Part shown: piece after piece, positions 1 to 64,000 of the stretch
Layout of the letters: each line of letters opens with the position of its first letter
How positions within the stretch are numbered: position 1 is the stretch's first letter
Source: Zygosaccharomyces rouxii
Lineage: Eukaryota; Ascomycota; Saccharomycetes; Saccharomycetales; Saccharomycetaceae
DNA: 64,000 nucleotides
Direction of reading: 5' to 3'
NCBI RefSeq assembly: GCF_000026365.1
Contig: NC_012993.1
Location: 372,001-436,000 of the forward strand
The notes under the pieces: generated by a model
What the model was told of the DNA's origin: nothing
What the model saw: the letters and a program-made list of their open reading frames with translations, nothing else
Databases searched by the model: none
Program-made: the position numbers and the translations under genes

Positions 1-65
1 GAAATAGCCGGATATTGAAGGTGTTCCGTCAATATTGACGTCGATTTCATGGTAGGAGCAGCCAT
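1..65 (-). CDS. MTW1: Mtw1 kinetochore subunit, 5' end only (partial)
   Basis: The reverse strand opens with ATG at 65-63 and reads 21 codons plus two bases to the window edge, beginning MAAPTMKSTSILTEH. This matches the start of Mtw1, a subunit of the MIND (Mis12) complex that links inner and outer kinetochore. Only the extreme N-terminus is present, so no domain can be checked. It lies 134 bp downstream of the RPA43 stop on the same strand. From memory, MTW1 neighbours FUN12 on S. cerevisiae chromosome I, so its presence here agrees with the ancestral gene order. Identification rests on about 20 residues plus synteny. Confidence 0.85.
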   Translation of the reverse strand, partial: MAAPTMKSTSILTEHLQYPAI

Positions 66-199
66 AATGGATAGCCAAGACCTTTCCTTTAGGCTTTTCC
101 CTCTCTTCTACTTCCCTTTTTTATGTAATGTTTAATTCATCTCGCTCCGATATAGCATAGATGCAGAAGCACAGTAATACAAACAGAGTATATTATACA

Positions 200-1081
200 C
201 TAATCACTATCTGAAGAACTGGAATCGCTATCCGAATCCCTCTCATATACAATTTCTTCGCCATTATCTTCTTTCATCTTAGGCAATTCTAAATCCTTAT
301 GGCTCTCCCTGTTTCCAGTAGAGACTTCGTCATCAAATGTCACCTTTTTATTTGATACTACTGGTAAATTTTGCGCCTGTGAACCATCACCTTGATCTGG
401 TTGTTCCAATAGTGTACCTTCCACTGAAACAACTCTACCAGATGTGTAGACACTCTTCACCTTGAATTTCAGTTTACCATCAATTCTACCACCATCTTGA
501 TCGACCCAATGTCCCAAAGATCTAAATTTCTGAGTATCCTCTTGGCTTTGTTCTCGACTGTTGTTATCTTCTTCATCAACAAATGTCCAATCCATAGGGA
601 TATTATTTTTCTTAATGGATGCATTGAAGGCATCGTGAATCAAAAGACCAATATGAGATGCAGATTGAATAAAGATCCATCCTTCAATTATGTCACCAAC
701 TTGCGGTTGCCACACGTAAAGATTCACATCACACCATGTAAAACCAAATGGTGTATCTGCAGTTAACTTAACCATTTTGTTTGGTGCATTTTCATCGTTT
801 AATGGATCTGCATCTAAAATACGTAAATTGTCATAACCAAGTACCATACCATTAACTTGACTGTTGTATTTCATAACCATTGGATTTAAATGTTGTTTCA
901 TAATACCTTGTTCAGGGTGCTGTTGGTATCTGGGGGCTAATGAGACGTAAAGTGATTGCGCAACACGTATTATACAGTTAGAGATTCCATCTTCTTCATT
1001 TATTGGGTTTTTAACTTGTTTCTTGTGCTCTCTGACAAATCTAGCGGCTTGAACACTTTCATAAGATCTCTTCGAGCTCAT
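200..1081 (-). CDS. RPA43: RNA polymerase I subunit A43
   Basis: The gene encodes 293 aa, against 326 in S. cerevisiae. It is the Rpb7/Rpc25-like stalk subunit of RNA polymerase I; with A14 it binds Rrn3 and recruits polymerase to the rDNA promoter. The conserved core is clear: [10 protein letters not shown] near the N-terminus, [33 protein letters not shown] and the OB-fold stretch [18 protein letters not shown]. The C-terminus ends in an acidic serine tail ([13 protein letters not shown]). An in-frame TTG lies 13 codons upstream, but the first ATG (1081) gives the N-terminus expected of the family. It is divergent from RPA190 across 1.1 kb with PAC motifs at both ends, so the two Pol I subunits are probably co-regulated. 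Confidence 0.97.
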
Positions 1082-1154
1082 TGCAATGAATTGGATTGGA
1101 ATATTTAGTGAGAAGAACAAGCGCCAATACTAGTCTTTCTACTAATGACCTCGA

Positions 1155-1190
1155 GATGAGATGAGCTGAGATGAGCTTTGAAATTTTTCA
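1155..1190. promoter_or_regulatory. Tandem PAC boxes plus RRPE in the RPA43 promoter
   Basis: GATGAG cores (PAC) occur at 1155-1160, 1160-1165 and 1170-1175, followed by the RRPE-like TGAAATTTTTCA at 1179-1190. They sit 74-109 bp upstream of the RPA43 ATG. In S. cerevisiae PAC is bound by Dot6/Tod6 and RRPE by Stb3, and together they mark ribosome-biogenesis genes. Occupancy is inferred. Confidence 0.75.
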
Positions 1191-1974
1191 TATCAGAAAA
1201 AATGTCAAAGTTCGACTCACATGACCCCGAAAGCTCTTTGGTGGATATCAACTTACAAGATACTCCAAAAAACTTGTGGGTGCGTTTAGTGCCTGTTCCT
1301 TGCATTTTGAGAATTTGGCATCTCTTGCATCTTTTTTTTTTTTTCTTTCTTTTATATATATAGGTATTCTTCTAGTTTATTTCCAAAATTTCAAGATTTA
1401 ATGTACAATAGATGGGAAATAAATAATACGAGTACTTTGCAGTAGAACTCATTGTTATAGAGCTACAAAAATCTTACAATACTGAGGTTATCCATTTCTG
1501 AGAAATCGCTATTCCATTTTAAAAAAATATATATTTACTATTCGGATGGGCGACACACTGACGTTTAAAAGCGCGACGTGAAATAAAATACAAAACTAGT
1601 TGCGGAACTTCCAAAATTCAATTACAGTGGTTCAGAAACCGATTCGCAATTTATGCATTTAGATTGACAACGCTATAACAGATAGCCAATTTATCTTTTA
1701 AAATACAAGCAATATACAAAGAATAAGTTCCAAGGGTACGAACATTACGCATTATCACAAAAAAAAAAAAAAAAAATTCTGAATGAAAGCATCTCGTAAT
1801 GGATCCTCAGAATTAGAAACCTTGAAAAAGCGGCAAACGTGAAACTTTTTACTGAAAAGATCAAAAATCCTTCTTTTTTTTTTTTTGTAATATCTTAATA
1901 TCTTGAAATATTTTTTATTTTTAAAGTTTATTACCCCGTATACAGTGACACAGACGTGCCCGTCAGTAATGATT
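1191..1974. other. Middle of the RPA43-RPA190 divergent intergenic region
   Basis: About 0.8 kb of AT-rich spacer with several A or T runs, for example an A tract near 1760-1776 and T tracts near 1331-1342 and 1875-1886. Only short ORFs are present and they show no family resemblance. I see no tRNA or other RNA gene. It most likely acts only as promoter and spacer. Confidence 0.6.
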
Positions 1975-2100
1975 TGAAAATTTTTTTGTTCGTCCATTTT
2001 CACCTCATCCCATCTAATCTCATCTCATCTCATCTCATCTCGATCTTTTCAATATGCATAACAGTCTGTATTATATTATATCGACAGAGTATATATAAAG
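1975..2100 (+). promoter_or_regulatory. RPA190 promoter: RRPE, CTCAT (PAC) array, TATA box
   Basis: An RRPE-like TGAAAATTTTTTT lies at 1975-1987. CTCATC (reverse-strand PAC) occurs at 2004-2009 and then four times at 5-bp spacing between 2019 and 2039. A TATATAAAG element at 2092-2100 lies 77 bp upstream of the RPA190 ATG, which is a plausible TATA distance for yeast. The arrangement mirrors the PAC/RRPE block in front of RPA43. Confidence 0.7.
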
Positions 2101-2176
2101 GAAATAAGGAACTAGACCTAGTCCCCTTTGGCTTGCGATCTTTCTCTTTGGAGTCTCTGCATTCAACACTTTTACA

Positions 2177-5100
2177 ATGGATATTTCCAAGCCAGTTGGG
2201 TCAGAAATTAGTTCTGTAGACTTTAACGTTTTTTCCGCTGAGGAAATTCGTAATCTTTCAGCAAAACAAATTACGAATCCAACGGTTTTAGATAACTTAG
2301 GTCATCCAATTTCTGGTGGTCTTTATGACTTAGCACTTGGTGCATTTTTACGTAACCTTTGTGCTACATGTGGTTTAGACGAAAAGTTTTGTCCAGGTCA
2401 TCAAGGTCATATTGAATTACCGGTACCTTGTTATAATCCGCTTTTTTTCAGTCAACTTTACATTTATCTGAGAAGTTCCTGTCTTTATTGTCATCGTTTC
2501 CGTCTGAGATCTATTGAAGTTAACCGATTTGCATGTAAATTAAGATTGTTGCAATATGGTCTTGTAGAAGAATCCTACCAATTAGATCAGTTACGTGTAG
2601 GTGACTTACAGGGTGGTAGCGATGATGAAGATGATAACGATGAAGCAGTTGAGGACAATAACACTTCTGAAACACCTGCTAAAAAATCTTTGAAAGATGC
2701 TTCTTCTGCTATGCTAAAGGAATTATTACAAAAGCGTAAGGAATTCGTGGACGTTGCAATTGCCAAGGCGATTTCTGAAGGTAAAGCTAGTCATAAGGGT
2801 GTTTTCACCATTATTACCAATGAGGAACGTAAGAAGGTGATACACGACTTCCATAGAAGATTACTCAGTAGAGCTAAATGTGATAACTGTGGTATGTTTT
2901 CACCAAAATTTAGAAAAGATGGATTCACCAAAATCTTTGAAACTGCCCTTACAGATAAGCAATTAACTAATAACCGTGTTAAAGGTGTCATTCGTCAAGA
3001 TATGATTAAAAAACAACAACAAAGTGCCAAATTAGACGGTGAAGAAAAGGCTAACGATGTTGATGAAGTTTTCAGTCTTGGTAAGAACCCTTCTGCAAGA
3101 CCAAAGACAGGTTCTACCTATATTTTATCGACTGAAGTGAGAAATATTATGAGGGTGCTCTTCAAAAAGGAACAAGAAATCTTACAATATGTTTTCCACT
3201 CAAGACCGAACCTTTTAAGGAAATCTGTAACTCCGGATGTATTCTTCATGGAAGTCGTTTTAGTACCACCAACCAGATTCCGTCTTCCTTCTAAATTAGG
3301 TGAAGAAGTTCATGAAAATACCCAAAATCAATTGTTATCAAAGGTTTTAACTACATCTTTACTCATTAGAGATTTAAATGATGAGATGTCAAATCTACAA
3401 AAGGATAAAGTTTCCGTTGAGGATAGAAGAGTAATTTTCAGCAGGTTAATGAATGCCTTTGTGACTATTCAAAATGATGTTAATAGTTTTATTGATTCGA
3501 CAAAGGCACAAGGAAGTACCGGTGGTAAGGTCCCTATCCCAGGTGTCAAGCAAGCTCTAGAAAAGAAGGAAGGTCTGTTCAGAAAACACATGATGGGTAA
3601 GCGTGTCAACCATGCTGCTCGTTCCGTCATTTCTCCAGACCCTAACATTGAGACTAACGAAATTGGTGTTCCACCAGTTTTTGCAACTAAATTGACTTAT
3701 CCAGAACCAGTTACCTCTTATAATATTGCAGAGTTACGTCAAGCGGTAATTAACGGTCCTGATAAATGGCCAGGTGCTACCCAAATTCAAAATGAAGACG
3801 GTAGTTTGGTTTCATTGGTTGGTATGACTTTAGAGCAGCGTAATGCCTTGGCAAATCAACTATTGACACCATCATCCAACCCAGCTACCCACACTTTGAA
3901 CAAGAAGGTTTTCCGTCACATCAAAAATAGAGATATTGTCATTATGAATCGTCAACCAACTTTGCATAAAGCTTCTATGATGGGTCATAAGGTTAGAGTT
4001 CTACCTGGTGAGAAGACTTTACGTCTTCACTACGCCAACACTGGTGCTTATAACGCAGATTTTGATGGTGATGAAATGAATATGCACTTTCCTCAAAATG
4101 AAAATGCTAGATCTGAAGCATTCAACTTGGCCAACACAGATTCTCAATATTTAACACCAACTTCAGGTTCACCATTAAGAGGTTTGATTCAAGATCACAT
4201 TTCTGCTGGTGTTTGGTTGACCAACAAGGATAGTTTCTTCACAAGGGATCAATACCAGCAATACATCTACGGTTGTATTAGACCCGAGGATGGTCATTCT
4301 ACAAGACCAAAAATTGTGACTGTACCTCCAGCTGTTATGAAGCCAGTGCCATTGTGGACCGGTAAACAAATCATTACTACTGTCATAATGAATGTGACGC
4401 CAGCCGACATGCCAGGTATTAATTTACTGTCCAAAAACAAAATCAAGAATGAATACTGGGGCCAAGGTTCTACTGAAAACGAGGTCATCTTCAAAGATGG
4501 TGCACTATTGTGTGGTATTTTGGATAAATCTCAATATGGTGCTTCTAAATACGGTATTGTTCATTCTTTACATGAAGTCTATGGACCGGAAACTGCTGCA
4601 AAAGTTCTCTCTGTCCTTGGTAGACTATTCACCAACTTTATCACAAACACCGCTTTCTCATGTGGTATGGATGACTTACGTTTGACAGCCGAAGGTAACA
4701 AGGATAGAAAGGATTTATTGAAGACGTCTACCGATGTTGGTCGTCAAGCTGCCGCTGAAGTCACCAATTTACCAACTGATACACCATCCAATGATCCTGA
4801 GCTTTTGAAAAGATTGGAAGAAATCTTACGTGATGATAACAAATCAGGTATTTTGGACGCTGTTACATCTTCTAAGGTTAACTCAGTTACATCTAAAGTG
4901 GTCTCTACTGTGATTCCAAAGGGTACCATGAAGAAATTCCCTCAAAATTCCATGCAAGCCATGGCTTTATCTGGTGCTAAAGGTTCCACCGTTAATGTTT
5001 CTCAAATTATGTGTTTGTTAGGTCAACAAGCCCTAGAAGGTAGAAGAGTGCCTGTAATGGTTAGTGGTAAGACACTGCCATCATTCAAACCTTTTGAAAC

Positions 5101-7180
5101 AGACTCCATGGCTGGTGGTTATATCAAGGGCCGTTTCTACTCAGGTATCAAGCCACAGGAATACTACTTTCACTGTATGGCTGGTCGTGAAGGTTTAATT
5201 GATACCGCTGTTAAAACCTCTAGATCTGGTTACTTGCAACGTTGTTTAACTAAACAATTAGAAGGTATTCATGTGTCTTATGATAACACTGTTAGGGATG
5301 GTGACGGTACTTTAGTCCAATTCTTATACGGTGGTGATGCGGTGGACACTACAAAAGAATCCCATATGACTCAATTCGACTTCTGTCTAGAAAACTACGA
5401 TGCGTTATTGAGGAAATACAATCCTTCTGCACTAGTCGAACACTTAGACGTAGAATCTGCCCTCAAATACTCTAAGAAGGCTTTGAAGAGTAGGAAGAAG
5501 ATTGATAAAGAACCACATTACAAGAACTCAGATAAATATGATCCTGTATTGTCCAAATATAACCCAGCAAAATACTTGGGTTCAGTCTCTGAAAAGTTCC
5601 AAGACAAATTGGAGGGCTTTTTGGATTCTCATTCAAAGCAATTAAAACTACATTCTGGTATAAATGAAAAGAAATTCAGAGCTCTGATGCAGTTAAAATA
5701 CATGAGATCCTTGGTTAACCCTGGTGAAGCTGTTGGTATCATTGCAGCTCAATCCGTTGGTGAACCTTCCACGCAAATGACCTTGAATACTTTCCATTTT
5801 GCTGGTCACGGTGCTGCTAACGTTACCTTAGGTATTCCTCGTATGAGAGAAATTGTCATGACAGCATCAGCTGCCATTAAGACTCCTCAGATGTCTCTAC
5901 CTGTGTGGAATCATGTGTCTGATGACCAAGCTAGTATCTTCTGTAAATCCATTACCAAGGTTGTGCTTTCTGAAGTTGTCGACAAGGTCACTGTTACCGA
6001 AACTACAGGTGTTTCAGAACACGGTAGCCCAGCTCGTTCCTACGCTGTTCACATGAAATTCTACGGTAAGGATGCATACGGTGAAGAGTACGATGTTTCT
6101 AAGGAAGAATTGCAGAACGTCGTTGCAACGAAATTTTTGTACTATTTGGAAATGGCTATCGTCAAGGAACTCAAGAAACAAAAGAAGACTTCCATGCCCG
6201 ATATTGGTGTTGCTGTGCCTAAATCGCAAACCGCATTGGGTTCAGGTGAGGGTCCTACTAGTGGTAGTAATGAGGACAACGATGAGGAAGAAGCGCGTCA
6301 AAAAACCAAACAAGCTGTTTCTTATGAAGAACCTGATGAAGATGAAATCGAAACCATGAGACAAGCCGAAAAGTCATCTGATGAGGAGGGCCTTGACTCT
6401 GATATGGATTCTGGTGAATCTGACAACGAATCTGAGAAGGACGAAAAGGACGAAGAGGAAGACTCTATCGAGTCTGCCATGACTGAGGCTAACAAAAACA
6501 TGAGTAAATCTCAACGTGATCGTCAACATGCTGTTATCTCAGAACACAAATTCATTACCAAGTACAATTTTGATGATGAAGATGGCCAATGGTGTAACTT
6601 CAAATTAGAACTTTCAGGTGATACTGAAAAATTGTTGATGGTCAATATTGTGGAAGATATCTGTAGAAAATCCGTTATTAGAGAAGTTCCTCACATTAGC
6701 CGTTGTATTCCTGGTGAACCTGTGGGTGATAGGCGTATGTTGACCACGGAAGGTGTGAATTTCCAAGCAATGTGGGATCAAGAAATGTTCATTGATGTGG
6801 ATGGTATAAGATCCAACGATGTTGCAGCTGTTCTACGCACTTACGGTGTGGAAGCGGCAAGAAATACCATTGTTTACGAAATCAACAATGTGTTTTCTCG
6901 TTACGCCATTAGTGTTTCTTTCCGTCATTTGGACTTAATTGCTGATTTAATGACAAGACAAGGTAACTATTTGGCATTCAATAGACAAGGTATGGAAACC
7001 TCTACTTCTTCATTCATGAAGATGTCCTATGAAACTACATGTCAGTTTTTGACCAAGGCCGTTCTGGACAATGATCGTGAAAAATTGCAAAGTCCATCTG
7101 CAAGAATCGTTTTGGGTAAGTTGAATAACGTTGGTACGGGAGCTTTTGATGTTTTGACGAAGATTCCAAATTCTGTATAA
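2177..7180 (+). CDS. RPA190: RNA polymerase I largest subunit A190
   Basis: The gene encodes 1667 aa (1664 in S. cerevisiae), the catalytic beta'-like subunit of RNA polymerase I that synthesises 35S pre-rRNA in the nucleolus. The N-terminal zinc clamp CATCGLDEKFCPGHQGH is present, followed by a second Cys pair (CDNCG). The invariant Mg-binding NADFDGD is intact with aspartates at residues 628, 630 and 632. The trigger-loop/bridge region GEAVGIIAAQSVGEPSTQMT is also intact. An acidic insertion rich in D, E and S lies around residues 1355-1440, typical of the Pol I jaw. The ATG at 2177 matches the known N-terminus (MDISKPVGSEISSVDF). Weak codon bias toward preferred codons fits an abundant protein. 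Confidence 0.99.
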   Translation: MDISKPVGSEISSVDFNVFSAEEIRNLSAKQITNPTVLDNLGHPISGGLYDLALGAFLRNLCATCGLDEKFCPGHQGHIELPVPCYNPLFFSQLYIYLRSSCLYCHRFRLRSIEVNRFACKLRLLQYGLVEESYQLDQLRVGDLQGGSDDEDDNDEAVEDNNTSETPAKKSLKDASSAMLKELLQKRKEFVDVAIAKAISEGKASHKGVFTIITNEERKKVIHDFHRRLLSRAKCDNCGMFSPKFRKDGFTKIFETALTDKQLTNNRVKGVIRQDMIKKQQQSAKLDGEEKANDVDEVFSLGKNPSARPKTGSTYILSTEVRNIMRVLFKKEQEILQYVFHSRPNLLRKSVTPDVFFMEVVLVPPTRFRLPSKLGEEVHENTQNQLLSKVLTTSLLIRDLNDEMSNLQKDKVSVEDRRVIFSRLMNAFVTIQNDVNSFIDSTKAQGSTGGKVPIPGVKQALEKKEGLFRKHMMGKRVNHAARSVISPDPNIETNEIGVPPVFATKLTYPEPVTSYNIAELRQAVINGPDKWPGATQIQNEDGSLVSLVGMTLEQRNALANQLLTPSSNPATHTLNKKVFRHIKNRDIVIMNRQPTLHKASMMGHKVRVLPGEKTLRLHYANTGAYNADFDGDEMNMHFPQNENARSEAFNLANTDSQYLTPTSGSPLRGLIQDHISAGVWLTNKDSFFTRDQYQQYIYGCIRPEDGHSTRPKIVTVPPAVMKPVPLWTGKQIITTVIMNVTPADMPGINLLSKNKIKNEYWGQGSTENEVIFKDGALLCGILDKSQYGASKYGIVHSLHEVYGPETAAKVLSVLGRLFTNFITNTAFSCGMDDLRLTAEGNKDRKDLLKTSTDVGRQAAAEVTNLPTDTPSNDPELLKRLEEILRDDNKSGILDAVTSSKVNSVTSKVVSTVIPKGTMKKFPQNSMQAMALSGAKGSTVNVSQIMCLLGQQALEGRRVPVMVSGKTLPSFKPFETDSMAGGYIKGRFYSGIKPQEYYFHCMAGREGLIDTAVKTSRSGYLQRCLTKQLEGIHVSYDNTVRDGDGTLVQFLYGGDAVDTTKESHMTQFDFCLENYDALLRKYNPSALVEHLDVESALKYSKKALKSRKKIDKEPHYKNSDKYDPVLSKYNPAKYLGSVSEKFQDKLEGFLDSHSKQLKLHSGINEKKFRALMQLKYMRSLVNPGEAVGIIAAQSVGEPSTQMTLNTFHFAGHGAANVTLGIPRMREIVMTASAAIKTPQMSLPVWNHVSDDQASIFCKSITKVVLSEVVDKVTVTETTGVSEHGSPARSYAVHMKFYGKDAYGEEYDVSKEELQNVVATKFLYYLEMAIVKELKKQKKTSMPDIGVAVPKSQTALGSGEGPTSGSNEDNDEEEARQKTKQAVSYEEPDEDEIETMRQAEKSSDEEGLDSDMDSGESDNESEKDEKDEEEDSIESAMTEANKNMSKSQRDRQHAVISEHKFITKYNFDDEDGQWCNFKLELSGDTEKLLMVNIVEDICRKSVIREVPHISRCIPGEPVGDRRMLTTEGVNFQAMWDQEMFIDVDGIRSNDVAAVLRTYGVEAARNTIVYEINNVFSRYAISVSFRHLDLIADLMTRQGNYLAFNRQGMETSTSSFMKMSYETTCQFLTKAVLDNDREKLQSPSARIVLGKLNNVGTGAFDVLTKIPNSV

Positions 7181-7453
7181 TAAAGGTAAAAAGTTTTCAT
7201 ATTTAAAATAAATCATGGAATGATGAGCTAGAATGTAGTATTCTATAAAATTAATATATTAATAAAATAAAATGAAGTCTATCTAAAAAGGATTAAAAGT
7301 TCACTTTTACATACATATACATGAAATTGTTGAAAGGTACAGCTTTTATATACTGGTAAACATTTGATGCATTTACGGACAATGCACCAAAAGTTGTGCA
7401 TCCCAAAGATCAGGTTAACAAGGATTCTGATCCTTGGATGAGTGCGTTTCTCT

Positions 7454-10400
7454 TCAATCGATGCCAAACACAGGTTTTAATTTTTTCAGCAGTATCCAAT
7501 CTGACTTGGATACTTGGTCTCTGAATGCCTTGTCCTTCAAAGTATCGATGGATCTTCTAGAAATGGCGGCATATAATGGATCGCTTTCACCCACGTGACG
7601 GCCCCAGATAGGTTGTTGACCTGAAGGATCCTCCAAACGCATGGCAACACCAGCAGCGGTCTGGCCCCTCTTAACTTCATTAACTGGATGATGGTTAATT
7701 TCCAAAGAAACCACCTTACCCAGTAGTAGAACTTGCTTTTCATTCGTAGTTGGGTTCAATTTCACTGTACAAATTGGAGTACCTACTCGAAGAACACCTT
7801 CCACAACATCAACACCAATAATCATCGGAGCACGCTTGTTGATAATTTGTAATGTCTGTAAAACACATGGGAAGATGGCGAAGTCCAAGAAGTCTTTACG
7901 ACGTTGTTCGAGCAAATCCTCTTGATATTTGGTGAAAGCATCGAACAAGTGGTAAATGACATCAGCGTTGAAAACCTTAATACCCTCTTGTTCAGCATAT
8001 TGCTCAGCTTCCTTATCTATTTTAACATCGAAACACATCATAACTGCGTATTCCGGAGCTTTTTCCAACATGGCACCTGCCTTCATTACATCACGTTTGT
8101 AAACTGGACCCAACCCGATGGACATCACAGGAATCTTCATATCTTTCAAGAAATCTAGTAAGGCTTCCAAAGAACCCAAGGTAGAAGCCTGAACGGTAAC
8201 ACCTCTACCGCTAGTGTCAACAGAGTCCAACAACCCTGTTAAATCGTCCATGACTTCGTCCATCATTTCTTCCTCATCATCATCAGGACCAACGACCAAC
8301 AATCTAGAACCAGAGACGGCCTTTTCTAAATCATTAGCTGCGATCTTAACACCCAATGCTGCTTTGACTTCTTTGTTGTGAACGTACTCAGATTTTAGAC
8401 GCAATTCACGCAATGGTTGAGGGGTCAACAAAGCTCTAATGTTTGTGACAATCGGTCCGTTCATACCACATAGGACGATACGATCCCCCTCTCTTAAAAT
8501 ACCGTTCGATAAAACAACATCAATAGTTGTACCGAAACCTTCAACAACTTTAACTTCCAAAATGGTAGCCTCGATGTGGGATAGGTACATCAATTGCTTA
8601 GACATTCTCTTTTGAGTCAATTCTAGCAACAACCACAACAGATCTGGAACACCTTCACCGGTAACGGCAGAAGTTGGGACGATGGAGACGTACTTGGACA
8701 TGTTTTTGTTTTGGAAGTATAATTCAGAGTTCAAACCTTGTTCAGCAAGAGCCAATTTGATAGCGGATAATCTTGTCTCAAATTCATCTTTAACGGCCCT
8801 CGATTGTTGTTCGAATGAGTCTCTGAAGGAGTTACCAGGAATAGTCTTCCAATCGTACAATCTATCGATCTTGTTCAATGCAACGACGAAAGGAGATTTT
8901 CTGTCTCTCAACAACCTTAGAGATTCTAAAGTTTGTTGTTCAAGACCATGCATGATATCAATCACCAAAATGGCAATGTTACATAGAGATGAACCTCTAG
9001 AACGCAAGTTGGTGAAAGATTCGTGACCAGGAGTATCGATAACCAGCAAACCTGGAACATCGAAAGTTTGCTTTTCGTATTTAGACATGGTCTTCGTCTT
9101 GTCCTTAACAGCACTGATAGGGAAATAGGTAGCACCAATTTGTTGAGTGATACCACCGGCTTCACCACCTTGCACATTACTTTGTCTGATCTTGTCCAAC
9201 AACTTGGTCTTACCAGTATCAACATGACCTAAGATACAGCAAATTGGAGAACGCAAATCCTTCTTTGGTGTAGGAGCAGGAGAAGCGGAAGCGCGAGCAG
9301 GTGTTCCGCCCTTTGATTCTTCAACTGCCTTAGATACAGGTGTTGGCTTAGAAGCTGCAGCTGGGGTATTTACTTCCTCAATAACTTCTTTACTTGACAC
9401 TTCAGAGCTTGAAACCTCAGGCGTAGATTCCTTAACTTCCATTTTGGTGGTTTCCTCCACCGTAGTAGTAGCGGAAGCGGCCTCACCTTCATCATCTTCA
9501 AGTGCCAAACGCTCCCAATCATCAATCAAAACTTCCTCATCACCCTTTTTTTCATCTGCACCATCGGTACCCTTTTCTTTACCGTTTGTGTCCTTGGATT
9601 CTGCCTTTTCTGGTGCATTAGTCTTCTTCTTCTTACTGTAGACGACCTTCTTTGCTTTAGGAGCTTCGGCTTCCTTCTTCTCTAATGCAGGAACTTTGAT
9701 ATTACCAGCAGCCAATAGAGCGGCACGTCTCTTTTCTTGTAGTTTCTTTTCTTCCTTTTGTTTCTTTGTCAAAAGTTTACCTTCAGCCTTCAATTTTTCC
9801 TTCTTGGCTTTATCTTTCTCCTTTTTAGCTTCTTTGGCAGCCTCACGTTCTTTATCAGCTTCAGCTTCACGTTCTAGTTCTTCCTTCTCCAAACGTTCTT
9901 CCTCTTCTCTCAATCTCTGCTCTTCTTCTTCAGCTTGTTTTTTCAATTCTAGTTGACGTTTCAAAGCAGCTAAACCTGCAGGTGCCTTCTTACCACCTTT
10001 CTTTGGAGCTGCCTTTGGAGTTTGCGTTGCTTCTGGAGCAGGTGATCCACTTTTACTCTTGTCCTTGGCTTCCTTTTCAGCTTGAACTTTCTCGACGTTT
10101 TGTTTGTTCAACTCTTTATTCTTTTCCTTTTGAGCTTGCTGTTGAGCTTTCTTCTTATTGTTTTCCTCTTTCTTCTTTTGCTTCTCCTTTTCCTTCTTTT
10201 CCTTTTCCTTCTCCTTCTTAGACTTTAGCACTGGCTTGGCATTATTATTATTCTCAGCCTTCTCATCAGTGGTCTTCTTGTCTTGTTTCTTCTTGGATTT
10301 AGCTAGAGTGGACATGAAGTCAGCTTCAATAGCCTCAGCACCGGCTTGTTCGGCTGGTGTACCCTCGGCAGCTGGTGTCTCTTCCTTTGCGTTAGGATCA

Positions 10401-10483
10401 ACACCGAACTCTTCACTGGCGGGCATGTCCTCTGTGAAATCTTCTTCCCAGTAGTTTTGCTGGTTCTTATTATTTTTACCCAT
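7454..10483 (-). CDS. FUN12: Translation initiation factor eIF5B
   Basis: The gene encodes 1009 aa (about 1002 in S. cerevisiae). eIF5B is the IF2-like GTPase that promotes 60S joining at the end of initiation. Residues 1 to about 410 are a low-complexity charged region dominated by K and E, as is usual in eukaryotes. The G domain starts at GHVDTGKT (residues 419-426), followed by the switch-2 motif DTPGHESF and the specificity motif NKID. Beta-barrel and C-terminal domain IV follow, ending in [10 protein letters not shown]. The reverse-strand ATG at 10483-10481 is the only sensible start. It is convergent with RPA190 and divergent from RBG1, sharing a 400-bp promoter with PAC and RRPE. Confidence 0.99.
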
Positions 10484-10883
10484 TTTCCTTTTTAATCCGT
10501 CTTATAACTTCTTATTGCAGCATTAAATGTAAATGGAAAAACTCTTGATTCAATTAGAACTTGATCAGGACTTTTAAACAATGGTAAATGAGGTATGTTT
10601 TTCAACTTAATACGTCCTTATGATTGCATCCACCAAGTTCTTGATAAGAATGACAAATAAGTTACTCCTTTACACCTTTATACAGTGAGTATTAGTTGGA
10701 TGAGTTCCACATGAATCCGATTTTTTCTTATCCATACCGAAAATTTTTTTTCACCTTCGTAAGCGGTGATTTGAAAAATTTCAAATAATACCAACTTTTA
10801 AGCGATGAGCTATTGGAATATTGTCGAATATCGTCAATTATACTGTCAAGAATAGAGAGTAGCAGTATCAAGGTTGTTGGAAA
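10484..10883. promoter_or_regulatory. FUN12-RBG1 divergent promoter with RRPE and PAC
   Basis: This 400-bp divergent promoter contains TGAAAAATTTCA (RRPE) at 10772-10783 and GCGATGAGCT (PAC) at 10802-10811, so RRPE precedes PAC by about 20 bp, 70-110 bp upstream of the RBG1 ATG. The pair is characteristic of ribosome-biogenesis and translation genes. The FUN12-proximal half shows no motif I can name. Confidence 0.7.
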
Positions 10884-11993
10884 ATGTCTACTACCGTAGA
10901 AAAGATCAAGTCGATCGAAGATGAAATGGCCAGAACCCAGAAGAACAAGGCAACTTCGTTCCATCTGGGTCAGCTGAAGGCAAAATTGGCCAAATTAAGA
11001 AGAGAAATCTTGACAGCATCACAGTCTTCTGGTGGTGGTGGTGGTGGTGTCGGTTTCGATGTTGCTAGAACCGGTGTTGCCAGTGTTGGTTTCGTTGGGT
11101 TCCCCTCTGTCGGTAAGTCAACACTACTTTCCAAATTAACCGGTACCGAATCTGAATCTGCTGAATACGAATTCACTACGTTGGTTACGGTCCCTGGTAT
11201 TATTCGTTACAAAGGTGCTAAGATTCAAATGTTGGATTTACCGGGTATTATCGATGGTGCTAAAGATGGTCGTGGTCGTGGTAAGCAAGTTATTGCGGTT
11301 GCAAGAACTTCCAATATGTTATTCATTGTGTTGGATGTTAATAAACCATTGGCACACAAGCAAATTATCGAAAAGGAACTAGAAGGTGTTGGTATCCGTG
11401 TAAACAAGAGCCCACCTGATATCATTGTTAAAAAGAAGGAAAGAGGTGGTATTTCCATCACAAATACTGTTCCATTGACACATTTGGATAACGATGAAAT
11501 TAGAGCTGTTATGAGTGAATATAGAATTAACAGTGCGGAACTTGCGTTCAGATGTGATGCTACTATAGAAGATCTAATTGACGTTTTAGAAGGCCCAACA
11601 AGACGTTACATGCCTGCCATCTACGTTTTAAACAAGATCGATTCTCTTTCACTAGAAGAGTTAGAAGTTTTGTACAGAATTCCAAATGCTGTGCCTATAT
11701 CATCAGGTAAAGACTGGAACTTGGACGAACTTTTACAAACAATGTGGGATAGACTAAATTTGGTCCGGGTCTATACAAAGCCAAAGGGTACGATGCCCGA
11801 TTTTTCCGACCCTGTTGTGCTTAGATCTGACCGTTGCACCGTCAGGGACTTTTGTAACCAAATTCACAAATCCCTGGTGGATGAGTTTAGAAACGCTGCG
11901 GTATACGGTACGAGTGTCAAGCATCAACCACAATATGTTGGTTTAAATCATGTCTTACAGGATGAAGACGTTGTTACTATCTTGAAGAAATAA
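10884..11993 (+). CDS. RBG1: DRG-family GTPase Rbg1
   Basis: The gene encodes 369 aa, the same length as S. cerevisiae Rbg1. It is a ribosome-associated developmentally regulated GTPase (DRG1 type) that works with Tma46 to help translation elongation. An N-terminal helical segment (residues 1-40) precedes a glycine run. The P-loop GFPSVGKS is at residues 72-79, the G3 motif is DLPGIIDGA and the G4 motif is NKID. A C-terminal TGS domain covers about residues 300-368. The first ATG is used and matches the family N-terminus ([20 protein letters not shown]). It shares a promoter with FUN12. Confidence 0.98.
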
Positions 11994-12046
11994 ATAATGT
12001 TACATAACAAACTTTAAAAAGAAAAAAGAATAGATAAAGTTAAAAA

Positions 12047-12787
12047 CTAGTCACTGATACGAGATCTTTTTGAAGACAAGTAGTCCATTTGTTCCAGTTT
12101 TCGACTCTGTTTATCTGGTATTGGTCCGCTTAATGAGTTGCCGCTCAATGAATTGCACAAACTGACAAATTCAGGTGTCAATTCATGAACCGAGGGTCTT
12201 TGAACCTTGATAAATTTGAATGCTTCTAATGCCGATAACTGTGGATTTTGAATCATTTGAATGGCTATCAAGAATGATACCAAGACGTTATCATTACCAT
12301 TTTTCGACACTATCAAAATTTTACCGTATTGTGAAGCTATTTTGAAGATGATAGCGATATCCAACAAATATCGCATTTGAACCCCCCAGTTCCCACTATA
12401 AAGCGTTCCGAGGCTCTCTATATCATTTTTAACCAGTTTTTTCATTTCTTGCTGATTAGTATTATTACAATCATTAGCTACATTGGCTATGATTTTACGC
12501 AAATTTTCCACATTTTCATAAAAAAATCTACTCGTAGTATCTATTTCACTTGGGTTAAATTTTGGATCAAAGTTAATCACTACAGAATCATCATTCCTTA
12601 GCGAACCATTATCCCAAAGTTGCGATAACTGGCACGTATCTAATCCCAGTGTAATGAAAAATCTTATATTTTCGAGCTGTAAAAAATCTTTTTGGATTAA
12701 AGAGTTTATAGGCCCAAAGAATACGTTATTATCTAACCTTTGGGACCTAATCTGTTCTACTAACTGATCATAGTGACATCTATCCAT
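12047..12787 (-). CDS. Uncharacterised protein, YOR342C/YAL037W family
   Basis: The gene encodes 246 aa. It resembles the S. cerevisiae ohnolog pair YOR342C and YAL037W, whose function is not established; shared features are the N-terminal block LDNNVFFGP, a central stretch with ISxxG-like cores (GKILIVSKNGNDN) and a conserved C-terminal basic tail (KRSRISD). The overall fold is reminiscent of dual-specificity-phosphatase-like proteins, but the Cys-x5-Arg loop is missing, so I assign no catalysis. The open frame extends 53 codons further upstream from a TTG, but the internal ATG at 12787-12785 (MDRCHYDQ) aligns with the family start. It is convergent with RBG1. Confidence 0.85.
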   Translation of the reverse strand: MDRCHYDQLVEQIRSQRLDNNVFFGPINSLIQKDFLQLENIRFFITLGLDTCQLSQLWDNGSLRNDDSVVINFDPKFNPSEIDTTSRFFYENVENLRKIIANVANDCNNTNQQEMKKLVKNDIESLGTLYSGNWGVQMRYLLDIAIIFKIASQYGKILIVSKNGNDNVLVSFLIAIQMIQNPQLSALEAFKFIKVQRPSVHELTPEFVSLCNSLSGNSLSGPIPDKQSRKLEQMDYLSSKRSRISD

Positions 12788-13435
12788 ATTTTTATTTTCA
12801 TGTGTACGTCGTTGGCGGGAGGAAAAATAACGACGATGAGTAGGACTCTCTATGCTAGATCCATTATTAAAATACGGCTCTCCGTGCGTCACGTGTGAAT
12901 TCCTTCTAGAATTGAACCCGCATCGAAGCAATAGTGCGTTCTTCAACCAAAATCTGGCTCTATGGCCTCTTTTGGTGCAACGAAACTATTTATACCATAA
13001 TCAGCCTTCTAGGCTTCTTGCTTTCAATCAGCTGGTAATATTCATCTACTTTGTCACCGATACATTTTAGTGGGATTCACCGATAAACTGTCGGATAGGT
13101 TGAGCGCAAAGCACGCATATTCTCCCAAGATGGTACTACAAGGCTACTTCATGGAGATCGAACATTAGTGGTTGAATGTGGCTAGTGTATGGCATCCCTC
13201 TGTTGTAGCTACTTCAGGATATAGTTTTTCCGTTGTTTATCCCGATATAATCTATGACGTAGACCGGACGTACTTCTAGTAGCATTAGCACGCTGAGCCA
13301 TAGTAAATCGATGGGAACTGACACATATTCTACGCATGCCGTATCATCTACTTGGTCTGGTTCGGCACATCCGTCGTTTGTTTTTTCTGGTTTTCTTGAC
13401 CGTCACCATTTTCCCCCGGTTTCCAGAATTCGTAT
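12788..13435. other. Intergenic region upstream of the YOR342C-like gene and the tRNA
   Basis: A CACGTG E-box (12890-12895) lies about 105 bp upstream of the YOR342C-like ATG and could bind Cbf1, Pho4 or Tye7. The remainder shows no ORF with family resemblance and no second RNA gene. Confidence 0.5.
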
Positions 13436-13508
13436 GCTTCACTAGCTCAGTCGGAAGAGCGTCAGTCTCATAATCTGAAGGTCGAGAGTTCGAACCTCCC
13501 GTGGAGCA
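13436..13508 (+). tRNA. Elongator tRNA-Met (CAT anticodon)
   Basis: This 73-nt cloverleaf carries GCTTCAC at the 5' acceptor arm paired with GTGGAGC and a terminal discriminator A. The D arm is GCTCAGTCGGAAGAGC. The anticodon CAT is at 13469-13471 in the loop CTCATAA. The T arm GAGAGTTCGAACCTC doubles as the internal B box. There is no intron and CCA is not encoded. It is nearly identical to yeast elongator tRNA-Met and differs from the initiator, which begins AGC. Confidence 0.97.
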
Positions 13509-13517
13509 TAAATTCAA

Positions 13518-13524
13518 TTTTTTT
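13518..13524 (+). terminator. Pol III terminator of tRNA-Met
   Basis: A run of seven T residues starts 10 bases after the mature 3' end of the tRNA, the normal RNA polymerase III stop. Confidence 0.9.
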
Positions 13525-13897
13525 ACCCCACCTTTTTGCTCTTTGCATATTCGGAATGCTTACGTGGCTATTTCTACCCTGTCATTCGGAGTATTCCAAA
13601 TTGCGATCACAACTTTTGCTCTTTTCGTACTCCGTCAAGAATGTTCGCACACGTTGCAAATCGCAACGCCTGAAAATCTGAAAATCTCCGTCGGCTTATT
13701 TCTCTAACCGCGTTGATTCTTCTATTGTTTTGAAATTGATCCCTTGATATCTCTATATAACAGTAATACCGTACTATAATATAATTAAATATATTGCTAA
13801 TAGCCGTATATCATAAAACATGTCCCTTCATTAAGGCATAACTCGTTAGAATGTGTGTCGCAATGCAAAATCCTATTGTACAAATTTGTTACTTCAA
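13525..13897. other. Spacer between the tRNA and TYE7
   Basis: This 373-bp AT-rich spacer serves as the 3' flank of TYE7. I see no gene in it. Confidence 0.5.
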
Positions 13898-14554
13898 TTA
13901 GTTTTGGCCTGCCAATTCCGCTCTTAACCTTCTTACTTCCATTTCGTAAAGTCTTTCACTGTTCTGTAAGTACAGGATGTAATCGACAGCTTTCTCCAAA
14001 ATCATGCTTTTGTTAAGCTTTGTTGACGTTGGAAATCCATCTTCTCCCTTTTTGATATTCTCTCCAACTTCAAACGCCGTTTGTTCACTTGCCACCCATG
14101 GTATAATTTGCTGTAGTTTAGCAATTTTTGTGTTGATATTGATACGATATCTTTTCTCTATCTTGTTGTGGGCTTGCTTCTGATGCGACGTAAGTCTTTT
14201 TCTTGGCGCTCTGCGCCTCTTTGCGGGTGCAACCGTTGCATCAGCAACAGAAGACGAAGATGACGTCGTTGCTGTTGGCGTAGCTTCAACGGTAGCAGCT
14301 TCTGCTGGCGTTGGTGCTGGGACTGCAGCACCAGCAGCAGCATCCATGGAACCTAGGTCTAGAGTAGCCAGTTCTTCTTGCTTTACAGGTTGTTCGGCAC
14401 TGGGGACGTCCACCGGAGAGTCCCCCGATGAGCTTGACCCGCTTGAAATTATCTGTTCTAATGGCTCAAACCAGGAGAAGGAATTGACAGATTCATCACT
14501 GAGTGATCCAGCAGCTTGTGTATCTTTCAACATCCAGTCTTCAAAGTCATCCAT
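13898..14554 (-). CDS. TYE7: bHLH transcription factor Tye7
   Basis: The gene encodes 218 aa, shorter than the 291 aa of S. cerevisiae. Tye7 binds E-boxes and activates glycolytic genes with Gcr1/Gcr2. The C-terminal bHLH region (about residues 120-215) is strongly conserved: RKRLTSHQKQAHNKIEKRYR, then IPWVASEQTAFEVG, a long loop, and KLNKSMILEKAVDYILYLQN. The N-terminal WFEPLEQIISS block, probably part of the activation region, is also kept. Between them is an Ala/Pro/Thr-rich linker (about residues 70-115). The open frame extends 23 codons upstream to a GTG, but the first ATG (14554) is taken as the start. It is two genes from pyruvate kinase, a likely target. Confidence 0.96.
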   Translation of the reverse strand: MDDFEDWMLKDTQAAGSLSDESVNSFSWFEPLEQIISSGSSSSGDSPVDVPSAEQPVKQEELATLDLGSMDAAAGAAVPAPTPAEAATVEATPTATTSSSSSVADATVAPAKRRRAPRKRLTSHQKQAHNKIEKRYRININTKIAKLQQIIPWVASEQTAFEVGENIKKGEDGFPTSTKLNKSMILEKAVDYILYLQNSERLYEMEVRRLRAELAGQN

Positions 14555-15335
14555 ATTGTAAGTGAGTCCCTGTATTATTTGTTGTGCTACTGTCCTCTGT
14601 GTCCCACTACCAAAATAACGCACGAACCCTCGCTGACATATCCATAATCTCGGAGATGTTGTTCAAATATATATCAGATGCATAGCCGCATGGGATAGAA
14701 AAAAGAATGAAATAAATAAAAAAAAAATAGGTCAAGACGTTTTCCCCTTTTCGATCTAGAATTCTTGATGCAAGAATCTTGTTCCAACGATACCGACAAT
14801 ATCACCATTATGCATTTTTTCCGCTTTAATTGAATTAAAAGTGAATATCTGGTACCACGTCAACCGTTCATTAACGTGAGATTTTAAGCGAGGGTGTGCG
14901 CTTAAACGATTCTATACCACCGCAGAGGAAAGCTGACAGTACGACAGAGGGCCGGTGGTCATCGCGCGAGTTTTTCCAACAAGCGCACATGAAAAAAATA
15001 GAAAAAAGAAATTGTTGCTGATATCCACGAAATTACGCATAGGGGAAGAGAAGAGAAGCGAAGGAAGGAAGGAAGAATAGAATAGAATAAATTTCCCACC
15101 CAATACTACAGAAGAACAGTGTTGCATGCATCAGGTCGCAAATTCACTGCACAAAGTTGCAACGTACGTATTATTTACACGTGGAACGAGGCGGGCGTAC
15201 GGATGGAAACTGAAGTGGAACGACACGTTTAAACTAGTTGTTTTTTTTTCAAGCTTCTAAAATTCTCACACTATTTTTCCGCGGTTCGTAGGCGAAAACG
15301 TTCATTCCGACTCCGATCGGAAAAACTGACAATTC
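14555..15335. other. TYE7-REV1 divergent intergenic region
   Basis: About 780 bp serve both promoters. Purine-rich repeats (AAGGAAGGAAGG, near 15060-15074) and short T runs are visible. No ORF shows family resemblance. Confidence 0.5.
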
Positions 15336-17789
15336 ATGAGCGGCTACAACCAAGAAGATTCTCCGCTGGGGAATAGAGGTAATGTTCCGGAGAAGTCGTT
15401 CTTGGAGTCCCTGAGCGACGACGGGCTACTGGATTACATCACTGGACTTTCACAGGAACGAAGTGAACAGTATTCAAGAGAGGATTATTTCCATGACAAA
15501 CAGAGAAGACAAGATAGACAGGATCAGGAGTTTAGAGAACGATACGGCGATGGTTGCGACATATTCTCTGGGGTATCGATATACGTGAATGGGTTTACAA
15601 AACCTGGCAGGATGCAATTGCATGAAATGGTCATTGCCAACGGCGGTAAATTCGCACATTTTTTGTCTTCCAAAGGTCAGGTATCTCATATTATAGCCTC
15701 GAATTTACCTCTCAAGAAAAGGGTTGAATTGGCCAATTATAAAATTTGTAGACCAGAATGGATCGTAGATTCTTTACAAAGGGGTAAACTTTTGCCATGG
15801 CAGGACTATGCGCTTTTATCAGATCAAGATGAAATTCAACCAAAGTTACAGCCGACAACGATTGTAAGTTGTAAACATCCTGAATTTTTAAAACAGTTCT
15901 TTTCTAAATCAAGACTACACCATCTGTCCAATTGGAAATCTGATCTTCGGGCAGAATTTTGTGAAAAATTCTTGGAGAAACCATTACATATTCCTAGTAA
16001 AAACGATGATATTACAGTGTTCCATATCGATTTTGATTGTTTCTTTGCCAGCGTTTCCGCAATGGCCAATGGGTTTGATATCCATGCGGACCCTATCGTA
16101 GTTTGTCATGGTACTAAAAATTCAGATATTGCCAGTTGTAACTACGAAGCGAGGCGATACGGTATAAGGAATGGTATGTGGGTAGGTACCGCAGAAAGAA
16201 TGATGCCCGGCGGCAAAAGACTCGTGCGTCTCGGATATGATTTTGATCAATTTGAACTGATGTCAAAACGGTTTTATCAAATACTGCACGATTCTCAATT
16301 CCAACTAGTGTTACCAATTTCTATTGACGAAGCAGTTTGCATCGCGGGTAATTTGTCACACATGGAATGTGATTCGATATGTCAAAGGATACGCGAACAC
16401 GTTAGCAGCGTTACAAATGGATGTACAGTTAGCATTGGGTGTGCTAATAGTTTAGTCCTGGCAAGATTAGCTCTTAAATGGAGCAAGCCAAATGGGTATC
16501 GAATTGTTAACTGTGATGAATTGGATGCTACGTTCTGGTCCAATTTGAAAATTGATGATTTACCTGGTGTGGGGCGTTCTTTGGCCTACAAGATTAGTGA
16601 ATATAGCAATCCACCGATTGGGAATCTTTGTGAATTGAGACAGATGACACTGGATTCTTTGCAGCGTTGTGTCGGTGAAAAAATGGGCAACAAGATATAT
16701 CTAGCGGTACGCGGCAAAGATGACGAGGAAAGTGGTAAGATCATTTATGATCCCAAGCAGTTTTTCCAAAGAAAATCACTTTCTATTGATATTAATTGGG
16801 GGATCAGGTTTGATACGATTTATGAAATTGACCAATTTATCGATAGATGTACTCAATACCTGATTGATAAATTAAAGGAATTGAACAAGAAAACGTCACA
16901 GCTTACATTGAAAATAATGAAAAGAAGCAAAGATGAATCAATTGAACCGCCGAAATATCTAGGAATGGGTAAGTGTGATCCGTTTGCCAGAAGTACCCGT
17001 CTTGGTGTGCCGACGGATGAATTTGGTATCATAACTACAGAAATCAAAAGTACTTTCAGGTCATTATGCTGTCCCCCAAAGGAACTAAGAGGCATCGCTA
17101 TTCAATTCAACAAACTAGAGAATTCAGTTTCGAACCAGTCGAAACTACCGTTTGTTGACGCTAAAATCTACCAGAATTTACCGAATGACGTTAAGGGCGA
17201 AATTGATCAAGAACTGAACAGAAGAAAGATCAAAGTCAAGGCAACGGCGGCCAAACGGATAAATTCGTATCAAGAACAATTTATTCAAGAATTGCCCACG
17301 CAGATTAGAAACGAGGTGGAGAATGAGATTATCATCACGAACAAAGCCAAGAGAACGAAATTCGATGAAATCAAAGAGCAAATTGCTAAAAGACAAAACG
17401 AAAAGATGAACGCGAAAGCTCATTTCTTGGGTGAAACAACGGTTCTGCTGCCAATAAAATTTCAAAATCAAACAAATTTCAAAAGGATTATTCAATTGAT
17501 TCTAAACTGGGTTGACGGAACTATACGATCACGGGGCCCGCACGAAAAGGACCTAAAGCTTTTTGAAAAATATTTACAAAGGCTTTCAGATGCAAATCGT
17601 TTACCATTAGTTTTACGAATTTGTAAACTGATTTCCACTAAACTTGAACTCCGATCTGAGTTATTTTCTCATTGTAATGGTTTCCAAGAATGGGAAAGAG
17701 TACTGCTACAGATAATTCTGCCAAAACTAAACAAAAATAAACATACTTTTCAAACGGTTCGTAAACTCGACATCGATTTCGACACCTGA
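15336..17789 (+). CDS. REV1: DNA repair deoxycytidyl transferase Rev1
   Basis: The gene encodes 817 aa, shorter than the 985 aa of S. cerevisiae Rev1 but with all main parts. Rev1 is the Y-family translesion polymerase that inserts dCMP opposite abasic sites and scaffolds Pol zeta. A BRCT domain lies at about residues 70-160. The palm motif HIDFDCFF contains D232 and D234, and SIDEAVC contains D331 and E332, so the metal ligands are intact. A ubiquitin-binding-like LPxxIRNEV segment (about 650-665) and the C-terminal interaction domain follow. The first ATG is used. It is divergent from TYE7 and convergent with pyruvate kinase. Confidence 0.97.
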   Translation: MSGYNQEDSPLGNRGNVPEKSFLESLSDDGLLDYITGLSQERSEQYSREDYFHDKQRRQDRQDQEFRERYGDGCDIFSGVSIYVNGFTKPGRMQLHEMVIANGGKFAHFLSSKGQVSHIIASNLPLKKRVELANYKICRPEWIVDSLQRGKLLPWQDYALLSDQDEIQPKLQPTTIVSCKHPEFLKQFFSKSRLHHLSNWKSDLRAEFCEKFLEKPLHIPSKNDDITVFHIDFDCFFASVSAMANGFDIHADPIVVCHGTKNSDIASCNYEARRYGIRNGMWVGTAERMMPGGKRLVRLGYDFDQFELMSKRFYQILHDSQFQLVLPISIDEAVCIAGNLSHMECDSICQRIREHVSSVTNGCTVSIGCANSLVLARLALKWSKPNGYRIVNCDELDATFWSNLKIDDLPGVGRSLAYKISEYSNPPIGNLCELRQMTLDSLQRCVGEKMGNKIYLAVRGKDDEESGKIIYDPKQFFQRKSLSIDINWGIRFDTIYEIDQFIDRCTQYLIDKLKELNKKTSQLTLKIMKRSKDESIEPPKYLGMGKCDPFARSTRLGVPTDEFGIITTEIKSTFRSLCCPPKELRGIAIQFNKLENSVSNQSKLPFVDAKIYQNLPNDVKGEIDQELNRRKIKVKATAAKRINSYQEQFIQELPTQIRNEVENEIIITNKAKRTKFDEIKEQIAKRQNEKMNAKAHFLGETTVLLPIKFQNQTNFKRIIQLILNWVDGTIRSRGPHEKDLKLFEKYLQRLSDANRLPLVLRICKLISTKLELRSELFSHCNGFQEWERVLLQIILPKLNKNKHTFQTVRKLDIDFDT

Positions 17790-17906
17790 GAAAAAAAAAA
17801 TAGATACTGTTTGTTCTTTTTTTTCTATTTTTACTGAGCTCTATATAGAATCCTATTCATATCGTCTGTTCGTCGTTCGTTAAAAATTCATAAAACGTCC
17901 GTCAGT

Positions 17907-19418
17907 TTACACGATGGAAACACGCAAGGTGTTAGAGTGACCAACACCTGGTTTCAAACCTTGGATGGTGACGATGGTGTCACCTTCCTTCAAGAAACCG
18001 AATTTCTTAGCTTCGGCAACACCGAAGTTTAGACGAGCTTCGGTGTCCAAAGTCCAGTCCTTTTCGACGGCCTTTTCGTAGACAAATGGGAAAACACCTC
18101 TGCTCAAGTGGGTGAATCTAGCAGCTCTTGGGCATCTGGTGACCATGATGATTGGGCAGTTTGGTCTGTACTTGGAGACCAATCTTGGGGTGTTACCACT
18201 GGTAGACAAGACAATGATAGCCTTGGCGTTTTGTTCGAAAGCAGCAGCGACGGAAGCAGCAGCAATGGTTTCAGTGGTGGAGGTTGGCTTTGGAGTAGAG
18301 TCTCTCAAGTCATCGTAGTTAGATTGGTAAGCAATGGCTTGTTCAGCGATTCTGGCGGTGTCAGCCATGGTGGTGACAGCGTTGAATGGGTAGTTACCCT
18401 TGGCGGTTTCACCAGACAACATGACACAGTCAGCACCGTCCAAGATAGCGTTACCGACATCAGAAACTTCAGCTCTGGTTGGTCTTGGGTTGTAGGTCAT
18501 AGATTCCAACATTTGGGTAGCACAGACAACTGGCTTACCGGCCAAGTTAGACTTAGCGATCAATTTCTTTTGGACAGCCAAGACTTCTGGGGCTGGGATT
18601 TCGATACCCAAGTCACCTCTGGCAACCATGACAGCATCGGTGGCTTCCAAGATTTCGTCAAAGTTGTTAACACCTTGTTGGTTTTCGATCTTGACGACAA
18701 TCTTGATGTCCTTACCCTTTTCACCCAAAACGTTTCTGATGGTCTTAACATCGTTAGCGGTTCTGATGAAAGAAGCGAACACCATGTGGACACCGTTGTC
18801 GACACCGAATCTCAAATCGTTTTGGTCCTTTTCGGATAGAGCTGGCAAGTCAACATCGGTACCTGGCAAGTTAACACCCTTGTGAGAGCAGATCTTACCA
18901 GCGTTTTGGGACTTGACCTTCAAGGTCTTGTCGTCAACGACTTCCAAGACTTCGAAAGACAAAACACCGTCATCGACGTAGATTAGCTTACCCTTGCTGA
19001 TGACCTTGGTGATGTTCTTGTAGTCCAAGTACATTAGGTTGTCGTCACTGACCAACTTGTATTGGTCGTCAGTGGTGAAGGTCATTTCGTGGTTAGCTGG
19101 GATTGGGTAGTCGACATCGTTCTTGGTGGTACCAGTTCTGATTTCTGGACCCTTGGTGTCTAGAGCGATAGCCAATGGTCTACCTGGGTAGATTTCTTCA
19201 CTCTTTCTAGCGTTGTCAATGACGGACTTGTGGTATTCGTAAGAACCGTGAGAGAAGTTCATACGGACGATGTTCAAACCAGCTTTTCTTAGACCGGCGA
19301 TGGTTTCGGCGTTGTTGGTCTTTGGACCGATGGTACCGATGATACCGGTTCTTCTAACGTGTTCGCCAGGGTTTGGGTTCAATTGAGATAACCAAGTCAA
19401 TCTAGAAGCAGTAGCCAT
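17907..19418 (-). CDS. CDC19: Pyruvate kinase
   Basis: The gene encodes 503 aa (500 in S. cerevisiae Cdc19). It converts phosphoenolpyruvate and ADP to pyruvate and ATP in the cytosol, activated by fructose-1,6-bisphosphate. Visible motifs are [31 protein letters not shown], the catalytic-lysine region [16 protein letters not shown], the metal site [13 protein letters not shown] and [15 protein letters not shown]. Codon use is extremely biased to preferred codons, as expected of a very abundant glycolytic enzyme. The frame is open for 64 more codons to an ATG at 19610, but that ATG lies upstream of the TATA box; [10 protein letters not shown] at 19418 fits the family start. It is the single ancestor of the CDC19/PYK2 pair. 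Confidence 0.98.
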
Positions 19419-19588
19419 TTTTGAATTTGTTGTTGGTGAACTTGTAGTAGTTATTATTCGTTTACGAGGTAAGAAATAAATACTATTCTTATTACTCCTA
19501 AACTTATTAAAACTAGAAGATTTCAATTGGAAACTTCTTGGTACTCTTTGCAAGACAGTAATCTGTTTCTTAATCAGCTTAAGCCCAC

Positions 19589-19597
19589 CTTTATATA
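19589..19597 (-). promoter_or_regulatory. TATA box of pyruvate kinase
   Basis: On the reverse strand TATATAAAG lies 171-179 bp upstream of the chosen ATG. This position supports initiation from the downstream ATG and argues against the longer in-frame ORF. Confidence 0.75.
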
Positions 19598-19872
19598 TCC
19601 CGTAAACCATACCATCATCAGGTTATTCCTTTTTTTTTTTTTTTAACCTCTTAAACACGTTAAGGAACGAGAGGTAAAAAAAAAATTCGTTGTTGGAGTG
19701 GTGCAGCTACTACTGGTGGTGGTATTGCTGATGATGGGCTAATACTATGGTCACTATAGTTATTATTACTGTGATGAGCTTTAATTGTAGTAGGGTGTTG
19801 CGTGCTGTGTGCGTGGTACTGTGAGGGGTAAAAAGAAATGGCGTGGGCCGCGTGTATTCAACAATAGCGAGA

Positions 19873-19916
19873 GGAAGCTGAGGGCCGCGTATTAGAGGAA
19901 GCTGGTGTCGGGGTGT
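19873..19916 (-). promoter_or_regulatory. Candidate Gcr1/Rap1 activating region of pyruvate kinase
   Basis: Read on the reverse strand, AGCTTCCTCT (a Gcr1-type CTTCC core) occurs twice, with cores at 19873-19878 and 19897-19902. The second abuts a Rap1-like ACACCCCGACACC at 19904-19916, which has one mismatch to RMACCCANNCAYY. Adjacent Rap1 and Gcr1 sites are the known arrangement in yeast glycolytic promoters. They lie about 460-500 bp upstream of the ATG. Confidence 0.6.
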
Positions 19917-20018
19917 CGGGGTGGTGTGAGACGGAGCGGGTCGTGTGACGCGAGTATATATCGGAGCATCGGGTGTACGGGAGGAGTGTTGCCGATGGCG
20001 ATGATGCATTTGTTTGCT

Positions 20019-20057
20019 GGCGGCTATTGGCATAGCCGCCCTCGCCGAGGGCGGCTA
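20019..20057. repeat. GC-rich nested inverted repeats with three TAGCCGCC cores
   Basis: GGCGGCTA (20019-20026), a 6-nt spacer and TAGCCGCC (20033-20040) form one inverted repeat. TAGCCGCCCTCG, one C, and CGAGGGCGGCTA (20033-20057) form a perfect second one with 12-bp arms. TAGCCGCC is the core of URS1, the Ume6 operator. The cluster lies in the pyruvate kinase-CIN1 intergenic region, about 185-225 bp upstream of CIN1, in an unusually GC-rich stretch. Confidence 0.8.
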
Positions 20058-20079
20058 CATGCGAGCTGCATGTTTGCCG

Positions 20080-20086
20080 TTACCCG
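20080..20086. promoter_or_regulatory. Candidate Reb1 site
   Basis: TTACCCG, the Reb1 core, lies 157-163 bp upstream of CIN1. Reb1 commonly positions a nucleosome-free region in yeast promoters. It is a single exact 7-mer match, so moderate confidence. Confidence 0.5.
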
Positions 20087-20242
20087 GAATAGGGGCGGCG
20101 CGTCCCGGGCGAAAGGGTGGCATGTGAGTTTCATGTGATGGGTATTTGTATAGATGGGACGGTGGTAAGAGAGGATACGGCGCGCGTAGTGACCACTCCC
20201 GATGGTACATATATGTAGAATACAGAGAAGAACCTGCTGTCA

Positions 20243-23200
20243 ATGAGCTGGGAACCTATTGAGACTTCATTAGACACTATTGAAAGTGGACTCTCCAACT
20301 TGAATGAAGACTCGTTGCCATCCGTGTTAAGGGCTTTGGACCGATTCCAGCAAGATCCACTCGTATTGATTCACAGGGGTGTCCTCACTAGATATGTTTC
20401 ACTGATATGTGACAATTTCTTTGAGCTGTCGTCGCACACCAAGCTGCTGCGATGTAAGGTGTTTTACACTATCTCTAAAGTAGTATCATGGAAAAGAAGC
20501 GTCCGATATCTGCCCATAGACGTTTATATCTTGAAAAAATTAGTGCCGCTGTTAGAAAACCAGAGAGAAGACAATTGGTATATTCAGTTCTTTATCCTAT
20601 GCTGGATCTACGTCCTGTGTCTGTCGCCATTCCAGTTAGAAATCGATGAAAAATTGTATCACTTGGTCTCTCACTGTAAGGCTCCCTCGACAGTACCGCT
20701 AGTAGTTAACATTCGTTCGCAACTTTTGTCCAAGAATAAGGCGCTTTTCCACAAATACAGAGATGAGTTGGACCTGTCGACGTTTAATGCAATTTTAAAA
20801 TTAGTCATACATCAAGAGGATTCCGTAGTGGATATGCAGACACTTAACAGGTTTACAGAGCACTGTCTACATGGACCGGTAGATATTGTTAAGTTGAAGA
20901 TGTTGCCCAAATTATTCTTGAGGTACGCGTTGGAGATGGATGCAAACCGCACGCAAGATATCATTACGTGGGTCGTGAGCCAGTTCGGTCATGATTTCAC
21001 CGATACGCGGTTTGCAATAGCCCATTGTTATGCGAAGATTGTGAAAATTGTCGTTGGCGAATTGGAAGAAGAGGAGATGTTCGGACTACTGGTTGAGAAT
21101 TGTCTGAATCCTACTGCGAAGATGCTCAGGTTCGAACCCTGGGATGTCTTGGATCAAAATCGTTTGCATACGTACCTGTTGGTGATTGCGGAGTTATCGA
21201 CTACAATAGTGGAGCATGCTCCGGAGGACGCGGTTAGTAGAATCTGTCAGGATATCATACCGTATGCGTCTAGATTCCAACAGTTGAGAGCTAACACAAT
21301 AAAGGGTTCGCAAATAAGAGACGCTTCCAATTTCATATGTTGGTCACTGGCGAGAGCTAAAAATGGTAAAGATCACGTTGGAAAGGAAGATCTGAACAAT
21401 GTGTTTCTAAACGTACTCATGTGCTCGCTGTTCGATAGAGAACTGCTGATTCGTAAATCCGCTAATGCGGCCTTGCAAGAGATTTTGGGAAGGTACGTTA
21501 CCTTTGCTGGTATTCTCGATAATAAGACTATCTTGCAAATCATTGAATTACCGATCAACAATCTACCAAAGCATATTACTAGCAACACTTTGAAGCTGTA
21601 CGAAATGCTGAGCCACAACGATGAACGGTTTTCCACGTTTATGATTCACTGGCTGTTTGATTCATGTATAATGGCGAATCACGATTTGAGTATGGTTCAA
21701 TGGACTACGTGGACCTTATGCCAATGGGCAAAAGATCTGCCGAATGGTCTCCGGGACACGGGTATTCTAGGCCGAATTGAAAATCTAAAAGTGTCGACCC
21801 CTCTTGAAGCCTCCCGATTGCTGTATTTGCTTGTTCAGATGAAGTCACGTGGTTTGTCGTTGGCGGCAACGCGCATGCATGCTCTTTCGAAGCTAGTTTT
21901 GGATTCAACAGTGGATAGGCGGTTCAGGAGGAATGATTATGAGCTGTTCCAGTTCTTGGCCATCTTTGAATACGCCGCGTTGATGCTGCAGGATGATGGA
22001 TGTGGGTTTGCATTAGACGTGGAATTTATTGATCTCGTTTTCCGAATGTTGAGAGGGTTTGAGCCTTCGATTCGGTTCCATCAGGATATGGTACGTTTAC
22101 TGAGAGTCGTGCTGCCTATTGTTTCGACTGCAAGCGCCAAATTTGTCTCTACGGAAGCAGAGACTAGGTTTTGGGACCATTTCGAACATTTGATTCGTTC
22201 AAACAACTCTTGTTGTTGTTATTCCTTTTCCACCATAGAATCCCACAGGTTCGTCAAGACTTTTCGAAACAACCTACCTTTGATGGATTGTCAGGGCAAA
22301 TCTCAAACTCTCGATTCCTTCCAGACGGTTCATTCGTTGCGCAACGCGGTACAGGTGGATAAGCACATTTTGGTCCTTGTGACAAAATTACTTGATGATT
22401 ACACTATTACGGAGCAAGGTGATGTTGGACGATTAGTAAGAACTAGTGCTGCCCAGTTAGTTTCAAAAAACCAAGACTTGTTCGAGGAAGAGCAACTGAG
22501 GTCGCAGGTGATTTCAAGTCTCATCAGATTATCTGGGGAACCCAATGAAGAGATACGAAGTATTGCCATAAACGTTCTGCAAAAAACTGCCGGGTTGTGT
22601 GTCGAAGATAAGATTGATCTTTTACGATTAATGGAATTTCAAAGTTCGCAGTTTAATGATTATTTAAAGGAATTTTGGAAAGGTTTCTTAATGTCTGCAG
22701 GAGCTATTCACTCTACAGAAATTCAAATCAGAACGGCAATTGATGCTTTCCTGCACTATTATAATCTTTTGCCCAATGATTCGGAGAGATTGGCAGTCTG
22801 CAACGATCTAGTTAGAATTATACCGTCCGCCAACTTGATTACTGAGAGTAAATCACAACAAACATTGGATCCTGAGACCCGTATTGTTAATCAGGACATC
22901 TTAAAGATAACAGTCAGTTATATTAATTTTTGGCATAGAGTCTTGGAGTCAGGTCTCCGAATCGATCCAAATTTTAATTTTCAGGGATTCTATGCAAAAT
23001 TATACAACTTACATCTCCTCAATGGAGCCAGTCTATTGAGGTCAACTATAGTTGGCTTTTTCGCACAACTGGTGGTAAGCCTTGTACATTCGAGGGACCT
23101 GTCAGATAGAAAATTGATAAATTCTATCATAGAGCGGCTATTGACTATTATGAAAAGAGAAGCTTCACGCAGAAGAAAAGCTACTCAAACATCATTAGAA

Positions 23201-23332
23201 CAAGATTGTCTCAAGGCCCTAGCCACGATTTTCCTAGAATTGAAGTCATTCACAAAATTGGATGATCTTGTCAAATGCAGCAATAGTAAGGAAGGGCTTC
23301 TCGAATCATCGATCTCTATGTTCACGATGTAA
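20243..23332 (+). CDS. CIN1: Tubulin folding cofactor D, Cin1
   Basis: The gene encodes 1029 aa (about 1014 in S. cerevisiae). Cin1 is the TBCD homolog that binds beta-tubulin and acts with Pac2, Cin2 and Cin4 in tubulin heterodimer assembly; loss causes benomyl sensitivity and chromosome instability. The sequence is a long helical HEAT-like solenoid with no catalytic motif, as expected. The N-terminal ESGLSNLNEDSLPSVLRALDRFQQDP and the synteny next to MNE1 support the call. The ATG at 20243 is the first in frame. The stop codon lies inside the convergent MNE1 reading frame: the two CDSs overlap by 11 bp. Confidence 0.93.
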   Translation: MSWEPIETSLDTIESGLSNLNEDSLPSVLRALDRFQQDPLVLIHRGVLTRYVSLICDNFFELSSHTKLLRCKVFYTISKVVSWKRSVRYLPIDVYILKKLVPLLENQREDNWYIQFFILCWIYVLCLSPFQLEIDEKLYHLVSHCKAPSTVPLVVNIRSQLLSKNKALFHKYRDELDLSTFNAILKLVIHQEDSVVDMQTLNRFTEHCLHGPVDIVKLKMLPKLFLRYALEMDANRTQDIITWVVSQFGHDFTDTRFAIAHCYAKIVKIVVGELEEEEMFGLLVENCLNPTAKMLRFEPWDVLDQNRLHTYLLVIAELSTTIVEHAPEDAVSRICQDIIPYASRFQQLRANTIKGSQIRDASNFICWSLARAKNGKDHVGKEDLNNVFLNVLMCSLFDRELLIRKSANAALQEILGRYVTFAGILDNKTILQIIELPINNLPKHITSNTLKLYEMLSHNDERFSTFMIHWLFDSCIMANHDLSMVQWTTWTLCQWAKDLPNGLRDTGILGRIENLKVSTPLEASRLLYLLVQMKSRGLSLAATRMHALSKLVLDSTVDRRFRRNDYELFQFLAIFEYAALMLQDDGCGFALDVEFIDLVFRMLRGFEPSIRFHQDMVRLLRVVLPIVSTASAKFVSTEAETRFWDHFEHLIRSNNSCCCYSFSTIESHRFVKTFRNNLPLMDCQGKSQTLDSFQTVHSLRNAVQVDKHILVLVTKLLDDYTITEQGDVGRLVRTSAAQLVSKNQDLFEEEQLRSQVISSLIRLSGEPNEEIRSIAINVLQKTAGLCVEDKIDLLRLMEFQSSQFNDYLKEFWKGFLMSAGAIHSTEIQIRTAIDAFLHYYNLLPNDSERLAVCNDLVRIIPSANLITESKSQQTLDPETRIVNQDILKITVSYINFWHRVLESGLRIDPNFNFQGFYAKLYNLHLLNGASLLRSTIVGFFAQLVVSLVHSRDLSDRKLINSIIERLLTIMKREASRRRKATQTSLEQDCLKALATIFLELKSFTKLDDLVKCSNSKEGLLESSISMFTM

Positions 23333-25223
23333 CAGGAGAGCTATGTGTGATGGTGTAACTTAAGCAGTTTGATAATCTTTCTGAGTACTCTAGGTCAATG
23401 GAAAGGGAATAAACGGATTGATTGCGTATCAAGTCTTCTAATTGATCACCAACCGCGTCCATGGACAATAATGTCTTGGTCGTGATTCGCGGAGAATAAT
23501 TCTCTCCAAATAGTCTTCGGATATCATCATCTTTCACTTGAGAGCCATTTAATCTTCTTTCGGTGAAAAGATCTTTAGCATTCTTCTCAATTTCGTTAAT
23601 CCGTTTATTAAGTTTGGGGTTATTGATCTGGTTCAAGAGAAGAGAAATGCGATGCGGTAGGCGCCAATCAACAGATTCTGCACCTGTGTAAAGAGTATGA
23701 CCTTGATTTTTCAAATAGTGATAGAGAAAGTAGTAAATCGTATGACGATCTGCTTTATAAGCACAGGCTTTCATCAAATGGTAATAGTCATTATCGTTGA
23801 ATTGGAAACCGATGTCTGGATAATGCTTTTGTAGAAAATCATGCAAAGTGTAGGCTGTGATTTTGGATGAGTTACTGTTGGAAATGGATTTGACCAGAGC
23901 ATGGAAACCGGAGCTTTTTGTAGATCCTATTAATTTATGCGAATAGATTAAATATTGGCAAAATTCCCTTTTGTATACGAGAAATTCTAGCATTGATAGC
24001 ATAAACCCGATGTTCTTGCGGGTTGCCAAATCGACCAAAATTGAATTAAAATAAAATGTCCTGAGTGAATCGTTAGCCCCCTCTGGTAATGGATTTGAAT
24101 CAATGAAAGCTTTCCAATCTTGTATAGTGGGACCAACGGAAGAAAGTATGCTTTGGGAATAATCAAATGGTAATTCCTCTTCAAACAAATCGATTTGACT
24201 TTGATGCAAAAAATTAATGTATTCAGACCATGACATATTTTTTCTCGCAATTTTGGTCCTCAAGTCTTGCTTATTACCGGCTAGAGTCAAGAGAACTTGA
24301 TCCATTCCCATCCTCTCACATAATTCCTTCAAAACCACATACGAATGTTCATCCATCTTAAAATTCCACTTCCTCTTTAGTTTTTTCAAAAAAGTACAAC
24401 AGATTTGTTCCTCGCCATTTAACAAGCAGGATTGCAGGATATTTAATAAGGGAGTAGAAAAGGCCTTTATTTGTTGTCCTGTAATTGATTTCTCCGCAAG
24501 AGAAGTGAGAATAAATTCTTCCAAAAATTCTAGCAATTTTATAAATTGGCCCGTCTGATGGTAAAATACTAGTTCTGCTAAGGGTTTGAGCCCATTTTGT
24601 CTAGGAGGCATCTCTTTGAAGGCGTCCAGTAAGGCTGCGATAGATTCGGACTTTATTACCACTAACAAGCAATTTTTGTAAAACTTAGTTTCGTGAGATA
24701 TTTGAGAGTTTGAACTTGAACGTATCAACTGGTTGTATCCACTCATTAACGTTATGCTAAAATTTGCCAATGCACGGAAATCTTTAAAATCGGAACAATT
24801 CAAAGACATTCTATAGATCATGTTAGAGACTTCATGGTAAAATTCAATTGGAACTTCCTCTCTGTTTCTAATGTGGCTTCCATTTTGTGATATCCACGTA
24901 ATATCAGACACCCTTATTTTATTCAACAGTGTAAAATACGCTGATGTGTTGTCGGTAGACCGCAACTTTTGTAAAGTTTTCAATACTACTGGTGAGTAAA
25001 TTGTAACCTCATTTTGCATATAAGCATGCTGTTTCCTTGTCAGCGCCTTTTTCAACCATTTATCTGTGATTGAATCCCTTGCATTATTTCTGTGTAAATG
25101 GTTCAATCTAGGGTTATTCCTTTCTGAAGTGCTGCGATCTGCAATCAAGATATCACGGGCAATCTTGCCCACATCCATAGAGAATCCTCTCTTGACAACA
25201 ACATTGACTGGAAAAGGTCTCAT
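23322..25223 (-). CDS. MNE1: Mitochondrial RNA splicing protein Mne1
   Basis: The gene encodes 633 aa (about 663 in S. cerevisiae). Mne1 is a mitochondrial matrix protein needed for splicing of the COX1 group I intron aI5-beta. The N-terminus, MRPFPVNVVVKRGFSM, is basic and lacks acidic residues, consistent with a mitochondrial presequence. The rest is helical with PPR-like character but no sharp motifs. Identification leans on length, presequence and position between CIN1 and MEK1, as in S. cerevisiae. The ATG at 25223 is the first in frame. Confidence 0.85.
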   Translation of the reverse strand: MRPFPVNVVVKRGFSMDVGKIARDILIADRSTSERNNPRLNHLHRNNARDSITDKWLKKALTRKQHAYMQNEVTIYSPVVLKTLQKLRSTDNTSAYFTLLNKIRVSDITWISQNGSHIRNREEVPIEFYHEVSNMIYRMSLNCSDFKDFRALANFSITLMSGYNQLIRSSSNSQISHETKFYKNCLLVVIKSESIAALLDAFKEMPPRQNGLKPLAELVFYHQTGQFIKLLEFLEEFILTSLAEKSITGQQIKAFSTPLLNILQSCLLNGEEQICCTFLKKLKRKWNFKMDEHSYVVLKELCERMGMDQVLLTLAGNKQDLRTKIARKNMSWSEYINFLHQSQIDLFEEELPFDYSQSILSSVGPTIQDWKAFIDSNPLPEGANDSLRTFYFNSILVDLATRKNIGFMLSMLEFLVYKREFCQYLIYSHKLIGSTKSSGFHALVKSISNSNSSKITAYTLHDFLQKHYPDIGFQFNDNDYYHLMKACAYKADRHTIYYFLYHYLKNQGHTLYTGAESVDWRLPHRISLLLNQINNPKLNKRINEIEKNAKDLFTERRLNGSQVKDDDIRRLFGENYSPRITTKTLLSMDAVGDQLEDLIRNQSVYSLSIDLEYSERLSNCLSYTITHSSPVTS

Positions 25224-25363
25224 ATTAGCATTATGGGTTGATAAATAACGGTAGCTCTCTAACTTCTTTTTTGTTTAAAGTGGTAGATTTGTCAATAGTA
25301 TTTAGCCAGTTAGAAAAAGAACACAATCACTGTCAACGTGTTGAAGTAACGTGAATGATAAAG

Positions 25364-26907
25364 TTAAATATTCGTCCTTTGCCTCTTTTTGTTAGGAATA
25401 GTTTGATCCAGCATAATGCATTTAGGTAATTTACGTTTCCATTCGGACTTTTTCTCTAATTCATTAGGTTCCGACTCTTCGGGTTCCACACCATTTAAAA
25501 TCTTCTTGGAGTATATCTTCTTTAATTGCTCATGGTGCTTAGAGATCCAAGGATGTTTAAGACTTCTATTACTATCCAGTCTTTTGTTAACGTCCACTTC
25601 TAAAAGCTTACGAACGAAATCCTTGGCGGTATCGGCTACCACGTCCCATTGTTTGGCGTTAAAATTTAATTTCCCGACTTTGGCATTTTGAATAATACTT
25701 CTTTCAGTACCATCTCCATAGAATGGTGAAATACCAGTTAACATGATATGTGTAATAACTCCTAGTGACCACAGGTCACACTTGCTATCGTAACCTTTTT
25801 GTTCCAGTGTAGCCGCGCGGGAGAAGGATTGGTATGCCTTTCTACTAGCTCTGAATCCAACCTCAGGAGCACAATATTCGGGAGTACCAACCACTGTATG
25901 CATTCTTGTCTTCGCAGTAGATAAATCTTTGGCGATACCAAAGTCCGCTAGGACTATTCTAGTGCATGGCTCTGGTGAACATAGCAAAATGTTGTCCAAT
26001 TTAAGATCACGATGGACAATACCTCGATCGTGCAGATACTTGAGTGCATTTAATATTTGGTACACTATTATAAGAGATTCTGTCTCCGATACTGAAGTCA
26101 AACAGTCACTTTTAGCCAAGTATGAAAATAGATCTCCGCCAGGTATTAAATCTTGAAAGATGTACAGATTGTCCCTTAGATCACAATAAGTGTGGTGAAC
26201 TTTAATGATATTTGGCTGCAAGTTTTTGTTAGTAAATAAAAATTATTCAAAAATCGGAGATAAGAAAGGTATTACCTTCTGCAACGTACATGGTTCAACT
26301 TTAATAAAATTTTAGCCTCTTTGTCCAACTTATTTGGTTTTAATTTAATGATTTTCACTGCGTAGTTTTCTGGAGACCATTTGTCTCTGTTATTCGTATT
26401 TTCATCTCTTGAATCCTTGTATGCAATTAGAACGTGTCCAAATGTACCATTACCAATTACTTTTGGTGTGACTCGCCATTGTTCTACTTTATCTTCAAAC
26501 CCCAGTTGTTGTAGTAATTTATTGTTGATTCTTTGTGATTCATTGATAAATTTGAACTTTCCACCACCACGACACAGTTCAACAATATCACCATCTTGTA
26601 ATAGATACGTTGTATTTTTCTTCAACATGAGACCATTCAAGTAAGTTCCATTCAGAGAGCAATCCTTAATGTAACACATTGGTGTTGATTCTTCATCGAA
26701 CAGAACCGCCCAAAATATGCAGTGTATCGATGAAATAGCAGGGTCCTCTACAACTAAATCGCATTCTTTTCCATTACGTCCTAATTTCAGAATGGAGTGT
26801 TTACGTATTGCTAAAAGTTTGGAGTAGCCGCCGACCCCTGAATCACCATTACTATCTAAATCTACCACATCTATGGTTTCCAAATAACCTAAAGCTGTTC
26901 CTGGCAT
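25364..26907 (-). CDS. MEK1: Meiosis-specific kinase Mek1, two exons
   Basis: Two reverse-strand exons, 26907-26290 (206 codons) and 26215-25364 (283 codons plus stop), join to 489 aa; S. cerevisiae Mek1 is about 497. Mek1 is the Rad53-like effector kinase that acts with Hop1 and Red1 on meiotic chromosome axes to favour interhomolog recombination. An N-terminal FHA domain (about residues 30-110) shows LGRNG, SSIHCIFW and CSLNGTYLNG. The kinase domain has the ATP lysine in YAVKIIK (K185), HRDLKLDN (H274-D276), DFG (297-299) and GTPEYCAPE. The exon junction restores KLNH-PNIIK exactly. Unspliced reading stops 5 codons after the junction, giving an FHA-only product. Neighbours match S. cerevisiae. 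Confidence 0.95.
26216..26289 (-). other. MEK1: Spliceosomal intron of MEK1 (74 nt)
   Basis: Reverse strand: donor GTACGT at 26289-26284, branch point TACTAAC 16 nt before the acceptor G, acceptor TTGCAG ending at 26216. Phase 0, between His206 and Pro207, inside the kinase N-lobe. The intron holds ATACCTTT, one mismatch from the Mer1 enhancer AYACCCUY. The junction restores a conserved kinase sequence. Confidence 0.95.
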
Positions 26908-27625
26908 AATAATAATCCTTTGAAATGGTCCTTAAACTTATTAGGTATCGATTTCTGTTTTCCTTTTCTGTTGAGGAGTTGTTGGTAAAAGAATGAATTG
27001 TAAAACTAAACGTTAACACTTATATAGGCGTAGGAGGTTAAAAACCAAAAGCGCTGCAAGAGAAGTAGACTAGGAGCACCAGGTTCCAATTCATCGATTG
27101 TTAACCGTACTAGACTTAGGGACACCATAGTTTTTACTCTGAGATTTTGGCAAAGAATAAAGACGGTAGTGGTGTGTTCGGCGGTTCAATCAGTAAATGC
27201 TAAGAATATATAGTTCTTTAAACTGGTAGATTACAGGGCTTTGAAAGGATTACTCAAACAAATACCGGTTACAGATGATAAGTATTTATGCTTATCTTTT
27301 ACTCTTCTGCGGTGCATATATCCATCCATCAACTCCGTCCTCTGAATTATTGATTGCATTTTTTTGTACAATTCGAACATCAGAGCCTGAGAGAAGGGAA
27401 GAGTATCAATTGACTTAATATAGCAAGATGAAAGCTTCCAAGGGTCTCAGCGGCTAATTAAACTGGGATTTCGTACTACTATTGCATTAGACATCATCAC
27501 GTGACCATCTCTTCTCCGGACACAGGGATCAGCTCGCTGTACTCATCGATTAAAACGTCCCTCACTTATAAACGTTTTACAAAGGGGTGGATAGTGAATT
27601 ACCCAAAGCTTAACTATTGATAATT
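26908..27625. promoter_or_regulatory. MEK1-TFB6 divergent promoter region
   Basis: This 718-bp region carries no ORF of note. TTCGGCGGTT (27177-27186) is, on the MEK1 strand, an 8/10 match to the meiotic URS1 operator TAGCCGCCGA, about 270 bp upstream of MEK1. TCAGCGGCTA near 27447 is a 9/10 match. A CACGTG E-box is at 27498-27503, about 125 bp upstream of TFB6. All are candidates only. Confidence 0.45.
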
Positions 27626-28522
27626 ATGTCCGAGCCAGAGACTCCATTGCATGCTCCCCCAAATGAACAGTTAGATTTGAGCAATATAAAAGAACTGGAT
27701 GAAAATGATATGACCGATTTAGACCTTGTCTCTGAAATTGAAAACCCTGAAAGCCGTAATAGTAATAGTAAACCTGAGTCTAAGAGAGAATTTACAGAAG
27801 ATGAGGATATGTATGATGACGTGGATGATTTTAAACCAAGAATCAATATTGGCTCACCCTTCAATTCTAGTACCGATATGGGACAGCTGGGGTCATCGCA
27901 AAATTCTGGAAGACCAAGAGGTAGACTATCGCTATCACAGCAATCTAAATTTATCGCTTATTTGGATGAGCAGCTGATGAATATCCAGAGAAAATTCGTA
28001 CAATCTCGTGGTCTTAACGCGGAGAATGGATATTCAGGGTTAGCGCCCTTATTACAAGATTTAAAATCTGTGATCGATTTTATTTGGTATTCCATAGATG
28101 GCACGACTCCCAACACCGAGAAACTACTTACACAAGATGTATCTGAAATTTCTGTTGATCAGTTCGAAAGCTCCAAATCTACTTATTTTGGCCAAACTGC
28201 ATATCTCATGAGAGTTGCCGACGACATTATGGATTATACGGAAAAATTCGATTTGGACCAGTTGGATTTCCATGAAAAAGGTAGTGTGGTAACTAAGCTC
28301 TTTAAGCTTTTGTTCATCTTGGATCATATCTTTGCCCGACTGCTAGATGGAACCATTCCTGGTAGAACTAAGATGAATCTTACAGATGCTGTGAGGATGA
28401 GAGCTATAGCAGAAAGGACAAGAACAAGACTACCCCGATACTTGGGTCAAAAACAGGTGCATGGATACCACTATGAAGTGAGTAAAATATACGAAGAAAG
28501 CTTAGAGAGATGCAGCGGCTAA
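27626..28522 (+). CDS. TFB6: TFIIH-associated protein Tfb6
   Basis: The gene encodes 298 aa (about 343 in S. cerevisiae). Tfb6 promotes dissociation of the Ssl2 helicase from TFIIH after initiation. The N-terminal third is acidic and serine-rich (ESKREFTEDEDMYDDVDDF); the conserved core begins at RLSLSQQSKFIAYLDEQLMN and runs through a helical region to the C-terminus (RTRTRLPRYLG). The open frame starts at a TTG three codons earlier; ATG at 27626 is taken. Identification rests on the helical core plus position between MEK1 and SOG2. Confidence 0.88.
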   Translation: MSEPETPLHAPPNEQLDLSNIKELDENDMTDLDLVSEIENPESRNSNSKPESKREFTEDEDMYDDVDDFKPRINIGSPFNSSTDMGQLGSSQNSGRPRGRLSLSQQSKFIAYLDEQLMNIQRKFVQSRGLNAENGYSGLAPLLQDLKSVIDFIWYSIDGTTPNTEKLLTQDVSEISVDQFESSKSTYFGQTAYLMRVADDIMDYTEKFDLDQLDFHEKGSVVTKLFKLLFILDHIFARLLDGTIPGRTKMNLTDAVRMRAIAERTRTRLPRYLGQKQVHGYHYEVSKIYEESLERCSG

Positions 28523-28655
28523 AAAAGACAAAAACAAGAAAAAAAAAAAGAGCCAAAATAGGACAAAATAATGAATACTATCTATTTGCCAATAAGCTAA
28601 TGCTAAATTTGTATAACGCCACTAAAAACCGGTAATAAATGCAAAAGGTGATGGC

Positions 28656-31256
28656 CTACACGTCTTCAAATGGATTCTTGCCATGAACTGGAGTCGCTTG
28701 AGGTGTCATCATCGGGATATGCATATGCTCATCGTGTGAATATTGCTGAGGGTACTGATGCGTATATTGCTGATGATATCCGTGTTGATGCGGCAGTGGA
28801 TGTTGGTGGTACGAATGTTGATGTTGATGTTGTTGTTGATGTTGTTGTTGATGTTGGTGTTGATGTTGGTGTTGATGTTGATGTTGGTGCTGATGTTGGG
28901 GTTGTGTCTGTGATGCAAGCGTGGAAACACCCTTGTAGGAACTGAGATCTAAAACCACCGTAACATCCTTTGTCACCTTCGCCAAAGATGCTAAATTTGG
29001 TCTAATCTCATTCAGAGCAGGCATACCTTCCATTAAAACCTTAGTATTAGCAAGAATAGATATGATGGATTTCAAAAATGCATTTATATTTTCCCACGTC
29101 TTCAACTTCTCACCATGTGTCAAGAATTTCTCACAAGCCACTGTCTCAGAAGTCAAAAGATTTAACCTTTCACCAAGTACTTTGGAAAGATCCATAGCTT
29201 GGCAACAAGTATCGGTCAAATCTCTAATCTTAGCCAGTAAATGCCCTGTCAACTCCTGTTGGCCAGATGAACTTGCACGAGCGGTATTGGATATTATCGA
29301 CGTCAATTGGTCGTAAACAACGTTCACCATCTTAATCACCACACGTAAAGTCTGATATAATTGTTGATCCACGTTTTTCGTTGCTGAAGATACAGATGCT
29401 GATGGTGATTCCGATTCCGATTCATTACTACTTTCGGTGGGTTTTGGCTTGGGAGAATGAGGAATGTATTGCCTTGGTGAATGATCTTGATGGCGTGAAT
29501 CCGTAGATACGTGTGAAATTTGTGACACTGGAGGGGTACTATTATTGGTATTATTAGTATGACTATTATTGTTCGATGATATAGCAGGCGGAGGTGTCAA
29601 TTGACGGCTACTCGGTTGCAAATTCAATGGATATGGTGATGTAACTGCGTCTGAAACCGGCGAAGTAATACTATTACTGGCATGCATTGGATCCGTGTTA
29701 TTGTTGGCACCACTGTTAAATGACAATGGCGCCACTTTGGATTGTAAAGTATTACTACGAGTACGAGGTAGAAACATGTTATTGGAGCCAGTTCCGTTAG
29801 CGCCAGAAATTGGATGTGCCACTGATGATGATAGTGATCTACCAACTGAGCGCTTCTTTGCAAATTTAGCATCTTCTGCATCAATGAAACACCATGCATT
29901 GTAAATTTCGTTGTAGGAGCAAAGTAAAGTCATGTAAAACATCCTAATAAAACACAAGTCGTCAGCTTCGAAAAAAGCTTTAAAATGTTTACGAAGTTGA
30001 CTGATGATCTGCTTGAAGATGCTTACGATAGTAATGCACAATTTAATCAAAGCTTTATCATGACAATTTTCTTTTAATTCTGCTTGTTCTAGGACTTCGA
30101 CCAAATTGTCAATATGTGATCTGACAGAATATAGCAATGAAACAACACTAACGGCCACGGATTTTTCCTTGCAAAAGGAAGCGATCTTGCGAATGTTTTG
30201 TTGACATTCCGTAAAGCTAAACAGCAATTTACGACATGCAATTACTAATTCTTCATGTGGTAATTTATGTTGTTCATTACCACTGCTAACGCTACTGCTG
30301 TGATGACTTGTATTTTGATGCGATTCCTCAGGTAAAATAGACAATCTTTTGAAGTAATCGTTAAACTTAGAATGATTGTAAAGTTCGTTATTAGAAGCCG
30401 TGCTAGTGTCATTATGAGAAATCGCTGAAAATTCACCATCCGAGGGGTAAAATTGTGAAACCGGTGATGGCGATATCGATATCGAAGGATCTGAAGATGT
30501 GGATGTTGATACAAACCCCATTCTCTTTGCAGCTCTTGAAATCTTCGGATCGGCATGATGACCACTTCCTAACACTGTTGGCGGGGTTTGACTTTGTAAA
30601 TATCTTCGTAGAGCAATAGCCCAATATTCTTCTTTAGCGATTCCCGATGCCAAAGGTGTATAAGATTTTACTAAATCTAATTCTTCCTTTGGTAATGGAT
30701 TACCTTCAATCTCTAATACGCTCAAATTTTCCAATTTAGCCAACGACGACATGTCCCAAATGGATCCAACGTTGTTGTTCTTTAAAGACAAAACTTTCAA
30801 ATTTTCAGACCATAAAGTCGTAACATCTTGTGGTAATGATTCAATCTTGTTATTAGAAAGATCCAGAATCTCCAACGTAGGACATTGCATTAGAACTGGT
30901 GGTATCTCCCTTAGCACATTACTATCCAAATCCAAATATCTAAGACTTTTCAAACTACAAAAATTCGCAGGTAAATGTGAAATCCAATTCTTTCTCATAG
31001 ATAACCTTTCCACTGATTCCAACAGTTTAACATCTGCCTCTGGGACTCCAGATATTCCCATTCCAATCAACCTTATAGTCGATCCTTCATATTGCTGCTG
31101 TTGTAACAACTCTCTAGTGATATGATCCCTCAAAGTCAACGGTACCTTTTCCTTGATTACTGAACGACCTGTCCCATTTGGTGTACCCACAGGCGTCGCA
31201 CCAAGGACCATCCCGGCCTTCGAAGCCGTATCCATACCAGAGTTAGCTAATGACAT
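28656..31256 (-). CDS. SOG2: RAM network leucine-rich-repeat protein Sog2
   Basis: The gene encodes 866 aa (about 791 in S. cerevisiae). Sog2 is a core component of the RAM pathway (Kic1, Cbk1, Mob2, Hym1, Tao3) controlling Ace2 localisation and polarised growth. Leucine-rich repeats cover about residues 75-200 (LRYLDLDSNVLREIP, LEILDLSNNKIESLP). The Sog2 family domain follows, interrupted by a Ser/Asn-rich linker (about 490-620). The C-terminus holds an unusual Gln-His alternating tract (about residues 800-835) and an acidic end (HGKNPFEDV) containing an NPF. The ATG at 31256 is the first in frame. Convergent with TFB6 and divergent from CYC3. Confidence 0.96.
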   Translation of the reverse strand: MSLANSGMDTASKAGMVLGATPVGTPNGTGRSVIKEKVPLTLRDHITRELLQQQQYEGSTIRLIGMGISGVPEADVKLLESVERLSMRKNWISHLPANFCSLKSLRYLDLDSNVLREIPPVLMQCPTLEILDLSNNKIESLPQDVTTLWSENLKVLSLKNNNVGSIWDMSSLAKLENLSVLEIEGNPLPKEELDLVKSYTPLASGIAKEEYWAIALRRYLQSQTPPTVLGSGHHADPKISRAAKRMGFVSTSTSSDPSISISPSPVSQFYPSDGEFSAISHNDTSTASNNELYNHSKFNDYFKRLSILPEESHQNTSHHSSSVSSGNEQHKLPHEELVIACRKLLFSFTECQQNIRKIASFCKEKSVAVSVVSLLYSVRSHIDNLVEVLEQAELKENCHDKALIKLCITIVSIFKQIISQLRKHFKAFFEADDLCFIRMFYMTLLCSYNEIYNAWCFIDAEDAKFAKKRSVGRSLSSSVAHPISGANGTGSNNMFLPRTRSNTLQSKVAPLSFNSGANNNTDPMHASNSITSPVSDAVTSPYPLNLQPSSRQLTPPPAISSNNNSHTNNTNNSTPPVSQISHVSTDSRHQDHSPRQYIPHSPKPKPTESSNESESESPSASVSSATKNVDQQLYQTLRVVIKMVNVVYDQLTSIISNTARASSSGQQELTGHLLAKIRDLTDTCCQAMDLSKVLGERLNLLTSETVACEKFLTHGEKLKTWENINAFLKSIISILANTKVLMEGMPALNEIRPNLASLAKVTKDVTVVLDLSSYKGVSTLASQTQPQHQHQHQHQHQHQHQHQQQHQQQHQHQHSYHQHPLPHQHGYHQQYTHQYPQQYSHDEHMHIPMMTPQATPVHGKNPFEDV
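28808..28896. repeat. GATGTT-type minisatellite encoding the Gln-His tract of SOG2
   Basis: Imperfect 6-bp units (GATGTT, GGTGTT, GTTGTT) run for about 90 bp inside SOG2. On the coding strand they read alternating CAA and CAT/CAC codons. The length of such tracts usually varies between strains. Confidence 0.85.
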
Positions 31257-31527
31257 ACACCTTGAACGTCCTAGTGGTTTCTAATAAGCTCAGAATCCAC
31301 TAGTACTGCCCAATCACTGTTCTACTATAGGTAGTGATCTTACCGTACTTTGTCTTCCGTTCTTGATATCGATTGATCTTCCTCTACTACAGCCCTTCCA
31401 TAAAGAGAGGGTAACCCGCTCTTTTTCATTTCCTAATATTTTCGATATCAGAAATAAAAAAAGTTCGATGAGGTTACCACGGTACCATTGTTAAAAATTT
31501 GGGTTAAGGTAGCCAAGTTGTATACAT

Positions 31528-32358
31528 ATGGGGTGGTTTTGGGCTGATCCGGTTGTTGACCATGGTAGCAAGGTGCCTAGTGCGTCACAGGCCTCTTCTA
31601 GTTCTGCATGTCCTGTTATGCACAATGCCTCTAGTGTAAAACCCGAGACTAGTGCATGCCCAGTTATGCAGGATAGCAGCGCATCGAGCGGTTCTGATGG
31701 ATTAAACCCACTAAATAACATGCCTGTCTTTTTGTCTGCAAACAAGCAACAGGGACAAAAATTAGATTTACCCACTGAGAGGACAACTTCAAGTATTCCC
31801 AAAGGTGATAATACCCATGAAAATTGGGAGTATCCATCGCCTCAGCAGATGTATAATGCAATGTTGAGAAAGGGTAAGATTGACCCCAATACTGGTGAAG
31901 AAATTCCTGAAGATGCCGTAGAATCCATGGTGCAAGTACACAACTTTTTAAATGAGGGTTGTTGGCAGGAGGTTTTAGAATGGGAAAGACCACATACCCA
32001 ACAAACTCAAGTGGAACCTAAGTTGCTGAAATTTACAGGTAAGCCAGGTCAATTGACACCCCGCGCACGTTACTATGGAATTTTATCAAAACTATTCCCC
32101 AACCATTTTGAAGGTGATCCCCCATTTGACAGACATGATTGGTTAGTACTCAGAGCTGATCCAATGAGTGCGGATCCCGAGAATCCAGGATATCGTAAGA
32201 TTCGATACGTGATCGACTTTTATGGCGGTGCCGACGATGAAGATGGTATGCCCACTTTCCATCTTGATGTACGTCCTGCGCTCGATAATGTTACCAATGC
32301 TAGAGACAGATTTAGGCACTATTATCAGGAGTTGAAGGAGAAGTACAACAAAGACTGA
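31528..32358 (+). CDS. CYC3: Cytochrome c heme lyase
   Basis: The gene encodes 276 aa (269 in S. cerevisiae). Cyc3 covalently attaches heme to apocytochrome c in the mitochondrial intermembrane space. It begins MGWFWAD and carries two Cys-Pro-Val heme-regulatory motifs (SACPVMHNA and SACPVMQDS). The conserved core includes NEGCWQEVLEWE, PPFDRHDWLVLR (with the heme-ligand His), RYVIDFY and FHLDVRPALDN. The alternative paralog Cyt2, for cytochrome c1, is less likely because the position next to the CDC19/CLN3 neighbourhood is that of CYC3. There is no cleavable presequence, as expected. Confidence 0.95.
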   Translation: MGWFWADPVVDHGSKVPSASQASSSSACPVMHNASSVKPETSACPVMQDSSASSGSDGLNPLNNMPVFLSANKQQGQKLDLPTERTTSSIPKGDNTHENWEYPSPQQMYNAMLRKGKIDPNTGEEIPEDAVESMVQVHNFLNEGCWQEVLEWERPHTQQTQVEPKLLKFTGKPGQLTPRARYYGILSKLFPNHFEGDPPFDRHDWLVLRADPMSADPENPGYRKIRYVIDFYGGADDEDGMPTFHLDVRPALDNVTNARDRFRHYYQELKEKYNKD

Positions 32359-32450
32359 TATCATTTACTTTTAATAATATTATTATTATTTACAGGATGG
32401 GTTATTATTATTACTATTACTATTCACATATTCAAGGAAATGCGTTTTTC

Positions 32451-34439
32451 TTAAAGGTTAGATGGAATAGAGACGTTTGACTGACGAAGCGAGTCCAAAT
32501 CCTTGGGACTAGCTTTAAAATCGTTTGAAATGGATAACTTTTGCAAAAAATCGTTTAAAAATTCTTGCTCATTCTGAGAAAATTTACCAGATTTAACTCT
32601 TGACAACATGGCTGCTGCGTGCAATGTCTTTGCCAAACATTGATTGCTCAATCTGACGTTTAATTTATCGGCTAACGATTGGTAAACGGAAACTTTGAGC
32701 AAGAAACTTGAATCTTGCTGTAGGATGGCCAACTCATCAAATCCGTTTATCATTGGTTCAATGACAAACCTGTCAAGTTTGTTCAATTGATCCTTACAAT
32801 TTGTCAAATATTCCTTGAAAATATCTTCTGCCCATTGATAATCGCCATTTTTTTTGAGAAACTCAGACTGGAGGAACAGTGCGTATTTTCTTGAATCAAG
32901 GGGCAGCTTGATTTGTTCAAATAATGCTCGTATAGGATACACGTTAGGAACAATTTCGATAAAGTGTTCGATGATTGAATTAGTCTTGATGAAATCTCTC
33001 GAACTAATTGAAATACTCTTCAAAAATTGGAAATCTTTCTTATCTTGAGGTCCAGATTTCCAATTTGCCCACATTCTAATAGCTAGGGATAATGTGGTAG
33101 GACGATGAGGAGCATTACCACCCACAAATTGTAATTGATAGAATTTTTCCCATTCCTCTTGAGGTACATCATCACGAACCATTTGTAGGAGAACTGCGTT
33201 CACCAATGACACCGATTTAATTTGAGGTGGTAGCTTTGATGACAATTCTGCATGGCTGATTTTACCGTGATGCACTAGTGAGGTCAAATAAGGTTCTAGT
33301 ACAACTGGCTGATCTTTAAATTCTTTAGGAATTTCTTTTTCGTAAATGGATTGTAGCTGGTTCACGTGACCTGATACGCCAAGAGCCCTGATTAAAGCTG
33401 CATAGGAATCAGCATTAGCATTGGCTTTGATCATACTGTTCCAAATTGCCAAGATACGGTCCAGTTTTAGCTGGCGGTTATTCGACTGTAATGCAGCCAC
33501 AGCGATTAACAGTTCATTTTGTAATGCAGACGAATCCAAACTCTTGTGTTGGTTATAGATGGTAATTGCCTCCAACGGTTTGTTCAATTCGATGAATTTA
33601 TCCATAAATTTGCACAAAATTTCAGGATCGTCACTTGTAGATTTCGATGAATGATATGCCGAGTAAAAATCCTTCAAATGACGTAATTGTAGAATACCAT
33701 CGAGCTGTGATAAAAATGATGCTTTATCAGATGCAACGTGCTGACGAAACAATAAGGATAACGAATCTTGAGCAATCTTGCTTTGAGCAGGATCCTTTAT
33801 GATAGTTTTAGCCAGTTTTTGCGCCTTACCAAAGGGAACCGTTTGATGTTTGCTTGAATCCAGCTGTAGAATGCTTTTCAAAACCTGCAAATCGGGTACA
33901 TTACCTGATAACAGAGTGTAAGCTAGGGTGGCTAATGCCAGATTGCTCTCATGTGATTGCCAGTTTTCATTGCGATTAGCGGATGACTGTGAAATGGTAA
34001 ATGGATTTTCGGCAATGCACTCTAAATACTTCACCCAAAGCGCAATTGCATCTTGGAACAGATTTTTGCCAATTAAATGCGTTAAAACAATCTCAAAATG
34101 ATGGGATCTAGCCAATTCAAACTGGCACATAGTATTAAGAATTTGGAAGGGTTCCACATAGCTACCATTCTCAGTAGAAGATCTCTTCAGCAGTTGCGTC
34201 AGAGGAGCGTTTAGACCAAAGGACCTGTGTAAAGAGGACGAATTCGTTTCATTTAACGATTCTAGACTCTCTTTAAAACTGCGATAGATCGTACTAGTAT
34301 TCTTATCTGCATCCTCTTGCTTCTGTTCACTCAACTGCGATTGCAATTGTAGTCCTAATTTTGATACAGGGTGTACATATGATTGAAAACGACGTTGTAC
34401 AACAGAAATTTCACGCCTAGCAAGCAATCCTTTAAACAT
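32451..34439 (-). CDS. MSC6: Mitochondrial protein Msc6
   Basis: The gene encodes 662 aa (about 692 in S. cerevisiae). Msc6 is a mitochondrial protein of poorly known function, named from a meiotic sister-chromatid recombination screen; proteins of this type have PPR-like helical repeats. The N-terminus MFKGLLARREISVVQRRFQS is basic with an R-x-F presequence-like end. The body is helical with repeated helix-turn-helix character (for example SYAALIRALGVSGHVNQL) and no enzymatic motif. The order SOG2-MSC6-GDS1, with CYC3 and CLN3 interleaved, supports the call. The ATG at 34439 is the first in frame. Confidence 0.85.
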   Translation of the reverse strand: MFKGLLARREISVVQRRFQSYVHPVSKLGLQLQSQLSEQKQEDADKNTSTIYRSFKESLESLNETNSSSLHRSFGLNAPLTQLLKRSSTENGSYVEPFQILNTMCQFELARSHHFEIVLTHLIGKNLFQDAIALWVKYLECIAENPFTISQSSANRNENWQSHESNLALATLAYTLLSGNVPDLQVLKSILQLDSSKHQTVPFGKAQKLAKTIIKDPAQSKIAQDSLSLLFRQHVASDKASFLSQLDGILQLRHLKDFYSAYHSSKSTSDDPEILCKFMDKFIELNKPLEAITIYNQHKSLDSSALQNELLIAVAALQSNNRQLKLDRILAIWNSMIKANANADSYAALIRALGVSGHVNQLQSIYEKEIPKEFKDQPVVLEPYLTSLVHHGKISHAELSSKLPPQIKSVSLVNAVLLQMVRDDVPQEEWEKFYQLQFVGGNAPHRPTTLSLAIRMWANWKSGPQDKKDFQFLKSISISSRDFIKTNSIIEHFIEIVPNVYPIRALFEQIKLPLDSRKYALFLQSEFLKKNGDYQWAEDIFKEYLTNCKDQLNKLDRFVIEPMINGFDELAILQQDSSFLLKVSVYQSLADKLNVRLSNQCLAKTLHAAAMLSRVKSGKFSQNEQEFLNDFLQKLSISNDFKASPKDLDSLRQSNVSIPSNL

Positions 34440-35608
34440 TTTATTTACTTGAACTGACCGAATTTCTCATATGGATGTGTATTATATGCTGGTTATACTT
34501 AGTATTCACTCATCGGCTTTTCAACATACACGTTCTCGCTCTTGAAATTTTTTTTTTTCAGAGTCCATACCAGCATCTCGAGTCACGTGAGGCGCCCGAA
34601 GGGCGTCTCACTAAATTCTTGCCTCTAGTACCATCCTACATCCCGCCGGTTGAGAGTAGACCTTTTAAAATTTCGATCCGGCTCGAATTACCCCTCTTTC
34701 TTCCTGCCCCCTGTTCCTTGTCGCTCGTAGGCACGCAAGAAGAATGTTCTCTGCATGAAGATCAAGTTTCTCGAAGCTATCGCGCGAGTTTCTCCGATCC
34801 ACGTGACACTGACCCTAGAATATTCTTACCACTTCACACCACAAGCAAACGTTTCTCGCCCGACAATCTGCCTCCCCCTCTCTTCATATCTCCTGTCTGG
34901 ATAACTGTTCAGTTGCCCGATATTTACCTCACAGGTAGAGGACAGATGTTCCGGGTTTCTCGCAATTTTTACCATAACGGGCCTAAAGGAACCTCCTCCC
35001 AGGCTGAAGAGAAAGAATTTTCTCACAATTTCAATTCTACTAGGGGTGAAAAAATTGTCATCTCTTTACACGTAGATTCCGGCCGATTGATCCGCGTATA
35101 ATATATGCCACAGCGGGAAAAAATCCTGTCGGGGTGAGGCGAGGAGGCAAAAAAAGAAGGACTTTGTAAGGTTAACTTAACCAAGTAAGTAACTTGTACT
35201 TGTTAGGCTGGCTGTAGTAATGAGATCGTAATGTAATTGCTGGCAGCCTTTGCCTCTTTTCACGAGGTTGAGGTTGCAAAAGCCGTCTGTAATTTTTTTT
35301 TTTTCGGTCTGGAAAAAAAAAAAAAAACGATACGTAGGTGTCGGTCAAGCGTATGTATGTACAGCGTCGGTGGTGCGCTGGAATTTTTTGCAAGTTGGTT
35401 AATTGTCCGAGCGTGCCCTAAGTTTCCTACAATCTACTTGACAGTTGTTATTCTGGTTATTCTATATATATATATATATATTAGGGCGGTCCCCAAAGAT
35501 AAAGTAGTATATCTTTCCTCCTCTCATATTGTTGGAATTTTCTACAGGCCCATTCCAACTGTATCTCATCAGCTGCGGAATCTGTAGATCTTTGATCAAC
35601 AGGCAGCT
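34440..35608. promoter_or_regulatory. Long CLN3 upstream region with TATA repeat and upstream ATGs
   Basis: 1.17 kb separates MSC6 and CLN3. E-boxes CACGTG lie at 34584-34589 and 34800-34805. A TA-repeat (35463-35480) lies about 130 bp upstream of the CLN3 ATG. Two upstream ORFs start at 35353 (22 codons, ends 35421) and 35357 (76 codons, ends 35587). A 208-codon ORF at 34475-35101 is open but resembles nothing and is not called. Short poly(T) and poly(A) tracts flank 35290-35326. Confidence 0.55.
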
Positions 35609-37201
35609 ATGATTAGGCACGACTCGAAGAGGAGCTTGGGTACAAGCATGGCAGGACTCCCTGACCTTGCCCATCTTTCTCGAGTGCGCAAATTGAGATC
35701 TAGCGCTAAAGCGCTAGATCCCAATTTGACACAGAAGGAATCAATTGTGCACCAAAGGGCGATTAGTGAATATGGTGATGAACTGTGGTTACAACTACAA
35801 GATCAATTGCAAGGTAGTTTAGTTAATAGTAATAACTGTAGTTGCGAAAACTTTAGCTCCCAACCTCAAATCAATTGCAGAATGCGTAATTTGATCTACG
35901 ATTTTATCATGTGTTGCCATACAAGATTGAACCTCTGTACGTCCACGCTTTTCCTAAGTTTTTCAATACTGGATCGCTATACAAGTAGATTCATCGTGCG
36001 TAGTGGTAACTATCAATTATTAGCATTAACAGCATTATGGATCAGTTCGAAATATTGGGATTCAAAGAATCGGGTCGCAACGCTACCAGTTTTACTATCG
36101 TTATGCTGCGAGCAGTATACCGCACAACAGTTTAAAAATACAGAAATACAATTATTGAAATACTTGAACTGGTCCCTATGTGATATTGTTACTTGTGATT
36201 CATTGATTGATCTTCAGTTATTTTTAAAAGGTGCACCAAAGGGAATTGATTTAAACGAAATTAAATTAGGAACAATTATGCTATGTGAACTGTCTAGATT
36301 TGATCTTGAGCTTTCATTAGATTCTCAGTTGGATAAGATTGTACTGGCTGCAATCACACTAATCAAATTAGCCATTAAATTTGTGAAGGATGGACAATAC
36401 GATAACTATAAGGCAGTCCTATCACAGAATCCCAAGTGCTCAGAAATTTGTGAAAAATTATTAAACTTGGTTATTAAAAGGGATAATTTACCATCGAGTT
36501 TCCGTTTCAAATATTTAAGATCAGATTCCAAGTCCAACAAGAGTTTACGGATTATCGAATCATTAACAGGCTATCACATGCAATGGCAATTGGAACAATT
36601 TTTAACGACAGCTAACTTTACAAACAATTTTGGTGAACATTCATGCTACGAATTGTCACTATCATCATCATCAAACGAGTTTAACGATAATAAGCATAAT
36701 TTGGCATCGTCTCCTGCATCGTGTGATTCTGCCTCTCTCACTTCAATGTCAAATTCAATAACATCGGCAGCTTCTCCCTTTGCATCTCCCAGCATGGGCA
36801 CTGAATTGTCCACAATTAACACGACGCATACAACTCCAGAATCGGTACCAACGCCATCATTTATGGAGGCTCGTCATAATCCATATCATCAACATTATCA
36901 TCATTATACGAAACCACTTTTAACTTTACAACCAAGTTTACAACACTCACATTCTCAACTTCCGCCATTAACTCCAACAACTCCTTCAATATTGCAAAGC
37001 AAGTTGAAATTAAGTGCATTAAGACGTACAAGATCTGGTCAAAATCACGGTCATTCTCGTAATCCGTCATTTAATACTAGACCAATAATGTCTACGAATG
37101 CTTCAGCTATTCAATCAGACTATTTGAGGACTCATAGAAAGAGAGCTTCCTCAGATATGGAGATAGATTTTTTTCAAGATCATCTAACTTCAAAGCGTTA
37201 G
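35609..37201 (+). CDS. CLN3: G1 cyclin Cln3
   Basis: The gene encodes 530 aa (580 in S. cerevisiae). Cln3 activates Cdc28 in early G1 and triggers Start through SBF/MBF and Whi5. The cyclin box is clear at about residues 85-200: MRNLIYDFIMCCHTRLNLCT, SILDRYTSRF, LLALTALWISSKYWDSKNR, and the second-repeat QLLKYLNWSLCDIVTCDSLID. The C-terminal third is Ser/Thr/Pro-rich, a PEST-like degron region, with minimal Cdk sites (LTPTTPS) and a basic KRAS-type end. A second in-frame ATG occurs at codon 14. Start at the first ATG is assumed. Long leader with upstream ORFs, as noted separately. Confidence 0.96.
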   Translation: MIRHDSKRSLGTSMAGLPDLAHLSRVRKLRSSAKALDPNLTQKESIVHQRAISEYGDELWLQLQDQLQGSLVNSNNCSCENFSSQPQINCRMRNLIYDFIMCCHTRLNLCTSTLFLSFSILDRYTSRFIVRSGNYQLLALTALWISSKYWDSKNRVATLPVLLSLCCEQYTAQQFKNTEIQLLKYLNWSLCDIVTCDSLIDLQLFLKGAPKGIDLNEIKLGTIMLCELSRFDLELSLDSQLDKIVLAAITLIKLAIKFVKDGQYDNYKAVLSQNPKCSEICEKLLNLVIKRDNLPSSFRFKYLRSDSKSNKSLRIIESLTGYHMQWQLEQFLTTANFTNNFGEHSCYELSLSSSSNEFNDNKHNLASSPASCDSASLTSMSNSITSAASPFASPSMGTELSTINTTHTTPESVPTPSFMEARHNPYHQHYHHYTKPLLTLQPSLQHSHSQLPPLTPTTPSILQSKLKLSALRRTRSGQNHGHSRNPSFNTRPIMSTNASAIQSDYLRTHRKRASSDMEIDFFQDHLTSKR

Positions 37202-37268
37202 CTTCTAGGACGAATTTATCACGAATAGACTAGACTGAGCCAATTCTACGTACGATAGATATTATTTA

Positions 37269-37308
37269 ACATAACAGAACATAATACAACATAACACAAC
37301 ATAACATG
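37269..37308. repeat. Four tandem 10-bp units in the CLN3 3' flank
   Basis: The 10-bp unit ACATAACANA is repeated four times with one or two differences per copy. It lies 68-107 bp after the CLN3 stop and may be part of the 3' UTR. Confidence 0.8.
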
Positions 37309-37390
37309 TCATCAGCATATCATCTACATTTTGTCTTTGTGTAAGAGCGGTTAGTGTATCTCTTTTAGGAAAATACATGAATTCGATGTT

Positions 37391-37471
37391 TTACCCAAAT
37401 AGGGAACGTTAGGGGATAGAAAGTTCAGGAGAGAAAAAAAGTAACTTTCGACATTTTACCCTTTTAGGAAC
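37391..37471. promoter_or_regulatory. Two ECB-like Mcm1 sites upstream of the JmjC gene
   Basis: TTACCCAAATAGGGAA (37391-37406) contains an exact Mcm1 core CCCAAATAGG. TTACCCTTTTAGGAAC (37456-37471) contains CCCTTTTAGG and matches the early cell cycle box at 15 of 16 positions if TTWCCCNNTNAGGAAA is used. They are 65 bp apart and 300-385 bp upstream of the JmjC ATG. In S. cerevisiae ECBs drive M/G1 expression through Mcm1 with Yox1/Yhp1. Confidence 0.65.
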
Positions 37472-37774
37472 GCCTGACATAGGATGAAAAAAAAAGGAAA
37501 ACAACATACAGAGTTGAATTTCTGGCCATAGTTAACACGTATTACGTTATCTACACAAGTTGACCTGTTTTTTTGCTGGTTTATCCGTATATCTCAAGAC
37601 TTTAATTTGCTTCTAGTTTGATCTATTACTCACGTGAGTGATGCAGAAGTGTTGAAAAAAAAAAAGACAAAAAAAAAAGGAATGAAAAATACAACTTGTT
37701 CAAGTTGCCATAGTAGTACTGTGAAAAGTGCAAATCACAATCGCCAGAGGAATAAGAAATAAATAGCGTGATCA

Positions 37775-39319
37775 ATGAAGAGGAGCAACCAGCAGGAACA
37801 GGATCAAGATTTCAGAAATGTAAAGGTTCGAGCCGATTTAGATAGCAAATTGTACAAGAATTATTCAGGCTATAAACCATTAGAGCAAGAGACCGCTGTT
37901 GTCGATACAATTAATTTACCAAGGACAGATAAAGAAATACAAAACTTTTTCAATCAATATGTTACCGCTAGGAAGCCATGTAAAATTTTGGGGGTTTCAC
38001 CTCAAAATTTCCCCCGAGATGAATTGAAACCTGATAAGGTTGTTAATTACTTGCCATCGGATGAAATATTAACGGTGGAAACCAAGAAGGATGGTGGGTT
38101 CGGTAGTGGTGCTAAAAGGGTCAAAATGACTTTTGGTCAATTCATGTCCAAATTAAATCAAGAGGGTGAACACAGTTTGTACTTAACGACTCAGTATTAT
38201 GAGGATGATCCAAATGCGGTCGATTCACAAACTGAAACTGATGAAGAAGAGAAGGATCAAATTTTATCCGATGGCGAAGATTCGGTGACTTTTCAGGACA
38301 TGCATGATGATTTTGATCAATTGGAAGGGGCACAAGAAGAGGAAGATGTTGAGGATTATGAAGAATACGAAATGAGGTTGAGAGAGCTGTACCAACCGCC
38401 TATGACAAATTTGGTCAAAACATTACCAGAGACTCCAGAATTCTTAAAATATTTGATTCCTCAGCAGATAAATATTTGGATCGGTGCAGCTTCAACGATT
38501 TACAACGATGATTCGGATAACAGTTGGCTATCAAAATTTAACCCAAATGAAGAAAAATTAGGGTTAGGTAGAAACGTACCGGGAGGTGGATCCTCATCGG
38601 GTCTTCATCATGATCATGCTGACAATTTGTACATCCCAGTGTCAGGTCGTAAACGGTTCACTCTATTTGCACCAAGTGATGCAGCGAAAATGTATACCGT
38701 TGGTAATATTCGTGAGATTTATGCTTCAGGGGTAATCGATTACGTTCCTGATTCGAAAGCACCAACTTGGAGACAGTTACGAGACGACGGTGCGATCTTA
38801 GCACATGTTTACAATTACTTGCTTGAGAATCCTGATGATCATAAACTAAATGATCAGGAAATAGCAGAATTTAGAAAGTTCATTGAATCTGATGAAATGC
38901 AAGCAGAGAAAGAACCGCCTTCGGGACTCGATCCGCCCTCATTTTCTGAGATACCGCCAAGCGTTGTTCATACCGATAAGATTAAGAATAAAAAAATTCG
39001 AGATCAAATTCTAAAAATTAGCAGTGAGAAATGGCCCTTATTCCAATCTGCTAATAGATTAACAGTTGAACTAGAACCCGGTGAAATGCTTTACTTACCA
39101 ACAGGTTGGTTTCACGAAGTTACCTCATTTGGGGATTCATCCAAGAGTAATGATGTTCACGTTGCTGTAAACTACTGGTTTGTACCACCAACGGGGCATC
39201 AAATTGATGCAGTATACGATCACAAGGATGGCTACTGGCCGAAGGATTACGAATTGACCAAGAAAGCCCTTGATTGGGCTCGTACCGAGGATGATGATGA
39301 TGATGATGAGGAAGAATGA
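37775..39319 (+). CDS. JmjC/cupin-type Fe(II) 2-oxoglutarate oxygenase
   Basis: The gene encodes 514 aa. The core (about residues 225-490) has a JmjC/cupin_8 signature: LHHDHADNLYIPVSGRKRFT gives the HxD pair (H278 or H279 with D280/H281), and LPTGWFHEVTS gives the distal His447; VAVNYWFVPP follows, as in FIH/JMJD7-like enzymes. Residues 150-200 are acidic and the C-terminus ends in an Asp/Glu run. By family it would hydroxylate or demethylate a protein, using Fe(II), O2 and 2-oxoglutarate; the substrate is unknown. I recall no S. cerevisiae counterpart between CLN3 and GDS1, and it does not resemble Rph1, Gis1, Jhd1, Jhd2 or Ecm5 in domain layout. The ATG at 37775 is the first in frame. Confidence 0.85.
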   Translation: MKRSNQQEQDQDFRNVKVRADLDSKLYKNYSGYKPLEQETAVVDTINLPRTDKEIQNFFNQYVTARKPCKILGVSPQNFPRDELKPDKVVNYLPSDEILTVETKKDGGFGSGAKRVKMTFGQFMSKLNQEGEHSLYLTTQYYEDDPNAVDSQTETDEEEKDQILSDGEDSVTFQDMHDDFDQLEGAQEEEDVEDYEEYEMRLRELYQPPMTNLVKTLPETPEFLKYLIPQQINIWIGAASTIYNDDSDNSWLSKFNPNEEKLGLGRNVPGGGSSSGLHHDHADNLYIPVSGRKRFTLFAPSDAAKMYTVGNIREIYASGVIDYVPDSKAPTWRQLRDDGAILAHVYNYLLENPDDHKLNDQEIAEFRKFIESDEMQAEKEPPSGLDPPSFSEIPPSVVHTDKIKNKKIRDQILKISSEKWPLFQSANRLTVELEPGEMLYLPTGWFHEVTSFGDSSKSNDVHVAVNYWFVPPTGHQIDAVYDHKDGYWPKDYELTKKALDWARTEDDDDDDEEE

Positions 39320-40144
39320 GTTTAACCTAGGGCTCAAACCCAAAATTAGGGCTAAGAAAATGTGTTTTGACTATCTTGGGATGTCTGGGTGGCGATACCT
39401 GGCAGAACTGCCCGCGGGAGTGTAAGATAAGTAAACGGAGAGACAACGAGGTGTTTCTCCTAATGACATATAGCTGATCCACATACATATCAGTATCCCA
39501 ATCTGATACCTATAATCCAATACCTTTCTCCTGTCGAGCTGTAATAACCACCCATACCCACCACGTGACCATCTCGTACGAAAGTACAGACGCAAACAGA
39601 CCAACCGACGCAACTTTTTCTTTTTTTTTTTTTTTATTTTTTTTTTTTTCCAAGATTTCCAAGATTTTTCAATTTTTTTTTTTTCAAAGATTTCCCCGCG
39701 TTCCAAAGTATTTTCCGCTTTAATTCTCGATCCACTTTTTAGTCAACAGTTAATTTCAATTTCAGTTTCAATTCTCTTCGTGGTTTTCTCTTGGATTTTC
39801 TAGTTGGATCTTACGATTTTTTTGCCTTTTGTCATTACTATTCTTTATTTTATTTCATTTCGAGTATTCATTTACATTTTATGTTTACTTTTTGAGATTC
39901 TATTGTTATTATTTTTTTTTCCGTCAAGAGCGTCAGTGTCGCCAGACATCATCGGTACAGGCGGCGACAGGAGGACTGTCTGATAATACCTGAGAATTCT
40001 ATTAATTCCAGCTGTAATTAAGGATAGCTGCTATTACGCTATTTTTTTCATTTACTTTGTTGGAGGTTTTAGCTAACTTTTCCAACCTTCCATAATAAGC
40101 CGCCAAGTTTTCTTTAATATTTTTAGGAAACAAAGCTTATAAAG
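39320..40144. promoter_or_regulatory. GDS1 upstream region with poly(dT) tract and ARS-consensus match
   Basis: About 825 bp. A T-rich stretch fills 39615-39684. TTTTATGTTTA at 39877-39887 is an exact match to the 11-bp ARS consensus WTTTAYRTTTW, but a single match is common in AT-rich DNA. A CACGTG E-box lies at 39562-39567. No ORF with family resemblance. Confidence 0.45.
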
Positions 40145-41425
40145 ATGGCTTTAACTAATCCAAGACCACTACCAATGCATGCATTGGAGAGTGAAATCCT
40201 TCACAATAACGCTTCTCCCGTTTTCCAAGCGAGTTCACTTGTTTTTAGTCCAAAGCCAGATGGCTTATCACATTCTGAACCAATGGGTGTTATACCCGGT
40301 ACGCCCAATAGTGACGACAATTCTTCCAACGATGGCGGTACAATGAGAAGTGGCACACCAAAGAAGGAATCAAGTCCGCTAGAATTATCAAAAGTGATTC
40401 CTGTGACTGGTGAAAGGCCAATGCCAAAAGACAGAGCTAGTCCGCTAGATGACGATGTTCTATATGCCGTATTCGTCATTCTTTGGGAAAAGGATTCAAC
40501 CTTGCAGGGAATGACAGTTAAACAGTTATCTGATCATTTATTGGAGAAACATCCCGATATGAACAATCTATCAACAAAATTGTCGAATTTAATCTCTGCA
40601 AAACTAAACGCTTATGTGAAAAAATTAGAGAAGGGCGAAAAGACTCTTGTCTATGCTTTGTCAAGAGAATGGTCAAATTCATCACCAAGGAGAATGGTCT
40701 ACGTTTACAGAGGTATATTATCGCCGGATTATAAAAAACATGCACAAGCTGCTGCTCCAGTCAATGTGAAGAGACCCGATTCAACAAAAAATGAAGATAT
40801 CGAGTCTTCAAAATTTGAAACCTCTTTAGAAAATGGTTCAGAAAATTTAGATTCTTCCATCACTGTCAATAATAACAACAACAACAAGAGAATGCATAGT
40901 AGCAATGCATTTACACTAAATTCTGAATTTAACGTTCCATATCTTACATCACCGGTTTCTGTTGTCCTAACACCAAACGCTACTGGTATTGAAAAGAAAG
41001 AGACACTAACGGTACCAAATGATTCACAAAAGAGATCTCACGATGAAGAGGATGATATAGATGAGGAACAAATGGTTAAAAGACCAAACATAGGACCTCA
41101 AATGATCCCACATAACAGTGGTAGAGAAAATAATACTTACGTGACAGCAGCGGCAGCTGCTCCACGTATTTCGAAATTATTCACAAAAAATGGGTTTAAA
41201 ACTACCACTTCAAATGCAACTGGAATAATGACAGCTATTCACAAGGTTATCTATACACAAAATCCAATTGAAAGTAGAAGATTTTCCAAAGTGAAAAATA
41301 ATCAAGATAATCTTTTACCAGCTACATGGTTGAAAACCGTTAGAGATGGTTTTTTAACAAATGATATTGAATCACCGGAATCAATTTCGTTTGAAGATTT
41401 AGAAGGAATTTTAAATCAAGCATAA
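40145..41425 (+). CDS. GDS1: Gds1 homolog, winged-helix nuclear protein
   Basis: The gene encodes 426 aa (522 in S. cerevisiae). Gds1 is a poorly understood protein linked genetically to growth on glycerol. The only strongly structured part is about residues 95-200, a helix-rich winged-helix-like block: LDDDVLYAVFVILWEKD, GMTVKQLSDHLLEKHPDM and RRMVYVYRGILSPDY. The rest is low complexity, rich in Ser, Asn and Pro, with a basic KRxxN segment. The short C-terminal ESPESISFEDLEGILNQA is conserved-looking. The ATG at 40145 is the first in frame. Identification is by domain and position between CLN3/JmjC and CIR2. Confidence 0.9.
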   Translation: MALTNPRPLPMHALESEILHNNASPVFQASSLVFSPKPDGLSHSEPMGVIPGTPNSDDNSSNDGGTMRSGTPKKESSPLELSKVIPVTGERPMPKDRASPLDDDVLYAVFVILWEKDSTLQGMTVKQLSDHLLEKHPDMNNLSTKLSNLISAKLNAYVKKLEKGEKTLVYALSREWSNSSPRRMVYVYRGILSPDYKKHAQAAAPVNVKRPDSTKNEDIESSKFETSLENGSENLDSSITVNNNNNNKRMHSSNAFTLNSEFNVPYLTSPVSVVLTPNATGIEKKETLTVPNDSQKRSHDEEDDIDEEQMVKRPNIGPQMIPHNSGRENNTYVTAAAAAPRISKLFTKNGFKTTTSNATGIMTAIHKVIYTQNPIESRRFSKVKNNQDNLLPATWLKTVRDGFLTNDIESPESISFEDLEGILNQA

Positions 41426-41778
41426 GATGAAGACTTTAAAATTTTTTTTTTTTTTTTTTTTAATTCAATTGGGTTTAACAGGGTTTTTTTATTATAACAA
41501 TCGTTCAAAAAGAAAGATTTTAGCTTCAATATTATATTTCAGTAAATATAGCAAATCTCATCATCATTGACTCTTGTGTAATTTCTCATGCGTGAAGCCA
41601 CCACCTGACTCTTCTGCATAATATCGGTGGAAAGGTCATCAATTTTTGATCAAGGTTAATAACGCTGACGCCATTGATGACCTACCCATACAAAAAAAAA
41701 AAAAAAAAATAAAACAGTATAAAGAACATAAAGATACCATTTTAACTCTGCCGTACTGCTACATCTACCGAAGCAAGC
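41426..41778. other. GDS1-CIR2 spacer
   Basis: This 353-bp spacer contains a T run (41442-41461) just after the GDS1 stop and an A run near 41692-41709. It serves as the CIR2 promoter. I see no gene in it. Confidence 0.5.
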
Positions 41779-43722
41779 ATGTTGAGATTCGCTAGAGGCT
41801 CTTTGCGACAGACAGTGAAAACTGGTGCTAATGTTCTTTGTAAAAGAAGAACCGCTGGGTTAACTCCCAGGTTAATGAATCAACGGTATTCCATGATGTT
41901 ATTGACAAATCGTGGATTCCACCACTCTTGTCAGTTATGCAAATCCGTGGAATTACCTTTCCAAGACTTATCTCCGGAGGAACAAGCAGTTTTAACTGAA
42001 GAAAGGGCCGTTGATAAAGTAGATGTGTGTATTGTTGGTGGTGGTCCTTCTGGTTTGGCCACAGCTATCAAACTGAAACAACTGGATACGGATGAGAGAT
42101 TAAGAGTTGTGGTGTTGGAAAAAAGTGGTGATATTGGTTCTCACATTGTTTCTGGTGTTATAATGGACCCAAGAGCGTTAAGAGAATTATTTCCTGAAAG
42201 TGAATACTACGATGCAAATGGCCAAGGCATCCCACTACCGCCAGATTTAGTGACTAAAGTTGTTAGTGAAGATTTGAAGTATTTTATGGGTAATCTATCC
42301 TTTCCCGTACCTGCACCACCCCAAATGCAAAATAAGAATAAAAACTATGTGGGTTCTTTGAGCCAAGTTGCCGCCTACTTAGCTGAAAGAGCAGAAGAAC
42401 TAGGTGTCGAAATTTATCCCGGTATTGCAGTTTCCGATGTCATCTACAGTGAAGATGGCCAGTCCGTTGTTGGTGTAGCGACAAAGGATATGGGTATTTC
42501 AAAATCTGGTAAACCAAAGGAAAGTTTCGAAAAGGGTATGGAATTCCATGCAAGACAGACCGTTTTTGCAGAAGGATGTCATGGATCATTATCAAAACAA
42601 GTTATCAAGAAATTTGATCTACGTAAGGGCAGACAGAATCAATCCTATGGTCTCGGTATTAAAGAAGTTTGGGAAGTCAAACCGGAAAATTTCAAAAAGG
42701 GTTTCATTTCACATACAATGGGATACCCATTGTCTAATGATGTCTACGGTGGTGGATTCCAATACCATTTTGGTGACAATTTGGTCACCGTGGGGTTGGT
42801 CGTTGGTTTAGACTATAAGAATCCATATATTTCACCTTACCAGGAATTCCAAAAATTGAAACAACATCCATACTACAAAAACGTTTTACTTGGTGGTAGA
42901 TGTATATCCTATGCTGCTCGTGCCTTGAATGAAGGTGGGTTACAAGCAGTACCTAAGTTGCATTTCCCAGGTGGTGTTCTAGTTGGTGCATCTGCAGGAT
43001 TTATGAACGTTCCAAAGATCAAAGGTACTCATACTGCAATGAAATCTGGTATGCTAGCGGCAGAAAAAATGTACGAAGCAATTTCGCCGCTGCCCTCTTT
43101 AGAAGAATTGGAAGAGGCAGAAAATGAACAGCTGTTGGAAAAACCAATCGATTTAGAATCTTACGAAAATGCTTTCAAAAACTCATGGATTTATGAAGAA
43201 TTGTACTCTGTGCGTAATATAAGACCATCTTTCAATACCAGTTTGGGCGGCTATGGTGGTATGATGTATTCCGGTTTAGATTCATTCATTCTCAAAGGTC
43301 GTACCCCATGGACCTTTGGATTCCACGAATCGGATGCATCTGTTACAGAAAGTGCAGATAAACATAAACCAATTCAATATCCAAAGCCTGACGGTGAGGT
43401 CACTTTTGACATTTTAACGTCTGTATCTAGAACCGGTACTTATCACGATGAAGACGAAAAATGCCATTTAAGAGTTCCTGATCAAGATTTACAAAAGCAT
43501 GCTGAAGCTGCTTACCCCAAATACAAGGGAATTGAAAATAGATTCTGTCCAGCTGGTGTTTACGAATACGTCGAAGATGAAAATTCACCACTGGGAGTTA
43601 AATTCCAAATCAATTCTCAAAACTGCATTCACTGTAAAACCTGTGACATCAAAGTTCCAACCCAAGACATTAATTGGGTTGTTCCTGAAGGTGGCGACGG
43701 TCCTAAATATTCCCTAACTTGA
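41779..43722 (+). CDS. CIR2: Electron-transfer flavoprotein-ubiquinone oxidoreductase
   Basis: The gene encodes 647 aa (631 in S. cerevisiae Cir2/YOR356W). ETF-QO passes electrons from electron-transfer flavoprotein to ubiquinone at the mitochondrial inner membrane. The basic, Arg-rich N-terminus (MLRFARGSLRQTVKTGANVL) fits a presequence. The FAD dinucleotide fold VDVCIVGGGPSGLATAIKL is near residue 80. The C-terminal 4Fe-4S ligands are visible (CPAGVYEY, then CIHCKTCDIK). Further conserved blocks include SGVIMDPRAL and GASAGFMNVPKIKGTHTAM. The ATG at 41779 is the first in frame. Confidence 0.98.
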   Translation: MLRFARGSLRQTVKTGANVLCKRRTAGLTPRLMNQRYSMMLLTNRGFHHSCQLCKSVELPFQDLSPEEQAVLTEERAVDKVDVCIVGGGPSGLATAIKLKQLDTDERLRVVVLEKSGDIGSHIVSGVIMDPRALRELFPESEYYDANGQGIPLPPDLVTKVVSEDLKYFMGNLSFPVPAPPQMQNKNKNYVGSLSQVAAYLAERAEELGVEIYPGIAVSDVIYSEDGQSVVGVATKDMGISKSGKPKESFEKGMEFHARQTVFAEGCHGSLSKQVIKKFDLRKGRQNQSYGLGIKEVWEVKPENFKKGFISHTMGYPLSNDVYGGGFQYHFGDNLVTVGLVVGLDYKNPYISPYQEFQKLKQHPYYKNVLLGGRCISYAARALNEGGLQAVPKLHFPGGVLVGASAGFMNVPKIKGTHTAMKSGMLAAEKMYEAISPLPSLEELEEAENEQLLEKPIDLESYENAFKNSWIYEELYSVRNIRPSFNTSLGGYGGMMYSGLDSFILKGRTPWTFGFHESDASVTESADKHKPIQYPKPDGEVTFDILTSVSRTGTYHDEDEKCHLRVPDQDLQKHAEAAYPKYKGIENRFCPAGVYEYVEDENSPLGVKFQINSQNCIHCKTCDIKVPTQDINWVVPEGGDGPKYSLT

Positions 43723-44098
43723 AAAGGATGACAAATTTCATCAAGTCATCCAATCATACTAATGATTAACCCTCTGCACTATTTATTTATTTATGTATTT
43801 ATTAATTTGCTTATTAAATCTCTCACCAGCAAGCATCCTTTTTGTCAACTGTTTTTATAATTATATGTTTTATATCGATATATGCCTATTTACTGATATT
43901 CGGGATTTTGAAACCAGAAACTGTAATAGAAAGCCAACCATGCAAAACTTTATCTAATTCCATATCTCATTTTATTCTGGTGCTTAATTTTTTTTTTTTT
44001 TTTTATCATCATCATTATTATTACTTCTTAAATCTCTACTTTTAATTATGAAATAACCTCCAAATAAAAAAGTTCACATGAATCAGAATTTTATAAGC
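43723..44098. other. CIR2-CDC24 convergent spacer
   Basis: This 376-bp AT-rich convergent 3' region has a poly(T) tract near 43988-44004. No gene is visible. Confidence 0.5.
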
Positions 44099-46429
44099 TC
44101 AAGTGTAAGCCCAAACATTCAAAATACGTTCTTCACTCTCTCTTAACATATCCTTGGCCACAGTCCAATCTTCTTCAGATTCTAACATCACATAATCACC
44201 ATCTTCATCTTGGTATTTTACTTTGCTTACTACGCCTGAGTGACTTAATTTCCTCCTTATTATTCCCATCACATCTTCTATACTAGAGGATAAATCCACT
44301 AAAATGGTGTAAAAATCAGATTTGTAAGATATTCTCACCAATAGAGATGTCTTTGGTATCGAGTTTTTATAATTTTCAGAAATTGCACGGTATTCATTTT
44401 CATAAGATGTTGGGTGATGCTTAGGTAAAACCTCTGATACGTGTTTATGATGCGATGACGCCAGCGAAGTCATGCTGTTATGAGTAGTTCTATAATGTGC
44501 CGGTGACGAAAAGTTGGACACTTCACCACTATTGGAAGTCCTAAATGACTCACTTCTAATATTTCTAACGAGAGTTTGTAGACAGGATGACCAATTTTCT
44601 CTTGTTTCCTCATTTTTGAATTTTAGGATGAAGTTTCCTTGTTCTTTAATTGATTCCCATGTGATGGCTAATGAATGAGCACTTTGTGGAGTTATTTGAG
44701 TTAAGTTAGCAATCATGATACGTCCTCTTAAATCCAATTTAGGTTCAGGTCCACCTGCATTCGAACCGGAATTGGATCCATTCAGAGAACCAGTAAGGTT
44801 TAAGGTTAATGACGAACCTGAATTCGTTTGTTTTTTCTTTAATGATAATGAAGTGCTTTTCTTTGGAACAACTTCTGAGAATAAAATGATTATTTTTTCA
44901 AACAGATAAACTTCAAATTCCCTTTCAGGCTCTGAAGAGTTACTTGTTGAAATGAAAACCTTATCGAAATATAATAATTCACCAAACTTAGCAATTCTAT
45001 AACCCTTCCAATTGAGCACACGGCTGTATAATTTTTTTACAACTTCATGATTCTCTGTTCGCCTTTGATTTTCATTTATACTTCTAGCAATTCCCTTTGA
45101 AATTTCTAAAGCCAATTCTAATTCTTTTGAACTCGCTATATCTTGGCAAGCTTGTAAAAGTTCCTTCAAAAGTAGAGGGTACCGACAGAGTCTCTGCACT
45201 GGTTTGTAAAGAAATGACTGTAACTCCAATTTATTTCTAATGATAAGATCAGTTTTAGGCATTTTTTCTAAATGCTGTGATAGAAAATCTATTGCAGCAT
45301 TCTGACCTATGGACCATGGTTCATAAAGTTTAAAGAAATACTTGGAATGTAGAAATAGAGCACCAATACGTTGTTTTGGGGAATCCACTAATGAATTTAT
45401 TTCCAATGCAACCAAAAATCTTCTTTGAAAATCTATGGCATCACTTAAATTGGGAAAAAGCATGTATAACTCTTCGGAGGTAATTAAGTTACTGTTTAAC
45501 AACTGCTGTCTGTAAAGATCTAAAATTTCCAAATCATGGACATATTTACGTTCGGTAGTCACAAACTCCTTTATAACTTTATAATGTTCCGTAGTATTGC
45601 GTTGTTGTGACAAATAATGTAATTCTCTCTTCAAACCTTCCTGTACAGATTGGAATGATGGGAAGATCTCAGGTGCAGAATTCAGCAGAGTGTCCACTAC
45701 ATCCAAAACTTTAAGCAAATGACTAGTTGAATTAGAAAAAACGTCCGAAATGGTAAACAATTCCTCATCTGTAAAGGCAAAATGCTGTTTACAACCCAAA
45801 ATAAAATCATAAATCGATTTTTTACAAATTTTTAGGTCGTCACTACTCACCACTGGCAATTTAAACTGCGGTTTAACTGCATTAAAAATAATACACAATG
45901 GCGAACCTTGTTGAAATAATTGTGATATTTGCGTTACTGGATCACAATCCATCGATATCGGCAAAATCCCCATGCTGAATGTAATTAATGTATCCTCCAT
46001 ATTGGTATTATTAATATTATTAATATTATGATTATTATTACTCTGTCCACCTGCATAAGTAATTCCATCTAATGACATTTCCTCCTTGAAACTTGAATTG
46101 GAAATCGAGGAAGCTCGCTGTGCAATACTATGAGAATCTCTACCACTAAACGTTGAGCCAATACTTTGATGTCCAATGGCCTTTTGTTGTTGACGTTTCT
46201 GTGAAAGGAGCAGAGCCTGTCTTTCGCTCAAAACTTCACTAGAAGCATATGCTAAGTTTAAATATGGTTGCATCTGAGGCAATTGTTCTAATCTTCTTCT
46301 CATATTTGCACAGACGTAGTAAAGTGAGTCCTGCTCCGTGACCGCCGTGTTCATAACATTTTGTATCGAAGGTGACCTCGTCCTCTGCAGCGGAAGTGAT
46401 GTCGAGGACATATGCGCTTGTGTAACCAT
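44099..46429 (-). CDS. CDC24: Cdc42 guanine nucleotide exchange factor Cdc24
   Basis: The gene encodes 776 aa (854 in S. cerevisiae). Cdc24 activates Cdc42 for bud emergence and mating polarity. Domains in order: a calponin-homology-like region (about 105-235, SMGILPISMDCDPVTQISQL), a DH domain (about 285-455, with VKIIKEF-like VIKEFVTTERKYVHDLEILD and CRYPLLLKELLQ), a PH domain (about 475-640, GELLYFDKVFIS) and a C-terminal PB1 domain that binds Bem1 (YQDEDGDYVMLESEEDWTVA). Shorter than S. cerevisiae mainly because Ser/Asn-rich linkers in the PH and pre-PB1 regions are smaller. The ATG at 46429 is the first in frame. Confidence 0.98.
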   Translation of the reverse strand: MVTQAHMSSTSLPLQRTRSPSIQNVMNTAVTEQDSLYYVCANMRRRLEQLPQMQPYLNLAYASSEVLSERQALLLSQKRQQQKAIGHQSIGSTFSGRDSHSIAQRASSISNSSFKEEMSLDGITYAGGQSNNNHNINNINNTNMEDTLITFSMGILPISMDCDPVTQISQLFQQGSPLCIIFNAVKPQFKLPVVSSDDLKICKKSIYDFILGCKQHFAFTDEELFTISDVFSNSTSHLLKVLDVVDTLLNSAPEIFPSFQSVQEGLKRELHYLSQQRNTTEHYKVIKEFVTTERKYVHDLEILDLYRQQLLNSNLITSEELYMLFPNLSDAIDFQRRFLVALEINSLVDSPKQRIGALFLHSKYFFKLYEPWSIGQNAAIDFLSQHLEKMPKTDLIIRNKLELQSFLYKPVQRLCRYPLLLKELLQACQDIASSKELELALEISKGIARSINENQRRTENHEVVKKLYSRVLNWKGYRIAKFGELLYFDKVFISTSNSSEPEREFEVYLFEKIIILFSEVVPKKSTSLSLKKKQTNSGSSLTLNLTGSLNGSNSGSNAGGPEPKLDLRGRIMIANLTQITPQSAHSLAITWESIKEQGNFILKFKNEETRENWSSCLQTLVRNIRSESFRTSNSGEVSNFSSPAHYRTTHNSMTSLASSHHKHVSEVLPKHHPTSYENEYRAISENYKNSIPKTSLLVRISYKSDFYTILVDLSSSIEDVMGIIRRKLSHSGVVSKVKYQDEDGDYVMLESEEDWTVAKDMLRESEERILNVWAYT

Positions 46430-46756
46430 CTGCTTACGATATAATTCGGTTTCTTATTATTCTTTTCGCACGCTTTTTTCTTTTCACTCCTGTATTGTTT
46501 CGCTCTTCGAATCTTTGAAGAGCTGTAACCAATGGTATCCTTAAAGAACCGAATCCAAATAAAATGTATTCAATCCAATTCTAAATCTTAAGCCTTTAAG
46601 ATTTAATTTTACCTACTACTATTTCACTATTAATGTTCTTTACACCTTTAAGCTTTATCCTTTTCGCTATTTCGGAAAGAAAAAAAAAATGGAAGAATTA
46701 CTTAGTCGTACACAGTGACACACCAGTTCTATTGGCGGCCAAAAAGTTTCCAAATA
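46430..46756. other. CDC24-ERV46 spacer
   Basis: This 327-bp spacer is the CDC24 promoter and the ERV46 3' flank. A TTTCGGAAAG followed by an A run (46670-46690) superficially resembles a centromere element but lacks the flanking AT-rich block. No gene is visible. Confidence 0.5.
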
Positions 46757-47971
46757 TCATACAGATTTTTTACCCCAGATGGATTTTTGAGCCTTGTAGG
46801 TGATTTTATCTAGCACTGTACCGACTGCTAGAACACCACCGATACTTGTAATACAGTTCAAAATGAAACCTGACCAAGTTTGAGCGTGTTGTTCACGGTT
46901 AATAACTTTTAATGGTGACATTTCGAAATATACAAAAAGTCCCGGAAATCCACCCTTTGTGTGTAGAGTAGTTGGATGGTCTTGATCTGCACCACCATGC
47001 AATGGTCTATCATGGAGGGTGGCACTGAATTGAGCGGTTTCCACAACCATTTTATCCATATATTCGTAACGAGTTGGAACAATCTTTGTAAAATACGAGA
47101 ATTGATGCATGTGTGTATCACGGTCAGGGAATGCTTGGCGGCCATCTAATGGAGCAGTAGCCACACTAGCACCCCTACCACGAGCATTGGAGGTAACGGG
47201 TTTACCAAAGCTCAAATGGTTAATAATATGGTTAAAATTTAGGTTGTGGGTCTTTTCATAGAGTGAAAGATCGTGGAAATGTCCTTTTGGATTTTGGAAC
47301 GCTACACCGGGAGCAAAATGTAACGTACCTTGAATACGGTTTAATAGTGCGCTACCTTGCACGCGACATCCTTCATTCAATTGCTCGTTTACACGATCCA
47401 CGTAACCTTCTCTTTCACACTGCTCAATGTTCTTACCATCGAAAAAGGCCCAATTGGCTTCCAAATAGGCTCTGCGAACATCGTTACACGTCTGACAACA
47501 CACACGTTCCTCCTTTGGTACTTCGTTGTTTCTACTCTGGTCTTTAGCACCGTAACATGCCCCACAATAATTCTCATCCTTGGGGTCATAACTTTCATCA
47601 CTTACCTTTAAAGATGAGGATCCAAGTGATTGTCCATTTTGATCCAGTCTTGTCTTTGTGAATCCAGATTCTAATAGATCTAACTGGATTTCACCAGCGC
47701 TGTCCATTATATCTAAACTTAACATATCACAGGGCATCGATGGGAAAGTAATATCTGCTTCGAGTTCTAACTTCAATTGACGGTCCTTATCAACGACTAA
47801 TTCGGGTCTATTAACCACTTGATTAAAATTTAACCATTCACTAATCAATAGGAAAATGGTTACCAAACAACATAGCAAGGCAATTATACCACCTGTACGT
47901 GTACGAATACGAACATCCTCCTCCGTTTTAGAGAAGGCGTCAAACGTCCTAAGAGTCGACCTCTTGAACAT
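46757..47971 (-). CDS. ERV46: COPII vesicle protein Erv46
   Basis: The gene encodes 404 aa (415 in S. cerevisiae). Erv46 works with Erv41 as an ER-Golgi cargo receptor that retrieves ER residents. A transmembrane segment follows the short cytosolic N-terminus (about residues 25-45), then a large Cys-rich lumenal domain (NYCGACYGAKDQ, VCCQTCNDV, GYVDRVNEQLNEGCRVQG), then a second membrane segment (about 365-390, FILNCITSIGGVLAVGTV). The C-terminus KKSV is a KKxx COPI retrieval signal. The frame is open from a GTG six codons upstream, but ATG at 47971 (MFKRSTLRTFDAFSKTEEDV) fits the family. Confidence 0.98.
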   Translation of the reverse strand: MFKRSTLRTFDAFSKTEEDVRIRTRTGGIIALLCCLVTIFLLISEWLNFNQVVNRPELVVDKDRQLKLELEADITFPSMPCDMLSLDIMDSAGEIQLDLLESGFTKTRLDQNGQSLGSSSLKVSDESYDPKDENYCGACYGAKDQSRNNEVPKEERVCCQTCNDVRRAYLEANWAFFDGKNIEQCEREGYVDRVNEQLNEGCRVQGSALLNRIQGTLHFAPGVAFQNPKGHFHDLSLYEKTHNLNFNHIINHLSFGKPVTSNARGRGASVATAPLDGRQAFPDRDTHMHQFSYFTKIVPTRYEYMDKMVVETAQFSATLHDRPLHGGADQDHPTTLHTKGGFPGLFVYFEMSPLKVINREQHAQTWSGFILNCITSIGGVLAVGTVLDKITYKAQKSIWGKKSV

Positions 47972-48502
47972 AGTTGAGAGAAGAGTCACAGTTATCGAAT
48001 TGTCGAAATGTAGATCTGTTCAACAGTTATGGTCAAGACACCTTTTCTCTTTTATACGTAGTCGTTCAAAAAATCAATGAAAAAAAAAAAAATAAACAAC
48101 ATAAAAATAAAGTATTGATCGAAAATTGAATCAAATTATACAACGACACACAACATTAGAGAACAGGAGATGGTCGAGAGGGCAATGCATAATGTAAAGT
48201 AAAATTCTAGAAATTTTATATAATTTTTTTCATATTTTTCCGACCCCGTTTGGCTGAGTAGTCTAGGATTATCGTAAAGAATCCATTGTACTGAAGCCTG
48301 TCATACTAGTATTAATATGATAATAATTTTCTAAAAAAAAGAAGGTAAAAAAATCCACAATTTCCACTTCCCTGCTAAGCCAAATTCCCATCGTATTTTT
48401 CACCACCTTCCTGTACCGATCTATTTCTCGTCTTATCATTAATAAACTACAAAATTGTATGTCTACCTCATAAAATCCAGTTATTTCGCTCTCTGGTATA
48501 TT
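47972..48502. other. ERV46 promoter and SNX3 3' flank
   Basis: About 530 bp, AT-rich between 48060 and 48250 with an A run (48079-48091). No ORF with family resemblance and no RNA gene was recognised. Confidence 0.5.
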
Positions 48503-48991
48503 TTAGCCCACAAATTTCTCATCTTCTACAAATCTCACCAAAACTTTAGAACCTGATTGTAACAATGGATGTCCTGCAACAGTTTGCAACCATTTGCACA
48601 AACCTTGTCTACGTTCCTCAATAACTTCATCATTAAACCTATTCCCCAATAAAATCTTTCCAGGCAAATGCGGCACTACAACTCTAGGATGACCACCACA
48701 CATGGCCAATTCCTTTGTCAAACATTTACGAAAGAATTCAAAATCTGAATACCTTCTACGTACTCGCGAGAACCGTCTACCAAAGGAAGGTAAATTAGTT
48801 CTACAGATTATTTCATAATCTGTAAACATACCTCGAGTATCACTGCCATGAGGTGTATGTGTTTTAGGGTTAACTACCTCAGCTTCAAGGAAATTCTCTG
48901 GTTCTGCATAAATTTCACTTGAACTTGGTCCTCTATGTGGTTGTGGTAAACTCGTCTGTTCAGTGCTGCTAAATGACTTGAACTCTCTCAT
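48503..48991 (-). CDS. SNX3: Sorting nexin Snx3
   Basis: The gene encodes 162 aa, identical in length to S. cerevisiae Snx3 (Grd19). It is a PX-domain protein that binds PI3P and sorts late-Golgi and endosomal cargo with retromer. Conserved stretches include [28 protein letters not shown], the PX core [24 protein letters not shown], and [12 protein letters not shown]. The open frame extends 53 codons upstream and includes another ATG (49096), but the ATG at 48991 (MREFKSFSS) matches the family start. It is divergent from HAP5 across about 135 bp. Confidence 0.96.
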
Positions 48992-49126
48992 AACAAACTC
49001 TCCTCCCTTTTTCTCTATCTTATTGTTCTTTGTTTGTTTGTATGTATGAGGTTGAGTAGCTCTTTCGGGTGTCCATGAGTTCTTGAATCTATACATATGT
49101 AGCAATACATAAGGACAATTACTAGA

Positions 49127-49654
49127 ATGATAAGAATAATGGCAGAACAAGAATTAGAATTTATGGAGAACCATGAAGATGTAAGGGAGGATAACGATGA
49201 AGGTAATACGAATGCTGGCGGGACTACAACTGGTAGAGTACCAGAACAAGAGGATGAAGAGGAGTTTGACGTCTTTCGAAACGTAGGTCAAGGTTTAGTG
49301 GGTCATTACAAAGAGATAATGATTCAATATTGGCAAGAGCTAATTAATGAAATTGAATCAACAAATGAGCCCGGGTCACAGCACACAGATGACTTTAAAT
49401 CACACTCATTACCACTAGCGCGAATTAAGAAAGTGATGAAAACTGATGAAGACGTTAGAATGATAAGTGCGGAGGCACCAATCCTATTTGCTAAAGCTTG
49501 TGAAATCTTTATTACAGAATTGACCATGAGGGCTTGGTGTGTGTCGGAGGAGAACAAAAGAAGAACTCTACAAAAGGCGGATATCGCAGAGGCGTTACAG
49601 AAGAGCGATATGTTCGATTTTCTAATTGATATTGTACCAAGGCACTTGCAGTAG
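49127..49654 (+). CDS. HAP5: CCAAT-binding factor subunit Hap5
   Basis: The gene encodes 175 aa (242 in S. cerevisiae). Hap5 is the NF-YC-like histone-fold subunit of the Hap2/3/4/5 complex that activates respiratory genes. The core is intact from [17 protein letters not shown] through [18 protein letters not shown], the histone-fold [17 protein letters not shown], and [20 protein letters not shown]. It lacks most of the Gln-rich N-terminal extension of S. cerevisiae. Two ATGs are close, 49127 and 49139; the first is given, the second is equally plausible. Neighbours agree with S. cerevisiae. Confidence 0.96.
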
Positions 49655-50013
49655 GGAGGTTAATATGGGACCGACTCAAGAGAGCTAACGAGAGTTAACA
49701 ATGGATATCTCACCACACTTCCATTTCCTATTACTTACGATACCCCTGAAATACAAAACCCTCCCATTTTTTATATCAAATTCTAGAGAAAATTTTGAAG
49801 CTTCTGGGAAAATTAATGTTACCATTCCAAAAATTCTCTTTACGGTTTTACAGTAGTTTATATTTTAAATATGTCAATATTTTGCAGGTTTTTTTTTCTT
49901 ATTTTCCATTTTCCATTTTTTCGCCATCTTTTTCAATTTATGATGAACATTGAAGACATAACCTAGTTAAACTTAACAACAGTACCTGAACAGCACAGAT
50001 AAGTAACAGCATC
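49655..50013. other. HAP5-PTA1 spacer
   Basis: This 359-bp AT-rich spacer acts as HAP5 3' flank and PTA1 promoter. T runs occur near 49890-49920. No gene seen. Confidence 0.5.
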
Positions 50014-52338
50014 ATGGCCTTTCCTGAAGTTGAGCAATTGCAGCAAGCTCGTAGGCTTGCTATGGAGAATAATCCTAATGAATTGTTACCGAAAGTTCTA
50101 GAGACTTCAGGTTCACTTTACTTGTCACAGGGAACTTCTTATGCATTAAAACTTGAATTATCAAGATTCTTTTCACAGCTGCTTCTACAGATTCTTTCAG
50201 ATTGTGATTTTCCCACTAGTGAGAAACCATTTGTAGCTCAACAACAATTACGGTGTCTTTGGTCGATTATTAGATCAATTAGGGATGGAACTGCTTACAA
50301 GTATTCGGTTTTATCGTTATCAGCTGCATACCCACTCTTATTTGATCTAGTTGCCAAAACGTCTAACAAGGAGACTTGGGAATTAATGCAACAGATGAAA
50401 TCTTTTATAGTACAACGTTGGAATACTCCATTCCCCGAGACACCAATTGCCAATGAAAATGATATGTTTGCAGATGATGCCAAAAGCATGGGGGTTAGAT
50501 TAGCTACAGCAAAATTTATTGCAGAAATTGTCATTGTTCATACTTCAAGATCGAGCAGTAGTCCGAATGACGTTATTAGCATTTCATCAGTGCCGGAGGG
50601 ACATCCTGTGATTTCAAACAAACAACAAATCGAATCTGAAGCTAAAAAATTTTTAGACGTTTTACTCAATTATCTGGTTGAAGAACCAATAATGGTCGCA
50701 CCACTCTTCTCTGGTATACTAAATTGTCTTGCGTTTGTCATGCGTCATAGACCGCAAGCAACGATGAGAATACTGGGGGCACTTTTAAATTTTAATGTCG
50801 ATGCAAAATTCCAACAAGAAGGCACATCGATATTGAATTATCGATTAAGTAAAAGATTTGTGGAGCGCTCTTATAAAAATTTCGTTCAGTTTGGTCTTAA
50901 ATCTCAATTAATTAAAAATCATGGTAGCATGGCACCGTTACATGCAAGATTATCCAAAATTTCAAAGACTTTACATGTAATTGGCGAAGAAACTCGAAGT
51001 AAAGGTGTATTAAACTTTGATGAATCTCAATTCGATAATAAAATGACACCCAAGGACAAACAGAAATATACTTCACTGAGAAAACGTCAACAGCGGCAAC
51101 TACAGTCACAACCACAACCACCAACACAACAGCAACTACCACAACAAATACAGCCACAGAGAGGTAGTGCCAGTAACTCACCAGCTCCTAATTCGACCCC
51201 ACAACTAGTTCAGGAAGCGCTTCAACAGCAACCTGAACAGGTGCCTAATGATATACAGCTCTTGTCACATTTGCAAAAATACACAATGTCGAAAAATACT
51301 CCCAATTTCTTCAACGGATCACCGATAGCCATCGATAATTCTTATTGTGCTATCTACTCCTTGATGAATAGTAACAATTCAGGTCAAGATGTTTCCAAAT
51401 TATCACAAGAAGTCATGGTCAAACTATGCAGTGAAGCATTTTACAATACAGATACAACGAAATTAATTTCAGGTCTATCAATTGTAGCATCTCGGTACAC
51501 AGATCTAATCAATAAATCAACACAATCGAGAACAGGCGTCGAACAGAGCTCTGACGCAAGCGGCAGCCGTAAGCGTAAATCCGAACAAGATTCACCACCT
51601 AGTAAACGTTTGAAAAATGAAGAGCCCCACGATCAAGATGATGAAGACCGCGAAGATGCTATCCCATTGGAATTGACACAATCTGCTTCTCTTACGGAAG
51701 ATGAGAAGATGCGCCACGTACAGGGAATTGTCCAAAGAATTGTTGCCATCAAGGACTCTGACGAAAATCCGGGTGTGGCAGGCATGCTGGGTCACGATAC
51801 TGATCCATTGATGAAGATCAAACTGCTCCAATGGAACCAAAATTCTTGGTTACATCTTTTAACGAGGTTGGCAACTCGTGGATTAACTCACAATCCTGCT
51901 ATGTGTGATTTGATAAGAGAATGGTTACAGGAACAGTTTCTACAAGACATTTCAAACCGTATAGGAATGGTCCTCGAATGGCTAAGTGAAGAATGGTATG
52001 CAGAGACTCTCGTTGGTGCTACTTCCTACGAAACTTACAACAAATGGTCCCTAAGCGTCCTCAATTCCTTAGTACCATTCTTAGAGAACCAGCACCGTCG
52101 TCTTTTCATAAGATTGATGAGTGAACTCCCCAGAATCACACAAGCACATATCGATACAGTTAGGCCGATATGCTTAGATCCAGCAAGAGCTTCACTAGGT
52201 TTCCAAACTTTAAAATTTCTAGTAATGTTCCGTCCGCCGGTTAAGCCAAAAGTACACTCATTATTGCTACAACTAAAGAGTGAAGACCCCACAACTTCTC
52301 AAAATGTCGATAGCATCATAAGCAAATTCTATACTTAA
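50014..52338 (+). CDS. PTA1: Cleavage and polyadenylation factor subunit Pta1
   Basis: The gene encodes 774 aa (785 in S. cerevisiae). Pta1 is the symplekin-like scaffold of CPF, required for pre-mRNA 3' end cleavage and polyadenylation and for Ssu72 binding. The N-terminal HEAT-like region is at about residues 1-300 (VEQLQQARRLAMENNPNELL). A Gln/Pro-rich insertion (about 355-415) and a basic KRKSEQD linker follow, then a conserved C-terminal helical domain (WLHLLTRLATRGL, MCDLIREWLQEQF, LKFLVMFRPPVKPK). The ATG at 50014 is the first in frame. Located between HAP5 and VTS1 because of chrI/chrXV interleaving. Confidence 0.95.
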   Translation: MAFPEVEQLQQARRLAMENNPNELLPKVLETSGSLYLSQGTSYALKLELSRFFSQLLLQILSDCDFPTSEKPFVAQQQLRCLWSIIRSIRDGTAYKYSVLSLSAAYPLLFDLVAKTSNKETWELMQQMKSFIVQRWNTPFPETPIANENDMFADDAKSMGVRLATAKFIAEIVIVHTSRSSSSPNDVISISSVPEGHPVISNKQQIESEAKKFLDVLLNYLVEEPIMVAPLFSGILNCLAFVMRHRPQATMRILGALLNFNVDAKFQQEGTSILNYRLSKRFVERSYKNFVQFGLKSQLIKNHGSMAPLHARLSKISKTLHVIGEETRSKGVLNFDESQFDNKMTPKDKQKYTSLRKRQQRQLQSQPQPPTQQQLPQQIQPQRGSASNSPAPNSTPQLVQEALQQQPEQVPNDIQLLSHLQKYTMSKNTPNFFNGSPIAIDNSYCAIYSLMNSNNSGQDVSKLSQEVMVKLCSEAFYNTDTTKLISGLSIVASRYTDLINKSTQSRTGVEQSSDASGSRKRKSEQDSPPSKRLKNEEPHDQDDEDREDAIPLELTQSASLTEDEKMRHVQGIVQRIVAIKDSDENPGVAGMLGHDTDPLMKIKLLQWNQNSWLHLLTRLATRGLTHNPAMCDLIREWLQEQFLQDISNRIGMVLEWLSEEWYAETLVGATSYETYNKWSLSVLNSLVPFLENQHRRLFIRLMSELPRITQAHIDTVRPICLDPARASLGFQTLKFLVMFRPPVKPKVHSLLLQLKSEDPTTSQNVDSIISKFYT

Positions 52339-52711
52339 TATTTACAGTCCAATTACATAGAAGCCGCCAACGGTAATCCGTATGTCACCCAATCACCGCA
52401 TTTATTTCGTACTTATCGCTCATCGCTTATTCTTTGTTTAAATGTGGTAAAATTTTTCAGGTCCGAGGTTCATCAACTTGACAAGTCGAAGAACTTCAAA
52501 AGAACGAAGAGGTGGACAAGGGAGACAGGATTTAGGCCGTTGTCAAGCCATCTCAAACCCTTAAGAAGTTTATTTCCTCTACCATTTTGCACTAGTCATC
52601 ATTTCCCTTTCCTTAAGAGTCCCAGTTCATAGAAATAAAGAGAATAGAGAGTGATTTATTATTCTTCGTCGTTGAAGTTTAACCAAATAAAAACAAAAAA
52701 ACAAACCCAGT
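52339..52711. other. PTA1-VTS1 spacer
   Basis: This 373-bp spacer is the VTS1 promoter. A short ORF (52444-52632) shows no resemblance to known proteins and is not called. Confidence 0.5.
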
Positions 52712-54406
52712 ATGAACCATGCATATGATGAATTTGGGCAAGGGAGCCAGTCCCCTTACACTGTAGGTCGTGGTGCTCATCCTGGTGCAGTTCTTCTATC
52801 ACCACAATCAAGTGCGATGAATTTAAGCAATTCCATTGCGAGTCCAATGGTTTTGTCACCAAAGATGGGGGCACAATCCCATAGTATGTTTTTCAACGAT
52901 GTTGTTGATGTACAGCCACTACCTCAACCGGCTATACCATCTCAAAGTTCATCAACAACTCCAGCGGCACCGGCTACTGCTTCTGCTGTGGCTGCCGCCC
53001 CAAAACAGGGTACCCAGGCTCCACAAAACTCTCATGCCACGCATAACTCAGCAGCCGGTTCTGCTGTACTTTCACCAATGGTACAATCACCAAATTGTAA
53101 TCCATCAAATTTAGGTTCAGCATCGATGTTCTTGGACTCATTTACAAGACCTTCTAGCACTAGCATGTTAGGAGCTAATTCTAAGCCTAAGCAACAAACA
53201 CAACAAAATCAACATCCGCAGTCATCACAACAACTACCACCTTCACAAACGGCAACAACGGCAGGGGCTGCAAGTCAACATCTTCCACAGAGTCAACAAC
53301 CGCCTCAACAACATCAACAATCAACTGTACCACCACCACCACAATTGCCAAATAACCCCGTTGTTAATTTCACTCAGGATATCAATCAGCTGTGTTCTTG
53401 GCTGTCAATGTTAAGCAGTGCTCAACAAAATACGGTCATGGATAATTTGCTGTTTACATTACACGAAGATGTTCTTCAATATACAAAATTGAAATTGAAC
53501 AGTTTGGTCAAATCTGGTTTCATCTCACCACAGGTTCCTGCAATTGCCTCACCTGTTCCAAACAGAGACCCATATCCTTTGATTAATTTGGATTCAGTTT
53601 TTACTAACGATGAGGTTGATAATGATCCAAATGATAATTCAATTTTGTTTCAGCATTGGTCGCCACAACCCACCTCTGTTACTCAGCCAATCTTTGACTA
53701 TATCAAAGATGTTCATCAGAGACCAAAGTCTGCTGATCCTCATGTAGCAAGAGCCACTGGCCATGCTCCAAGTAATAACAAGCCAAAACGTAATTTAGGC
53801 GTTGGTAACAACAACAACAACAACAATAATAATAATAACATTAACAACAACTCCCATGCAAATGTTCATAGTTATGGTCATAGTAGTAGTAATCATCATT
53901 TTACTTCTAAGGCAAGGGCTGCTGCTGCATCAGGTGGTGATATAGACAGTAGTGGATCTGCTGAATCGTTGTCCAGACCTGCTTCTCGTGGTAATGTTCA
54001 AAATGGATCCGTTGCTATCAATGCTGCGCATAATAACAACACTTCCATTGGTAACAATACTAGTAACACTCACAGCGGTACCAATAACAACAATAACTCT
54101 ACCAGTAATAGCGCTACCCCAACTGGAACTACAACTGCTACTAATGGTTCATCGATGAACCCAAAGACCTTGACTGATCCAAGACTGCTGACGAACATTC
54201 CCGTTTGGCTCAAATCGTTGAGGCTACACAAGTACTCTGATTCATTGAGAAGTAAACGTTGGGATGAATTAATTTATTTAGACGATGAAACTTTAGAAAA
54301 GATGGGAATTTCTGCGTTAGGTGCCCGTAGAAAATTGTTGAAGGCCTTTGCAGTGGTTAAAGAGTACAAAGAACAAGGATTGATTGATCAAAGCGCTTAT
54401 GTGTGA
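52712..54406 (+). CDS. VTS1: Post-transcriptional regulator Vts1 (SAM domain)
   Basis: The gene encodes 564 aa (523 in S. cerevisiae). Vts1 is a Smaug-family protein whose SAM domain binds CNGG hairpin loops and recruits Ccr4-Not for mRNA decay. The C-terminal SAM domain (about residues 490-555) is intact: WLKSLRLHKYSDSLRSK, LDDETLEKMGISALGARRK, LLKAFAVVKEYKEQ. A short conserved helical stretch FTQDINQLCSWLSMLSSAQQ is near residue 220. The remainder is low complexity with long Gln, Pro, Asn and Ser tracts, including an Asn run (about 365-380) from AAC/AAT codons. The ATG at 52712 is the first in frame. Confidence 0.97.
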   Translation: MNHAYDEFGQGSQSPYTVGRGAHPGAVLLSPQSSAMNLSNSIASPMVLSPKMGAQSHSMFFNDVVDVQPLPQPAIPSQSSSTTPAAPATASAVAAAPKQGTQAPQNSHATHNSAAGSAVLSPMVQSPNCNPSNLGSASMFLDSFTRPSSTSMLGANSKPKQQTQQNQHPQSSQQLPPSQTATTAGAASQHLPQSQQPPQQHQQSTVPPPPQLPNNPVVNFTQDINQLCSWLSMLSSAQQNTVMDNLLFTLHEDVLQYTKLKLNSLVKSGFISPQVPAIASPVPNRDPYPLINLDSVFTNDEVDNDPNDNSILFQHWSPQPTSVTQPIFDYIKDVHQRPKSADPHVARATGHAPSNNKPKRNLGVGNNNNNNNNNNNINNNSHANVHSYGHSSSNHHFTSKARAAAASGGDIDSSGSAESLSRPASRGNVQNGSVAINAAHNNNTSIGNNTSNTHSGTNNNNNSTSNSATPTGTTTATNGSSMNPKTLTDPRLLTNIPVWLKSLRLHKYSDSLRSKRWDELIYLDDETLEKMGISALGARRKLLKAFAVVKEYKEQGLIDQSAYV

Positions 54407-54644
54407 AACTGCTTTGCCAGTAGTGAAAGTAAAAGAATAGAAGAAAAACACTTTTAAAAATAAAAAAAAAAAATAAAAAGGAAAAAAAAAAAAAAAAAAA
54501 AGATGAAAAAACCGTAAAATGTACATTTTTATTCTTTCCATCTGCCTGTAGTTGAAGTGTGTATAATTTTTTTGTATAAAATCCTATTCAAAATATGAAC
54601 AATAGTAACAATAATAATAACAATATTAACAATAACAACAACAA

Positions 54645-54678
<34 letters not shown>

Positions 54679-54911
54679 AAAATGCATGCGATGAAAAATA
54701 CATAAATGCAGATGTCTATAATTGATTATTTTACTCTATCTCATTTTACTTTAAATTGAAAGAGATTTTTTTTTTTTTTTTTCTTCAAGGTCTTAGCATT
54801 TTTCTGTATCTTCTTCTTCTCCGTTATCATAGTGATTCTACCTGAAATGATGAAATCCGAAATGGTTAATTATTCCGAGTAGTCTATTAGTACACCACTA
54901 GTAGTAATTAA
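54407..54911. other. VTS1-PDE2 convergent spacer with long A tracts
   Basis: A 505-bp convergent 3' region. A-runs occur at about 54482-54501 and 54646-54676 (31 consecutive A), plus AAC/AAT-rich sequence (54600-54646) and a T-run at about 54767-54782. No gene is visible. Confidence 0.6.
54646..54676 (+). repeat. 31-nt poly(A) homopolymer
   Basis: A run of 31 uninterrupted A residues lies between the convergent 3' ends of VTS1 and PDE2, the longest homopolymer I saw in the window. It is a likely site of length polymorphism and of sequencing error. Confidence 0.85.
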
Positions 54912-56465
54912 TCAAGACCTGCTAACCCAAAATTCACGATTGGATTTAACATTTTCCACCAAAAAACCAACTTGAGGAAACGTTTTACAGAATTCTGCAA
55001 AGAATTGCTCTGCAAAAGTATCGATGAAAAAAATTTGACCAGCTGGAATTGCTGGAAAATTCTCTGTAAGTTGCTCAGGTGAGGCAGTATAAAAATCGTC
55101 AGAATAATCGATCCCATGTTCCAACTCTGGTGAATTCCTGCCTTCCGCGTAGCTATTCCTACGACTGCCACTGGTACTACTATTATGTTTACCACCTTTC
55201 GCCTGATACCTATCTAGTAGTGCACAATCATCAAATTCTAAAGTAATTAAAGCTGCCCATTGTGCTGAAATCGTTAATGGTCTCGTAACATTCGAGATAT
55301 CAGCGGCTTTTAGTATTAATGATAGTAAAGATCTTGGATCACGTGCTGCCTGGTTTGATTCTTGTAACTGCCGTACGTAATTGCCATGGAACGCCATGTC
55401 TGTTGCCATGATAGCCTCAGATATCAATTCCATGTGTTGGCGGCCTTGCGAGGTCTTACCTATTAACTGAGGCCAATGCTCCGATAATAATGAAGTGAAA
55501 ATATCGGTGTGCAAGTTCTCTAACACGGATCTCTGTTTGTAGTGCAATGCAACTGGTGAATTGTATTTGCACAATAATTGATTATTCGCACCTGGGTGTC
55601 CTACATCGTGGCCTAGAGCCGCAAGCGTAACCAAAAGAACTTGTAACGGATCAGTTAATAACCTTTTCGCGAGTTGCCATGCAGCTTGCATTACATCCAC
55701 GGCATGACGGAAATTGTGAAATCTGTTGACTTGATGATATGAGGATTCTAACGTAAAGATCAACAACAGTAACTTATTTTCTTGAACCGTTGATTTAGCA
55801 TCCCTAGCACATTGACGTAGAAGAAGAAAACCGCAATATACCAGTTCTTTTGTTTGTAATGAATGTGGCTGAAAGGACCATGTGTCTAACGAGTCCCAAA
55901 GTCTTGACTCCATTTCAGGTGTTACGCCTAGAAGTGATGCAAAGTCGATACTTCTAATGGCCCTTGGAATCACATTAACTTGCTGATTGAATTGCTGGAC
56001 ACACCGCAGATGTCGGATCATTAGATAGAGACCACTGAATGGTCCATCATCGTACATCCAATGTGACATACGTGCAATACGATCTCGACAAATGAGAGCC
56101 AATTGCTGCAAACGGGATAATATTGATAAAGTTGAATCATCATCCCGAAGTTGAGATTCAGTCAATGCAATAGCATTGAGGCAGGGAAAAAAGCGTTGCA
56201 ATATCGGATTCAAATCCTTGTAGGTACCATCGGGTCTATGGACTATAAGTGCAATACCTGTTTCAAATGACCAAGGTTTGATAGTATTACTATCACTAGC
56301 ACTGGCAATATATTTTGCACCTACTCGTTCTCGGTACAGATATAGCAGCAGTTGATTTATATCATCCAACACTACAACTCTATCAAACAAACTAGGAAAC
56401 CTAGTGTCTATAGCATCTTGCAACGGACCTTGTGCTACTCCTCCAACAAGAAATAGTGAGGACAT
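54912..56465 (-). CDS. PDE2: High-affinity cAMP phosphodiesterase Pde2
   Basis: The gene encodes 517 aa (526 in S. cerevisiae). Pde2 hydrolyses cAMP to AMP and dampens the PKA pathway. The class I HD-type metal site is intact: HNFRHAVDV starting at H250, and ALGHDVGHPGANN with H286-D287. A further histidine pair region (LLSLILKAADISNVTRP) contains the third conserved Asp. The N-terminal 200 residues are helical and variable, as in other fungal Pde2 proteins. The ATG at 56465 is the first in frame. It is followed upstream by a gene-free interval, unlike S. cerevisiae where PRT1 follows. Confidence 0.97.
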   Translation of the reverse strand: MSSLFLVGGVAQGPLQDAIDTRFPSLFDRVVVLDDINQLLLYLYRERVGAKYIASASDSNTIKPWSFETGIALIVHRPDGTYKDLNPILQRFFPCLNAIALTESQLRDDDSTLSILSRLQQLALICRDRIARMSHWMYDDGPFSGLYLMIRHLRCVQQFNQQVNVIPRAIRSIDFASLLGVTPEMESRLWDSLDTWSFQPHSLQTKELVYCGFLLLRQCARDAKSTVQENKLLLLIFTLESSYHQVNRFHNFRHAVDVMQAAWQLAKRLLTDPLQVLLVTLAALGHDVGHPGANNQLLCKYNSPVALHYKQRSVLENLHTDIFTSLLSEHWPQLIGKTSQGRQHMELISEAIMATDMAFHGNYVRQLQESNQAARDPRSLLSLILKAADISNVTRPLTISAQWAALITLEFDDCALLDRYQAKGGKHNSSTSGSRRNSYAEGRNSPELEHGIDYSDDFYTASPEQLTENFPAIPAGQIFFIDTFAEQFFAEFCKTFPQVGFLVENVKSNREFWVSRS

Positions 56466-58818
56466 TGTATGATCTGTGTAACCCTTTAAAAGGTCTCAAT
56501 TACTATTAATGTTGTTATTATTATTACTAGTGGTAGTAACAAGTAGCAGCAAAAGTAGTACTAGTGGTTCCGCCTCTTTATCGTAATTATAGTCACATCG
56601 TCGGCTTTCATATATGATTCCATAGCAGCATAGATTGAGAGCTTTGCTCCGGTCAGGCCAAACCTTTGAGATCGTTCTAGACGAGAGAAATGAATGTCCG
56701 GTTTATTCCACGGGTATGTCCGAATAACCACTCACGTGAAATACAGGTGACACTATGACACTATATATCACATGATACTCACGTGATAATACATCACTGA
56801 TTACTCGTTCTCTCTTACCAGAGATAACATTGATAGATAGATAATTTACATGAGTTCTTATACACATCGAGTGTGGTTCAAGAAGCAATTATGGTAGTAT
56901 TGGCCCGCGCTCAAGCGGAAGCTGTCCCGACGGGCTCAAAGAGAAAAGCGCAAAATGCAAACAATTAAGAAAAAGTAGCAAGGTAACGCATAGCAACGGT
57001 GAGGGGCGCAGGAAGGGGTACGCGGAACTGGAAGAATCGGATTTAACTATATAAATATTTTCATCGAATCAGAAGTGCATAATTTTAACAGGTCCAGCTA
57101 AGAGACTAGCGTATAATTAGCAGAATGACAAGGAATTATCTCGAGTTTTCTTTGTTTTCTTCCTCAATGCTTGTAAATCACGCCATAAATCCACGAATAG
57201 CTCTTGTGATATAGTAGGCTGGTCACATCTGGTTACAGTCATTTGACAGGTGTGTCAAACGCTCACTTTATTACTAGTGCCTTACTTTACAACCGTATTG
57301 CTCGATAGTAATCGAAGATGCAGACTGAGCCTTCACTTGTATCTGTAGCATAATTTATCAATCCATGACGAATTTTTTTTTGGAAAGTATGCGAAAAACA
57401 TACAGTCAATCCAAGTACATGAGAAACAGGGACAATTCGCATCCTAGACACTTTTCTTGAAGCATCTTAACAATCGGATTTACATCGAGCGGAAACTCGC
57501 TGCATAGAAACACTTTCGGAAAAACAACATATGTGGGCACGAATTTGGCTTTCAAGGCGGGGGATTGACACATAAAGGGCAATCGGCAAGATAGATACCA
57601 AGAATATGTTCGCAGATGTGGAACATTAGGACCTAAAAAAGAGTGGAAGAGTTGTATGCGAGAATACATCAAGCTATTCAGGCTTGGGTTTGCGCCAGCA
57701 TTGGGGTACCTTGCCTCTATATGATTTTTCTTAATTTGATACGTCTACGGCCGTCACTTTTCTTCTCTATTTTCTTTCAGATATGTATGATACCGCTTAC
57801 GAGAGCGCTTGTATGGAGAAAGATGTACTTCGAAAGCTTCTAGAAGAGGCCGCGAAGCTGGTGTTCTCTTACCTTTTCAACCGCTCAAGTGAGAAGGATT
57901 CTACAGTGAAGCACCCACTAAGTCTCTCGATGAAAAACCAAAGGTTAGTTACAAACTCTTGTGCACTTGCAAAAGCAGTAGAGTATTCAGTATAGTATCC
58001 GTTGGAGCAAGCATCGCTAGTAGGTCCCAGCTCAGAGGCCAAATGAGCGTCTAGATCAATTGTAAGCTGATCTTCCAATACTCTATAATCGAATAAACCA
58101 GTCCGCTACATAGCAAAGCTAGCTACTCCAAAACGGAATACAAGCTATAGGTCGACAAGAGAGACCTCCGACATTGGTGTATATAGAGTTTTGGAAGGAG
58201 TTAAGAAGAATAAACCGGTTGCAGGAGTTTGTCGTTAATTCAATGGTCTAGAGAGTGCAGAGAATGTTACGCAACTGGTTAATTAGAGATTCTAGTGGTA
58301 ATTGACACACTATGTTACTCAAGACTGCTCTTGCAGATCTATTGACAATACTGCACACGTGAGAAGCACATGATCTACACCTGTATGCTCCCGTCTACCT
58401 CTCTCCCCGATTAGGAGATTTTCGAGGCGTAAATCGCAAAACAGCCCAATACGGAAAACGCCTTATATCCCAATTGGGACATGGCCCTGTTAAAATATAA
58501 GTTCTCAATGCGAGTGAACATAGAAAACTAATTCGAATAAAGCGAGATAATCGTTTATCTACAATTTAGCCAGCTACACCGCTGCAGTATATCGTCTTTC
58601 TGTTTCTAATTTGTAGAAGAAAGTACAAGTACTGAAATCTAGTTAAAAAAAAAATAATTTGTAGAGCTCACAGAGCCTTCCTTCCATATCCCCTTTCCTC
58701 CTCTTTTCCTTTTCCCTACTGTTAAAATTCCATGATACTGGATTTCTCACCTTGCCTAACTGTAGTATAGTATCCTAATTACAAATATTTTGTGCTATCA
58801 TCCACGAGAGTTTAAAGT
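56466..58818. other. 2.35-kb interval without a recognisable gene (synteny breakpoint)
   Basis: PDE2 lies on the left and an FRT1/FRT2 homolog on the right; these are not neighbours in S. cerevisiae. The proximal part (56466-56900) looks like PDE2 promoter, with two ACTCACGTGA E-boxes (56730-56739, 56777-56786). A TATA-like CTATATAAATATT lies near 57046-57060, a CACGTG at 58356-58361. Only short ORFs occur (the longest is about 115 codons, reverse strand, ending near 57406); none shows a recognisable domain. I see no centromere (no AT-rich core with flanking CDE motifs), no tRNA and no LTR ends. It may hide a non-coding RNA or decayed genes. Confidence 0.6.
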
Positions 58819-60279
58819 ATGTGGAAAATGAATTCTTCAATAGAACGTAAAGATCACTCTACTCAAAATGCAAATTCCATTATCAATGAGCGTAAGGCTA
58901 GTACTCCTTCCACTAGTACTACTAAGGGCTCCATGAATGTGCAAAACAAACCAGGGTTTCAGAAGAGAATGAGTCTACCAACAATTTCAGTCAATGATAA
59001 GCCGATTAGAAATAGACAGAGTTCATTACCAGGCTATAATCCATCAACTACTATTGATAAGCACCTCCATGGTCACATGTCACAGGATTTATCATCAGCA
59101 GCGACAGGAATGTTCTCTGAATGTATGTTCCAGCCACCACCAAAGGCTAAGGATGAATTACCACCTTCGCCATCATCCATCCATACCAAACCTGATTGGA
59201 TTGACTTAGAATATTCAAAGCGTAATCCTCCAGCTCAATCTCCATCCTGCAAGATTAAACGCCATCAAAATCAAAATACTCCAAATTCTGGTTGGCATAA
59301 TACTAATCCCTCCCATTACCATGGTAAAAGGCACCCTGCAAGATCATACTCGAGTACCTTTGCCCCAGATAGGAAAAGGTTAGTCAATCAATTTCTAAAA
59401 TCTGTAGAGCCAGTTCCATCAAATGACTCCACATCGACAAAAGAACAGACACCATCTACTTTGACGCCCTCTACTGGTATAGACCCTGAGAGCATCTACT
59501 TAGGTCAAAAAAGCTCGTTGCATGCCCTTTTATATTTCGATTTGGAACAATTACAGCGGTCTATGGCTAAGCCCCCACAGGTGTCTGTAACAGGTCCTCC
59601 CGGATCATCCTCCACATCGTCAGTCTCGTCATCTTCAGTTTTGCCGGAGGAGAATTCGTCATCTTCATCAAGTTTATTTGGAGTTTCTGATGAATCTTAT
59701 ATGCCGCCTGAATTCGACATCGATACGGCTACCTATGATCTTAATAGCGGAATATGTCAGAACTATAATGAACTAGACTACTGCAGGAAACATGTAGCAA
59801 CTCAGTTGCATAATTTCGAAAACGTTATCAAGCAAAGTTTTAAGGAGATCATCATTAAGGATGAATTTGAATTTCAGAAGAGTTTAAAAACATTTGATTC
59901 ACTCGTAGGTGACCTAAGAAAACTAAAGGAGCAAGTATTACAGATGTATGAATCTATTAAAAATAAGAGTCTTGTGTCTTTGAGAAGAGAATTTGACGAA
60001 AATGAACAAGGTACCTTTATATCAAGAACAAATGCTGCGGTGGAAGCCAACGTACGACAATTGAGAAGTTTAGAGAATAGAATTGAAATCTCAAAGAGAA
60101 AATTGGTACGACAAAAGGATACTTTGAAGAAGATGGAAAGTTTATTATCTTTGAAGGACGATATGTTAGCGTCTCAAAGAAATACAAAATTGGCATATCA
60201 ATACCGATATATGGTTTTTGATCTTGGTGTTTTTACGGTTTTAATCTGCATCTTTGCTTTGGGTAAACTTTTATTGTGA
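58819..60279 (+). CDS. FRT1: Tail-anchored ER protein, Frt1/Frt2 family
   Basis: The gene encodes 486 aa, single-copy ancestor type of S. cerevisiae FRT1 and FRT2. These ER proteins are calcineurin-dependent promoters of growth under high salt, alkaline pH and cell-wall stress. The N-terminal half is low complexity with Ser/Thr/Pro. PTISVN (residues 54-59) fits the calcineurin docking pattern PxIxIT. The C-terminal half is a predicted coiled coil (about 325-460; LRKLKEQVLQMYESIK, RISKRKLVRQKDTLKKM-like). A single hydrophobic segment of about 20 residues ends the protein (VFDLGVFTVLICIFALGKLL), a tail anchor. Position next to SAW1 and PRO2 supports the call. Confidence 0.88.
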   Translation: MWKMNSSIERKDHSTQNANSIINERKASTPSTSTTKGSMNVQNKPGFQKRMSLPTISVNDKPIRNRQSSLPGYNPSTTIDKHLHGHMSQDLSSAATGMFSECMFQPPPKAKDELPPSPSSIHTKPDWIDLEYSKRNPPAQSPSCKIKRHQNQNTPNSGWHNTNPSHYHGKRHPARSYSSTFAPDRKRLVNQFLKSVEPVPSNDSTSTKEQTPSTLTPSTGIDPESIYLGQKSSLHALLYFDLEQLQRSMAKPPQVSVTGPPGSSSTSSVSSSSVLPEENSSSSSSLFGVSDESYMPPEFDIDTATYDLNSGICQNYNELDYCRKHVATQLHNFENVIKQSFKEIIIKDEFEFQKSLKTFDSLVGDLRKLKEQVLQMYESIKNKSLVSLRREFDENEQGTFISRTNAAVEANVRQLRSLENRIEISKRKLVRQKDTLKKMESLLSLKDDMLASQRNTKLAYQYRYMVFDLGVFTVLICIFALGKLLL

Positions 60280-60391
60280 TATACAGTGTAACATTGTATT
60301 ATTGTATATAAATAGTTATGTAGACGAGCTAGCGAGCTCTCACGGTGTAATTATAATATAGCTGGGACTAATATAAGAGAGACAGAGGAAG

Positions 60392-61231
60392 ATGGCACCA
60401 AGGTATGTGGGTGATTACAGAATGATTGGCTAGCCAGACGTGAGAAATACTAACACATTCTCTTCATCAAGTGTCGCATTAGTTAAAGTCGCCTCCAATA
60501 CAGTTCTACCTATAAGAATCTTTATCAATAGGAAACAACTACTACAAAACAATTCTAAGGATACAGTTTTCCATGCACCACTACTTTCGAACAATTCTAT
60601 TGTCTGCATTAAATCACCATCCACTAGAATATACCTTTCCAACCATGATATGCAGAACTTAACCAATGATATTGAAACAGAGATTTTACTTATCGTACAT
60701 GAATTGACCTCACCAGAATTGATGCAGGATGTACTGAGAAAGATTAAGATTGGTCAATCAATGGACTGGCAGAAAGATGTTATGCCTAGAATCTTCCCCA
60801 GTGAAACTGAACCGCTAGTGGTTTCCCACATTCAGTCGATCACAAGAATCGCTAAATTCAAATACAAATTACATTTTAAACACAACTGGGAGCTAAACAT
60901 CTTTATCGATAACATTAGAGCACTAACTCATATTAGAGCTTACCTGATGTTTAAAAATGATTTGTCCATAATCCCTCCAGTGGTAGGATTACACTCCAAA
61001 TCCAAGCTCTTACTACATGAACAGATGGAAACAGAGAAACCACCTCAAGTGCTACAAGAAGATGATGAACCTTCTATTCCAAATTACGATGAAGCTGCAG
61101 AAATCCAAGAAGAGCAGAAACCGGAGTTGAAGTTTAAATACAGTCCAGTGGTAAGCCTAGGCGAATGCATTAATGTGCATGTCCTACAAAGACCACAGAG
61201 AAACAAGAGAACTCAGCCAACATCATCCTAG
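60392..61231 (+). CDS. SAW1: Single-strand annealing protein Saw1, two exons
   Basis: Exon 1 (60392-60402) and exon 2 (60472-61231) join to give 256 aa (261 in S. cerevisiae). Saw1 binds branched DNA and recruits Rad1-Rad10 to cut 3' flaps during single-strand annealing repair. The spliced N-terminus MAPSVALVKVASNTVLPIRI matches the known start of Saw1 closely. Other conserved parts include FINRKQLLQ, LLSNNSIVCIKSPSTRIYLS, HIQSITRIAKFKYKLHFKH and the C-terminal VVSLGECINVHVLQRP. Without splicing the ATG frame stops after 13 codons. The second exon alone has no ATG before the conserved core. Located between FRT1/2 and PRO2. Confidence 0.93.
60403..60471 (+). other. SAW1: Spliceosomal intron of SAW1 (69 nt)
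   Basis: Donor GTATGT at 60403-60408, branch point TACTAAC at 60448-60454, acceptor CAAG ending at 60471. It splits the Ser4 codon, after the first 11 nt of the CDS. The acceptor is AAG rather than the usual YAG. The later TTAG at 60480-60483 would put a stop codon in frame, so AAG must be used if the protein is made. Confidence 0.9.
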
Positions 61232-61454
61232 GGTAAACTGACCACCTAGAAAACGATTACAATGGTTAAAAGGACTCAATGAGATTACTAGGAGGAGTTT
61301 TTATGTTAAAAGTTGTCCCTCCAGCCTAAGCGTTGAACATCATCGCACGCGACGAACGTGAATTTATACAACATGCAACACTCAAGAATGATTCATGGTG
61401 AACAACAACATTGTAAACACCTATAAACGGCTCTAGACGTACCCAAAAATATTG

Positions 61455-62825
61455 ATGTCAACCTCTGAAAAGATTGCGAAGGATGCCCGTAGGGCAGGTA
61501 ACATTTTGAAAACAATTTCTAATGAAAACAGATCAAAAGTTTTGTACAAAATTCATGATGAATTGAAGGCTCATGCGAATGCCATTCAGGAAGCTAACAA
61601 GCTTGATCTGCAGACTGCAAGAGAGACTGGTTTGGCAGATTCATTGGTGAAAAGATTAGATCTTTTCAAGGGTGATAAATTTGATACTATGCTTCAAGGG
61701 ATTAAAGACGTTGCAGAACTACCAGATCCCGTAGGTAAAGTCAATTTTGCAAGAGAGATTGATGAGCATCTAACTTTATACCAAGTTACAGCACCAGTTG
61801 GTGTCCTGTTGGTGATTTTTGAATCTCGTCCAGAAGTCATTGCCAATATCACTGCTCTGGCGATTAAATCGGGGAATGCAGGTATCTTGAAGGGCGGTAA
61901 AGAATCTATCAACACCTTTAGAGAGATGGCGCGTATCATTGATGGCACCATTGCTCAAAATGAATCCCAAACAGGTGTTCCCGTTGGATCAGTTCAATTG
62001 ATTGAAACTAGGGAAGATGTTTCTGACCTTTTGAGTCAGGACGAATACATCGATTTAGTGGTTCCTCGTGGATCCAATGCACTTGTGAAAAACATCAAGT
62101 CTTCTACCAAGATCCCTGTCTTGGGTCATGCTGATGGTATTTGCTCTGTTTACCTAGATGAAGATGCCGACTTGGAAAAGGCCAAAAGAATCGTTTTAGA
62201 TGCAAAGACAAACTATCCCGCCGGTTGTAATGCGATGGAAACTTTGTTAATTAATCCTAAACTTAATAACTGGTGTGAAGTCTTGGAGTCTTTGGCTCGT
62301 AAAGGAGGTGTCACTTTGCATGCTACCACAGATGTGAAACAGGCTTATTTGAAATCTTTGGAAAAATCTGGTCATCTAGACGAAGAACTTGAATCTAAGC
62401 TTGTCGATGTTGATGAATCTAAGGATTTTGACGGTGAATTCTTGTCTCTAGATTGTGCTGTGGCATTCGTCTCCAGTACACAAGAGGCCATCCAGCACAT
62501 CAATTTGCATTCTTCCAAGCATACAGATTGTATTGTCACAGAAAATACACCAAATGCTGAACTCTTTTTGAAGGGTGTAGATTCAGCTGGTGTATATTGG
62601 AATGCATCGACAAGATTTGCTGATGGTTTCAGATACGGTTTTGGTACTGAGGTTGGTATTTCCACATCCAAAATCCATGCCCGTGGACCAGTGGGTCTAG
62701 ATGGTCTTGTTAGTTACCAATATCAACTAAGAGGTAACGGTCAAGTTGCCAGTGATTATCAAGGTGCAGGTGGCTCTAGAGCTTTTGTGCATAAAGATTT
62801 GGATGTCAGTCACGTATCCTTGTAA
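61455..62825 (+). CDS. PRO2: Gamma-glutamyl phosphate reductase
   Basis: The gene encodes 456 aa, equal to S. cerevisiae Pro2. It reduces gamma-glutamyl phosphate to glutamate semialdehyde with NADPH in proline synthesis. The aldehyde-dehydrogenase-like fold shows VTAPVGVLLVIFESRPEV, NAGILKGGKES, and the catalytic Cys258 in YPAGCNAMETLLIN. GFRYGFGTEVGIST and HARGPVGLDGL are typical C-terminal blocks. A TTG codon precedes the ATG; start at ATG 61455 matches family length. From memory PRO2 is next to FRT1 on chromosome XV, supporting the order here. Confidence 0.98.
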   Translation: MSTSEKIAKDARRAGNILKTISNENRSKVLYKIHDELKAHANAIQEANKLDLQTARETGLADSLVKRLDLFKGDKFDTMLQGIKDVAELPDPVGKVNFAREIDEHLTLYQVTAPVGVLLVIFESRPEVIANITALAIKSGNAGILKGGKESINTFREMARIIDGTIAQNESQTGVPVGSVQLIETREDVSDLLSQDEYIDLVVPRGSNALVKNIKSSTKIPVLGHADGICSVYLDEDADLEKAKRIVLDAKTNYPAGCNAMETLLINPKLNNWCEVLESLARKGGVTLHATTDVKQAYLKSLEKSGHLDEELESKLVDVDESKDFDGEFLSLDCAVAFVSSTQEAIQHINLHSSKHTDCIVTENTPNAELFLKGVDSAGVYWNASTRFADGFRYGFGTEVGISTSKIHARGPVGLDGLVSYQYQLRGNGQVASDYQGAGGSRAFVHKDLDVSHVSL

Positions 62826-62922
62826 CGATAAACATATAAAATACCTATTAATGCTTAAAATTTTATTATTGTACATACGTATTTGTTATGTATAGGGAAA
62901 CTCCCATATTTAGCGCGTGTCA

Positions 62923-64000
62923 TTACAATTCTAAGGAATCCTCTCCATTCACCAAAGTTGGTTCGTGATTCTCGTCGGAGAATGGGTTAGATGGAACGTT
63001 CACATAGTGATCGTCACTGAAAGGATCAGCCGATGCATCATGCAATTCACCATGTATACCTCTCTTTTGCGTGGTATCATACATTCTGATAATTCTTTCT
63101 TGTCCACCTTCTTCACTTTGAGAGAAAGCAAACCCTCTTTGCTTCTTCATTCTTTGAACTTGTCTCACTTTCCTAATAGCACTCTGGAACTGCTGTGCAT
63201 GAGGTCTGTAATCACTAATGTTAAACTTTTGCATTTCCTGAACCACATGGTACGCTTCAGGTGCATACATCCTTCTATAGTATTTCCACACAAAGTCCCT
63301 CATCAACGCAAACACGGTTAACACTATCAACATTAACCAAAACGTTGCAGATGAATAGGTATGAGAAACAACACCATAATATTCTCTAGATACGTTTGCA
63401 TGAGGAAAAATTGCGGCATAGATTGGGAAGTAAACAATCCAAAGAATGAATGAACCGGGTATGGCTACGAAAGTGAATTTAGTCCATTGATTGGTAACTA
63501 GAGCAGCTTTCCCCAGAACAATTGCAAGACTTGTAGTGAAAACGGCTACACCCCAAGTCCAATGATCAGCAACTTCACCATGCTTGTTCAGCACTGCACC
63601 GCAGCGGTAAAATAAAATTGACCCGACATATATTACTCCTGAATGATAAAAACCATTCATGATCCATCCCCAAAATATGGTTACTGAGAAGAATTGGCCC
63701 TTCTGGCCCAACTTATAAAGTTGAGGATAACGCTCCAATAGACGACTACTGACAAATTGATCAAAAACACCGATTACAAATGGCGGCAATACGGTGAAAA
63801 AGACATTGTAAAATGTGAGTGTCCACGATTCCATTATGGATTGTCCTGAGAATGCGTTTGAAAAGCCGTACCAAAATTGGGTCATGTAGAGTGCGATATT
63901 CTTGTAAAAGGAGTATAAAATTGACATTGAAATTCTTTGGTAAGACCATGCACCATGAACAAGTAGCAACTTCTTCAAATATTTGAATTGTCCAATAGCG
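62923..64000 (-). CDS. DRS2: P4-ATPase flippase Drs2, C-terminal part (partial)
   Basis: The reverse-strand frame is open through the right window edge; about 358 C-terminal codons are present, beginning AIGQFKYLKKLLLVHGAWSY. Drs2 is the trans-Golgi phosphatidylserine flippase with Cdc50. The last membrane segments are visible (SFYKNIALYMTQFWYGFSNA, SQSIMESWTLTFYNVFFTVL region, and later hydrophobic helices to about residue 235 of this fragment). The cytosolic tail has the regulatory RKVRQVQRMKKQRGFAFS (PI4P/Gea2 region), an acidic DPFSDDH and a NPFSD motif, which fits the NPFxD sorting signal. Catalytic domains lie outside the window. Confidence 0.98.
   Translation of the reverse strand, partial: AIGQFKYLKKLLLVHGAWSYQRISMSILYSFYKNIALYMTQFWYGFSNAFSGQSIMESWTLTFYNVFFTVLPPFVIGVFDQFVSSRLLERYPQLYKLGQKGQFFSVTIFWGWIMNGFYHSGVIYVGSILFYRCGAVLNKHGEVADHWTWGVAVFTTSLAIVLGKAALVTNQWTKFTFVAIPGSFILWIVYFPIYAAIFPHANVSREYYGVVSHTYSSATFWLMLIVLTVFALMRDFVWKYYRRMYAPEAYHVVQEMQKFNISDYRPHAQQFQSAIRKVRQVQRMKKQRGFAFSQSEEGGQERIIRMYDTTQKRGIHGELHDASADPFSDDHYVNVPSNPFSDENHEPTLVNGEDSLEL

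Follow-up and report, generated by a model that had tools for sequence, protein, structure and literature searches.

General features of the MEK1 locus

The window, that is, the whole stretch of DNA analysed here (64,000 nucleotides), corresponds to C4:372001-436000 of the Zygosaccharomyces rouxii genome, which comprises 9.76 Mb in 7 contigs. The MEK1 gene lies on the reverse strand and consists of two exons separated by a 74-nt intron in phase 0 (26216..26289). Exon 1 (26290..26907) contains 206 codons for the FHA domain and the start of the kinase N-lobe, ending in KLNH, and exon 2 (25364..26215) contains 283 codons and a stop, starting with PNIIK. The intron carries the 5' splice site GTACGT (26284..26289), the branch point TACTAAC (26228..26234), and the 3' splice site CAG (26216..26218) in the form GCAG. 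The exons are in phase, and removal of the intron results in a single frame of 489 aa that encodes both the FHA and the kinase domain, rejoining H206 and P207, two residues that do not vary when the window protein is aligned with 11 relatives. The unspliced frame closes at an in-frame TAA (26272..26274) and yields 211 aa with the FHA domain only. The intron described in the initial annotation can be regarded as confirmed by its signals, the restored frame, the conserved junction and its recurrence in relatives.

The neighbouring genes were identified with Pfam as MNE1, TFB6 and SOG2, the same order as around S. cerevisiae MEK1 (YOR350C-YOR353C). Full-length MEK1 records exist for Z. rouxii (ZYGR_0AK02010) and Z. 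bailii, indicating that the intron was already spliced by annotators. Between MEK1 and TFB6, some 270 bp before MEK1 begins, the sequence TTCGGCGGTTC (27177-27187) resembles the meiotic URS1 (Ume6) site. A further intron-like stretch from GTATGT to TACTAAC is located at 60403-60454 on the forward strand of the window, upstream of a 193-aa open reading frame at 60650.

Distribution and age of the intron

The use of the exon-1 frame as a query retrieved 18 proteins of 171-235 aa. In 17 of them the frame passes the histidine of the [KR]-L-[NDT]-H motif, continues with valine (GTN) and ends at most 34 codons further on, while the remaining protein, P0143, stops short of the splice site. The second intron codon of these 17 proteins is cysteine in 10 (as in GTATGT), arginine in five (as in GTACGT; P0128, P0129, P0130, P0137 and P0145) and serine in one, and P0142 ends directly after the valine. 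All eight tails of at least 15 codons can code for TACTAAC 43-54 nt after the donor, compared with 18% of residue-shuffled tails; two of the eight also permit an earlier TACTAAC site, and these readings presuppose that every tail is closed by a stop codon rather than cut off by the end of its contig. Proteins consisting of exon 2 alone were found as well, and two exon-1/exon-2 pairs share the size of the largest contig (69,593 and 16,345).

The MEK1 gene of S. cerevisiae is not known to contain an intron. The 516-aa protein P0003, which is 66% identical to Z. rouxii MEK1 and is taken here to be S. cerevisiae Mek1, is uninterrupted across the intron site, in agreement with the initial annotation, which gives this gene as intronless. 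Alignment across relatives, which the initial annotation had proposed for dating the intron, places GTN after the same histidine in 17 of 18 proteins. Since the site is common to relatives and P0003 is unbroken, the intron, judged from these proteins, is old, and its absence from S. cerevisiae probably reflects a loss in that lineage.

No discussion of the MEK1 intron was found among the papers listed by literature searches. A study of intron evolution in Saccharomycetaceae (PMC4202332) drew its intron set from S. cerevisiae, with a few additions. Like the ancestral introns lost in S. cerevisiae in that study, the MEK1 intron has a position common to relatives and absent from the presumed S. 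cerevisiae protein, with the junction residues unchanged; unlike them, MEK1 is not named in its main text (PMC4202332).

The Mer1-like octamer

The consensus of the Mer1 splicing enhancer is AYACCCUY. The MEK1 intron contains a Mer1-like octamer, ATACCTTT (26265..26272), at intron positions 18-25, which matches the consensus at 7 of 8 positions with a C to T change at position 6. It is the sole place in this intron with at least 6 of 8 positions matching AYACCCTY, and the exact enhancer (printed as AUACCCUU in PMC6380292) does not occur. The near-match reported in the initial annotation is present, although it is separated from the donor hexamer by 11 nt and not by about 15 nt. Dinucleotide shuffling of the 49 nt that separate donor and branch point produces a match at 7 of 8 positions or better with a probability of 0.062 (0.060 in a repeat). 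The match is no closer than chance allows (P=0.06), and as evidence by itself it also fails because 6 of 100 intron candidates in the genome, MEK1 included, match as well. The last six bases of the octamer are predicted to form part of a weak hairpin, on its 3' arm; when five introns were folded, MEK1 was no better than its shuffles (z -0.06). A position-matched TAATACY common only to MEK1 and AMA1 (2 of 100 candidates) was noticed after the fact and is not considered evidence.

Conservation of the octamer, also raised in the initial annotation, was not borne out. With the tails of relatives treated as degenerate DNA, none of the eight readable relatives could encode AYACCYYY in the interval from donor to branch point; in P0145 the sole codable place is at nt 96, beyond a possible branch point at 44. 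Three proteins, P0128-P0130 (82-89% identical), are readable only to intron nt 18, and their tails end at intron codon 6 (nt 16-18), as does the unspliced frame of MEK1, which is closed by the TAA within TAATACC. None of codons 3-5 in P0128-P0130 agrees with its MEK1 counterpart; the shared end would fit a kept TAATACC and could be due to chance.

Introns of the Z. rouxii genome

A genome-wide catalogue of places where GTAYGT is followed after 24 to 54 nt by TACTAAC has 100 rows compared with 26 in the control, which puts the expected number of false introns at about 26. For the expectation and enrichment tests 98 rows were used, two overlapping duplicates being dropped, and host genes were examined for 39 rows, namely the 30 that come first along the genome and nine more (SPO22, MEK1, MND1, L077 and L079-L083). 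An octamer matching at 7 of 8 positions was found in 6 of the 100 rows: MEK1, PCH2, a U2AF1-like gene, a BOS1-like SNARE gene, C4:1073389 and C5:337468. The shuffles gave a mean of 3.2 in 98 rows, and the probability of six or more is 0.11. The form AYACCYYY occurs between donor and branch point in three of 98 rows, where 0.67 would be expected (P=0.05); of the three, MEK1 and PCH2 are both meiotic and both have AYACCTTY, and the third, L077, looks like coding sequence. When all places 4-34 nt before TACTAAC in the genome were counted, AYACCYYY showed no excess (12 compared with 24 in the control); by eye, seven of these 12 have no obvious intron, and L077 again looks coding. The stricter AYACCCTY occurs at two such places (five in the control), one of them in MER2 and the other, by eye, in apparently coding sequence. 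In addition, ATACCTTC is present after the branch point in two introns, L040 and L063, whose host genes we do not recognise as meiotic.

The donor GTACGT is a minority form, present in 9 of the 100 rows. Two of these were set aside, one being nested in a GTATGT match and the other having no plausible frame; the seven credible cases include two meiotic genes, MEK1 and AMA1, and five that look like housekeeping genes, so that the reading of this donor as a sign of meiosis in the initial annotation is not supported. The BOS1-like intron (L083) combines GTACGT with a 7 of 8 match, the combination put forward for MEK1 in the initial annotation, in a gene that is not known to have a meiotic role. 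The BOS1-like protein had no match among solved structures. The names of the BOS1-, TAN1-, SUS1- and RPL27-like genes rest on Pfam domains, and that of the prefoldin-like gene (L035) on inspection by eye only. In general, the MEK1 intron resembles the ordinary short introns of the Z. rouxii genome in its length, TACTAAC branch point, minority GTACGT donor and short distance from branch point to acceptor, and differs only in the octamer. The U2AF1-like gene with an intron (L036, C1:42894-42954) encodes a CCCH zinc finger and an RRM; this splicing factor is reported to have been lost in Saccharomyces sensu stricto (PMC4202332).

MER1 and other meiotic genes

The genome contains a MER1 orthologue, the absence of which would, according to the initial annotation, have told against meiotic control of MEK1 splicing. 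It encodes a 271-aa KH protein with 100% identity to ZYRO0C10472p and 60% identity to a protein of Z. mellis whose name describes it as required for MRE2-dependent mRNA splicing. A conserved neighbourhood of MER1, suggested by a tyrosine phosphatase neighbour and a presumed MRX7, was considered and rejected; the other side is occupied by an intein-type endonuclease and not by SSB, so the identity of MER1 rests on its sequence only. This LAGLIDADG homing endonuclease with a Hint domain (L084, C3:799000-801000), located approximately 3-4 kb from MER1, is presumably a VMA1-type intein.

The clearest Mer1 element was found in the MER2 orthologue (C7:911500-915500), where an exact ATACCCTT lies between a non-standard donor and TACTAAC (P=0.0016, assuming the donor GTTAGT). 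The donor may be GTTAGT, defining a 66-nt intron with the element at position 20, or GTAATT, defining a 90-nt intron with the element at position 44; both are in frame, with Pfam scores of 96.9 and 97.1 bits. MER2 visibly keeps the Mer1 element and is a better candidate for a Mer1 target than MEK1. In the HFM1 orthologue (C5:775500-782500), a 106-nt intron with weak splice signals, including the donor GTAGAT and, by eye, the probable branch point CACTGAC, has ATACCCCT at position 32 (7 of 8, P=0.11). The PCH2 orthologue (C1:1050079-1050139), identified by its Pfam AAA domain and a match to the solved structure of pachytene checkpoint protein 2, carries ACACCTTC at intron position 16 (7 of 8, P=0.07), with the same C to T variant as MEK1 at nearly the same place (16 compared with 18). 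The best matches in AMA1, with donor GTACGT, and SPO22, with donor GTATGT, reach only 6 of 8 (P=0.18 and 0.33, respectively), and that in the MND1 intron 5 of 8. HOP2 was located in the genome, and DMC1 (C3:152186-152911) is one open frame without an intron.

In S. cerevisiae, the splicing of PCH2 requires Nam8 (PMC6380292), and the known Nam8/Mer1 set was defined as MER2, HFM1, AMA1, SPO22 and PCH2 (n=5). Orthologues of these targets have at least 7 of 8 positions in 3 of 5 cases, against 4 of 93 other catalogue rows (Fisher P=0.002), in a test that is small and partly circular, PCH2 having been noticed through the motif; moreover, MER2 and HFM1 are not catalogue rows, the HFM1 interval is 77 nt as against 39-50 nt in the other introns entered individually, and about a quarter of the 93 comparison rows are probably not introns. 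Of the four Mer1 targets alone, two reach 7 or 8 of 8 (P=0.018). This result indicates that the Mer1 element is alive as a class in the Z. rouxii genome and does not show that MEK1 has it.

Splicing of MEK1 and its possible control

The MEK1 intron is likely to be an ordinary spliceosomal intron that is older than the split of Z. rouxii from the relatives sharing it and was lost in the lineage of S. cerevisiae. The standard spliceosome would remove it by means of a slightly weak GTACGT donor and a perfect branch point. Splicing of MEK1 would then not strictly need Mer1, and the octamer would be a chance or lineage-local near-match. If the intron were retained, translation would stop after five intron codons, giving either an FHA-only fragment or a target of nonsense-mediated decay.

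That MEK1 has no intron at all, and that its frame is broken at 26272 by a frameshift or in a pseudogene, has a negligible probability, given the consensus-like donor, branch point and acceptor, a junction that is precisely in frame and falls on an invariant site, the interruption by GTN at the same place in 17 of 18 relatives and the full-length Z. rouxii and Z. bailii records. The early stop may also be seen as an off switch independent of Mer1, whereby retention of the intron, through slow splicing or decay by Rrp6 or NMD, for example, would keep the kinase low outside meiosis. This is an unlikely reading. The stop at intron codon 6, where the frames of P0128-P0130 end too, and the V-R form of the donor, V-C being commoner in relatives, are consistent with it, as is the precedent of S. 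cerevisiae HOP2, a meiotic pre-mRNA left unspliced outside meiosis (PMC3226532); however, an early stop is expected by chance in an AT-rich intron.

The initial annotation suggested that MEK1 could join a meiotic splicing regulon. Under such control, Mer1 would bind AUACCUUU near the weakened GTACGT and aid the U1 snRNP, so that full-length Mek1 would be made in meiosis only. This proposal gains from the MER1 orthologue, the exact element in MER2, the near-match in HFM1 beside a weak donor and a probable non-consensus branch point, and the enrichment among Nam8/Mer1-target orthologues. The octamers also lie at similar positions, 16 in PCH2, 18 in MEK1 and 20 in MER2 (if GTTAGT is the donor), and P0128-P0130 likewise have a V-R donor and a frame that closes at nt 16-18. 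Against it, a match as good as that of MEK1 is expected in 6% of shuffles, the element is uncodable in all eight readable relatives, and AMA1 and SPO22, both Mer1 targets in S. cerevisiae, only reach 6 of 8 here. GTACGT is also used in housekeeping-looking genes, ATACCTTC is found after the branch point in L040 and L063, AYACCYYY is not in excess near TACTAAC, and the MEK1 octamer is predicted to be mostly, if weakly, paired. With the chance-level match and absent conservation weighed against the class-level enrichment, Mer1 control of MEK1 is doubtful, though somewhat less so than the off switch, and the interpretation in the initial annotation is only partly supported. In S. cerevisiae, splice-site scores are highest for AMA1 among the three Mer1-dependent genes that PMC3226532 lists, and the AMA1 transcript is spliced to 31-32% without Mer1 and to 71-72% with it (PMC3226532). 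These figures make partial Mer1 control of a fairly good intron possible.

Compared with the Mer1/Nam8 introns of S. cerevisiae (MER2, HFM1/MER3, SPO22 and AMA1), the MEK1 intron is likewise short, located in a meiosis-specific gene, and provided with a non-majority donor and a 7 of 8 octamer near it, in a genome with MER1. It differs in being one base off in the C-run, in its perfect branch point, in the chance-level match and in an octamer that is not kept with the intron. A bolder scenario, which is improbable as a whole, is that an old intron, once constitutive, was recruited to the Mer1/Nam8 regulon in the Z. rouxii group, the donor changing from GTATGT to GTACGT and TAATACC arising at positions 16-22. 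Mek1, a recombination-checkpoint kinase, would thereby have come under meiotic splicing control, while AMA1 and SPO22 drifted from the consensus, and the enhancer of MEK1 and PCH2 may be a common CCUU variant read by an altered Mer1.

As it stands, the result for MEK1 is modest, being an old intron that many yeasts share and that was apparently lost in S. cerevisiae. If Mer1 control were true, one meiotic splicing factor would govern break formation, through MER2, as well as the kinase directing repair towards the homologue, and the turnover of a splicing regulon would be traceable within one family.
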